Source: Fimbriimonadales bacterium (GTDB taxonomy: Bacteria > Armatimonadota > Fimbriimonadia > Fimbriimonadales > Fimbriimonadaceae). Taken from it: DNA of 41,165 bases. This document shows positions 1-41,165 of the stretch, in pieces. The DNA is taken from contig JAOACB010000007.1 in NCBI GenBank assembly GCA_026418055.1, positions 1 to 41,165 on the forward strand, read 5' to 3'. Positions within the stretch are counted from its first letter, which is position 1. Every line of letters begins with the position of its first letter. Below the pieces are notes generated by a model that saw only the letters and a list, made by a program, of their open reading frames with translations, had not been told where the DNA came from and searched no databases. The position numbers and the translations under genes are program-made.

Positions 1-403
1 CGTCTGAGCGGCTCTGTGCTGACGGGCGGGCTCAGGCTGTCGGCGATCCACCGAATCCGGCCTTCCCCAGCGTGCAGCGGCCGAGCACCCGCGTAGCGAT
101 CGCCAAGGAACCCCCGAAGGCGATCGAACCACCATCCCCGCCGCGGCTTGGCCGTCGCGGCCGCAAGAGCCAAGGGGCTATGGTTCGTCGAGTGCGACCG
201 ACCTCGTGGAACACGGAGAAGCCTCGGCGACGGCGGCTCCCGATCCTGGTCGGAGGACTCCCTTAGAGCGTGCGACCAACCCAAGTCGCAAGCCGATTAG
301 GTCCGACCTGCCTTTGCTCCCAGGGGGTGGCGAACCCTTCCGCCACGCCGAGGCTTCCACGTCGTCCCCTGCTGGCTCCCCAGAGACCGAGGCCGTCGCC
401 GCA
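1..403. other. Left-edge stretch with no supported gene
   Basis: I find no convincing gene here. Open frames exist on both strands because GC content is high, but their translations are Arg/Pro/Gly-rich, lack recognisable domains, and have no ribosome binding site I would trust. The stretch follows the stop codon of the minus-strand epimerase gene, so it is downstream sequence for that operon, and it may also hold the end of a gene beyond the left edge. I see no strong hairpin followed by a T tract. Confidence 0.5.
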
Positions 404-1636
404 TCAGGAGCAACCTTCGGATTGGGCCATCCGGCGCAACGCTCGGGCCCCGTACAGAAGACCCCTGGTCTCGTGGTACATCGACTTCCAGCGGTGGCCC
501 TTGACTCCACCGTCCAGAGGCGAGCCGTTCTCGTCCACGAATTGGAACCACCCGCCGTGCTCGCGGTCGAGCTGCCGAAGTCGGATCCAATCCCACTGCC
601 TCCGAGCGGCCTCCAGGAGCTCCGTCCGCCTGGCCGGAAGGCACTCCGCGGCGCGCAAGAGTCCGTAGAGGCATTCGGCTTGGACCCACCACACGCGACC
701 CGACCGCCGCGGACCACCAGCCACGGTCCCGGCCGACCAGAACGAGCCGGTCGCGGCGTCCCAGCCATGTTGAAGCGCATGCAGCACGAGCCGATCGGCG
801 AGCTCGGCGGCTAGGGCGCGATCCAACACAGACGGGGCGTACTCCGTGGCGTCCAGCAACAGGTGCGCCGTCTCCACGTCGTGGCCGTACGCCACCTCGT
901 CGTCGATCGGACGGTGGTCGAGGTCCACGTGCGCGAGGAAGCAGCCCCGAGAAAGGTACAGATGCCGCCGCATCCACTCCAGCGCCCTTCGCGCCGAAGC
1001 CGCGGCCGGCCCGCTCGGATTCAGCCGGGCCAGCTCGACGAAAGCTTCGAAAAGATGCATCGCGGTGTTGTGGGTTCGGCGCGGCGCGTGCGAGCCCCTC
1101 CGATGCACGATCGGCGCGCCATCCGGCCTCACCAGCTCGAAGTAGCCACCGCGCTCATGGTCCCAAACGCGGCTCTCGATCCAAGCGTGCGTCTGCAGGG
1201 CCAGGTCGAGAGCCGCGCCCTGGGGGTCCACCCGGGCGGCCGCGCTGAGGGCGAACAACGCGAACGCCAGCGCGTAGGACGACTGCAGCTCGTCGTTCGC
1301 GCCGATCGGTTGCCCGTCGGGCCGGGTGTTCGTGCGAAACATCCCGCCGCTCGTCGAGCGCATGCGAGCGAGCATCTCCAATCCGTGCCGCATTACGGGC
1401 AACAGCGCCTCGCGCCGCTGCGGGTATGCCTCCGCGAGCGTCGCGGAGGCCCACAGGACCCGCGACTGGAACACGAGGAACCGCTCCTCCTCCCCCACCG
1501 GACGCCACAGGCGGTCGTAGTCCTGGTGGAAGCCGCCCTGCGGATGCACGCATCGTGGAATCCAAAGGTCCACCAGATCCTTCCAGAGGCTCTCCTCCAG
1601 CTGATCCGCCCAAGCCAGAAGGTCCGGACTCCTCAA
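404..1636 (-). CDS. AGE-family sugar epimerase (cellobiose 2-epimerase-like)
   Basis: The 410-residue product is an (alpha/alpha)6-barrel sugar epimerase/isomerase of the N-acylglucosamine 2-epimerase superfamily, predicted cytoplasmic because no signal peptide is visible. The family inverts C2 of a reducing-end sugar. The motif Asn-Thr-x-x-His-x-x-Glu-Ala (residues 190-197), Gly-His-Asp-Val-Glu (251-255) and Tyr-His-Glu-Thr-Arg (387-391) supply the expected histidines H194, H252 and H388. This pattern resembles cellobiose 2-epimerases more than GlcNAc 2-epimerases, but the substrate cannot be fixed from sequence. I chose the TTG at 1636 because GAGGTG lies 8 nt upstream and the TTG overlaps the stop of the upstream GH3 gene (TTGA), implying translational coupling. 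The reading frame stays open far upstream, but that part is antisense-like sequence within the GH3 gene. Confidence 0.85.
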   Translation of the reverse strand: MRSPDLLAWADQLEESLWKDLVDLWIPRCVHPQGGFHQDYDRLWRPVGEEERFLVFQSRVLWASATLAEAYPQRREALLPVMRHGLEMLARMRSTSGGMFRTNTRPDGQPIGANDELQSSYALAFALFALSAAARVDPQGAALDLALQTHAWIESRVWDHERGGYFELVRPDGAPIVHRRGSHAPRRTHNTAMHLFEAFVELARLNPSGPAAASARRALEWMRRHLYLSRGCFLAHVDLDHRPIDDEVAYGHDVETAHLLLDATEYAPSVLDRALAAELADRLVLHALQHGWDAATGSFWSAGTVAGGPRRSGRVWWVQAECLYGLLRAAECLPARRTELLEAARRQWDWIRLRQLDREHGGWFQFVDENGSPLDGGVKGHRWKSMYHETRGLLYGARALRRMAQSEGCS

Positions 1637-4056
1637 GGCAGCTTCACCTCGGAATACAGGCGACGGTCCACCGACGACGAACCCACCCAAATCCCGTATC
1701 TGCCGGGGTCGGTGACCCAGTCCCGCGCGGCCTGGTCCCAGCGCTGGAAGGCCCTCGGCTCGAGGATCACCTCGACCTCCCTTGTCTCTCCGGGCCTCAG
1801 GGCAGCCTTGGCTACGCCTTTCAGCTCCTTGAACGGCCTGTCCACCGGGCCTTTGGGTGGGACCACGTAGACCTGCGCCGCTTCCTTGCCGGCCCTGGCC
1901 CCCGCGTTGCGAAGGCGGAAGCGAACCTTGACGCCCTCCGCGGAACGCAAGACGCGCAGGCCCGAGTACTCGAAGCGGGTGTACGACAGGCCATGGCCAA
2001 ACGCGAACAGCGGCTTGACGCCCGAGCTGTCGAAGAAACGGTATCCGACCCTCCATCCCTCCTCGTAACGCACCGAGCCGTTCCGGCCGGGATAGTTCTT
2101 GGCTGCAGGCAGATCCTCGAACCTTCTCTCCCAAGTGGTCGGAAGCTTGCCGCTGGGGTTGACGAGGCCCAGAAGGATCTCGGCGATCGCCTGTCCACCT
2201 TCCTGCCCTGGATACCACGCATGGAGCAGAGCCGGCACTCTGCCCACCCAGTTCGCGGACTGAACGCCGGCGCCGGCGAACAGCACCACGACCAGCTTCG
2301 GGTTCAACTTGGCGGCTCCATGGATCAGGCGAACCTGCGGCTCCGGAAGAGCGTAGCTGCGGTCCCACCCTTCGCCCTCGCTGTCCGGCCCGAAGCCCAC
2401 GGCTAGAACCGCGGCATCCGCGGACCGCAAGGCCCTCTCCGCAGCAGGGTCGAACATCCGCTCGGGCTGGCGCCACCAGCCAAACCGAAGCACGGCCAGT
2501 CCCTCGTTCTCGTAGTACGTTAGCTCGAGGGCCTGAGGCTTACCCGCCTCGAGGTCGACCACCACCGTGTGGCGCTTGGCGGCGTGGTCGTTCCAGTCGT
2601 CGACCAGCGTCCGACCGTTCAGCTTCAGACGCACGCCGTCGTCCGATTCGACCGCCAAGAGGTACCGCCCGCTGGACGGTGGAACGAGCGAGCCTGTGAT
2701 GCGGACGCTGAACCGATCGGTCGGCAAACCGGATGCCGCCCCTCCGGCGGCCCAATCGAAGTCGACCTGCTCGAGGCTTCTGTCGAGCGACGGAGCCCCC
2801 GAGAGGCTGCGGTTGGCGAACACCTGCAGCCGTCCCTCCCGCAGCGGCATCGAGCTGCCGAACGTCGTCTGGTCCGCCAGCGGTCGAACGTGCACCACCC
2901 GCTCGGGTCCCAGCAGGGCTCGCAGCCCGTCGAGAAGGCTCACGGCTGTCTCCGGGGTCGTCCAGCTGCTTCCCCCGCCGCCGGTCACGGCAGGGTCCGC
3001 GTTCGGCCCGAGCACCGCGATCCGCCTCACGCGGGAGGCATCCAGAGGAAGGATTCCGGAGGCGTTCCTCAGCAGCACCACGCCTTCGCGGGCAACATCC
3101 AAGGCGACTCGGCGGTTGGCGCCGAGCATCCTGGGTGTGGAGGGAACGGTCTGGTCGCGCTCGAGAAAGCCCATGGCCACGGCCATGCGCAGAAGCCGCA
3201 GGACCTTGTCATCGACGGCGGCCTGCCTCGCCCTCCCCTCCCTCAGCAAAGCCAGCACGCGTTCGGGCCTCCAAACGTCCGGACCGGGCATCTCCAAATC
3301 CAGGCCGCCGTTCAGCGCGCCCTCGGCGTCGTGGGTGGCGCCCCAGTCCGACATGACGATGCCCCGGAATCCCCATTCCGTCTTCAACACCCGGTTGTTG
3401 AGCCAGTCGTTGGCCGTGCAGTAGGCGCCGTTCAGCCGGTTGTAGGCGTTCATCACCGCCCAGGCCTTGCCCTCCTTCACGGCCATCTCGAAGGCTGGGA
3501 GGTAAAGCTCTCTCAGGGTGCGCTCGTCGCAACGGACGTCGATCGTGCCACGGTCGATCTCTTGGTTGTTCGCCGCGAAGTGCTTCACGGTGGCCACGAC
3601 CCCACGGGACTGGACGCCGCGGATGTAGGCCGCCGCCATCTTGCCAGCGAGCCAAGGATCCTCTCCAAAGTACTCGAAGTTCCAGCCACACTGAGGCACT
3701 CGGGCGATGTTGACCCCCGGGCCCAGCAGGATGTGCACGCCTCGCGCCCTCGCATCGTTCCCTAGGGCAACCCCCATCCGCTCCGCGAGGCCGGGATCGA
3801 ACGTGGCCGCCAAGCAAGCGCCCGCGGGATAGGCCACCGACGGACCGTAGTTGCGAACGCCGACCGGACCATCGCTCATCTTCAGCCTTGGCAAGCCGAT
3901 GCGATCCACCGACCTCGTGTAGAAGCCGTCGATCCCGCCGAGAAGGCCGACCTTCTCCTCCACGGTCAGGCGCGAGAGCAGATCGCGGGCCCTCGACTCC
4001 ACATCCGGGGAGACGCCGGAAACCAACGTGGTGAACAGGAGAACCGAAGCCAGCAC
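1633..4056 (-). CDS. Secreted glycoside hydrolase family 3 beta-glucosidase with PA14 domain
   Basis: This 807-residue GH3 enzyme removes terminal beta-linked glucose or xylose from oligosaccharides. The N-terminus is a short signal peptide (about residues 1-15), so it acts outside the cytoplasm. The GH3 barrel holds Lys-His-Phe (158-160) and the nucleophile motif Ser-Asp-Trp with Asp237. A PA14-type domain is inserted at about 405-530, as in many GH3 beta-glucosidases, and a fibronectin-III-like domain follows the Phe-Gly-His-Gly-Leu-Ser-Tyr motif near the C-terminus. The start is GTG at 4056 with a weak AAGG upstream. Its stop overlaps the TTG start of the epimerase, so the two are probably one operon: glycoside cleavage outside, then epimerisation inside. 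A beta-xylosidase is an alternative within the same family. Confidence 0.93.
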   Translation of the reverse strand: MLASVLLFTTLVSGVSPDVESRARDLLSRLTVEEKVGLLGGIDGFYTRSVDRIGLPRLKMSDGPVGVRNYGPSVAYPAGACLAATFDPGLAERMGVALGNDARARGVHILLGPGVNIARVPQCGWNFEYFGEDPWLAGKMAAAYIRGVQSRGVVATVKHFAANNQEIDRGTIDVRCDERTLRELYLPAFEMAVKEGKAWAVMNAYNRLNGAYCTANDWLNNRVLKTEWGFRGIVMSDWGATHDAEGALNGGLDLEMPGPDVWRPERVLALLREGRARQAAVDDKVLRLLRMAVAMGFLERDQTVPSTPRMLGANRRVALDVAREGVVLLRNASGILPLDASRVRRIAVLGPNADPAVTGGGGSSWTTPETAVSLLDGLRALLGPERVVHVRPLADQTTFGSSMPLREGRLQVFANRSLSGAPSLDRSLEQVDFDWAAGGAASGLPTDRFSVRITGSLVPPSSGRYLLAVESDDGVRLKLNGRTLVDDWNDHAAKRHTVVVDLEAGKPQALELTYYENEGLAVLRFGWWRQPERMFDPAAERALRSADAAVLAVGFGPDSEGEGWDRSYALPEPQVRLIHGAAKLNPKLVVVLFAGAGVQSANWVGRVPALLHAWYPGQEGGQAIAEILLGLVNPSGKLPTTWERRFEDLPAAKNYPGRNGSVRYEEGWRVGYRFFDSSGVKPLFAFGHGLSYTRFEYSGLRVLRSAEGVKVRFRLRNAGARAGKEAAQVYVVPPKGPVDRPFKELKGVAKAALRPGETREVEVILEPRAFQRWDQAARDWVTDPGRYGIWVGSSSVDRRLYSEVKLP

Positions 4057-4103
4057 GCGCCAACCTTACCCAACGGACGCGGCCATCGGACCCCTTGAAC
4101 AGA

Positions 4104-4136
4104 GGCCGGAGGGGCACTGAAGGCGCCTCTCCGGCC
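4104..4136 (-). terminator. Stem-loop downstream of PEP-CTERM gene
   Basis: A 12-bp stem containing one G-T pair (4104-4115 with 4125-4136) encloses a 9-nt loop. It lies 20 nt past the minus-strand stop at 4156 and before the GH3 start. No T tract follows in the minus direction, so it may be a weak or factor-assisted terminator. Confidence 0.4.
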
Positions 4137-4155
4137 GGCCCCGCTCAGTGGTCGT

Positions 4156-4932
4156 TCAGCGCCTGCGACCTCTGATCCAGAGGCCTCCCAACCCAAGGCC
4201 GAGCGCGGCGAGCGTGGCCGGCTCCGGCACGGGCTCGCGTCCCTCGAAACCCACGAGGTCGAACCGGCCGGTGCCGCTCGTGCCGTACGTGGATGAGGGA
4301 CTGTGCGGCAGATACAGCGCATCCCCCCGTCCGGTGGCCTCATCTTGGAAGACCGCGAGGATCCGGATGCCGAAGTTCGGGTTGTTTCCGGCCTGTGGAA
4401 TCGAGCTGAAGTCCACGAAGTGGTCGTACCACGGCGTCGCGCTGGGATCCCAAAGGTAGGCGTAGTTGTGGTCGAAGTACTCCTTGCGAATCCACGTCGA
4501 ACCGTCGAGGGTGTAGTCCAAGCGCCAGTACCTGCTCGCCGTGTTGCTCATCCGCATGGCGAAGCTGACGCGGATGTCGGTGTAGCCGAGCGTGCTGACC
4601 CGGAACTCCGCGCCCCTCGTCCCGCTGCCCGTGCCTTGCGCCGCGAAGGCCGCCAGGTTCCAGCCCGAGTTGTTGTTCCTAGCATCCTCAGGGTCCACGA
4701 GGACGTTCGGCATCTTGTCCCAGCCCATCGCGACGTTGCTGTTCGCCCCTCGCGCGAACGTTCCGGTCACGCCCCCGATCCGGCTCGCTGTCCCGTAGCC
4801 GATCACCGGATTCAATGTGCCGGTCGTGGAGTTGCCGTCGGAGGGATAGCTATTGAAGTCCCAAAGGGCGATCACCGTCGCCGAACCGGCGGAGAACAAA
4901 CCGAGCGCACCAAGCGCGAACCAAATCCTCAC
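4156..4932 (-). CDS. PEP-CTERM sorting-domain protein, function unknown
   Basis: The 258-residue product starts with a signal peptide (about 1-20) and ends with a PEP-CTERM tail: Val-Pro-Glu-Pro-Ala-Thr, a hydrophobic Gly/Leu segment, then Arg-Gly-Arg-Arg-Arg. Such tails are recognised by an exosortase and direct proteins to the cell surface or extracellular matrix. The body is rich in Asn, Ser, Tyr and Trp and looks like an all-beta extracellular domain. It contains the phrase Leu-Asp-Gly-Ser-Thr-Trp, typical of beta-sandwich surface proteins. I do not recognise a named domain. The GTG at 4932 is chosen because a G-rich Shine-Dalgarno (AGGGGGG) lies 5 nt upstream. A -10-like TATACT occurs at 4956-4961 on the minus strand with no good -35, so it probably has its own promoter, separated from the next operon by the terminator at 5037. 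Confidence 0.8.
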   Translation of the reverse strand: MRIWFALGALGLFSAGSATVIALWDFNSYPSDGNSTTGTLNPVIGYGTASRIGGVTGTFARGANSNVAMGWDKMPNVLVDPEDARNNNSGWNLAAFAAQGTGSGTRGAEFRVSTLGYTDIRVSFAMRMSNTASRYWRLDYTLDGSTWIRKEYFDHNYAYLWDPSATPWYDHFVDFSSIPQAGNNPNFGIRILAVFQDEATGRGDALYLPHSPSSTYGTSGTGRFDLVGFEGREPVPEPATLAALGLGLGGLWIRGRRR

Positions 4933-5036
4933 CGCTTCCCCCCTACTAAGGCAGAAGTATAGGACATGCCCCAGCCCCGTTGGCCACGGGCGACCAGGCA
5001 TTTTTACCGGTTTCCACCTTTTCTCTAGAAGCGGCA

Positions 5037-5062
5037 GAGGCCCCTGCGGCAGCAGGGGCCTC
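5037..5062 (-). terminator. Perfect stem-loop ending the cobalamin-regulated operon
   Basis: An 11-bp perfect inverted repeat (5037-5047 with 5052-5062) has a 4-nt loop. It lies 28 nt after the stop of the minus-strand gene at 5090. There is no strict T tract, but the stability and position suggest transcript termination or 3' end protection. Confidence 0.6.
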
Positions 5063-5089
5063 GACAGCCTCGTGTAGGCGGGCGTGAGG

Positions 5090-5869
5090 CTAGGCGCGCC
5101 TTCGGCGCAGGGCGGCTCCGAGACCAAGCAGCAACGCTGCGGCGGTCGCCGGCTCCGGCACCGCCTGATAGCGGGCTCCCACGGCGTCCAAGTCGAACCC
5201 GGAAGACTGGAAAGGAGTGGGCCAAGGATCGTTGATCCTGTTCCCGAGCGAGTCGTACCGCGCGTACTGCGGATCCAGAGAGCCCACCACGTCGATCAGG
5301 CGCACCCAGTGGATGCGGTTCACGTCCAGCAGCGGCGAGACCGAAGCCAGGTCCTCGAGGTCGAACGGCGAGCCCTCCTGAGCAACGAACTGACCGGCCA
5401 GATTGTGGATGTCGGTGGGATCGATCCCCGCGAAACTACCCACCTGGGTCGTCGTCTGGGTCAGCGAGACCGATGGGAAGCGGAAAAAGTCCGTTCCGTT
5501 CGAGCTGACCTCGACGAAAGCCAGCTCGGCGAACACCCGGCTCGATCCAGCCAGCAGGAATCCGTTCTCCCACACGGCGAAGTCCCAGCCCGGGCCATTC
5601 GAGATGCCCTTCGCCAGGTGGAGGGTGATCCATCCTCCGTCACCCAGGCTGACCAGCGAGCCGTCCCGGTGCCCCAAGCCGTTCGACGCCACCCCGAACG
5701 ACGCATATCCGAGCGAAGGGTTCGCGATGTTCTGATACCCTCGCTGAAGCTCCGCCACGGAGGTGGCCCAGTGCGTCACCTCCGAAGCCAGAACGCCGTT
5801 CGAGGCGTAAGGACCCGCGAGCGCGACAACGGGCAACCCCGCGGTTGCCGCCACCCACCACGGCTTCAA
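5090..5869 (-). CDS. PEP-CTERM surface protein, partner of the DUF4465 protein
   Basis: This 259-residue secreted protein has an N-terminal signal peptide (Trp-Trp-Val-Ala, hydrophobic, Ala-Leu-Ala-Gly) and a C-terminal PEP-CTERM tail (Val-Pro-Glu-Pro-Ala-Thr then an Arg cluster). The middle contains Ser-Leu-Gly-Asp-Gly-Gly, Phe-Ala-Val-Trp-Glu-Asn-Gly-Phe, Ala-Phe-Val-Glu-Val-Ser-Ser-Asn-Gly and Ser-Gly-Phe-Asp-Leu-Asp-Ala-Val-Gly. From memory, this is a family of surface proteins often encoded next to DUF4465 proteins. TTG at 5869 is chosen because GGAGGA lies 5 nt upstream and the TTG overlaps the stop of the preceding gene (TTGA). It is the last gene of the operon under the cobalamin riboswitch. 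A role in binding or handling cobalamin at the surface is inference from that control. Confidence 0.82.
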   Translation of the reverse strand: MKPWWVAATAGLPVVALAGPYASNGVLASEVTHWATSVAELQRGYQNIANPSLGYASFGVASNGLGHRDGSLVSLGDGGWITLHLAKGISNGPGWDFAVWENGFLLAGSSRVFAELAFVEVSSNGTDFFRFPSVSLTQTTTQVGSFAGIDPTDIHNLAGQFVAQEGSPFDLEDLASVSPLLDVNRIHWVRLIDVVGSLDPQYARYDSLGNRINDPWPTPFQSSGFDLDAVGARYQAVPEPATAAALLLGLGAALRRRRA

Positions 5870-6657
5870 CGCCGTCCTCCGCGCCGACGGGCGGCAGCCC
5901 AACCGAGCGCCGCGGCCGAAAGCGCCAACGCGGCGGGCTCAGGAACAGGCACGCTGGCGAGCCTCAGGTCGTCCAGCGCGAAGTACGCCGGCGTGTTCAT
6001 GCCCCATGGGCCGACGTCGCTGGAGTCAAGCTGGAAGACGATCCGGTCGGCCGCGCCGAGCGGCGTCAGGTCGAACCACGTCCACTGCGTGAGCAGGTAG
6101 TCTTGGGAGCCGTCGTCGAAGCGGTAGTCGGCGAGGTAGATCTCGGCCTGCCCCGTGATCTGGCTTCCCGCATACCCGACGGCCACCAGCCGGAACCAGT
6201 CGGGATCGTTGCCGTCGTGGCCGCCGAACCGCTTGGCGAACAGATCCCCGGTCCTCATCGACCAGTAGGCGTAGGTGGTGTTCGTGACAAACACCCCGAT
6301 GGGCGCGAACCCGACGGGCAGAGCGACCACGGCGTCTCCGGGGCTGCCCGCGTAGGAGACCCCGTAGATGCCGCCCCCGCCGCGGCCAGCCCCCGTGATC
6401 GCCGAGAACTGGTTCAGGAACCCCGGGGTGGTCGTGTCGCTCTTGTTGGAGTAGGCGAAACCGGTCCAAGACTCGAAGCCGCCGCCCCAGTCGGTGTAGG
6501 CGTTTGAAAAGGACGCTCCCCTGCTGGCGAACGGCGCCTTGTAGTGCGCGCTGTCGGGAGCCAGAGCGAGATCCTCGAAGTCGACGGTAAGGGCCATGGC
6601 GCCGACGGGCGCGCAGGCGACGATGAGTGCTGCAAGGGTGCTTCTGCGATCGATCAT
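5866..6657 (-). CDS. DUF4465 PEP-CTERM surface protein
   Basis: This 263-residue protein has a signal peptide (about 1-22) and a PEP-CTERM tail (Val-Pro-Glu-Pro-Ala-Ala, hydrophobic stretch, Arg-Arg-Arg-Gly-Gly-Arg-Arg). The domain between matches what I know of DUF4465: an opening Val-Asp-Phe-Glu-Asp-Leu, Trp-Thr-Gly-Phe-Ala-Tyr-Ser-Asn, Thr-Asn-Thr-Thr-Tyr-Ala-Tyr, Tyr-Leu-Ala-Asp-Tyr-Arg-Phe, Trp-Gly-Met-Asn-Thr-Pro-Ala-Tyr-Phe-Ala-Leu-Asp. The fold is a predicted beta sandwich. DUF4465 proteins are, from memory, recurrent in vitamin B12 uptake loci of Bacteroidota, which fits the cobalamin riboswitch upstream here. The ATG at 6657 has AAAGGA just upstream. Translation of the next gene is coupled by a 4-bp overlap. 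Confidence 0.88.
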   Translation of the reverse strand: MIDRRSTLAALIVACAPVGAMALTVDFEDLALAPDSAHYKAPFASRGASFSNAYTDWGGGFESWTGFAYSNKSDTTTPGFLNQFSAITGAGRGGGGIYGVSYAGSPGDAVVALPVGFAPIGVFVTNTTYAYWSMRTGDLFAKRFGGHDGNDPDWFRLVAVGYAGSQITGQAEIYLADYRFDDGSQDYLLTQWTWFDLTPLGAADRIVFQLDSSDVGPWGMNTPAYFALDDLRLASVPVPEPAALALSAAALGWAAARRRGGRR

Positions 6658-6682
6658 GTTCCTTTCCTGCTTCCCTCAACGG

Positions 6683-7387
6683 TTACAGAAGGTCGTAGGC
6701 CGCATCGTCCTCGGAGAGGGCTCCGAGCCCAGGCTGGCCGGGGTCGCGGCGGTGCAACCTGTTGCTGGCCTTGGCATGCCCATCGGCCCAGGCCACGTTG
6801 GCGGCGCCGTCGTGGCGGAAATGCGTCTTCCCGATCTCGAAGAACGGATCGCTGGGGGCCCGAAGGAAGTTGTGGGCCATCGGCGGATTGCCAAAGGCGC
6901 CATCCGCGAACACGGCCGTTCCAGCGGGGTCGGCGATGGCTCCCAGCGGGGCGACGGGCCGCGAGGCGAACACGTCGCCACCGATGTACGTGGAGTTGTA
7001 GGCGTACCCGGTGAACGGCCTTCCCCAGGACTCTCCGTGGAACGTTGGGCAACGGTTCAGCTGTCCGGACTTGGTGTAGGGACCGAGCAGGCCCAGCGAG
7101 GCCTTGGCCTCCATCCAGTTCGTCCAGTCCATCCGGAAGTCCCACGCGGTCTCCAACGTGAAGTCCGCGGAGTAGTAGTAGGACGGACAGGCCACGTCGT
7201 CGTGGTCTCCGGCGTACATCGACCACGCCAGCACGATCTGGCGCGTGTTCGAGAGGCACGATGTCCTTTGGGCCGCCGCCTTGGCGCGCGCGAACACCGG
7301 GAACAGAATCGCCGCGAGGATCGCGACGATCGCGATCACCACCAGCAGCTCGATGAGCGTGAACGCTCTTGGGCGTTCAAGGGTCAT
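6683..7387 (-). CDS. Prepilin-like (pseudopilin) protein, first gene of cobalamin-regulated operon
   Basis: This 234-residue protein has a type III (prepilin) signal: a short basic leader, then Ala-Phe-Thr-Leu-Ile-Glu-Leu-Leu and a hydrophobic helix ending Leu-Phe-Pro-Val-Phe-Ala. The residue before the processed Phe is Ala instead of Gly. The C-terminal part contains [13 protein letters not shown], the signature seen in DUF1559-like pseudopilins of Planctomycetota and Armatimonadota. The ATG at 7387 is chosen because GGAGG lies 8 nt upstream and the leader then has normal length. That ribosome binding site is held in a hairpin (7394-7430) downstream of the riboswitch. It starts 25 nt before the DUF4465 gene and is probably exported or assembled by a type II secretion or type IV pilus-like machine encoded elsewhere. 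Confidence 0.88.
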
Positions 7388-7393
7388 GCTTTC

Positions 7394-7430
7394 GACCTCC
7401 TCTGAGACCCGTTCAGGGTCGGACGAGGTC
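7394..7430 (-). promoter_or_regulatory. Shine-Dalgarno-sequestering hairpin (riboswitch expression platform)
   Basis: In the minus-strand RNA, GACCTC (7430-7425) pairs with GAGGTC (7399-7394), two further pairs follow one mismatch, and GACCC/GGGTC (7420-7416 with 7410-7406) closes a 5-nt loop. The 3' arm contains the GAGGAGG ribosome binding site of the prepilin gene. The structure would block translation when formed, which is a common output for cobalamin riboswitches. Whether ligand binding forms or releases it cannot be read from sequence alone. Confidence 0.6.
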
Positions 7431-7450
7431 GCCAGGGAGCAGGGTCCTCT

Positions 7451-7467
7451 GGGTGGCGGAACCACCC
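7451..7467 (-). other. Hairpin between aptamer and ribosome binding site
   Basis: GGGTGG/CCACCC (7451-7456 with 7462-7467) forms a 6-bp stem with a 5-nt loop in the leader RNA. No T tract follows, so it is not an obvious terminator. It may be part of the expression platform. Confidence 0.4.
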
Positions 7468-7505
7468 CGTCGGTTGCCTATGCTCGTAGGCGACGAGACG
7501 ACGAT

Positions 7506-7633
7506 GCCGAGGCGCGGCATTCGGGCTCGTCGCTCCTGCCTCCGTAGGCTCAGCGCATCACCGTTGCGGCACAGCGCCGGGATCTCACCGGACTTCCCCG
7601 CCATGGTCCTGCCACGACAGCAAGAACCTCGGC
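7506..7633 (-). ncRNA. Cobalamin (B12) riboswitch aptamer
   Basis: Read on the minus strand, the stretch from 7599 to 7558 carries the cobalamin aptamer core: GGGGAAGTCCGGTGAGATCC, then CGGCGCTGTGCCGCAACGG and TGA, matching the family pattern GGGAA-n-GGTG...CCGGC...GCCGCnAC-GGTGA. A downstream GAGCCCGAATGCC (7528-7516) matches the conserved 3' segment. The ends close in a perfect 7-bp helix, GCCGAGG (7633-7627) with CCTCGGC (7512-7506). It lies about 120 nt upstream of the prepilin start and immediately after a promoter, so it controls the three-gene operon 7387 to 5090. In known members, cobalamin binding lowers expression. Confidence 0.92.
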
Positions 7634-7642
7634 TGTGTGCTC

Positions 7643-7672
7643 AGTATACGCGCTGGCCGCGCGAGCCGGCAA
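7643..7672 (-). promoter_or_regulatory. Promoter of the cobalamin-regulated operon
   Basis: On the minus strand a -35-like TTGCCG (7672-7667) and a -10 TATACT (7648-7643) are 18 bp apart. Transcription would begin near 7636, only a few bases before the first paired base of the riboswitch at 7633. The -35 begins 9 bp past the stop codon of the upstream gene. Confidence 0.7.
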
Positions 7673-7680
7673 CGGTGGCT

Positions 7681-8910
7681 TCACAGCCCGGCCCGCGCAG
7701 CCTCCTCCCGAGCGATCCGAACCCAGCGGGACAGCCTGGTCGGGTCGCCCTCGACGGTGTGGAGGTCCTTCAAAATGACCTCGAGCACGCAGCCCCGCGC
7801 CGCTCGGAGCGTGTCGCGCAGATCCCTGCGGATGGCGTCCTCGTCGAAGCCCACGCACACGTGCGCCGGGTTCGGCTTCCGGCTGAAGATCCATCGGTCG
7901 CCCAAAGCCTCTGCCATGCGCCAAGGATCGCTCCAGGGGGATACGCTCACCCGCCGGAGGCGAGGCAGCGTGCTCACGTGCTCCCACCTCGCGTCGAGCG
8001 GCTCGCAGCAACCGTAGCAGTTCAAGGCGAACCGGTCCAGAAGCGGCTTTTGGTACGGTAGAACGAACTCGGCGAACATCGACGGGGACACTCCCACCGT
8101 CTCCTGGGACTCCGCGAAGCCCCACAGGTTCGCGCAGGTTGCGCGCTCTCCCTGCGGCGGCTCGGGGATCTCGTCCGAGAGCCCGTAGCCTCCCGAGGCG
8201 ATCGGATGCTCGCGGGTGTTGGGTGTCAGCCACCCGCCCTGCTCCAACTGGTCTAGGAACTGCGCGTGCTCGTCGCGCAACCACGCCATCAGGCGGTGCA
8301 CTCCGTCGGGGTCTTCCACCATGCCGAGCAGGAGCCCCTCCAAACCCACGAGGTCGATCGCCCGCCACGTCAGGCCCAGCGTCCACCAGAACGCTCCCCC
8401 GACCTCCACCCGCAGCAATCCGTCGAAGGTCTCTTCGGCCAGCTCCGCCAGCGCCCTCGTGCCGTCCTCGTCCACCCCCACGGTTCGCATCGACAGGTCC
8501 TGGGGGATCCTCTCGAACGAGTCGAACGGCGGGGTCCACGAGTAGCTGCCGCGGTGCCCGTCCTGGGTCCGCCGGACCTCCACGCCGTATCCGCTGTCGA
8601 TCCATTGCCACGGCACGCGGAACACCGCGGCGAGCGGCGTGTCGTCCGCGAGGAACTCGGCATGCGTGAGCCGCATCCGCAACTCCATCTCCCACTCTCG
8701 GGCGAGGGGACCTTCGCACGCCAGCCGGCTTTCCGGCAGCAGCTCGGGCCAGCTGCCCTCGGGCCAAACCGCGATCAGCGGACCCACCTTCTCCAGCCGG
8801 TTGTGGCGCCGCCAGCGATCGGACAGCTCCCGCATCCGCGGCGAGGCCGCGTGCTCGGCAACCCGGGTGGCGAGATCTCGTAGGACCAGTCGATCGCGCT
8901 GGGAAAGCAT
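7681..8910 (-). CDS. Uroporphyrinogen decarboxylase (URO-D)-like family protein
   Basis: The 409-residue product resembles the broad URO-D/methyltransferase MtaA-like superfamily, a TIM-barrel group that includes heme-pathway decarboxylases and zinc-dependent corrinoid methyltransferases. Supporting features are the overall length and the C-terminal Asn-Cys-Tyr-Gly-Cys-Cys-Glu-Pro-Leu-Asp segment, which looks like the His/Cys zinc-site region of methyltransferase-type members. Acidic and aromatic motifs of true HemE are not evident, so heme biosynthesis is unlikely. No signal peptide is seen. The ATG at 8910 follows a GC-rich hairpin that contains its weak ribosome binding site. It is last in the LacI-GH144 group and abuts the cobalamin riboswitch promoter. 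A methyl-transfer role using a corrinoid would fit that neighbour but is speculative. Confidence 0.6.
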   Translation of the reverse strand: MLSQRDRLVLRDLATRVAEHAASPRMRELSDRWRRHNRLEKVGPLIAVWPEGSWPELLPESRLACEGPLAREWEMELRMRLTHAEFLADDTPLAAVFRVPWQWIDSGYGVEVRRTQDGHRGSYSWTPPFDSFERIPQDLSMRTVGVDEDGTRALAELAEETFDGLLRVEVGGAFWWTLGLTWRAIDLVGLEGLLLGMVEDPDGVHRLMAWLRDEHAQFLDQLEQGGWLTPNTREHPIASGGYGLSDEIPEPPQGERATCANLWGFAESQETVGVSPSMFAEFVLPYQKPLLDRFALNCYGCCEPLDARWEHVSTLPRLRRVSVSPWSDPWRMAEALGDRWIFSRKPNPAHVCVGFDEDAIRRDLRDTLRAARGCVLEVILKDLHTVEGDPTRLSRWVRIAREEAARAGL

Positions 8911-8911
8911 G

Positions 8912-8936
8912 GGCCCTGGGAGCCTAGCCCAGGGCC
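8912..8936 (-). terminator. Perfect 9-bp hairpin between GH144 and URO-D-like genes
   Basis: GGCCCTGGG (8912-8920) pairs perfectly with CCCAGGGCC (8928-8936) around a 7-nt loop. It ends one base before the start codon at 8910 and includes the only ribosome-binding-like purines there. It could be an intercistronic terminator for the GH144 transcript or a structure limiting translation of the next gene. No T tract follows. Confidence 0.5.
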
Positions 8937-8952
8937 GACGCTTCGGGCAAGG

Positions 8953-10239
8953 CTAGCCGCCTGTTCGGACGGCCGCCGATCCGATCCGGAGAGGACCTTT
9001 TCCGCTTCCGGGCACCTTGCGGATGCCCAAACGGCGGAAACCGCGCTGCACGGCCGGGTGCGACTCGGTCAGGCGCCACACGAAGCCGTTGCGGTGGTTC
9101 TCGATCGCCAGCAGCATCATGCCGAGATCGATGCCGATGACGTCCGGACCAACCCAGTCCCGCGAAGGGTTGTAGCCGTTGGGGAATCCGTAGCGGCCCC
9201 AGGCTCGGGGGTGCTCCTTGCGCATGTGCCTGGCGAACGAGACCGCCAGCTCTGGGACGTACGGCACGGAGGCGACCGCGGAGGTCGGGGTGATGGTCCC
9301 GTTGTCCTCGATCCAACCAGGCGCCCCCAAAGCTCGGTAGCCGTCGGGAGAGTCGCAGGCGCTCAGCCCCCAGAAGTCGGGGCCGTATCCCGCGAACCCC
9401 AGGGGGTTGTCGATGCAGTACCGCCTGTTGGCGAGGATCGCGTTCCGAGTCGCCACCGAGTAGTCGATGCCGAGCCGGTCCCGCTTGTCGCGGAAGTCGA
9501 AGAAGCTCTCCGTCATTTGGTGGATGAACAGCGGACCGCCGGTGATGAATTCGATCCCCTTGTAGTTGTGGAACGTTCGCCCGATGGCCTCCCAGCCGTC
9601 CGTGCGGATGTCGCTCAGACCGCATCCCAGCACGTACAGCATCTTCTCCTCGCTGTACTGCGCCGACCATCGGTTCTTGAGAAAGCCCTCCTCGGGCTTC
9701 CAGCCGTGGCCGATCAGCTTCTCGTCCGGGCGGCTTCCGCCGTCCGTCAGCGCCCAATGCCAATCGATGCGCTTCGCGAACCGATCGGCGAGCGCTTCGA
9801 TCTCGCGATCCTTCCAGTACTGCCTTGCGGCCACCACTCCGGACAGCAGGATCGCTGTGTCGATGGTCGAGGCCTCGCTCTTCCACTCCCTCTTGCCGGT
9901 TTCCCAGTCGACGAAGTGGTACAGCCAGCCGCGCTCTCCCTCCACCAGATCGTTGATCGAGCGCAGCGTGCGCACGGTGCGCTGCCGGGCGTCCGCCCGA
10001 TCCATCCAACCGCGCTCCACGCCGATGGCATAGGCAACCAGCGCAAATCCCGTCGAGGCGATGCTCGCCACTCGAAAGTCGTCCGATCCCGAGTTTGAAG
10101 CCCTGTCCTTGGTCAGGCCGGTCTTCGGGTGGGACTCGTTGCGGAAGAACAGGAAAGCCCTCCGCTGGAGGTCCTCCAGAAGGGGGTCGATCCTAGGCGC
10201 CGCGGAAAGGCCGAGGGTTGCCAAGAGGAGTGTCACCAT
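8953..10239 (-). CDS. GH144-type glucanase / glucoamylase-like (PF10091) secreted enzyme
   Basis: This 428-residue enzyme begins with a short signal peptide (about 1-14) and continues as an (alpha/alpha)6-barrel of the glycoamylase-like family. Matching segments are Leu-Gln-Arg-Arg-Ala-Phe-Leu-Phe-Phe near the start, Val-Ala-Ser-Ile-Ala-Ser-Thr-Gly-Phe-Ala, Trp-Leu-Tyr-His-Phe-Val-Asp, Ser-Thr-Ile-Asp-Thr-Ala-Ile-Leu, Trp-Gly-Leu-Ser-Ala-Cys-Asp and Gly-Arg-Tyr-Gly-Phe-Pro-Asn-Gly-Tyr-Asn. Characterised GH144 enzymes are endo-beta-1,2-glucanases, so beta-1,2-glucan is a reasonable substrate, but the family is broad. The ATG at 10239 has a GGAAGGAAG ribosome binding site. It lies 73 nt behind the prepilin-like gene, in a group led by a LacI-type regulator, so sugar-inducible expression is likely. 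Confidence 0.85.
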   Translation of the reverse strand: MVTLLLATLGLSAAPRIDPLLEDLQRRAFLFFRNESHPKTGLTKDRASNSGSDDFRVASIASTGFALVAYAIGVERGWMDRADARQRTVRTLRSINDLVEGERGWLYHFVDWETGKREWKSEASTIDTAILLSGVVAARQYWKDREIEALADRFAKRIDWHWALTDGGSRPDEKLIGHGWKPEEGFLKNRWSAQYSEEKMLYVLGCGLSDIRTDGWEAIGRTFHNYKGIEFITGGPLFIHQMTESFFDFRDKRDRLGIDYSVATRNAILANRRYCIDNPLGFAGYGPDFWGLSACDSPDGYRALGAPGWIEDNGTITPTSAVASVPYVPELAVSFARHMRKEHPRAWGRYGFPNGYNPSRDWVGPDVIGIDLGMMLLAIENHRNGFVWRLTESHPAVQRGFRRLGIRKVPGSGKGPLRIGSAAVRTGG

Positions 10240-10254
10240 GCTTCCTTCCCGATA

Positions 10255-10292
10255 GGGGCGGAGCGGCGAGGCCCTCCGGCTCCCGCCGCCCC
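10255..10292 (-). terminator. GC-rich inverted repeat after prepilin gene
   Basis: GGGGCGG (10255-10261) can pair with CCGCCCC (10286-10292). An overlapping alternative pairs CGGCGAG with CTCGCCG over a slightly shifted span. It fills most of the 73-nt gap between the prepilin stop at 10313 and the GH144 start. It may be an attenuating terminator or an mRNA-stabilising structure that sets the pilin to enzyme ratio. Confidence 0.4.
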
Positions 10293-10312
10293 GCTCGCCG
10301 TCGATCGGACGC

Positions 10313-11116
10313 TTACTTGACCTCGTTGGGCATGGTCTGGCAGTAGGTGTCGACCCACCGCACGTCGCCCAGCCCTCCCCAGTTGCTCAGCTGGTTGCGG
10401 ACGTAGCCCCATGCGTTCATCTCGTCGTCCTTGCCGCAGATCGCGGTGTGCGTCATGCGCTTGGCGTGGCTGTCGTGGAAGACCAGAATCATGGCCTTCT
10501 CGCTCCACTTGTTGCCGCCCCAAGGCCAGCCGAGAGCTCCGACGTTTCCGAAGGTCGGATCCCAGTCGTTCTTGTCCCAGTTCAGGTAGGGGCCGGTGTC
10601 GACCCACACGCGCTTGTGCTCGGCGATGGCCAGCGTGCCGCCAGGGTTCTCGATCGCCGTGGTGGTGATCGTCTGGGCCGACCAGCTCTTCATGTGCAGC
10701 CAGGGAATGTCCGCGAACGCGTAGCCCCGCGCCAGCACCGGACCCACGACCTCCTGGCCCCAGCTCGCTCGGAGCAGCGGGTCGGAGCAGTCGTCCGGAT
10801 ACTTGGCGGCCGGGTTCATCGGGTCGTTGAACAGCTGGATGTTCTTGATGTACGGGTAGGTCAGCTGCTTCCAGGAGAGCTCGCCCTTCTGGCTGCCGTC
10901 CGGGTTGTTCACGCGGACGCGCCGCGGGGCGTACGTGTCGTCGTAGTCCGCCACGTACATCTGGATCGCCGTGCCGATCTGCTTCATGTTGCTCAGGGCC
11001 TGAGTGGCCTTGGCGGCGGCCTTGGCCTGGGCGAAGACCGGGAACAGGATGGCGGCGAGGATCGCGATGATCGCGATGACGACCAAGAGCTCGATCAGAG
11101 TGAAGGCTCGCTTCAT
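10313..11116 (-). CDS. Prepilin-like (pseudopilin) protein in the LacI-GH144 group
   Basis: The 267-residue product has a minimal prepilin leader, Met-Lys-Arg-Ala, then Phe-Thr-Leu-Ile-Glu-Leu-Leu-Val-Val and a hydrophobic helix ending Phe-Pro-Val-Phe-Ala-Gln-Ala-Lys, typical of Armatimonadota. As in the other prepilin of this window, Ala occupies the position before the cleaved bond. The C-terminal Val-Phe-His-Asp-Ser-His-Ala-Lys matches the DUF1559-like signature. ATG at 11116 is preferred over the ATG at 11128 because GATGAGGT lies at correct spacing. It starts 8 nt after the stop of the LacI-type regulator and precedes the GH144 gene. It may help export or display the glucanase, which is inference from gene order. 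Confidence 0.88.
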
Positions 11117-11124
11117 TGGGTACC

Positions 11125-12180
11125 TCATCGAAGGGTCTGGATTGTTCTTTTCGGACAAGGCGCGGTCGAACCGCGCACATCGAGCTGCAACGGGAACAGG
11201 ATCCGGCGCTCGGCCGGGTCGCCCCCGTCGATCAGGAGGCTGAGGAGGCGGGTTGCCTCCCTCGCCATGTCGAACACGGGCTGCCGCACGCTGGTCAGGG
11301 GCGGGACCGAGCGGTTGCACACCTCGAGCGAGTCGAAGCCCACGATCGACACGTCCGCTGGGACGCGGAGCCCCATGTCCATCAGGGCGGGAATGCAAGC
11401 CAGGGCGACGTCGTCCGACCACACGAACAGCGCGGTGGGCGGATCGGGACGCCGCATCAAGTCGTTCAGCCTCTCTGGCGCGTCGTTCGGAGAGAGGATC
11501 GGGCAGACGAGGGAGGGATCAGGCTCCAAGCCCCGCTGCTCCAGCTCGCAGAGGTATCCGGCGAGGCGGTCGTTCGAAGCGGTGGACCGGTCCGAGCCCC
11601 GGATGAACGCCACCCTGCGGTGGCCGAGGTCCAGCAGGTGCGCCGTGGCGATCCGACCTCCGCCGAAGTTGTCCGCATCCACAAACGGCTCGTCGGGACG
11701 GTCGCCCTTCGAGAAGAAGCGCACGAACGGGAAGCCCCTCTCGAGGAGCTCCGGGATCAGCGGGTCTCCCGCGTCGCGCAGCAGCAATGCCCCGTCGATG
11801 CGGCCGTCGGTGAGCACGTCGGCCTCGCTGCGGTCCTCCACTTCGCGCGTGTGCAGCATCAGGTCGTAGCCCAGCTCGACGGCGGCCGAGGAGACGCCGC
11901 GCATCACCTCGGCGGTGAAGCTCGACCAAGACAGAAAGAAGTAGCCTCGCTGGAACACGACGGCGAGGATGTCCGCCTTGCGGCGCACCAGCATCCGCGC
12001 CAGCTGGTTGGGACGATAGCCTAGCTCGCTCGCGGCCTCCACCACGCGGCGCGCGGTCTCCGCCGAGATGCGAGCCGCCCTCGTCCGCCCGTTCAGCACG
12101 GAACTCACGGTGGCCTTTCCGACGCCGGCCCTGCGGGCCACGTCCTCGATCGTCGGGCGCTTGGCTTCGGTGCGGCGCAT
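11125..12180 (-). CDS. LacI-family transcriptional regulator
   Basis: The 351-residue protein has an N-terminal helix-turn-helix (about residues 9-35: [17 protein letters not shown]) and hinge helix ending Tyr-Arg-Pro-Asn-Gln-Leu-Ala. A periplasmic-binding-protein-like effector domain follows, with Gly-His-Arg-Arg-Val-Ala-Phe-Ile and Val-Ser-Ile-Val-Gly-Phe-Asp. It should bind a CG-centred palindrome and release it on binding a sugar. The small lipoprotein gene lies 28 nt upstream and the prepilin and GH144 genes follow closely, so the group is probably cotranscribed. A matching 20-bp operator candidate lies at 12547-12566 over the lipoprotein promoter, suggesting autoregulation. The ATG is at 12180. 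Confidence 0.95.
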
Positions 12181-12208
12181 CGTCGAGCCTCCGAGTCGAA
12201 CCTTCGAA

Positions 12209-12511
12209 CTACTGACGCTGCCCGGGAATCTCGGGGCCGAACGACCGCGGCGGGTTCTTCATCAGGTTCCAGAACCGCTTGGCGTTCTCCTCGTTGCCGT
12301 CGAAGGAGTCGAGGTACGCCTTGCGGTCCTCGGGACTCATCGCCTCGTAGTCGCCGTTTGCCCGCACGAAGATCTCGCGGCGCTTCTTGCCGAGCTCCTC
12401 GGCCTTGACGAGGTAGTCCTTGTCCACCTCTCCCGTCGCGGGCCCGCCGCATCCCGCCATCGGAGCCGCGACCGCCGCGGCCGCCACCAGGAACAGCATC
12501 GTCCTCTTCAT
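12209..12511 (-). CDS. Small lipoprotein, function unknown
   Basis: The 100-residue product begins with a lipoprotein signal: Lys-Arg, hydrophobic Ala/Val stretch, then Pro-Met-Ala-Gly-Cys at about residues 17-21, so Cys21 would be lipidated. The mature part is short, charged and probably helical (Glu-Glu-Leu-Gly-Lys-Lys-Arg-Arg-Glu, Asp-Arg-Lys-Ala-Tyr-Leu). I recognise no domain. It is the first gene of the group that continues with the LacI-type regulator and GH144 enzyme, and the putative LacI operator sits directly upstream. It could be a small accessory protein anchored in a membrane. Confidence 0.8.
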   Translation of the reverse strand: MKRTMLFLVAAAAVAAPMAGCGGPATGEVDKDYLVKAEELGKKRREIFVRANGDYEAMSPEDRKAYLDSFDGNEENAKRFWNLMKNPPRSFGPEIPGQRQ

Positions 12512-12523
12512 GGTTCGACCCCC

Positions 12524-12532
12524 ATCATAACA
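12524..12532 (-). promoter_or_regulatory. Extended -10 promoter element of the lipoprotein-LacI operon
   Basis: Minus-strand TGTTATGAT is an extended -10 (TGn plus TATGAT), 12 bp before the ATG at 12511. The -35 position falls on the edge of the operator palindrome at 12547, so repressor binding would block polymerase. Confidence 0.55.
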
Positions 12533-12546
12533 CAGGAAAGGCCGGA

Positions 12547-12566
12547 TTGCAGAAACGTTTCAGCAA
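12547..12566. promoter_or_regulatory. Putative LacI-family operator palindrome
   Basis: The 20-bp sequence TTGCAGAAACGTTTCAGCAA is a dyad with only one non-symmetric pair and a central CG, the layout expected for LacI-family operators. It overlaps the -35 region of the promoter that reads into the small lipoprotein and the LacI-type regulator. I saw no second copy elsewhere in the window. Confidence 0.7.
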
Positions 12567-12646
12567 AACCGCGAAAATGCCGGTTTTTCGGTTCGCCTTG
12601 ACCGAAGCCGAACCTGCGGCGGGTGGCCCGAAGGTCCCGCCTACAC

Positions 12647-12976
12647 TCAGCGGACGTAGTGGATCTTGGGGTTGCTCAGGCTGTCCAGCAGCATGAGCGC
12701 CACGATCGGCAGCGGCTTCGACTTCGCCACTTCCCTGGCCTCGTCGAACGACATCTCCCTCGCCTGCATGCCCGACAGGTCGATCCACTCCGCGAAGCGG
12801 AACGCCCCCGCCTCCGTCGAGAAGCACGCCACGCCGTGCACTCCCTGGTAGCAGTAGCAACCGTGCTTGCCCGTGGCGGGGTGCTCGAGAAGCCACACGG
12901 TGTCGGGAAACTCGTCGAGGAGCCTCGTGACCTCCTCGACCCTGGTGTCGGCTGCGCCAGAGGCGGAAGCGGCCAT
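12647..12976 (-). CDS. Uncharacterised 109-residue cytoplasmic protein
   Basis: The product begins Met-Ala-Ala-Ser-Ala and has no signal peptide or membrane segment. The sequence reads as a compact alpha/beta domain: Leu-Leu-Asp-Glu-Phe-Pro-Asp-Thr-Val-Trp-Leu-Leu-Glu, then a Cys pair (Cys-Tyr-Cys-Tyr) and a C-terminal helical part. I do not recognise a family. ATG at 12976 is chosen because the upstream extension would run into the groES promoter region. A short AGGGG lies directly before it. It is divergent from groES, with the start codons about 150 bp apart. Confidence 0.65.
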   Translation of the reverse strand: MAASASGAADTRVEEVTRLLDEFPDTVWLLEHPATGKHGCYCYQGVHGVACFSTEAGAFRFAEWIDLSGMQAREMSFDEAREVAKSKPLPIVALMLLDSLSNPKIHYVR

Positions 12977-13036
12977 GCCCCTATTGTGCCACAGCCCGGA
13001 TCGCGAACAGTCCTGCGGAAGGGGCCCCTTTGAGGC

Positions 13037-13064
13037 TTGATTTTGGCACTCTCGGCGGTATACT
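13037..13064 (+). promoter_or_regulatory. groESL promoter
   Basis: A -35 TTGATT (13037-13042) and -10 TATACT (13059-13064) are 16 bp apart, giving a start near 13071 and a leader of about 57 nt. It resembles a vegetative sigma factor promoter. The CIRCE-like operator overlaps the spacer and -10. Confidence 0.75.
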
Positions 13065-13069
13065 GCCAA
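13043..13069. promoter_or_regulatory. CIRCE-like HrcA operator upstream of groES
   Basis: TTGGCACTC and TACTGCCAA are separated by exactly 9 bp, the spacing of the CIRCE element (TTAGCACTC-N9-GAGTGCTAA). The left arm matches at 8 of 9 positions and the right at 6 of 9. The outer six bases of the arms are perfectly complementary. Its position over the promoter fits repression by HrcA. Confidence 0.7.
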
Positions 13070-13127
13070 TAGAGCGCCCGCGGACGGAAGGCGGGCGGAT
13101 TCGCAGACCAGAAGGAGAATCGAAACC

Positions 13128-15022
<1,895 letters not shown>

Positions 15023-15046
15023 GGGGTCGCAACCCCTTGAATCCGT

Positions 15047-15079
15047 GGGCCGCGCCGGAGCTCGCCGGCGCGGCCCTTT
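15047..15079 (+). terminator. Terminator after groEL
   Basis: A 12-bp perfect stem (15047-15058 with 15065-15076) with a 6-nt loop is followed by TTTCCC. A smaller hairpin (15023-15036) precedes it directly after the stop codon. Confidence 0.75.
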
Positions 15080-15208
15080 CCCTCGGTTCCACTCCGCCGA
15101 CACCTCGCAGAATTGCCGGTTTCGAACCCTGTGGACCCAGCCTGCCAGCCGCCTTGCTAAAGGTTATGTACAATGGGACCGAGCGCAAGCTTTGTGGAGA
15201 AAGGAATC

Positions 15209-15835
15209 ATGATCGTTCGACGCAGTCTTCCCATCCTCGCCTTGATGGCGGCCGGGGCTTCCGCGCAGGCGGTGAACCTCATCACCAACGGCAGCTTCGA
15301 GCAGGCCTCTGTGGACCCGGGCCCCACGTTCCTCACCCTTTCCGCTGGCAGCACCGCCATCACCGGCTGGGTCGTGGGAGGCAACGGCATCGACTACATC
15401 GGCGGATACTGGAACGCCCAGCACGGCCGAAGGAGCGTGGATCTCAGCGCCATCAACGCAGGGTCCATCAGCCAGACGATCTCCACCGTCGCCGGCCAGC
15501 AGTACCTCCTGTCTTTCTGGCTGGCCGCCAACCCGGACCTGCCGAACTCGACGCCTTCGACGAAGGTCGCCATCGTGTCGGCAGGAAACGTCATCAATCA
15601 GAACTTCTCCACGCCGCCGCGCAGCTCGGGCATACCCAACATGAATTGGGGTCAGTATTCGCTCGCGTTCACCGCGTTGGGATCTTCCACCACGATCACC
15701 TTCGCCAGCGGGGAATCCAATGCCGTCGGTCCTGCGCTGGACAACGTCTCCGTGGAGGCCGTGCCCGAGCCGACCACCCTCGCCTTGGCCGGGCTAGGGT
15801 TGGCCGCGGCTCTCCGGCGCCGCAAGCGCTCGTAA
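15209..15835 (+). CDS. DUF642-like (choice-of-anchor C type) PEP-CTERM protein
   Basis: The 208-residue product has a signal peptide (Arg-Arg, hydrophobic segment, Ala-Ser-Ala-Gln-Ala) and then Val-Asn-Leu-Ile-Thr-Asn-Gly-Ser-Phe-Glu, the opening motif of DUF642 and choice-of-anchor C proteins. Ile-Thr-Gly-Trp-Val-Val-Gly and Asp-Leu-Ser-Ala-Ile-Asn-Ala-Gly-Ser-Ile-Ser-Gln-Thr follow, as in that fold, and it ends with Leu-Asp-Asn-Val-Ser-Val-Glu. The C-terminus is a PEP-CTERM tail (Val-Pro-Glu-Pro-Thr-Thr, hydrophobic stretch, Arg-Arg-Arg-Lys-Arg). It is likely a surface or matrix protein with a carbohydrate-binding-like beta sandwich. ATG at 15209 is chosen because GGAGAAAGGA lies just upstream. 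It is a single-gene unit between two terminators. Confidence 0.87.
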   Translation: MIVRRSLPILALMAAGASAQAVNLITNGSFEQASVDPGPTFLTLSAGSTAITGWVVGGNGIDYIGGYWNAQHGRRSVDLSAINAGSISQTISTVAGQQYLLSFWLAANPDLPNSTPSTKVAIVSAGNVINQNFSTPPRSSGIPNMNWGQYSLAFTALGSSTTITFASGESNAVGPALDNVSVEAVPEPTTLALAGLGLAAALRRRKRS

Positions 15836-15861
15836 CGACGCAACTGGTCGGAGCCTTGACT

Positions 15862-15890
15862 GGGCCCGCGCTCCTGGGGAGCGCGGGCCC
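15862..15890. terminator. Bidirectional stem-loop between convergent genes
   Basis: A 12-bp perfect stem (15862-15873 with 15879-15890) with a 5-nt loop lies between the plus-strand PEP-CTERM gene (stop 15835) and the minus-strand dioxygenase-like gene (stop 15898). It can serve both. Confidence 0.7.
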
Positions 15891-15897
15891 GAATCTC

Positions 15898-16737
15898 TCA
15901 GTGAGGCCCCTCGGCCATCACTCCGCGGGAGGCGACCATCTCGATCTCTTGGCGCCCATCGCGGGTAACGAGCACGCCGCACGGACCTCCTTCGTCCACG
16001 AAGCGGAAAGGCACCACGGAGCCGTCGAAGCGGTAGACCGGCTCGTAGTAGCTGGCCACCTGCTCGGCGCAGCCGCTGATGTAGTGGGCGATCAGCGACC
16101 TCCGGAAACGATCGGGTGTGCTGTTGGGCAGGCTGCCGTGGATCAGATGGCCGTCGAAGAAGAGCACGTCGCCGGGATCCATCTCCACGTCGACGATCTC
16201 GGCGCCCTCGGGCAGGGGCACCTGCGTGCCCGTGAAGCTCACCGAGGTGTCGGACTCCACGTTGCACAGCAACGGCAACCGGTGGGAGCCCGGAACCACC
16301 TGCAGGCATCCGTTCGCCCGATCGCATGCGTCGATGGCCAGCCAAGCCGCCAGGCAGTTGCCAGGGCGCGCACGAAGATACCAGTTGTCCTGATGGATCG
16401 CCTGCCCCCGCGCGCCAGGCGGCTTGAAGTAGAACATCGTTTGAACAGCCAGCGGCTCCTGACCGTCCAAGGCCGTCAGAATCTCGCGAAGGCGGGGGTC
16501 CAGGAGGAACTCAAGGCTCTTGCGGTCCCACCGGTGCGGTTGCAGGATCCTGGGGTACCGCAGCAACGGATCCTGTTCGTCGCGGTAGGCGAGGTCCGAT
16601 CGGTCGGCACCGATGCCCCTTGCGTTCATGTCCATGTAGTGCGAGCAGTAGGCTTCCGCCTCCTCGGCCGAGAACAGTCGGCGCACGAGCAAGAATCCGG
16701 ACTCCCGGTAGCGAAGAACCTGTTCGGCGTCCAGCAC
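15898..16737 (-). CDS. Phytanoyl-CoA dioxygenase (PhyH) family protein
   Basis: The 279-residue product is a non-heme Fe(II)/2-oxoglutarate oxygenase of the PhyH family, with an N-terminal helix motif Tyr-Arg-Glu-Ser-Gly-Phe-Leu-Leu-Val-Arg. The iron triad is visible: His115-x-Asp117 in Ala-Ile-His-Gln-Asp-Asn-Trp and the distal His200 in His-Leu-Ile-His-Gly-Ser. Arg213 is placed to bind 2-oxoglutarate. Val-Pro-Gly-Ser-His and Pro-Gly-Asp-Val-Leu-Phe-Phe-Asp are typical of the family. The substrate is unknown, since the family hydroxylates diverse small molecules. GTG at 16737 is inferred from where homology begins. GGAAGG lies about 12 nt upstream, slightly far. It follows the GH5-like gene by 47 nt and is probably cotranscribed. 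Confidence 0.9.
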   Translation of the reverse strand: MLDAEQVLRYRESGFLLVRRLFSAEEAEAYCSHYMDMNARGIGADRSDLAYRDEQDPLLRYPRILQPHRWDRKSLEFLLDPRLREILTALDGQEPLAVQTMFYFKPPGARGQAIHQDNWYLRARPGNCLAAWLAIDACDRANGCLQVVPGSHRLPLLCNVESDTSVSFTGTQVPLPEGAEIVDVEMDPGDVLFFDGHLIHGSLPNSTPDRFRRSLIAHYISGCAEQVASYYEPVYRFDGSVVPFRFVDEGGPCGVLVTRDGRQEIEMVASRGVMAEGPH

Positions 16738-16784
16738 GCGCCGATTGTGCCTTCCGGCGCTCGGGGAATCCAAGGCTTTGGACC

Positions 16785-18728
16785 TTATCTGGGTTCGAGC
16801 GAGCGGACCACCAAGATGGCGTCGGTTCCGCTCCAGCTCCAAGCGCCTTCCGCTTGCCTCAGCCGCAGCTTCTCCCTTCTGCCGCCGTCCAGCTCGTAGA
16901 CCGTGAGTTCGGCTTCCAAGCCCCTCACGACCCTGGGCAGGGTCAGCCGCAACGGCTCCGAGCCGGCAACCCGGCGCTGAATGCGCAGGATCGCCAGGCG
17001 GTCGTTGCCGATTCCCACCGCGGCGGCCCTCGGGCCGATGCCGCGGAACGTGATGGAGCCGATCTGCACCCAGTCCTTGCCGTCGTTGTCCAACTCGACC
17101 TCCACCTGGCCCGCGGGAAACCGAGCAACGATCGGCTCCCTTGCGTCGGCTCGGTTGCGCACCGTCTTGGACGCCGCCTCGATCCCGTTCACTCGGAGGA
17201 CGATCCGTCCACCGCCAGAGGCGACTCCGATCGCCCGCACCTGCAGCTCTCCGTCCTTGGATGCCCGGAAGCGGAACCGTACCGGCTGGTTCCGCATCGG
17301 AGCGTGGGCCTTTCCTTGGAAGTAGCTTGGGAACAGCCCCATTTGGTCGGCGTCCCGCGGCAGGTCGAACAGGTACCTGCGCATGTCCTCCCATCCGGCT
17401 CCCGGACGAAGAACGAGGTCGCCGCCGTCGCCGGCCCCAAGGTCCGGTCGGAGCTGCGAGAGGCCCGTTTCCCTCAGCACCCCCGACGAGCGAAGAATCT
17501 CCGCGGCCAGCCGGAACTCCGGCCAGAGGTCGTCGCGGTACACGGTGTCCCACGTCCAGTATTGCCCCGCGCCCGCGTGGCGGGCGAACAGCGCGGTCCA
17601 GATGCCGTCGCGCACCGCCTCGACTTGGATGGACTTCGCTCCACCCAGGTCGCCAGGACCGACCTCGCCGAAGAACAGCGGCTTGTCCCCTGGCTGCCGC
17701 TGCGCCAGGATCAGCGCGGCGACGCTTGGGGGATAGCCGTGCGGCTGGTAGTAGTCCGCCTGCCGGTAGATGGGAAGATCCATGTGCGAGCTGGTGGTGA
17801 CCAAGCGACCGTGCGGATCGATCGAGCGCAGGTACTCCGCCATGTCGTCCATCCACCGGCCCACGGCCTCCCTCTGACCGTCCTGGACGGCGTCCACCCA
17901 CTCCACTTCGTTGAACAGCTCCCAGGCCAGGATCGCCGGAGAGTGACCGTAGCGAGCCACAGCGTAGCGCAACCAAGCCTTGGCCAGCCTCTTGGCCTCG
18001 GGATGGGTGAAGAACTCGACGGGGCTCGCGAGGAAGCCTCCTCGAGCCTGATTCCATGGATTGTCCTGCCAGTTCGGGTTCGTGCGGGTCGACCATTGCC
18101 CGTGATGGAACAGCACCATCTGAAAGCGCACGCCGGCCTTCTCCGCGGAAGCCACCAACTGGTCCCAGCGATCCAGAGCCTTGGGCCAGAACTCGCCCCG
18201 TTGCAGCCGCACCGAGCCGTCGTTCGGCCACCACGGGTTCTTCCCGTCCCAATGGCAGGCCCAGATCCGGCTCCAATTCAGACCCGCCCTGCCCATCTCG
18301 GTCAGCGTCTGCGCCATGTCGGGGACGTTCGGGGACTGCCAACCGAGGTTGAAACCGAGAGGCCAGTACAGACTTCCGTCATCCAACTGGAAGCCCCAAG
18401 GCCCTGCCCTCCGAACAAAGCCTCCTGGAACCCGAGATTCCAACCGAACGGTAACCTTCGGAGCCTCGGCTCTGCGGCCGTTGCACCAGACCTCGCCCTC
18501 GTAGACTCCCGGTTGGCGACCCACGAGCCGCACGCGCCACCGGGAGCCGTCGAAGAACGCCAAGCGCTCCTCTCGGACGCTGCCCGGTCCGAGGAAGCGC
18601 ACCCTCACGTCGTTCTGCTCGGGATCCCATGGGTTGCCGCTGTGACGGAAGTCCAGCGTCGCCTCCGCCGGACCGTACCAGCTTGCTCCGATGGCACCCA
18701 ACACCGCTCCCGTCAACGCCAGAACCAT
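16785..18728 (-). CDS. Secreted GH5-like hydrolase with DUF5060 domain
   Basis: This 647-residue enzyme has an N-terminal signal or anchor segment (about 1-15), then a DUF5060-like domain (about 18-95, containing His-Ser-Gly-Asn-Pro and Phe-Asp-Gly-Ser-Arg-Trp-Arg-Val-Arg). A TIM barrel begins near Trp-Gly-Phe-Gln-Leu-Asp-Asp-Gly. The clan GH-A catalytic pair is visible: acid/base Glu274 in Glu-Leu-Phe-Asn-Glu-Val-Glu and nucleophile Glu355 in Phe-Phe-Gly-Glu-Val-Gly. Strand motifs such as Trp-Ser-Arg-Ile-Trp fit a cellulase or mannanase-type fold. The C-terminal 200 residues form beta-rich domains, perhaps carbohydrate binding. Substrate is open: glucan, mannan or another beta-linked polymer. 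The ATG at 18728 has GAGGCAGAGGA upstream. It is divergent from the MFS transporter across a 78-bp gap with a palindrome. Confidence 0.85.
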   Translation of the reverse strand: MVLALTGAVLGAIGASWYGPAEATLDFRHSGNPWDPEQNDVRVRFLGPGSVREERLAFFDGSRWRVRLVGRQPGVYEGEVWCNGRRAEAPKVTVRLESRVPGGFVRRAGPWGFQLDDGSLYWPLGFNLGWQSPNVPDMAQTLTEMGRAGLNWSRIWACHWDGKNPWWPNDGSVRLQRGEFWPKALDRWDQLVASAEKAGVRFQMVLFHHGQWSTRTNPNWQDNPWNQARGGFLASPVEFFTHPEAKRLAKAWLRYAVARYGHSPAILAWELFNEVEWVDAVQDGQREAVGRWMDDMAEYLRSIDPHGRLVTTSSHMDLPIYRQADYYQPHGYPPSVAALILAQRQPGDKPLFFGEVGPGDLGGAKSIQVEAVRDGIWTALFARHAGAGQYWTWDTVYRDDLWPEFRLAAEILRSSGVLRETGLSQLRPDLGAGDGGDLVLRPGAGWEDMRRYLFDLPRDADQMGLFPSYFQGKAHAPMRNQPVRFRFRASKDGELQVRAIGVASGGGRIVLRVNGIEAASKTVRNRADAREPIVARFPAGQVEVELDNDGKDWVQIGSITFRGIGPRAAAVGIGNDRLAILRIQRRVAGSEPLRLTLPRVVRGLEAELTVYELDGGRREKLRLRQAEGAWSWSGTDAILVVRSLEPR

Positions 18729-18762
18729 TCCTCTGCCTCCCTAGCCGCATCCAATCTCGGGT

Positions 18763-18778
18763 GGTTCATCAATGAACC
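18763..18778. promoter_or_regulatory. Perfect palindrome in divergent GH5/MFS promoter region
   Basis: GGTTCAT-CA-ATGAACC is a perfect inverted repeat with 7-bp arms and a 2-bp centre. It lies midway between the divergent start codons at 18728 and 18807. Its place and symmetry suggest an operator for a dimeric regulator controlling both genes. A weak -10-like TACACT lies about 10 bp further toward the transporter. Confidence 0.5.
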
Positions 18779-18806
18779 TCCTGAGATACACTCGTGGCGT
18801 TCCATT

Positions 18807-20105
18807 ATGGCGGAGCGCGCGACAGCGGTGACGTACGAGGGCGAGGCCGCCGTTTGGTCCGACCGCCTCCGCGACCGTTGGTTCCGTTGGAACAGCCTAG
18901 CGCTCGCTTTGGACGGCGGCTTCTTCGGAGCTGCCATGAGCGTCGTCGCCGCCGACAGCGTACAGACCACGCTGGTTCGGTCGTTGGGAGGACCCGACTG
19001 GCTCGTGAGCCTGACGCCGTCGCTCATGATGATCGGTTTCGTCTGGTCGCCGATCCTGACGGTGCGCTGGGTCGAACGGCTGCGAGCCTACAAGCGCCCC
19101 GTCGCCTTGGTGAGCCTCGGTCAGCGGTTGCCGGCCCTGTTCGCCGCTCTGGCGCTCTACCTCTGGGCCCACTCGGCACCCTCCATCGCGCTGTGGTTCG
19201 TGGCGCTGGCGCCGCTCGTCAGCGGCTTCATTGGGGGCCTGACGCTCGGCGCGTTCTGGCAATTGGTTGCCAAGGTGCTGCCCGAGCGTCGGAGGAGCTC
19301 CAGCCTGGCGTTGCGGAACCTGATCGCCACCATCCTCGGCTTCGTGAGCGGTTTGGTTGTGAAGGCGGTGCTCGCGCGATGGCCGGGTTTCGAAGGGTAT
19401 GCGCTGCTGTACCTCCTCCAGTTCTGCTTGCTGATGGCGTCCTTCGCGGCCTTCGCCGCCATCCGCGAGCTGCCCAACCCAGCGGCTCTCCACGAGGAGC
19501 CTTCCGTGCAGGGGAACGGATGGACGAGGCTGCTCCGGCTTTGGAGGTCGTCCGCGCTCGTCCGAGGCTTCGTGCGGGCGCGCCTCCTCGGCCTGGGCCT
19601 GCTCGTGGCCACGCCGTTCCTGGCGATCCATGCGCGGGAATCCACCGGGGCCAGCTTGGACGTGGTAGGAGGCTTCGTGAGCGCTCAGATGCTGGGAGCC
19701 GTCCTTGGCAACCTGATCGGCGGTCCGTTCGGCGACCGCAAGGGCGGCCGCGCGCTGTCGATCTTGGCCTGCGCCCTGCTCTGCTCGGCGGCGGTGGTCG
19801 CGGGGCTGGCGGTCTCTGTTCCCGCCTTCCTGACGGCGTTCGCCATGATCGGAGCGGGCAACACGCTGCTGATGAACGGGTCCAACACCCTGCAGCTGGA
19901 GCTGTTCCCCCCGAAGGAGCGCCCCGCCGTTTTCGCCTTGGTTTCGGCGGTCGCCCTGCCCGGCTACCTGGGGGCGGCGGGAGCGGCGACTCTGGTTCGG
20001 GAGCTCCAGCTGGGGTTCCCCGTGGCCGCCTGGATGGCGGCGATGCTGCTTGCCTTGGCGCTCCTCCGATACTGGCTGTTGCCGCAGCCCCTCAGGCCCG
20101 GCTAG
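18807..20105 (+). CDS. Major facilitator superfamily transporter
   Basis: The 432-residue product is an integral inner-membrane protein with about 12 hydrophobic segments in two halves. A basic loop after the second segment (Val-Glu-Arg-Leu-Arg-Ala-Tyr-Lys-Arg-Pro) and the repeated Gly-Gly-Pro-Phe-Gly-Asp-Arg-Lys-Gly-Gly-Arg in the second half match MFS loop motifs. The fold is clear, but the cargo is not. Its divergent GH5-like neighbour and convergent GH130-type neighbour suggest uptake of an oligosaccharide. ATG at 18807 is the first plausible start before the first membrane segment. Its ribosome binding site is weak. The stop TAG overlaps the GH130 stop codon head-on within the 4-bp CTAG at 20102-20105. 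Confidence 0.85.
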   Translation: MAERATAVTYEGEAAVWSDRLRDRWFRWNSLALALDGGFFGAAMSVVAADSVQTTLVRSLGGPDWLVSLTPSLMMIGFVWSPILTVRWVERLRAYKRPVALVSLGQRLPALFAALALYLWAHSAPSIALWFVALAPLVSGFIGGLTLGAFWQLVAKVLPERRRSSSLALRNLIATILGFVSGLVVKAVLARWPGFEGYALLYLLQFCLLMASFAAFAAIRELPNPAALHEEPSVQGNGWTRLLRLWRSSALVRGFVRARLLGLGLLVATPFLAIHARESTGASLDVVGGFVSAQMLGAVLGNLIGGPFGDRKGGRALSILACALLCSAAVVAGLAVSVPAFLTAFAMIGAGNTLLMNGSNTLQLELFPPKERPAVFALVSAVALPGYLGAAGAATLVRELQLGFPVAAWMAAMLLALALLRYWLLPQPLRPG

Positions 20106-21598
20106 GCTCGTGGCGCCTCCTGCATGGCTCCCAGCAGAGCCTTGAGCTCCACTCGGGCGAAGCGGGTCGCCGTGTCCGAAACAGCGTACGGCAGGATGAG
20201 CCACCGGCCGTGCACGATGCCGCCGCACGTGTAGAGAACGTTGGGAACGTAGCCCTCGCGCTCGTCCGGCTCCGGCGCGAGCAACGGCTCGCGGAGCCTC
20301 CCGAGCACCTTCGAGGGGTCGCGCCGATCGAGCAGGACGGCGCCGATGCAGTACCGCCGCATGGGGCCTACGCCGTGCGTCAAAACGAGCCACCCCTCCT
20401 CGGTCTCGATGGGGGATCCGCAGTTGCCCAGCTGGATCAGCTCCCATGGCTCCTTCGGCAACACGATCGGTGCCGACTCGTACCAGAAGTGCGGGTTGTC
20501 CGACCACATCAGGCGGATCGTCTCGCCGTCCTGCCTGCTGAGCATGGCGTACAGGCCGTTCAGCCGCCGCGGGAACAGCGCCATGCCCTTGTCGCGCACG
20601 GCCGGTCCGTTGAGCGTGCAGAGGTCGAACTGCACGAAGTCGCTCGTTTCCAACAGCTGGGACAGGATGGTTCGCCCGTCGTAGGCGGTGAACGTCGCGT
20701 AATACCTCTGCGAACCATCCTCCTCCTTGAAGAGCACGAAGCGGGCGTCCTCGATGCCGTTTCTTTGGCTGGGAAACACAGGAAACAGCACGCGCTCCGA
20801 GATCGGCGTGTCGGCTTCGAAGCTCAAGCGACAGTTCGAGTGGGCCACTGTGAGCACGGCCTCCGCCCGACGCTCGGTCTCTTCGTCCTGCCATGGGTTC
20901 TCGGCATCCACCGCCGACGCCAAGTGATCGTCCGTAAACCGGTCGGGCAAGCGATCCAGAACTCTCTGCGCGAATTCGTCCTTCAAGCCGAGCTCCTGCA
21001 GCTTGCGGTCGAACAGTTGCTTGTGGAACGGACAGGCTGGGCTCAGCCTGCCTTCTGTCACGTATCGCGTAGGCTTGTCGAGCCGGATCTCCCCGTCGGG
21101 GCCTAGCGTTCCCGAGCGGAACACGATCGAGGAGATGTGTCCCTCGCCGGTCGCCCTCAGGCTCAGCACGAACCGCAACTCCCCCTCGGCCAACCCCGAC
21201 TGGTCGGGATGCGGCACGATGCTGGGATTGAACAGCGCGCTAGCCTCCAGCGAGTACTCGCTGGTGAAGGTGGCTCCCAGCAGGAGCCGCTTCGCTTCGC
21301 CCGGCCGCTCGGGTAGCTCCAGCAACGGCTCCAGCTGCTCGAACCGCTGGCGGAAGGTCTCGAGGATCTGACGGTGCCTGCTCTCGAAGAGCCTCAGCAC
21401 GTCCTCCAGGGCGCTCTGGGCCACCTTCTCCTCCAGAGCGACCACGCGCTCCGCGATCCGCCGGATCCGAGAGGGCTCTCCCCTCAGGCCGAGCACGTCC
21501 AGATGGATGCCCGGCGTGAACGGCCTCACCAACACCCGCAGCGGGTTGGGGTGCAGAACGACCTTCAACCTCTCGACCGGCAACGATGGGCGTCTCAT
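20102..21598 (-). CDS. GH130-type glycosidase/phosphorylase-like protein
   Basis: This 498-residue protein has a five-bladed propeller of the GH130/GH43 superfamily type preceded by a helical N-terminal region (about 1-105). Supporting motifs are Phe-Asn-Pro-Ser-Ile-Val-Pro-His, Asn-Gly-Ile-Glu-Asp-Ala-Arg-Phe, Thr-Phe-Thr-Ala-Tyr-Asp-Gly, Lys-Gly-Met-Ala-Leu-Phe-Pro-Arg, Trp-Glu-Leu-Ile-Gln-Leu-Gly-Asn-Cys-Gly-Ser-Pro-Ile, Thr-Glu-Glu-Gly-Trp-Leu-Val-Leu-Thr-His-Gly-Val-Gly and Tyr-Thr-Cys-Gly-Gly. Known GH130 members are beta-mannoside phosphorylases or beta-1,2-mannosidases. The glutamate and aspartate in the Ile-Glu-Asp-Ala-Arg motif are the likely catalytic region. No signal peptide, so cytoplasmic. 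The ATG at 21598 has a poor ribosome binding site and follows an 8-bp inverted repeat. It is larger than typical mannosyl phosphorylases because of the N-terminal part. Confidence 0.85.
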   Translation of the reverse strand: MRRPSLPVERLKVVLHPNPLRVLVRPFTPGIHLDVLGLRGEPSRIRRIAERVVALEEKVAQSALEDVLRLFESRHRQILETFRQRFEQLEPLLELPERPGEAKRLLLGATFTSEYSLEASALFNPSIVPHPDQSGLAEGELRFVLSLRATGEGHISSIVFRSGTLGPDGEIRLDKPTRYVTEGRLSPACPFHKQLFDRKLQELGLKDEFAQRVLDRLPDRFTDDHLASAVDAENPWQDEETERRAEAVLTVAHSNCRLSFEADTPISERVLFPVFPSQRNGIEDARFVLFKEEDGSQRYYATFTAYDGRTILSQLLETSDFVQFDLCTLNGPAVRDKGMALFPRRLNGLYAMLSRQDGETIRLMWSDNPHFWYESAPIVLPKEPWELIQLGNCGSPIETEEGWLVLTHGVGPMRRYCIGAVLLDRRDPSKVLGRLREPLLAPEPDEREGYVPNVLYTCGGIVHGRWLILPYAVSDTATRFARVELKALLGAMQEAPRA

Positions 21599-22022
21599 AA
21601 CCGTCCAAGATGCATTCTGGCCCGCGGGACGCTTCCTCGGCTCGGGCTTGGACGAAGCGGACCTGCGTTGCGCCGGGCTTACGTTGGCCTCTCCGCCGAT
21701 GGGATTGCCCCGACCATGTTGCTCGGCATCCGTGGGTCGTGCGGGTAGGGGCGCAGGCGCGGGCAGCGAGCAGACCGTCCCGTCGGTCGTCGCCAAGGTC
21801 CCGGCGCCACTTGGGGGTTTCCCGAGCCTCTCGGACCGAGAGTCCCCATCCTTGGCCGCGAGGTTCTCCGGGGCCGTTCGGAACCGGGGGTGAGCGTCCC
21901 TGGGGCAACGCTTGCTTCCCTTCCCGCAGGACTAGCGGTCAGCCGTGGTCCGGTTCATCCGGCGGCGAGTTGCGGCGTCGCGCCTCGGACGCTTCCGGAG
22001 GCTGGGGTACGCTGTGCTCGGC
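21599..22022. other. Non-coding stretch between GH130-type gene and tRNA-Thr
   Basis: I see no gene in these 424 bp. Two inverted repeats stand out. CGTCCAAG (21602-21609) and CTTGGACG (21647-21654) could form a leader hairpin just before the GH130 start codon. CTCTCGG-A-CCGAGAG (21828-21842) is a tight dyad with a 1-bp centre. No promoter with good -35 and -10 boxes is evident for either flanking gene. Confidence 0.5.
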
Positions 22023-22097
22023 GCCGGCGTAGCTCAGCGGTAGAGCGGCTGTTTTGTAAACAGCGGGTCGCGGGTTCGAATCCTGTCGCCGGCTCCA
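22023..22097 (+). tRNA. tRNA-Thr (anticodon TGT)
   Basis: The 75-nt sequence folds as a standard tRNA: acceptor GCCGGCG/CGCCGGC, D arm GCTC/GAGC, anticodon stem GCTGT/ACAGC with loop TTTGTAA (anticodon TGT, reading ACA and related Thr codons), T arm GCGGG-TTCGAAT-CCTGT, discriminator T, and encoded CCA. It stands alone, followed by structured non-coding sequence. Confidence 0.97.
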
Positions 22098-22318
22098 GCG
22101 CCTCGGTGCGCCTGAGCCGTGAAACGTCGTCCTCAAGGGGGCTCGCCCAGCCTCCTTGGCTGGCAAGGTGAGTGTGGGCTCGGCGTGGCGAGCCAGGCTC
22201 CAGCTGGAGCCCACGGTTCGCACGAACTCCCTAAGAGCGAGAGTGCCTCCCCAACGGAGCGAGCGACAAGGTCGGGAATCCGCCAGCGGCTCCCGTCCTT
22301 GAGACAACCACCGGCGGC
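22098..22318. other. Structured non-coding stretch after tRNA-Thr
   Basis: No gene is supported in these 221 bp. The stretch is rich in dyads: CCAGCC/GGCTGG around a 5-nt loop at about 22147-22163, a perfect 16-bp palindrome GGCTCCAGCTGGAGCC (22196-22211), and an enclosing pair GTGGGCTC (22174-22181) with GAGCCCAC (22207-22214). It could hold the tRNA terminator, a terminator for the minus-strand gene ending at 22319, or a small structured RNA. Confidence 0.45.
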
Positions 22319-23734
22319 TTACCGCCTGGGGGCAGGCTCCGAGCGCTCCTCTTTCGCCGCCGTCCCTGCCTGAACGGATGCGGGCAGAAGGCGCGCTTGG
22401 GACCCGAGCAAGGCTCCGCCGCTCCACCTGCCCACCACCCTCAGCCGCGTCTGGCCGGACTGCCAAGCCTCCTCGAACTGCGCCCGGGAAATCGGATTGC
22501 CCGCGGGATCGAAGAACCGACAGTCCTCGGCGAGGCGAACCTGAACCCTGTCCTCGGGCCTGCCAGCGAACCCGTCCCAAGCCTCGAGCCTGAGCTCCAA
22601 CGAAGAGGCTTTTCCCTTGGCGCCCCCTTCAACGGACACCTGCCGCACCGCCTCGCCACCCAGCACCTCGATGGCGGTCGCCGCCATCTTCCTGCCGTCG
22701 AACACGCCGCTGGCTCGCAGTTTCTCCGCAGCCGCCAGCGCTTCGGTGCGCTCCGAGCCTTGCAACACGGCCCCGTCGAGCCCCCGAACGACGGTGCCCG
22801 CTCCGACCGTGACCTCCACCTCGCGGGAGGCAGGCACGGCTCCCAGAACCGCCGACCACGCGAGCTGGAACACCCCCGTGGCGGCGTCGAACCTGCCGGG
22901 CCGTCCCTCGAGCGTCGAAGCCGCGGTCTCACCGAGCACCACCGAGGAAGCCAGCACCTGGCCTCCCTGAGGGTCGAAGCGACCCACGACCCGAACCCTC
23001 GCTCCCGGCTTGAGGAGCGGCGCAGGAGAGCCATCCGCGTTGGCGATCAGCGTCGACGCACCGCAACGAACCTTCCACGACCCTGCCTTCATGCGGAGGG
23101 AGAAGCTCGTGTCAGGGGCGTTGCCGGAAACGGACTCCACCGCTCCCGCGAAGGCTTGCTCCACATGGCGCTCCCGATTGGCGACTTCGCGGCTTCGATC
23201 CACTTTGACCGCGGGAAGCAGCTTGTCCTGGTTCGACGACCACGCCGGAAGGTCGAAATGCAACACGAGGTCGGATCGGCCCGCACCCACCTGGAGGCCC
23301 CCTTCGAGGGGGACGCGCAACTTGACGAGGCCCTTCTCCGCGTCCAGGGAGTCGTCGATGGCCTTTTCGGTCGCCTCCGGGCTATCTTTGGCGATCGCCG
23401 CTACCTTCTTGCCCAGGCTCAGCACAACGGCGTCGTATTGGCCCCGAGCCACGTCGGCCAAAGCCAAGAGCTGGAACCGGGGTCCGTCCGAGGAGGCCAG
23501 CGCGCGAAGATCCAGCGTCCTGCCGGAGGGATCGTCGAACACCACGGTGGCATTCGAGCCAGCCATCAGGTCGATGCGGTGCAGCGAGACGATGACGTGA
23601 TCGTGGGTGTCCTCGGCGCCGCGGGCGAAAACGGCGACGGTCCCGTTCGACGCTACCGAACCTCCCTCTCCCGATCCGCCACAGCCGACGAGAATCCACG
23701 CGGCACAAAGCAACAGACCAATCAGCAGCTTCAT
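22319..23734 (-). CDS. DUF4382-type lipoprotein
   Basis: The 471-residue product starts with a lipoprotein signal ending Leu-Val-Gly-Cys-Gly-Gly, so it should be membrane-anchored outside the cytoplasm. Residues about 30-165 match the DUF4382 pattern: Gly-Thr-Val-Ala-Val-Phe-Ala-Arg-Gly-Ala-Glu-Asp, Val-Ile-Val-Ser-Leu-His-Arg-Ile, Leu-Asp-Leu-Arg-Ala-Leu and Gly-Gln-Tyr-Asp-Ala-Val-Val-Leu. The rest is a series of short beta-rich segments resembling DUF5666/OB-like repeats (Gly-Ala-Arg-Val-Arg-Val-Val-Gly-Arg-Phe, later Arg-Leu-Arg-Val-Val-Gly-Arg-Trp). Function unknown. ATG at 23734 gives a normal signal peptide. An in-frame TTG three codons upstream is possible. It follows the secreted protein gene by 28 nt and is probably cotranscribed. 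Confidence 0.8.
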   Translation of the reverse strand: MKLLIGLLLCAAWILVGCGGSGEGGSVASNGTVAVFARGAEDTHDHVIVSLHRIDLMAGSNATVVFDDPSGRTLDLRALASSDGPRFQLLALADVARGQYDAVVLSLGKKVAAIAKDSPEATEKAIDDSLDAEKGLVKLRVPLEGGLQVGAGRSDLVLHFDLPAWSSNQDKLLPAVKVDRSREVANRERHVEQAFAGAVESVSGNAPDTSFSLRMKAGSWKVRCGASTLIANADGSPAPLLKPGARVRVVGRFDPQGGQVLASSVVLGETAASTLEGRPGRFDAATGVFQLAWSAVLGAVPASREVEVTVGAGTVVRGLDGAVLQGSERTEALAAAEKLRASGVFDGRKMAATAIEVLGGEAVRQVSVEGGAKGKASSLELRLEAWDGFAGRPEDRVQVRLAEDCRFFDPAGNPISRAQFEEAWQSGQTRLRVVGRWSGGALLGSQARLLPASVQAGTAAKEERSEPAPRR

Positions 23735-23762
23735 CGATCCCAACGAACGCGGCGGCGCTCTG

Positions 23763-24461
23763 CTAAGGGCGCAGCTGGATCGTCAGCCTCTTCCCCGCCT
23801 CCAGGCGCACCACCCACGTTCCCGCCTCCTCTAAGACGCGCGAGAACCCCTCGGCGTTCTTCTCCAGCTCACGATAGGACACCAGCGTGACCGTGTAGCA
23901 GCCCGGCTCCAGATCGGCGAAGTCGCAGGCGCCCCCGCGTGACTCGGTCTCGATGTTCCAATCCGCCGGCTTCAGACCGGCGAGGGCCGGCTTGCCATCC
24001 TGCTTGCGCGGTTGCAGCCAAGCGAGATACCCTCCCGCCTTCGGCACCAGGACCCGAAGCGCGCTGCGGCGGTTCGGATCTGCCCGAAGCCCCAGCGTGG
24101 CCGGTTGCCCGAAGCCCGGCCTCGCGGCCCCCCAGCCCATCCTCGTTTCCCCGACCCGCGCGTAAACCACGTAGTCGCCCGCCGGCAGAGACCCCAACCG
24201 GAAACGGTACACGCCTGGTTCCGTGCCGAACACCTCGGCGAATCTCGGTCGGAACGTGTCGCACCGCGCGGAGCGCGGGCCTGGGCCGATCGAGAAACCG
24301 GCGTGGTCGAAGATCGTCTCTCCGCCGCGGATCCGAGCGACGTACCCGACACGAACCATGGTGCCTTCGGGGTAGCCGGCGGCCTTGAAGGTTCCTCGGA
24401 TCACGCCTCCAGCCGAGGCCAGAGCTGCCGCCAACACGATGGAGAGAGCCATCGCTCCCAT
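23763..24461 (-). CDS. Secreted protein of unknown function
   Basis: The 232-residue product has a signal peptide (Met-Ala-Leu-Ser-Ile-Val-Leu-Ala-Ala-Ala-Leu-Ala-Ser-Ala) and then a beta-rich body with Leu-Pro-Ala-Gly-Asp-Tyr-Val-Val-Tyr-Ala-Arg-Val and Leu-Glu-Pro-Gly-Cys-Tyr-Thr-Val-Thr-Leu-Val. These phrases are typical of carboxypeptidase-regulatory-like or Cna-B-type beta sandwiches. I cannot name a family. The start is ambiguous between ATG at 24461 and ATG at 24452. GGGAG is close to the latter. It is followed at 28 nt by the DUF4382 lipoprotein gene, which suggests a shared envelope role. Confidence 0.75.
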   Translation of the reverse strand: MGAMALSIVLAAALASAGGVIRGTFKAAGYPEGTMVRVGYVARIRGGETIFDHAGFSIGPGPRSARCDTFRPRFAEVFGTEPGVYRFRLGSLPAGDYVVYARVGETRMGWGAARPGFGQPATLGLRADPNRRSALRVLVPKAGGYLAWLQPRKQDGKPALAGLKPADWNIETESRGGACDFADLEPGCYTVTLVSYRELEKNAEGFSRVLEEAGTWVVRLEAGKRLTIQLRP

Positions 24462-24486
24462 TGTCGGTCGGTTGGGTCCAGAAACG

Positions 24487-24514
24487 CCGGGGGGCGGCCA
24501 TCTGCCGCCCCCGG
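24487..24514 (-). terminator. Terminator after carboxyltransferase gene
   Basis: A GC-rich stem with one bulged G (24487-24498 with 24504-24514) and a 5-nt loop lies 22 nt past the minus-strand stop at 24537. In the minus direction it is followed by CGTTTCTG, a short T tract. Confidence 0.6.
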
Positions 24515-24536
24515 TCCGCGAGGATTCGAGACCTCT

Positions 24537-26042
24537 TCAGTCGGCGGGGGCCACCTTCACCTGGTACTCCTTGCCGTTGAACGTGATCGCGTACTGCAGC
24601 TCCCGTGTGAGCACTCCCAAGTTCTCGTCTCCCGGGCGCGGTTCCGGCTTCGGCTTCTTGTTGGGGTCCGACGCCACCGACTTGGGACCCTGCGAGCGCT
24701 CGCTGAAGAACTTCGGCGCGACCTGCGGGAACATGGCGTAAGTCAGCACGTCCTCGTCCGAGCCGTTGTTGCCCTCCAGCTTGAGGGTCTCCTCCCGCAG
24801 CTTGTCCCACTCGTTCGGTATGAGGTCCGCGGGCCGGCACGTGATGGGCGGCTTCTGGCCCTTGTAGTGCTCCACCGCACGCTGCACCACCTCGGGGTTC
24901 TTCTCGGCGATCGAGGCGCCGTAGTATCCCAGCATCAGATCGGCGAACTCCCCGGTCATGACCTTGTAGTCCCCCATCAGCACGTTGAACACGGCCTGGG
25001 TTCCCACGATTTGGCTCGTCGGAGTCACCAGCGGCGGGTATCCGGCGTCCTTCTTCACGCGCGGAACCTCGGCCAGCACGGCGTCCATCTTGTCCTCGTG
25101 GCCCTGCTGCCGGAGCTGGCTCTCCATGTTGCTCAGCATGCCTCCTGGAATCTGGCTCTTGAAGATCTCGGTCTCCACGTCGAAGGCGGATTGGAACTCC
25201 CAGTACCTCTTGCGAACCTCCTTGAAGTACCGCTTGACTTTGAGCACCCGGTCCAGGTCGACGCGGGTGGTGTAGCCGGTTCCCTCGAGCATCTCGACGA
25301 GAGCCTCCGTCGGGTTGTGCCCCGGCCCGAGGCTCATGCTGCTGACGGCGGTGTCCACGATGTCCGCTCCAGCCTCGATCGCCTTCATCAGGCTCACCAG
25401 CGTCACGCCCGTGGTGGCATGCACGTGCACGTGCACCTTCACGTGCCCGCCGTAGGTGTCCTTGATGCCCTTCACGATGTCGTAGGCCGGCTGGGGCTTG
25501 AGCAACGCCGCCATGTCCTTGATGCAAATCGAGTCGGCCCCCATGTCGAGCAACTGGCCCGCCATGCGCACGAAGCCCTCCACCGTGTGGGCGGGAGAGA
25601 TCGTGTAGCAGATGGTTCCCTGGGCGTGCTTGCCGTTGTCCTTCACGGCCTTCATCGCCACCTCGAGGTTCCGCGGGTCGTTCATCGCGTCGAACACCCG
25701 GAAGACGTCCATGCCGTTCTCGGCCGCCTTGTCCACGAACTTCCGCACGACGTCGTCCGCGTAATGGCGATAGCCTAGAAGGTTCTGTCCGCGCAGCAGC
25801 ATCTGCAGCGGCGTCTTGGGCATCATCTTCTTGAACGTGCGGAGCCGCTCCCACGGGTCTTCGTTGAGGAACCGGATACAGGAGTCGTACGTGGCGCCGC
25901 CCCAGCACTCCAGCGACCAGAAGCCGGCGTTGTCGAGGTCTTCACAGGCCGGCAGCATATCCTCGAGCGCCATGCGGGTCGCGATCAGGCTCTGGTGCGC
26001 GTCGCGCAACGCCAATTCGGTGACTTCGACCAATCGTGGCAT
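24537..26042 (-). CDS. Carboxyltransferase subunit (methylmalonyl-CoA carboxytransferase 5S / PycB / OadA type)
   Basis: The 501-residue TIM-barrel protein transfers a carboxyl group between biotin and pyruvate or oxaloacetate. It matches the Propionibacterium transcarboxylase 5S subunit closely as I recall it: Arg-Asp-Ala-His-Gln-Ser with Asp14, the carbamylated lysine in Cys-Ile-Lys175-Asp, and metal ligands His206 and His208. All sit 9 residues before the 5S numbering I remember (D23, K184, H215, H217). Ser-Gln-Ile-Pro-Gly-Gly-Met-Leu-Ser-Asn-Met-Glu-Ser-Gln-Leu and Asp-Glu-Asp-Val-Leu-Thr-Tyr-Ala are further matches. No biotinyl domain is fused, and no biotin-carrier or other carboxylase gene is adjacent. 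It may act in pyruvate/oxaloacetate or propionate metabolism. The ATG at 26042 follows GGGAG. It is a single-gene unit with its own terminator. Confidence 0.92.
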   Translation of the reverse strand: MPRLVEVTELALRDAHQSLIATRMALEDMLPACEDLDNAGFWSLECWGGATYDSCIRFLNEDPWERLRTFKKMMPKTPLQMLLRGQNLLGYRHYADDVVRKFVDKAAENGMDVFRVFDAMNDPRNLEVAMKAVKDNGKHAQGTICYTISPAHTVEGFVRMAGQLLDMGADSICIKDMAALLKPQPAYDIVKGIKDTYGGHVKVHVHVHATTGVTLVSLMKAIEAGADIVDTAVSSMSLGPGHNPTEALVEMLEGTGYTTRVDLDRVLKVKRYFKEVRKRYWEFQSAFDVETEIFKSQIPGGMLSNMESQLRQQGHEDKMDAVLAEVPRVKKDAGYPPLVTPTSQIVGTQAVFNVLMGDYKVMTGEFADLMLGYYGASIAEKNPEVVQRAVEHYKGQKPPITCRPADLIPNEWDKLREETLKLEGNNGSDEDVLTYAMFPQVAPKFFSERSQGPKSVASDPNKKPKPEPRPGDENLGVLTRELQYAITFNGKEYQVKVAPAD

Positions 26043-26176
26043 GACCTAACTCCCGAACCCGCGGCGGGACCCACCCGCGGATTCTGCGAAAGAGTGTACC
26101 TAGGCCCGGATGGGCCTCGCCGGAGGGTGGTCCCGAGCCGGGAACCTGCCAACATTACCGGTAGGCGGTCCGACCC

Positions 26177-28132
26177 ATGCCCAGACCTCTCGTGTTCGGC
26201 AACGGCAACGTGCTCCTCGGCATCGACGACCGGTACTGCATCCGCGACCTCTTCTTCCCCCGAGTCGGCCTGCACAACCACCTCAGCGGCCACCGCATTG
26301 GGTTCGGCGTGTGGGTGGACGGCAAGTTCGCCTGGACCGAAGCCGACGGGTGGGAGCGCCGGTTGGGCTACCGCCGCGACTCCCTGGTGGGAGACACCTC
26401 GCTGAGGCACGATGGGCTGCGCGTCGGGCTGCGCTGCGTCGAGGCAGTCCTGCCCCGCAGCGACGACTACGTGCGGCGCATCGAAGTGAGCAACCTCGGG
26501 GCCCAGCGCGTCGAGGTCCGACTGTTCTTCACCCACGACCTGAGAATCAACGAGAGCGACATCGGCGACACTGCGTTCTACAACCCCTTCTTGGACGGCG
26601 TCATTCACTACAAGGGCCCCGTCTACATCTTGTTCGGCGGCATGACCTCCCACGGCGGGCTTTTTCAGTACGCCACGGGCATCAAGGGTTTCGGCGGGTT
26701 GGAGGGAACCTGGCGCGACGCCGAGGACGGCACGCTGTCGATGAACCCCATCGCCCAGGGATCGGTCGACTCGACGTTCAGCCTCCAGCTCGAACTGGAC
26801 CCAGGACAGTCCTCGGTCGCCTTCTACTGGATCCTGTGCGCCAAGAGCCTGGAGGGGGTCGCGGCGTCGCACCGCCGTCTGCTCGAGACCGGCTTGGAGC
26901 CAGCGCTCGACGAGGCCGAACGCTACTGGCGAGCCTACAGCGAGCGACCCCGAGCCAAACTGGCCGGCCTGCGCGAAGACTTGGTGGATCTCGCGACGAG
27001 GAGCCTTCTCACGATCCGCACGCAGACCGACAACGGAGGAGCGATCCTCGCGGCGAACGACTCCGACATCATGCAGACCAACCGGGCGAACTACAGCTTC
27101 GTCTGGCCCAGGGACGGAGCGTTCGTTGCGAGCGTGTACGACGGTCTGGGCTTCCACCAGCCCTCGCGAAGGTTCTTCGAATTCTGCCTGCGCACGCTGC
27201 CGCACGATCGGCCCGCGTGGTTGCAGAAGTACATGGCGGACGGCTCGCTCGGCGCGTCCTGGCATCCGTGGATCGTCGACGGCAAGCCGGAGATGCCCTT
27301 TCAGGAGGACGAGACCGCGCTGACGCTGCACGCCCTTTGGAGGCACTTCGACTCCTGCGGCGACCTGGAGTTCCTCGACGACCTGTTCGAGCCGATGGTG
27401 ATGCCCACGGCCGACTTTCTGGTCCGCTACCGGGATCCCGACACCCATCTGCCCCTTCCGAGCTACGACCTGTGGGAGGAGCGGCGAGGGGTGCACACCT
27501 TCACCGTGGCTTCGGTCGCCGCAGGACTCGACGCGGCGGCGAGCATCTGCCGCGCTCTAGGCAGCAACCATGCCGCTCGCTTCGAGGAGGCGGCGGCGGA
27601 GACGAGAGGGGCACTGATGGAGCGCCTCTACGATGCCGACCGCGGCGTGTTCTTCCGCAGGCTCGCAGAGGACGACGGCGGGCGGCTCGCGCCCGATTCC
27701 ACCATCGATTCCGCCGTGCTGTCCGTTCTGCTGCTCGGCTGCGTCGAACCGGCCAGCGAAATGGCTCGCAGAACGCTGGAGACGGTGCGCGAGCGCCTGT
27801 GGGTCCGCACGCCCATCGGCGGACTGGCGCGCTACGAGGGCGATTACTACTTCCGGGTGCTGGCCGACCAGCCGGGCAACCCGTGGATCCTTTGCACGCT
27901 GTGGCTCGCCCAGGCGCTCTGCCTCACGGCCACGAGGCCCGAGCACCTGGAGGAGCCCCTGCGCCTGCTGATGTGGACGATCGAGCGCGCCCAACCGACG
28001 GGGATCCTGCCCGAGCAGGTTCACCCGCTGACGGGAGAGCCCCTCAGCGTCAGCCCGCTCACATGGTCGCACGCGGAGGCCATCGCGACCGTCCTGGCCT
28101 ACGCCGAGAAGGCGCGCTCCTGGTCCGAGTGA
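26177..28132 (+). CDS. GH15 glucoamylase-like enzyme
   Basis: The 651-residue product has an N-terminal beta domain (about 1-250) and a C-terminal (alpha/alpha)6 barrel, the layout of prokaryotic glucoamylases and related GH15 enzymes (glucodextranase, trehalase). Catalytic glutamates are seen in Tyr-Asp-Leu-Trp-Glu434-Glu-Arg and in Gly-Ile-Leu-Pro-Glu613-Gln. Phe-Val-Trp-Pro-Arg-Asp-Gly (308-314) is a GH15 substrate-site motif. No signal peptide is present, so it is probably cytoplasmic, where it could hydrolyse alpha-glucosidic oligosaccharides from glycogen or trehalose. ATG at 26177 begins the conserved Pro-Leu-Val-Phe-Gly-Asn-Gly-Asn. It is convergent with the permease gene, with one base between the two stop codons. 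Confidence 0.92.
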   Translation: MPRPLVFGNGNVLLGIDDRYCIRDLFFPRVGLHNHLSGHRIGFGVWVDGKFAWTEADGWERRLGYRRDSLVGDTSLRHDGLRVGLRCVEAVLPRSDDYVRRIEVSNLGAQRVEVRLFFTHDLRINESDIGDTAFYNPFLDGVIHYKGPVYILFGGMTSHGGLFQYATGIKGFGGLEGTWRDAEDGTLSMNPIAQGSVDSTFSLQLELDPGQSSVAFYWILCAKSLEGVAASHRRLLETGLEPALDEAERYWRAYSERPRAKLAGLREDLVDLATRSLLTIRTQTDNGGAILAANDSDIMQTNRANYSFVWPRDGAFVASVYDGLGFHQPSRRFFEFCLRTLPHDRPAWLQKYMADGSLGASWHPWIVDGKPEMPFQEDETALTLHALWRHFDSCGDLEFLDDLFEPMVMPTADFLVRYRDPDTHLPLPSYDLWEERRGVHTFTVASVAAGLDAAASICRALGSNHAARFEEAAAETRGALMERLYDADRGVFFRRLAEDDGGRLAPDSTIDSAVLSVLLLGCVEPASEMARRTLETVRERLWVRTPIGGLARYEGDYYFRVLADQPGNPWILCTLWLAQALCLTATRPEHLEEPLRLLMWTIERAQPTGILPEQVHPLTGEPLSVSPLTWSHAEAIATVLAYAEKARSWSE

Positions 28133-28133
28133 C

Positions 28134-29369
28134 TCACTCGTGCCGGAGGGCGACGATCGGGTCCAGCTTGGCTGCGTTCAGGGCCGGATACAGGCCGAAC
28201 ACCATGCCGATCATCGCGGAGAACGCAGCGGCCAGCACCGCCGATGGCAGGGGGAACGGCGTCGCCAGACCCTCCTCCGTGGGCCACTGGTACAGCACCG
28301 TCGCAAGGTTCACGATGTTGCCCAACGACCAAGCGATGAACATGCCGATCAAACCGCCCACGAGGCTCAACGTCCCGGCCTCCACCAAGAACTGCGTGAG
28401 CAGCGCGGCCTTCGTGGCCCCCACCGCCTTCCGCAGGCCGATCTCCCGCGTGCGCTCGGTGACGGACACGAGCATGATGTTCATGATGCCGATCCCGCCC
28501 ACGAGCAACGAAAGCGCCGCGATGGCCGCCAGGATCGCGCCGGCGGCTCCGATGACCCCTTGGAACACCTTCAGGATGCTCTCGTTGGAGTCGACCCTGT
28601 AGATCGGCTTGTTGCCGGACTTGACCATCAGGATCTGCCAGACCTCGTCCACCGCCTCCTGAACCGCGACGCCCGGCTTCGCCCGCAGCAGGATGAGGTC
28701 CAGATTCCTGCCCCCGATCCACTTCTTCTGCGCGGTCGCGAGAGGCAGCACGAGCGTCTTCGGGTTGTCGGGGCCGAAGCTGGCCTTCGGCTTGGCCGAG
28801 ACGCCCACGACCTCGAGCGTGATGCCGGGCAGCTGCACGAGCTTGCCGAGCGCGGAACCCGTGGGAAAGAGCCTCGCCTTCACGTCCTCGCTGATGACGC
28901 AAACGTTCGCCATCAGTCTTTGGTCCTCGTCGTTGAACCAACGGCCCTCCTTGAGCTCGATGCGCTCGATCTCGGCATGGCCTCGGTCCACAGCCCGGAC
29001 CGACACACCCTTGAGCTCCTGGTCCCCGAACCGGACGGTTTGGCTCCCGGCCTCCTTCATCCCCGAGGCCACGTCGATCTTGTCGGTCCGTGCGAGAATG
29101 AAGTCGATGTCGTCCTGCTCGAGGCCTTCGAACGCGCCGAGCGTCTGGCCTCGACGCATCCTCGTGAACGGATCGAAGAACACGAAGATCGTGTCCGAAC
29201 CGAGGCTGGCGAACTGTCCGCTGATGAAGGCCTTGAAGCCCTGGGAGATCATCACGATCATCGTGACGCTCATGACGCCGATGATCACGCCCAGCATGGT
29301 CAGCGCCGCGCGCAGCTTGTTGCGCTGCAGCATCTCCAAAGCGATCAGGAACGACTGCAGGAGGATCAT
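28134..29369 (-). CDS. MacB-type ABC transporter permease (FtsX fold)
   Basis: The 411-residue permease has the MacB/LolC topology: a first membrane helix (about 18-40, Leu-Thr-Met-Leu-Gly-Val-Ile-Ile-Gly-Val), a large extracytoplasmic domain (about 45-270), then three C-terminal helices in the FtsX region. The latter contains Gly-Gly-Ile-Gly-Ile-Met-Asn-Ile-Met-Leu-Val-Ser-Val-Thr-Glu-Arg-Thr-Arg-Glu-Ile and ends Pro-Ile-Val-Ala-Leu-Arg-His-Glu. Such permeases transmit force from a cytoplasmic ATPase to periplasmic partners, exporting peptides, lipids or antibiotics. Its ATG overlaps the stop of the adaptor gene (ATGA). No ATPase gene is adjacent, unlike most MacAB operons, so the ATPase must be encoded elsewhere. 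Confidence 0.95.
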   Translation of the reverse strand: MILLQSFLIALEMLQRNKLRAALTMLGVIIGVMSVTMIVMISQGFKAFISGQFASLGSDTIFVFFDPFTRMRRGQTLGAFEGLEQDDIDFILARTDKIDVASGMKEAGSQTVRFGDQELKGVSVRAVDRGHAEIERIELKEGRWFNDEDQRLMANVCVISEDVKARLFPTGSALGKLVQLPGITLEVVGVSAKPKASFGPDNPKTLVLPLATAQKKWIGGRNLDLILLRAKPGVAVQEAVDEVWQILMVKSGNKPIYRVDSNESILKVFQGVIGAAGAILAAIAALSLLVGGIGIMNIMLVSVTERTREIGLRKAVGATKAALLTQFLVEAGTLSLVGGLIGMFIAWSLGNIVNLATVLYQWPTEEGLATPFPLPSAVLAAAFSAMIGMVFGLYPALNAAKLDPIVALRHE

Positions 29370-31042
29370 TCCTGGCCTTCTTCCGGTCCGGTCATGATCG
29401 CGCCCTGGCGCTTGGGTCCGGTGAATGGAGGCTTGTCCAGCGCCGTTCCCTCTTCGACCCCCGAAACGATCTCGATGAAAGCCCCGGAGGATGCACCGGT
29501 CTGCACGCGGCGCTTCACCGCCTTCGCCTTCGGATCCTTCGCCTTCGCCATCACGAAGGAGCCTTCCTCATCCTTCCCGACGTACTCGATCGGCACCCTC
29601 AGCGCGTCCTTCCTGCGGAGCACGATCATCGTGCACTTGGCGGACATGCCCGACTTCAGCGCGGGATCCGAGCCGCCGATCTCGACCTCGACGCTGTACT
29701 TCACGACGGACTCGCCCGCTCCGGCGCCCGTCGTCTGGCCTACCGCAGACGCTGTCATCGCCGTGCTGCTGGGGGCGATCTTCGAGACTCTGCCCCGGAA
29801 GATCCTGCCCGGAAGGGCGTCCACCGCGACCTCCGCAGGCATGCCGAGCGTGAGTCTGGCCACGTCGATCTCGTTGATCGCCAGCTTCACCATCATCCTC
29901 TTGCGATCCTCGATGCGGACGATCGGCGTGCCGGAGCTGAAGGAGCTCAGGCTGGCCACGAGCTCGCCCTCTTGGATCAGCTTTTGCGTGACCACGCCCG
30001 AGATCGGAGCCCGGATCTCGGTCTCACCCAGCTGCCGCAGGCTGTCGTTCAGTGTGGACTGCACCTGGTCCACCGAGGCGCGGGTCTGGTTGAGGCTCTG
30101 CCGAAGGGCATCGACGTCGCGCAAGCCGGCTCGAGCCGATTCCAGCGAGGCGAGCGCGGCCTCGTACTCCTTTCGCTTCACTTCGTCGGCGATCTGGTTG
30201 GCCTTGGCGCGTTCCAGCTCGGCCCGGGCCCGCTCCAGATCCTGCTCGACCCGCTCCAGCTCGAGCTTCTGGTCGCGATCGAGCCGCTCCAGCGTCTCCT
30301 TGGCCGATCGCATCCGAGCCCTCGCCAGCTCGAGAGCCAGCTTGGCGTTGTCCAGGGACTTTTGCGCCGCGTACCCCTTCTCCACCAAGCCTTCCTGCCG
30401 ACGGTATTCCCTCTCCGCGTTCTCCAGGTTCGCCTGGGCTTCCGCCAACGCCGTCTCGGCGGCCGTCCGCTGGTTGGGATGCGCGGTGCTGATCAGCCTC
30501 TCCCGCTCCTTGAGGGCCGCGTCCAAAGCCGCTTGGGCTTGCCGAACCGCCGTGCGCGAGAGGAGCGGCTGGATCCCCAGCTCCTTTTCGACTTGGGCGA
30601 CCCTCGCCTCCGCCTGACGCAACGCCGCCTGGGCCGTGCGGCGCCTCTGGTCCAGCTCGATCTCCGTGCGCGCCACGCCGCTCTGGGCTCCGCGCAGCTG
30701 CGCCCTGTCCATCTCGACCTTGAACTGGGTCTCCTTCGGATCGATGATGGCGATCAGCTGGCCCGCTTGGACCCTGTCGCCCTCGTCCACCAGCAACCGG
30801 GCCAGCCGTCCGGCGACCCGGCTCTTCACCTCGACGGACTTGACCGCATCGATGGTTCCGGTCTCGACCACCTTCACCTCCAGCGGACCCCGCTCGACGC
30901 GCACCGCCGCGGCTTCGTCGGGCTTGTTCCGGGTGGCGAGGTAGAGGCGCACGGCGTAGCCGCCGAACGCGCAGGCCAAAACGATCAAAATCGCCAAAAC
31001 GACCAGAAGCCTTTTGACGACGGCGGCTCCGCGCAAGCTCAT
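29366..31042 (-). CDS. Membrane fusion (HlyD/MacA-type) periplasmic adaptor
   Basis: The 558-residue protein has one N-terminal membrane helix (about 8-28), then a biotinyl-lipoyl half domain with Val-Glu-Val-Lys-Ser-Arg-Val-Ala-Gly-Arg-Leu and Gly-Asp-Arg-Val-Gln-Ala-Gly-Gln-Leu-Ile-Ala. A very long alpha-helical hairpin follows (about 105-330, many Ala/Glu/Arg heptads), then the second half motif Ile-Arg-Ala-Pro-Ile-Ser-Gly-Val-Val and beta-barrel domains. The coiled coil is longer than in typical MacA, suggesting a wide periplasm or a long reach to an outer-membrane partner. The ATG at 31042 gives a short basic N-terminus before the membrane helix. It is coupled to the permease by a 4-bp overlap. 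Confidence 0.92.
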   Translation of the reverse strand: MSLRGAAVVKRLLVVLAILIVLACAFGGYAVRLYLATRNKPDEAAAVRVERGPLEVKVVETGTIDAVKSVEVKSRVAGRLARLLVDEGDRVQAGQLIAIIDPKETQFKVEMDRAQLRGAQSGVARTEIELDQRRRTAQAALRQAEARVAQVEKELGIQPLLSRTAVRQAQAALDAALKERERLISTAHPNQRTAAETALAEAQANLENAEREYRRQEGLVEKGYAAQKSLDNAKLALELARARMRSAKETLERLDRDQKLELERVEQDLERARAELERAKANQIADEVKRKEYEAALASLESARAGLRDVDALRQSLNQTRASVDQVQSTLNDSLRQLGETEIRAPISGVVTQKLIQEGELVASLSSFSSGTPIVRIEDRKRMMVKLAINEIDVARLTLGMPAEVAVDALPGRIFRGRVSKIAPSSTAMTASAVGQTTGAGAGESVVKYSVEVEIGGSDPALKSGMSAKCTMIVLRRKDALRVPIEYVGKDEEGSFVMAKAKDPKAKAVKRRVQTGASSGAFIEIVSGVEEGTALDKPPFTGPKRQGAIMTGPEEGQE

Positions 31043-31132
31043 GTCCCCATGTTGCCCTTTGAGAGGGGGTCCCGTCAATCAAGCCGAGGAAGTCCCGAAT
31101 CCAAAGCCAGAACGTTCTCAACGCTCGGAGCC

Positions 31133-31162
31133 TAGGCAACGCCAAGGCCTTCGCGGTATAAT
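31133..31162 (+). promoter_or_regulatory. rpsD promoter
   Basis: A perfect -10 TATAAT (31157-31162) lies 18 bp after a -35-like TAGGCA (31133-31138). The transcript would have a leader of about 55 nt containing AAAGGAA before the ATG. This is the closest match to a consensus promoter that I noticed in the window. Confidence 0.75.
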
Positions 31163-31222
31163 GCCGCTCTGGCTGTCTCACCCATCCGAAGGCGCAGCCC
31201 AAACCAAAGGAAACCTGCAAGC

Positions 31223-31831
31223 ATGGCGACCTATCGTGGAAGGAAAACCGACATCTGCCGCATCGTCGGCTTCAACATCTGGGGCAAGGCGAAGTACCCC
31301 AAGCCCAATCGGATGTTCCCTCCCGGTCAGCACGGTCCCAACAAGCAGCAGCCGCGGAGGTCGGAGTATGCGGAGCAGCTGCTGGCCAAGCAGGTGATCC
31401 GGCGCTACTACAACGTGCTGGAGAAGCAGTTCCGCAACACCTTCGACAAGGCCGCCAACATGCACGGCGACACGGGCCTGAACTTCCTGCGCCTCCTCGA
31501 GCTCCGCTTGGCGACGGCCGTGTGGAGGCTGGGCTACGCGCGCAGCATCTTCCAGGCTCGCCAGATGGTGAGCCATGGCCACATCACGGTGAACGGCCGC
31601 GTGGTGGACATTCCCAGCTACACGCTCAAGGTTGGCGACGTCGTGGCTGTTCGGGATCGCGAGTCGAGCCGCGAGCTGGCACGAAACAACCACTACGAGG
31701 CCGCTGCCGTGCCGCCTTACTTCGACGTCGACCTGCACCGCATGAGCGGCCGGGTGGTCGGCTTGCCCGAGAGAGAGGACCTGCCTGCCTTCTTCGAGAT
31801 CCAGAAGGTGGTCGAGTTCTACGCCCGCTGA
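31223..31831 (+). CDS. rpsD: 30S ribosomal protein S4
   Basis: The 202-residue protein is full-length S4, a primary 16S rRNA-binding protein that nucleates 30S assembly. The N-terminal part has Arg-Met-Phe-Pro-Pro-Gly-Gln-His-Gly and Glu-Lys-Gln-Phe-Arg. The S4 RNA-binding domain (about 93-155) has Glu-Leu-Arg-Leu-Ala-Thr-Ala-Val-Trp-Arg-Leu-Gly and Gln-Met-Val-Ser-His-Gly-His-Ile-Thr-Val-Asn-Gly. Only one cysteine is near the N-terminus, so this is the zinc-free form. It is transcribed alone from a strong promoter with its own terminator, away from the alpha operon (rpsM-rpsK-rpoA-rplQ) where it often sits. Confidence 0.98.
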   Translation: MATYRGRKTDICRIVGFNIWGKAKYPKPNRMFPPGQHGPNKQQPRRSEYAEQLLAKQVIRRYYNVLEKQFRNTFDKAANMHGDTGLNFLRLLELRLATAVWRLGYARSIFQARQMVSHGHITVNGRVVDIPSYTLKVGDVVAVRDRESSRELARNNHYEAAAVPPYFDVDLHRMSGRVVGLPEREDLPAFFEIQKVVEFYAR

Positions 31832-31851
31832 TCGGTTGCAGGGTGTGCCGT

Positions 31852-31880
31852 CCGGGGCGCTCCTCCAAGGAGCGCCCCGG
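31852..31880. terminator. Terminator shared by rpsD and trpA
   Basis: A 13-bp perfect stem (31852-31864 with 31868-31880) has a 3-nt loop. It lies 20 nt after rpsD and 9 nt beyond the trpA stop on the other strand. CGCTCTTTCTC follows in the rpsD direction. Confidence 0.8.
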
Positions 31881-31889
31881 CGCTCTTTC

Positions 31890-32690
31890 TCAGGCACGGG
31901 TCGCGGCCTTCAGCTCCGCCACCAACGTTCGGAGCGAAGCCTCCCAGTCGGGTCGGTCGCCGGTCTCGTGCAGGTGCGCCACCAGGCGGCTTCCGACGAT
32001 CGCACCGTCGGCGAACCGGCAGATGTCCCCCACGTGCTCCGGCTTCGAGACCCCGAATCCGACGCACACCGGAGTGGAGGCTCGGGCGCGCAGGTCCGAG
32101 ACCAGACGGCGAGCTTCGGCGGGAACCTCGTCGCGCGCACCGGTCACTCCCGTTCTGGACACCGCGTACACGAAGCCGCTCGCGAGCCGGGCGATGGCGT
32201 CCAAGCGTTGAGGGCTGCTGGTCGGAGCCGCCAGGAGCACGTTGGCCAAGCCTGTCCTGCGGCTCACGGCGAACCACTCGTCCATCTCCTCGGGGATCGC
32301 GTCGCAGAGGATGGTCCCGCACACGCCGACCTCAGCGGCTCGGGTTGCGAACTCCTCGGGGCCGAACCTCAGGACCGTGTTCCAATAGCCCATCAGCAGC
32401 AGCGGCACGGGGCAATCCACGCGGCTCAGGCACTCGAGGATCGCGCGCGGAGTGGTTCCCCTCTCCAAGGCTCGAAAGCTGCTGGCCTGGATCACGGGGC
32501 CGTCGGCGATCGGGTCGCTGAACGGCACGCCGATCTCCACGATGTCGGCTCCTCCCTCGGCGAGAGCGCCCAGCACCGCGGGCAGCCTGTCCAGAGCGGG
32601 ATCACCGGCCGTCACAAACGCGACCAACGCTCCTTCCCGGCGCCCCCGCAGGGCCTCGAACGTCGCCTCGAGGCGTTCGCGTCCCGTCAC
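31890..32690 (-). CDS. trpA: Tryptophan synthase alpha subunit
   Basis: The 266-residue TIM-barrel enzyme cleaves indole-3-glycerol phosphate to indole and glyceraldehyde 3-phosphate, passing indole to the beta subunit. Catalytic Glu52 (Val-Glu-Ile-Gly-Val-Pro-Phe-Ser-Asp-Pro) and Asp63 (Ile-Ala-Asp-Gly-Pro) are present. The phosphate-site motifs Gly-Phe-Gly-Val-Ser and Ala-Ile-Val-Gly-Ser-Arg are also seen. The start is a GTG at 32690 that overlaps the stop of the PrpD-family gene (GTGA), with no other trp gene in the window. trpB must lie elsewhere, so the alpha and beta genes appear separated. Confidence 0.97.
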   Translation of the reverse strand: MTGRERLEATFEALRGRREGALVAFVTAGDPALDRLPAVLGALAEGGADIVEIGVPFSDPIADGPVIQASSFRALERGTTPRAILECLSRVDCPVPLLLMGYWNTVLRFGPEEFATRAAEVGVCGTILCDAIPEEMDEWFAVSRRTGLANVLLAAPTSSPQRLDAIARLASGFVYAVSRTGVTGARDEVPAEARRLVSDLRARASTPVCVGFGVSKPEHVGDICRFADGAIVGSRLVAHLHETGDRPDWEASLRTLVAELKAATRA

Positions 32691-34060
32691 CGCTCCCCCA
32701 CCTCGGCCAAGGCGCGGAACAGAGGCTCCAAGCCGGCTTCCTCGTCCACGGCCAGCACAAGGTCCCTCAGACTTTGCGCCTTGTCCTCGCCGAGGACGGG
32801 CGCGGCGAGGGCGAGGAACTTCTCCGACACCTGTTCCGGGCTCATCGGGTTCAGGGCGTGCCCCAGCGGAGCATCGACGCGCTCCACGTACTCACGTCCT
32901 CCCACCAGCCGTACCACGACGCGGTTCGGGATGCCTCGCCTCGGGTACAGGGCATCCAGCTCCGGATCCACCGCGACCCGGAGGCGCTCCATGACCGCCT
33001 GGACCGCCGAACGCCGCCACGACTCCTCGCGGTAGCTCTGCAAGGTGGGGGGCCCGAGCACGAGAGTGTGGGCCACCAGATACGGCATGGAGTGGTCCGC
33101 GGTCTCCCGGGTCGTCGGATGCCACTTCTCCCTTTCCCCACCGATGATCTGCTCGGCCGCCGAGAAGGTCTCCACCAGCACCGCGTCGATTTCTCCCGGA
33201 TGGAAGCGCCGTCCGTGCTGCCGAACGATCCGCTCGCTCGCCTCGATGGCGCTCTGGGCGTGGTACTCCGCAGGGTGGCGCTTGATGTAGCAGCCGTGCA
33301 CCCTTCGGGCGATTCCCCGGCGAAGCGAGTCCAGACGGAACTCCCTTCCCGCGACGATCCGGAAGAAGCCGAGCGGACCCTCGAACGCCAGCTCTGGACC
33401 GTCGATGCCGTTCTCAGCCGCGAGACAGGCTTGCACGCCGTTGCGGGCCGCGTGGGCGAAGGCGCAACCCTTCCAAGCGGAGAGCGCACCGGCCCGGGTC
33501 TGGCGGAGGACGGGGCTCGTCACCGTGGCGATCGACAGGGCGTGCCTCAGACGCTCCGCGCTCAGCCCGAGAAGCAGACCGCAACCTGCCGCCACCGAGA
33601 TCGAACCGTACGTGGGGTGGTCCCATCCCTTGTCGCGCAGCATCATCGCGTCGCACAACGCGCACTGCACTTCGTACGACACCGCCATCGCGGCCAGGAG
33701 GCGGCGGCCGGAGCATCGCCTGGCCTCGGCGACCGCCATCAGCGCCGACACGTTGTCGCTCGGGTGCGCCGGCTCCATCGAGAGGTAGGTGTCGTTGAAA
33801 TCAAGCGAACGCACCGCGACGCCGTTGGCGAAGGCCGCATCCGCGACGGAGGATCTGCGCCCCGTTCGCCAAACCGTCGCCTCATCCGCCTTGCACACAC
33901 ACCGCGCGGCGGCCTCCACGCCGGGCTCGTCCATGGCGCCGATGGCGCACCCGAGCGTGTCGAGCAGGTGCAGCTTCAGGCGCAGAACGGTCTCCTTCGC
34001 GAGGCTGGCCGGCTCGATCGAGAGGGCGTAGTCCGCGAGCTCGGTGGCGAGTTCCGTCAT
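32687..34060 (-). CDS. MmgE/PrpD family protein
   Basis: The 457-residue cytoplasmic protein matches the MmgE/PrpD family, which includes 2-methylcitrate dehydratase and cis-aconitate decarboxylase. Family motifs include Leu-His-Leu-Leu-Asp-Thr-Leu-Gly-Cys-Ala-Ile-Gly, Phe-Ala-Asn-Gly-Val-Ala-Val-Arg-Ser-Leu-Asp-Phe-Asn-Asp-Thr-Tyr, His-Pro-Ser-Asp-Asn, Ala-Trp-Lys-Gly-Cys-Ala-Phe-Ala-His-Ala-Ala-Arg-Asn-Gly and Lys-Arg-His-Pro-Ala-Glu-Tyr-His-Ala-Gln-Ser. Members of this family act on different tricarboxylic acids. The substrate cannot be set here, though a methylcitrate-cycle role is possible. ATG at 34060 overlaps the stop of the upstream periplasmic protein gene, and its own stop overlaps trpA. 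Confidence 0.92.
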   Translation of the reverse strand: MTELATELADYALSIEPASLAKETVLRLKLHLLDTLGCAIGAMDEPGVEAAARCVCKADEATVWRTGRRSSVADAAFANGVAVRSLDFNDTYLSMEPAHPSDNVSALMAVAEARRCSGRRLLAAMAVSYEVQCALCDAMMLRDKGWDHPTYGSISVAAGCGLLLGLSAERLRHALSIATVTSPVLRQTRAGALSAWKGCAFAHAARNGVQACLAAENGIDGPELAFEGPLGFFRIVAGREFRLDSLRRGIARRVHGCYIKRHPAEYHAQSAIEASERIVRQHGRRFHPGEIDAVLVETFSAAEQIIGGEREKWHPTTRETADHSMPYLVAHTLVLGPPTLQSYREESWRRSAVQAVMERLRVAVDPELDALYPRRGIPNRVVVRLVGGREYVERVDAPLGHALNPMSPEQVSEKFLALAAPVLGEDKAQSLRDLVLAVDEEAGLEPLFRALAEVGER

Positions 34061-34773
34061 GGCTGTTGGCCCGGCCTCCTGAACTTCGGCCCCAGCAGCT
34101 CGTCCCACTTCCTGCGTTGCGCGGGGTTGAGAACCGCCAGGGAGTCGCGCTCCGTCGCCTGGCTCCACGTACGGATCTGCCTCTGATCGGCCGCGGCGAA
34201 GGTTTGGATCTCCCTCTGGATGCGCTGGTTGTAGTCCTCCACGTCCTTCTTGCTGGCACCCTGCTTCGGCTTCGGCACGGCGTCCAGCTGCGCCCTGCGG
34301 CGCGTTTCCAACTCTCGCACTTTCGCCTCGGCCGAGGCTCGTATCGAACGAAGCCTCTCCTGCTGCTGGGGAGTCAGCTTGAGCTCCCGGACCACCTCGG
34401 GATGCAGGATCAGCAGAACGCTCTGGGACTGCAGCGTGAGCTGACGGAGACGCGTCCTTTGGTTCGGTGTGAGCCTCGCCAGGATGCGCGCAGCCGTGGC
34501 GTCCTGAACTTTCCGCAGCTCGCGGAGAGCACCCTGTTGCTCGGCGGGAGTGTTCTTGCCGGCGAACAGCGACTGCGCCTTCTCGACGTAGGACTTGAAC
34601 TCAGCCTCGACTTGGCTGGACACCTCTTTGGAGAGCTTCAGCTCGGAACGGATCTCCGGGCTCGTCAGCAGAGTGAGGCCGATCCGCTCGATCGGCGGAG
34701 GCGCCTCCCGTTGGGCCGAAGCCACCGCTAGGGCGGCAAGGAGGGCCAAGAGAACGAAGAGGCTGCGGAGCAT
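34057..34773 (-). CDS. Spy/LTXXQ-like periplasmic helical protein
   Basis: The 238-residue product has a signal peptide (Leu-Arg-Ser-Leu-Phe-Val-Leu-Leu-Ala-Leu-Leu-Ala-Ala-Leu-Ala-Val-Ala-Ser-Ala-Gln) and an alpha-helical, charged mature part. Repeated Leu-x-x-x-Gln-x-x-x-Leu patterns occur: Leu-Thr-Pro-Asn-Gln-Arg-Thr-Arg-Leu, Leu-Thr-Pro-Gln-Gln-Gln-Glu-Arg-Leu, Leu-Asn-Pro-Ala-Gln-Arg-Arg-Lys-Trp. These recall LTXXQ motif proteins such as Spy and CpxP, periplasmic chaperones or stress sensors. ATG at 34773 is preferred. An in-frame GTG at 34788 is possible. It sits between dnaE and the PrpD-family gene in a tight run. Confidence 0.75.
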   Translation of the reverse strand: MLRSLFVLLALLAALAVASAQREAPPPIERIGLTLLTSPEIRSELKLSKEVSSQVEAEFKSYVEKAQSLFAGKNTPAEQQGALRELRKVQDATAARILARLTPNQRTRLRQLTLQSQSVLLILHPEVVRELKLTPQQQERLRSIRASAEAKVRELETRRRAQLDAVPKPKQGASKKDVEDYNQRIQREIQTFAAADQRQIRTWSQATERDSLAVLNPAQRRKWDELLGPKFRRPGQQP

Positions 34774-34792
34774 GCACCAAGGATACACGGTG

Positions 34793-37700
34793 TCAGGCGA
34801 CCTCTTCGGGCACAGCCGTCGGATCGTCGCCGTACTCCACCTCGAAGCACGCCTGCGGCAGGATCCGTCTGGCCTCCGCCAGAAAGCCGCCGTCGGGATT
34901 CACCGTGAGCCCCGTGGCGAGCGGAAGGTTCCGATCCTCGGGCACGAACTGCAGCACCACCTCGTGGAGTCCGGGGTGCCTGTCGATCGCCTCGCGGAGC
35001 GCAAGCAGCTGCCCCTCGGTGGCGCGACCGAGCGACACGACGAGTCGGTTCGGATTGAACTCCGAGGCCAGACGGTCCACCGCGTCCTCGAGGGAATCCA
35101 GCTGCTCCAGACGGCACTCGCGCCGCTCCTCGCCGTTGACCGTGAACACCCGCACCCGGCCGGTGGCCACCACCACAGCGTCCCGAACGACCATGTCCCG
35201 CACCATCGGCTGACGGAAATCCGGCACAGACCACCGCGTCTGCCCGGAGAAGTCCTCCAGCATGAACGTCAGCAGCTTGTCCCCGCTCCTCAGCGTTCGC
35301 TGTTCCACCCGCGTGATGATGCCCGCCATGCGAACCTGGGCTCCGTCCTCGAGCTCCCCCAGCGCCGAACACGGCGTGTCGGCGCGGCTCTGGAGAACCC
35401 GTTCGAGGCCCCTGAGCGGATGGTCGCTGACGTAGATGCCGAGAACCTCCTTCTCCAGGGCCAGTTGCGATGTCCGAGGCAAGGGCTCCGGGCTCGGAAG
35501 CTCGGGGAGAGGCTCGGAGTGGCCGGAGCTCTCGCCGAACAGCGACCCCTGTCCGATCACGCTGTTCCGGTGATGGGTCTCGGCGTCGGCTAGGGCCGCC
35601 TCGAGGGAGGCGAGAACCGCGGCGCGGTTCGGGTGCAACGAATCGAAGGCCCCGGCTTTGGCCAAGGCCTCCAAGGCCATCCGGTTGAGCCCGAGCTGCT
35701 TGGTTCTGCGGCAGAAATCGAACAGGTGCTGGAAGGGTCCGCGGGCCTCGCGCTCCTGAAGAACGCTCTCCATGAACCCGGTGCCGACGTTCTTGATCGC
35801 CGCCAAGCCGAAGCGGATCTTGCCGCCAACCGTCGTGAAGTCGAGGAGCGACTCGTTCACGTCCGGGGAGAGCACCTGGATGCCTCGGCGGCGAGCCTCC
35901 TCGATGAAGCTGACCACCTTGTCCTCGTTGTCGGCGTAGGTCGCCATCAGCGCGGCAAGGTACTCCACGGGGTAGTTCGCCTTCAGATAGGCCGTCTGGT
36001 AGGCGATCATCGCGTAGCACACGGCGTGCGCCTTGTTGAAGGCGTAGCCCGAGAACGGCTCCAGGTAGCTCCAGATCTGCTGCGCGGTTTCCGGGGCGAT
36101 GCCGTTCTTCGCAGTGCCCTCGAGGAACTCCGCCTGCATCGACTCGAGGTCCTCCCGCTTCTTCTTGCCCATCGCCCGGCGGAGGATGTCGCTCTTGCCG
36201 AGGGTGAATCCCGCCAGAGCCTGCACGAGCTTCAGCACCTGGTCTTGGTAGACGATCACGCCGTAGGTCTCGGCTAGGATCGGCTCCATCCGCGGATCCA
36301 GGTACTCCGGCTTGGAGCGCCCCCACTTGTTGTTGATGTAGGTGGGGATGTGGTCCATCGGACCCGGACGGAACAGCGCCACCATGGCGGCGAGCTCCCG
36401 AACGCTCCTAGGCTTGAGCTGCGTGATGTAGCGGCGCATGCCGGCGCTCTCCAGCTGGAACACCCCCGTGGTGTCGCCGTTGCCCAGCAGCTCGTAGGTC
36501 TTGTCGTCGTCCAGAGGGATTCGCTGAAGGTCGATCTCCAATCCTCTCGACAGGCGAAGGTTCTGGATGCATTTGCTCAGGACCGTGAGGTTCTTCAGCC
36601 CCAGGAAGTCCATCTTGAGCATCTGCATCTTCTCGAGGATGCCCATCTCGAAGCCGGTGACCGGCTGACCCTCCCGGGTCCGGTAGAGCGGGATGTGTTC
36701 CACCAAGGGACTCTTGGTGATCACGACTCCGGCAGCGTGGGTTCCCACCCCGCGGATCGTGCCCTCCAGGCGCATCGCCTCGTCCACGAGCGCCTTGACG
36801 CGAGGGTCGCCGTCGTACATCTGGCGGAAGTCGGGCGACTCCTCCAGGGCCTCCCTCAGCGTGATGTGCGGGCGGTTCGGAATGGTCTTGGTGATCCGGT
36901 CGGTCTCCTGCGGCGCCCAACCCCGGACCCGGCCGCAGTCCTTGATCGCCGCCTTGGCTCCCATCGTTTGGTACGTGATGATCTGGGCCACGCGGTCCTT
37001 GCCGTACCTCTCCGTGACCCACTCGATCATCTCGTGGCGCCGGGCATCCTCGAAGTCCAGATCGATGTCCGGCATCGACACACGCTCGGGGTTCAGGAAC
37101 CGCTCGAAGGTCAGGTCGTATTCGAGCGGATCCAGGTCCGTGATGCCTAGGCAGTACGAGACCAGCGAGGCCGCTGCCGAACCGCGAACCCCCATGGCGA
37201 TGCCGCTGCGCCGCGCGAACTGGGTGAACTCCCGCACCAGCAGAAAGTAGCTTTCGAAGCCCGTACGCTCGATGACCGACAGCTCGTGCTCCAGGCGTTC
37301 CCTCGCCCGGTCGTCCACCTTCCCCATACGCTCCTCGAGACCCTTCCACGCCAGCTTGCGCAGATAGCTGCGATTGGTCTCGCCCTCCGGCAGTTCCGGA
37401 TCCGGGGGCTCCGGCCTTCCAGACTCCAGGCTCACGTCGCACATCGCCGCCACGTGGGCTGTGTTGGAGAGCGCCTCGGGCACGTCCGAGAACAGCCGCG
37501 CCATCTCCTCCTGCGTCTTCACGTAGAACTGGTCGCTCTCGAAGCGGAAGCGGTCCTCGTCCGAAACTTGGTGCCCGGTTTGGATGCACAGCAAGACGTC
37601 GTGCAGCTCGGTGTCTCCCCTGCACAGGTAGTGTGCGTCGTTCGTGGCGATGAGCGGCAGGTCCAGCTCCTTGGCGATCCGCAATAGGGGCTCCCGAATC

Positions 37701-38257
37701 TGTCTCTGCTCGTGCAGGCCGTGGTCCTGCAGCTCGATGAAGAAGTTGCCGTGCCCGAAGATCTCGTCGTACATGCCTGCAAGGTACTGGGCGCGGTCGT
37801 ACCTGCCCCGCACGAGCTCTTGGCAGATCTCGCTGCCGAGGCACGCGCTGGTTCCGATGAGCCCCTCCGCGTGCCGCCTCAGCAGCTCGTGGTCGATCCT
37901 AGGGCGGCGGTAGAACCCCTCCAAGGCGGCGATGGACGTCAGCTTGCACAGGTTGCGATAGCCTTGCAGGTTCTTGGCGAGCAACAGAAGATGGAAGCTG
38001 TCCTTCTCCTCGCCCTTCGCCCTGTTCCCCAGGCCATTCGGCGCGACGTACGCCTCGACCCCCAGGATCGGCTTGATGCCCTCAGCCTTGCAGGCGTAGT
38101 AGAACTCCATGACGCCGAGCATCGCGCCGTGGTCGCTGATGGCGATCGCGGGCATGCCGAGCTCCTTCGCCCGACGAACCATATCCTTCACGCGGGTCGC
38201 TCCATCCAGGAGGCTGTACTGCGTGTGGTTGTGCAGGTGGACGAAGTCGGTACACAT
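34793..38257 (-). CDS. dnaE: DNA polymerase III alpha subunit (replicative polymerase)
   Basis: The 1154-residue protein is a full-length DnaE. The PHP domain (about 1-280) has His9-x-His11, a Ser-Asp42-His43 motif, Glu68, His89, Cys139, and Asp207-x-His209, so the metal-binding set looks complete. The polymerase core carries Pro-Asp397-Ile-Asp399-Leu-Asp401-Phe with the catalytic aspartates. Later parts include the fingers and beta-clamp-binding region and an OB-fold domain near 990-1060 (Met-Ala-Gly-Ile-Ile-Thr-Arg-Val). It should be the main chromosomal replicase. The ATG at 38257 has a weak ribosome binding site. The gene is followed after 19 nt by the Spy-like gene. Confidence 0.98.
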   Translation of the reverse strand: MCTDFVHLHNHTQYSLLDGATRVKDMVRRAKELGMPAIAISDHGAMLGVMEFYYACKAEGIKPILGVEAYVAPNGLGNRAKGEEKDSFHLLLLAKNLQGYRNLCKLTSIAALEGFYRRPRIDHELLRRHAEGLIGTSACLGSEICQELVRGRYDRAQYLAGMYDEIFGHGNFFIELQDHGLHEQRQIREPLLRIAKELDLPLIATNDAHYLCRGDTELHDVLLCIQTGHQVSDEDRFRFESDQFYVKTQEEMARLFSDVPEALSNTAHVAAMCDVSLESGRPEPPDPELPEGETNRSYLRKLAWKGLEERMGKVDDRARERLEHELSVIERTGFESYFLLVREFTQFARRSGIAMGVRGSAAASLVSYCLGITDLDPLEYDLTFERFLNPERVSMPDIDLDFEDARRHEMIEWVTERYGKDRVAQIITYQTMGAKAAIKDCGRVRGWAPQETDRITKTIPNRPHITLREALEESPDFRQMYDGDPRVKALVDEAMRLEGTIRGVGTHAAGVVITKSPLVEHIPLYRTREGQPVTGFEMGILEKMQMLKMDFLGLKNLTVLSKCIQNLRLSRGLEIDLQRIPLDDDKTYELLGNGDTTGVFQLESAGMRRYITQLKPRSVRELAAMVALFRPGPMDHIPTYINNKWGRSKPEYLDPRMEPILAETYGVIVYQDQVLKLVQALAGFTLGKSDILRRAMGKKKREDLESMQAEFLEGTAKNGIAPETAQQIWSYLEPFSGYAFNKAHAVCYAMIAYQTAYLKANYPVEYLAALMATYADNEDKVVSFIEEARRRGIQVLSPDVNESLLDFTTVGGKIRFGLAAIKNVGTGFMESVLQEREARGPFQHLFDFCRRTKQLGLNRMALEALAKAGAFDSLHPNRAAVLASLEAALADAETHHRNSVIGQGSLFGESSGHSEPLPELPSPEPLPRTSQLALEKEVLGIYVSDHPLRGLERVLQSRADTPCSALGELEDGAQVRMAGIITRVEQRTLRSGDKLLTFMLEDFSGQTRWSVPDFRQPMVRDMVVRDAVVVATGRVRVFTVNGEERRECRLEQLDSLEDAVDRLASEFNPNRLVVSLGRATEGQLLALREAIDRHPGLHEVVLQFVPEDRNLPLATGLTVNPDGGFLAEARRILPQACFEVEYGDDPTAVPEEVA

Positions 38258-38339
38258 AGATGCCCGGGAGGGAGAAGAGCGGAAGACGCCCCAAGAGTTT
38301 AGGACGAATCAGGTCCCCCAGGAGGAGCCGGCAACCGCG

Positions 38340-38720
38340 CTACCGCACAAAGTCCCTGCCATAGACCCGCAGGATGCGGCCGTCGGCCGACAGCGTCCCT
38401 TGCGAGCGCACGCGCCGGTCCGAGGATCGGCCTTCGCGGTCCGTCTCGCGCTCCGTGCCCTCGACGGAGAAGGAGCCGTTCTGCGCGGTCCACCGCCCCT
38501 GCATCTCGTAGGATCGATCCTGAGCTTGGATGCGCATCGCGAACGTTCCGTCCCGGCGCACCTCCAGGGTGCCCTGTGGCGGAACCTCCTTGCCCGGCTG
38601 GGCTTGGCGAACCATGTCCGGCGGAACGTACAGCGTCCAGACTCCCGTGGGATCCCCGGGGCCTTTCCCACAGGCGGCCAGCCACGCGACTCCGGCAAGC
38701 AGGAAGGTCAGTTTCCGCAT
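38340..38720 (-). CDS. Small lipoprotein, function unknown
   Basis: The 126-residue product has a lipoprotein signal: Met-Arg-Lys, hydrophobic segment, then Leu-Ala-Ala-Cys at about residue 17. The mature part looks like a compact beta barrel (Gly-Val-Trp-Thr-Leu-Tyr-Val, Thr-Leu-Glu-Val-Arg-Arg-Asp-Gly-Thr-Phe, Met-Gln-Gly-Arg-Trp-Thr, Gly-Ser-Phe-Ser-Val-Glu-Gly), resembling META or lipocalin-like small domains. I do not recognise the family. ATG at 38720 is chosen because GGAG lies 5 nt upstream. It overlaps the end of the debranching enzyme gene by 13 bp. Confidence 0.78.
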   Translation of the reverse strand: MRKLTFLLAGVAWLAACGKGPGDPTGVWTLYVPPDMVRQAQPGKEVPPQGTLEVRRDGTFAMRIQAQDRSYEMQGRWTAQNGSFSVEGTERETDREGRSSDRRVRSQGTLSADGRILRVYGRDFVR

Positions 38721-40612
38721 GCGGACTCCTCCGTGCATACCCTCAGCAGCTCACCCACGCTCCAAGCCTGGAAAGGACAGCCTCCCGGATTCTGCGGCTC
38801 GTCCCCGTCGTAGACCTCGGCGACGCCACCCAGCCCGCAGTCATGGATCAGATCCCGGGCGACGCGCAACACCCGCCGCACCTCTTGCCTTTCGCCGAGC
38901 AAACGGGCGAGCGCCGTGCAGTAGGGTCCCAGCAACCAAGGCCAAACGGTGCCTTGGTGGTACGCGGCGTCCAGCTCGGGCAAGGAACCTTGGAACCTGC
39001 CGCGGTACGCCGGCTCGTTCGGTCCGAGGGTTCGCAGCCCTCGCGGCGTGTACAGCTCCGCCATGACCTTGCGCAGGGCGTTCTGGGCGTTCTCTCCCTT
39101 CGCCGGACCGAACGGCAGGGCCATAGGGATCACTTGGTTGGGTCGAAGCGACGCATCCAGAGGGTCCGCGGTGTCCGCGTAGTGGCCGAGCTGCGGCAGG
39201 TAGAACTTGGTCTCGAACGAGGCCTCCGCACGATCCGCCGCGGCGAGGTACGGGGATCCGCTCTCGCCCAATCGCTCGGCGATCCAAGCCGTCGCTCGCA
39301 AGGCGTTGATCCAGAGGCCATTCACCTCCACAGGCTTGCCGTGGCGAGGAGTGACGACCCAGTCGCCGACCTTGGCGTCCATCCAAGTCAGCTGGATGCC
39401 CGGCTCGCCTTGGGTCAGCAGACCGTCCGAGGGGTCCACGCGGATGCCGTGGCGGGTGCCCTGCTGGTGCCTGCGTATGATGTCCGTCAGGCAGGCCAGG
39501 CACTCCTTGGCGAACCCCTCGTCCCAGTCCGCCTCCAGCGTGCGGAACACCGCGTTCGCGAACCAGAGCGTGGCGTCCACCGTGTTGAACTCGGCCTCGT
39601 CGGCGTTCTCCACAAAGCGGTTGGGAAGCAACCCGTCCCGAACCTGGGCCATGTAGCTTCTCAGCACGTCCTTCGCGAAGCCCACGCGGCCTGTCGCTAG
39701 GCAGAGCCCCGGCAGAGAGATCATCGTGTCTCTTCCCCAGTCCCCGAACCAAGGGTAACCGGCGATGATCGTCCTTCTCCCCGGAGCGTCCACGAGGAAC
39801 CGCTCGGCGGTCTTCCGCAGGGTCGGCCCCAGATTCCTTCCGAACTCCGTGTCCTCCCGGATCGGCGGAAGGAACGGCTCGTCGCTCTCGCCCTCCACGG
39901 AGGCCACCAGCACCGCGGATTCGCCGGGAAGCAGATCGTAGAACAGCTCGCACGGACAGAACAGGTCGTCGCGCGGGTTCAGGCCCCTCTCCGTCTCCCG
40001 AAAGTGCTCGAACCGGTAGTACCAACCTTGAACCGGCGAGCGCTGGGCTCCGTCGTGGCGGATGGACAACACGATCCCCGCGTGCTCGATCACGGTTCTG
40101 TCCTTGGGAAAGGCCAGGGCCTCGGGGTAGCTGTGCGTCTCGAGGAAGTTGCCGTGGTAGGGCTTGTGGCAGACGAGCGGCTTCAGCGTGAGGCCGAAGG
40201 GACGCTCCCCCGTGTTCCGGAAGCGGATGGTTGTGCTGTTCGCCCCGGGCCGCATGGCCACCGTCTGCTCCACGGTTGCTCCGCGGCAACGGAACACCCA
40301 GCGCACGCTGTCCTCGTAGTCGAACGACTCGATGTGCTGGTAGCCCTCGGGATGGATCGCTCCCGCGTATTGGTTCGTGGAGATCCCACTCTGGTGGCCG
40401 TCGACGTGCACGAACGCCTCGATCTTGGCGAGCAGAACCATGCGGTCCACCGGAGGCCTCACCGCGGCGACCAACAGACCATGGTACCTGCGACTGTGGA
40501 TGCCCGAGACGGTGCCCATGGCGTAGCCACCCAGGCCGTTCGTCAGCAACCACTCCCTTCGCACGGCGAATTCAAGGTTGCGGCACTTCTGCCCGTCGAG
40601 GTGGTAGGCCAT
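38708..40612 (-). CDS. Glycogen debranching enzyme (amylo-alpha-1,6-glucosidase, GH133-like)
   Basis: The 634-residue protein matches bacterial/archaeal GDE: an N-terminal domain opening with Arg-Glu-Trp-Leu-Leu-Thr-Asn-Gly-Leu-Gly-Gly-Tyr-Ala and Arg-Arg-Tyr-His-Gly-Leu-Leu-Val-Ala-Ala, and an (alpha/alpha)6 barrel with Trp-Phe-Gly-Asp-Trp-Gly-Arg-Asp-Thr (288-296), Asn-Thr-Val-Asp-Ala-Thr-Leu-Trp-Phe and Gln-Leu-Thr-Trp-Met-Asp-Ala-Lys. It removes alpha-1,6 branches from glycogen in the cytoplasm. The ATG at 40612 is preceded by GGAGG. It is first in the run ahead of the lipoprotein and dnaE. The GH15 enzyme at 26-28 kb could act on the same polymer. Confidence 0.95.
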   Translation of the reverse strand: MAYHLDGQKCRNLEFAVRREWLLTNGLGGYAMGTVSGIHSRRYHGLLVAAVRPPVDRMVLLAKIEAFVHVDGHQSGISTNQYAGAIHPEGYQHIESFDYEDSVRWVFRCRGATVEQTVAMRPGANSTTIRFRNTGERPFGLTLKPLVCHKPYHGNFLETHSYPEALAFPKDRTVIEHAGIVLSIRHDGAQRSPVQGWYYRFEHFRETERGLNPRDDLFCPCELFYDLLPGESAVLVASVEGESDEPFLPPIREDTEFGRNLGPTLRKTAERFLVDAPGRRTIIAGYPWFGDWGRDTMISLPGLCLATGRVGFAKDVLRSYMAQVRDGLLPNRFVENADEAEFNTVDATLWFANAVFRTLEADWDEGFAKECLACLTDIIRRHQQGTRHGIRVDPSDGLLTQGEPGIQLTWMDAKVGDWVVTPRHGKPVEVNGLWINALRATAWIAERLGESGSPYLAAADRAEASFETKFYLPQLGHYADTADPLDASLRPNQVIPMALPFGPAKGENAQNALRKVMAELYTPRGLRTLGPNEPAYRGRFQGSLPELDAAYHQGTVWPWLLGPYCTALARLLGERQEVRRVLRVARDLIHDCGLGGVAEVYDGDEPQNPGGCPFQAWSVGELLRVCTEESACGN

Positions 40613-40777
40613 GTCCGCCTCCTAGTATGGCCTCAATCCCGACCGCCTCCCGTTCGGGCCGGAATTCCTGCCGGGTTTGGCCCTGTCCCGAAGCATTGCC
40701 GGGTATCGGCGGAGGACCCGGCGGAAAGTTCCTCTTGGGTGGAGTGCATCCATCCAAACCCAAGGGGAGCGTGGCAC
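40613..40777. other. Divergent intergenic region with leader hairpin
   Basis: This 165-bp gap separates the debranching enzyme gene (minus) from the small gene at 40778 (plus). TTGGGT (40735-40740) can pair with ACCCAA (40758-40763), placing the start of the plus-strand ribosome binding site (AAGGGGAG) in the stem. No clear promoter boxes are visible. Confidence 0.35.
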
Positions 40778-40987
40778 GTGAGTATCGCAGAAGCACGCAG
40801 CATCGTCGGGAAGAAGGTCTGGCTCACTTGGCTGGACCGCAAGGGCTTGGAGGTGAGAAGGGCAGTGATGGTGATGGAGGCCACGTTCGTCCCTCTCTAC
40901 GGCCCTTGTCTGATCACCAGCGATGGCGACGTGGCCCTGAACAAGGTCGTGCGCTTCGAGGAATACCAAGAGGTCAGCGCGGCGTGA
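40778..40987 (+). CDS. Uncharacterised 69-residue protein
   Basis: A GTG start at 40778 follows AAGGGGAG at 8 nt, a convincing ribosome binding site. The product begins Ser-Ile-Ala-Glu-Ala-Arg-Ser-Ile-Val-Gly-Lys-Lys-Val-Trp-Leu-Thr-Trp-Leu-Asp and has alternating hydrophobic strands, suggesting a small beta-barrel (SH3 or OB-like). It has no signal peptide. I do not recognise a family. Its 3' end overlaps the convergent partial gene by 14 bp. Confidence 0.7.
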   Translation: MSIAEARSIVGKKVWLTWLDRKGLEVRRAVMVMEATFVPLYGPCLITSDGDVALNKVVRFEEYQEVSAA

Positions 40988-41165
40988 CGGGCCCGGCGCC
41001 CCGACTCCTCCTGCGGACCCAGTCCGTCAGCTCGTCCAGGCGCAAGTTCACCCCGAACGTGAGGTCTTCGGGGAACTTGCGCCAGATCACGTAAGGCTCG
41101 ACGCAGCCCGCCGCCTGCTGCAAGCGGAACCCGTAGTCGTACCAAGAGCGGCGCTCCAGGTCGTA
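40974..41165 (-). CDS. 3' end of an unidentified gene running off the right edge
   Basis: The last 63 codons of a minus-strand gene are present, ending at the TGA at 40974-40976. The start lies beyond the window. The peptide has natural composition (Ser-Trp-Tyr-Asp-Tyr-Gly-Phe-Arg-Leu-Gln-Gln-Ala, Glu-Pro-Tyr-Val-Ile-Trp-Arg-Lys-Phe-Pro, Leu-Arg-Leu-Asp-Glu-Leu-Thr-Asp-Trp-Val-Arg), unlike the low-complexity products of the other frames, so I treat it as real. No family is recognisable from this fragment. Confidence 0.6.
   Translation of the reverse strand, partial: YDLERRSWYDYGFRLQQAAGCVEPYVIWRKFPEDLTFGVNLRLDELTDWVRRRSRGAGPVTPR

Follow-up and report, generated by a model that had tools for sequence, protein, structure and literature searches.

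A ribosome-binding-site hairpin and probable translational control in a cobalamin riboswitch leader preceding a prepilin gene of a Fimbriimonadales bacterium

How does a cobalamin riboswitch act on the operon behind it, and why would that operon begin with a prepilin gene? Both questions are raised by a leader in a contig of a Fimbriimonadales bacterium (family Fimbriimonadaceae). We refer to the whole stretch of DNA analysed, 41,165 nucleotides, as the window. The leader contains the following features:

7643–7672, minus strand: promoter-like site TTGCCG-18-TATACT immediately before the aptamer; weak, with 9 of 12 consensus positions
7494–7646, minus strand: cobalamin riboswitch aptamer (RF00174, 46.1 bits, gathering score 31.5, E = 1.4e-8)
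7567–7572, minus strand: L5 loop segment GUGCCG, near-constant in family aptamers as CUGUGCCGC
7476–7491, minus strand: P13-L13 hairpin GCCUA-CGAGCA-UAGGC, presumed kissing partner of L5, with stem covariation
7464–7471, minus strand: candidate anti-sequestor GACGGGGU, complementary to ACCUCGUC (7429–7422) in the 5' arm of the ribosome binding site (RBS) stem
7451–7467, minus strand: putative middle hairpin between P13 and the RBS hairpin, seen in the fold only
7393–7431, minus strand: RBS-sequestering hairpin (shuffle fold test, whole-leader partition function and family hairpin statistics)
7396–7402, minus strand: Shine-Dalgarno GAGGAGG in the 3' arm of the RBS hairpin, read from sequence and fold

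Judged by its RF00174 match, the leader aptamer is a genuine cobalamin riboswitch; the promoter-like site was found once where 0.3 would be expected. We searched RF00174 in 85 genomes of the Fimbriimonadaceae, 62 of which had a match at E ≤ 0.001, and the family set comprises the window's aptamer and 67 other matches (n = 68). For the aptamers of some relatives, AdoCbl-II (RF01689) or AdoCbl (RF01482) is the better fit. The window leader shares the aptamer, L5 and the downstream P13-L13 hairpin with RF00174 riboswitches, and differs from them in its prepilin target, in a separate RBS hairpin downstream of P13 and in having no terminator. The L5 sequence is present almost without change in nearly all family aptamers, and its GUGC-CG could pair with CG-A-GCAU of L13 with one A bulged; both sides hardly vary. 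According to PMC9600662, it is through such an L5-L13 contact that ligand binding is coupled to the expression platform. The P13 hairpin takes the form of 42 distinct 20-mers among the 68 family aptamers, with changes on both sides in five of five pairs; 95% of the stem cells are paired and the covariation score is 0.66, against 0.24 when shuffled (0/500) and at most 0.10 when slid. The rows were chosen by the loop motif plus at least three flanking pairs, the inner three, which leaves the outer two as the only pairs independent of selection.

Further downstream, the sequence-only reading had placed the Shine-Dalgarno in the 3' arm of a stem directly before the start codon, and this was borne out. 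In a partition function over the whole 291-nt leader (7660–7370), six of the seven bases of GAGGAGG are paired with a probability of about 0.98–0.99, and G7400 is the only free one. The stem has an outer helix of seven pairs on the minus strand (CGACCUC, 7431–7425, with GAGGUCG, 7399–7393) and two further pairs (UC, 7423–7422, with GA, 7402–7401), and encloses an inner hairpin, GACCC-UGAAC-GGGUC (7420–7406). The 49-nt segment 7435–7387 folds with a minimum free energy of -26.0 kcal/mol, against -15.4 ± 2.8 in shuffles (z = -3.75), and none of 200 shuffles was equally stable. The RBS hairpin of the window leader is real; only its limits, first given as 7394–7430, needed refining to 7431–7393, one base wider on each side. 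GGAGG (7400–7396) lies 8 nt upstream of the ATG at 7387, and that ATG is supported as the true start: an identical 8-residue leader peptide precedes the prepilin motif in two congeners (G148 and G149).

The hairpin also recurs across the family. We scored the best closed hairpin ending at most 12 nt from the start codon, taking as controls 1160 dinucleotide shuffles and, from the window's genome, the leaders of 29 of its 58 further prepilins, those with loci available. The 58 riboswitch-prepilin leaders of the family had a median of -10.9 kcal/mol, with 52 reaching -6 kcal/mol and 46 reaching -8. The control leaders had a median of -6.2 kcal/mol (-6 in 16/29, -8 in 10/29; p = 1.3e-4 vs the family) and the shuffles one of -6.9 kcal/mol (-6 in 58%, -8 in 40%; p = 1.3e-10 vs the family). 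Taken one by one, 19 of the 58 family leaders form a better hairpin than any of their own 20 shuffles, and 29 are equalled by no more than one shuffle; six had no hairpin of -6 kcal/mol near the start codon. A first measure, pairing at positions -14 to -6, differed from 17 controls (p = 0.004), but fitted poorly because many hairpins lie nearer the start codon, and was replaced.

A covariance comparison across homologous leaders, suggested along with the hairpin, gave a divided answer: the hairpin recurs, but column-wise covariation of its stem is suggestive in one comparison and contrary in another. The stem arms vary by genus (GGCCUC/GAGGUC, UCUGGCC/GGUCAGA). Among close leaders (34 ordered pairs), 24 of 48 changed stem pairs still pair, against 18% for a random single change and 43% for a double one, and change affects 9% of paired positions vs 23% of unpaired ones. 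At lower identity, 25–34% of the changed stem pairs still pair. Over 953 leader pairs the true register scored 0.28 and the slid registers 0.37–0.40, a contrary or uninformative result that we ascribe to misalignment, and RNAalifold returned no consensus structure for 12 simple RBS hairpins. Overall, we regard covariation by column in the RBS stem as suggestive at most.

The earlier observation that the leader lacks a clear intrinsic terminator was upheld: a scan of 8000–4900 found no terminator-like site on the minus strand, and one on the plus strand within the prepilin gene. Terminator-like elements occur in 5 of the 58 family linkers (shuffles 3%) vs 24 of 50 prepilin linkers outside the family (shuffles 10%), where RBS hairpins are weakly enriched (p = 0.04). 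From this difference, the family appears to have shifted to translational control, terminators often being retained elsewhere in the phylum. The pairing of this aptamer with this target also offers a natural series of expression platforms, running from the terminator type to the RBS-hairpin type.

In four relatives, a CGAGCA-loop hairpin adjoins the start codon. The Shine-Dalgarno hairpin of one (G106) itself carries the loop (UGACCUC-CGAGCA-GAGGUCA) and ends 1 nt before the start codon, in another (G155) the CGAGCA-loop hairpin ends 9 nt upstream of it, and in the remaining two (G150 and G151) AGG lies within the 3' arm of the P13 hairpin. In all four, one helix would be common to the RBS and to the loop expected to kiss L5.

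In the window leader, ligand-dependent switching is expected. Two general models of a switching helix were rejected: linker complements of the CGAGCA loop were not enriched over 49 leaders (Wilcoxon p = 0.70), and a test in 52 leaders for a general anti-sequestor, complementary to the 5' arm of the RBS hairpin, found no enrichment either (p = 0.41). For the window's genus we can point to a candidate anti-sequestor, GACGGGGU at 7471–7464. Its predicted pairing with ACCUCGUC was equalled by 0 of 60 shuffles in the window and 3 of 60 in G149, and forcing the helix costs 10.3 kcal/mol in the leader fold. Both segments are identical across three species of the genus, so the pairing shows no covariation.

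Could the riboswitch instead act on transcription, by attenuation or Rho, with the RBS hairpin constitutive or secondary? The frequent terminator-like elements outside the family (24/50), the failure of both general anti-sequestor models (p = 0.70, p = 0.41) and the premature termination proposed in PMC12751083 for the btu riboswitches of Bacteroides thetaiotaomicron would all fit. However, the window leader has no terminator-like site on its own strand, the family has few (5/58) and RBS hairpins are enriched in its leaders, and we regard transcriptional control as rather unlikely here. A hairpin that merely reflects the usual folding of a GC-rich leader and regulates nothing is more improbable still: weak column covariation and the -6 kcal/mol hairpins in 16/29 control leaders and 58% of shuffles would agree with this reading, but it fits poorly with the shift in distribution (p = 1.3e-4 and 1.3e-10), the window's z of -3.75 and the lower rate of change at paired positions in close leader pairs (9% vs 23%).

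Translational control is our best reading for the window operon. The sequence-only reading had named it as the likely output, and the enrichment of hairpins in the family and the scarcity of terminator-like elements support it; structure prediction and comparison together make the hairpin and a translational mode well supported. With bound B12, we infer, L5 of the aptamer would kiss L13 of the P13 hairpin (7491–7476), the rest of the leader would fold with the RBS inside the 7431–7393 hairpin, and translation would be off. When B12 is absent, the P13 region could refold, and the RBS stem would let go of its 5' arm, in the window's genus perhaps through 7471–7464, so that translation could start. 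We consider it probable that the leader is a translational cobalamin riboswitch platform controlling a B12-acquisition operon with a dedicated prepilin. The operon consists of three genes:

6683–7387, minus strand: prepilin of 234 aa, type B of the riboswitch-linked lineage (N_methyl, PF07963, 4.9e-8)
5866–6657, minus strand: protein of the B12-binding family DUF4465 with a C-terminal PEP-CTERM-like tail (PF14717, 9.9e-52)
5090–5869, minus strand: secreted PEP-CTERM protein of family c12, whose probable TTG start overlaps the DUF4465 stop codon

The first of these carries a prepilin cleavage/methylation motif (PF07963, 32.7 bits vs a cut-off of 21.2). Its AlphaFold2 model (pLDDT 94.1) has a helix at 11–61 followed by the strands of a C-terminal beta domain. 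Foldseek gave no match to this model at E ≤ 0.001. A second comparison listed 13 matches with Z ≥ 2, every one of them a type IV pilin; the best was Thermus PilA4 (3.6 A over 123 residues, Z 6.4), and a score at this level is not by itself proof. The fold is that of a pilin, and no B12 site was seen in the model or the fold matches. The protein shares the N_methyl motif, PF07596 (just above the cut-off) and TIGR04294 with DUF1559 / H-X9-DG prepilins. By eye, the riboswitch-linked prepilins fall into two types: type B, the window's, of about 234 aa, and type A, of about 254 aa. Type A (e.g. L056, L066) ends in a C-terminal tail, DIDxDGDLxTDELFDL, that resembles a calcium-binding EF-hand loop.

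The pairing of aptamer and prepilin is widespread. A prepilin motif lies 3' of the aptamer in 58 of the 68 family cases and in 51 of 70 cases examined elsewhere in the phylum (57 of 62 matches from genomes with weaker hits, plus 13 picked among the top-scoring matches listed, nine of which had the motif). Three more cases were recognised by eye (G088, G132, G012), missed by the strict pattern and left outside the counts. Several of the remaining targets relate to B12: a Plug-domain receptor (G122:C41), FecCD permeases (G093:C78, G096:C7), and c0/c1 partners or a propeller-like secreted protein. In the window's genome, two aptamers were found at E ≤ 0.001, one of which precedes a prepilin, and only 1 of its 59 prepilin motifs adjoins such an aptamer. 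The second cobalamin aptamer (L044, G000:C69:78138-78262) scores 29.8 bits, below the gathering score, and G149 has an aptamer at C24 in similar surroundings.

To compare the proteins themselves, we assembled 106 riboswitch-linked prepilins (56 from the family, 50 from outside), leaving out G148 (masked bases), G087 (contig end) and one outside case without a full frame. With the conserved N-terminus removed, all 106 had another riboswitch-linked prepilin as their best match (median 332 bits), vs a median of 50 bits to 29 other prepilins of the window's genome, the only source of controls. By this measure, they form one lineage of their own, set apart from the other prepilins of that genome, rather than a sample of generic pilins. 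We found no description of a B12-controlled prepilin lineage in the open-licence PMC literature searched, in which it appears undescribed; the riboswitch and the hairpin are of known kind.

We also scanned a named collection of species genomes with a protein pattern derived from the type B body, using no RNA information. This gave 75 loci, in the Fimbriimonadaceae (closest match 85%), in other Armatimonadota and in genomes labelled Omnitrophota, Ratteibacteria, Elusimicrobia, TA06 and Vermiphilus. The strong loci number 53 (L206–L258). Rfam was run on 50 of these (L207, L211 and L235, omitted, are the G148, G128 and G120 loci), and in 45 of the 50 a riboswitch of the cobalamin clan lies upstream in the same orientation. 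In four of the others (L229, L252, L255, L256) the contig extends no more than 327 nt beyond the match on its upstream side. The true exception, L209, combines the prepilin with DUF4465 and c12, and there no riboswitch reaches the gathering score. The 22 weak loci come from genomes labelled Planctomycetota, Verrucomicrobiota, Hydrogenedentota or Lentisphaeria; a riboswitch was found in 12 of 18 scanned, 0.3–3.6 kb upstream. On these comparisons, B12 control of the prepilin lineage is conserved across the phylum and in some others.

Its neighbours repeatedly concern B12. The riboswitch and prepilin of L241 are followed, in this order, by a homocysteine methyltransferase (S-methyl_trans), Peripla_BP_2 (the BtuF family), FecCD and ABC_tran; in L264 the prepilin is followed by FecCD, ABC_tran and CobU; L246 has CobU and a CobT-family gene near the prepilin; and L260 has the order DUF4465, c12, prepilin. 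We searched for partners with our own profiles at E ≤ 1e-6, which were partly seeded from the same loci and gave some weak matches. At least one of BtuF, BtuC, DUF4465, c12, c1 and c0 lies on the same strand of the examined stretch in 60 of the 75 scan loci, and BtuF exceeds 100 bits in 20, eight of which were profile seeds. In the family loci, a recognised partner lies within 4.5 kb in 21 of 58; in the other 37, these profiles recognised no B12 partner of the prepilin within that distance.

Several partner families were noted on the way. Cluster c0 (L059:2428-2991, L193:2099-2812) is a small secreted family with the pattern FxDIxxWxGxG that recurs behind riboswitch prepilins; the L193 protein had no PDB relative by sequence up to E 1, giving tail or weak profile matches only. 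In a genome labelled Akkermansia muciniphila (L272), a riboswitch, c0-like and c12-like genes and a distant relative of the riboswitch prepilin occur together. In five loci (L174, L175, L181, L186 and L150; families f3, f4 and f5), a riboswitch directly precedes a secreted protein of 315–348 aa with a PEP-CTERM-like end and, by eye, propeller-like repeats. That of L175 had no PDB relative by sequence up to E 1; these proteins are possible new B12 binders.

In the window, the product of the second gene of the operon scores 176.3 bits with PF14717, against a cut-off of 25, and has MNTPAY (a conserved Tyr motif) at the place of MNTPSY, which PMC12751083 gives as the hallmark of the family. By sequence it is a member of the B12-binding family; its PDB relatives include 9fct (BtuJ1 with B12), and PMC13398666 reports B12 binding by eight distantly related members. 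Its PEP-CTERM tail lies below the Pfam cut-off and reaches 18 bits vs 16 with TIGR02595. Few genomes of the phylum have DUF4465 (6 of 291 searched), and five of the six genes lie behind a riboswitch and a prepilin; the sixth (G083:C45, on the same contig as L209) accompanies a prepilin and c12, with no riboswitch at gathering score. The c12 family recurs beside riboswitch-linked prepilins. A PDB sequence search with the window's c12 protein gave only matches of E 0.2–0.27 to unrelated dehydrogenases, and its AlphaFold2 model is poor (pLDDT 60.1). After the operon, a GC-rich inverted repeat, GGCCCCTGC/GCAGGGGCC (5060–5039, minus strand), was noticed by eye and is absent from the terminator scan output, and a frame for a PEP-CTERM protein (4156–5127, minus strand) is probably a separate unit.

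The nearest described counterparts are the btu loci of B. thetaiotaomicron (BtuB, BtuG, BtuH, BtuJ, BtuFCD), as presented in PMC12751083 and PMC13398666. Both systems have a riboswitch and a DUF4465 protein (BtuJ), the BtuJ1 and BtuJ2 genes lying within riboswitch-controlled operons according to PMC12751083, and the BtuFCD families occur both there and in operons related to the window's. Unlike the btu loci, the window has a prepilin in its operon, a genome without a match to a Plug-domain receptor, PEP-CTERM-like tails instead of lipoprotein anchors and, in our reading, translational control, where PMC12751083 proposes termination.

The rest of the genome bears on what the prepilin could do. 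It has eight T2SSE matches above cut-off, six secretin matches and one prepilin peptidase match, so the prepilin could be processed and assembled. No Plug-domain receptor was matched in this draft (G000, 96.8% complete); in the family such receptors occur in 21 of 85 genomes, and were not found in 45 of the 58 with a riboswitch-prepilin. Their absence is not associated with the riboswitch-prepilin within the family (receptor in 13/58 vs 8/27, p = 0.59). FecCD is the permease family to which BtuC belongs, as do siderophore permeases. It is found in 81 of 85 family genomes and in both congeners, but was not found in the window's draft genome.

We propose that the operon is one for B12 acquisition, in which a prepilin dedicated to this task would act alongside a surface protein of the B12-binding family DUF4465 and another secreted protein. 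From its conserved regulation and neighbourhood, the prepilin is likely to be a B12-acquisition component, and we infer for it a working part in B12 capture or in passage through the envelope. Extending this, we suggest only tentatively that in Armatimonadota and several other phyla, a B12-repressed prepilin and surface B12-binding proteins could form an outer-envelope uptake stage feeding BtuFCD, without a TonB-dependent BtuB. If true, this would be a pilin- or pseudopilus-based vitamin importer. The prepilin bears on how diderms without TonB-dependent receptors take B12 across the outer membrane, and its conserved, riboswitch-marked lineage offers a direct gene target for the study of B12 uptake.

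Perhaps the prepilin is instead a pseudopilin of a T2SS-like machine that exports the B12-binding surface proteins, and neither a binder nor a conduit. The secreted partners with sorting tails that follow it, the T2SSE (8), secretin (6) and peptidase genes, and the GspG-type profile matches, far below their cut-offs as they are, make this a possible role. It is harder to reconcile with the 37 of 58 family loci where no such partner was recognised, or with loci of the L241 type, in which the prepilin directly heads a methyltransferase-BtuF-BtuC-BtuD operon; we leave it as a possibility of less than even weight. Control by B12 status of adhesion, motility or partner-finding through the pilin, with no involvement in uptake, seems unlikely: the pilin fold of the model would suit it, and B12 auxotrophs depend on neighbours, but in several phyla the prepilin shares operons with BtuFCD, CobU, CobT and B12-binding proteins.

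Elsewhere in the window, we observed a glucoamylase-family protein (PF10091) at 8953–10239 and another prepilin motif at 11042–11113, both on the minus strand, and a tRNA gene (69 bits) at 22023–22094 on the plus strand.
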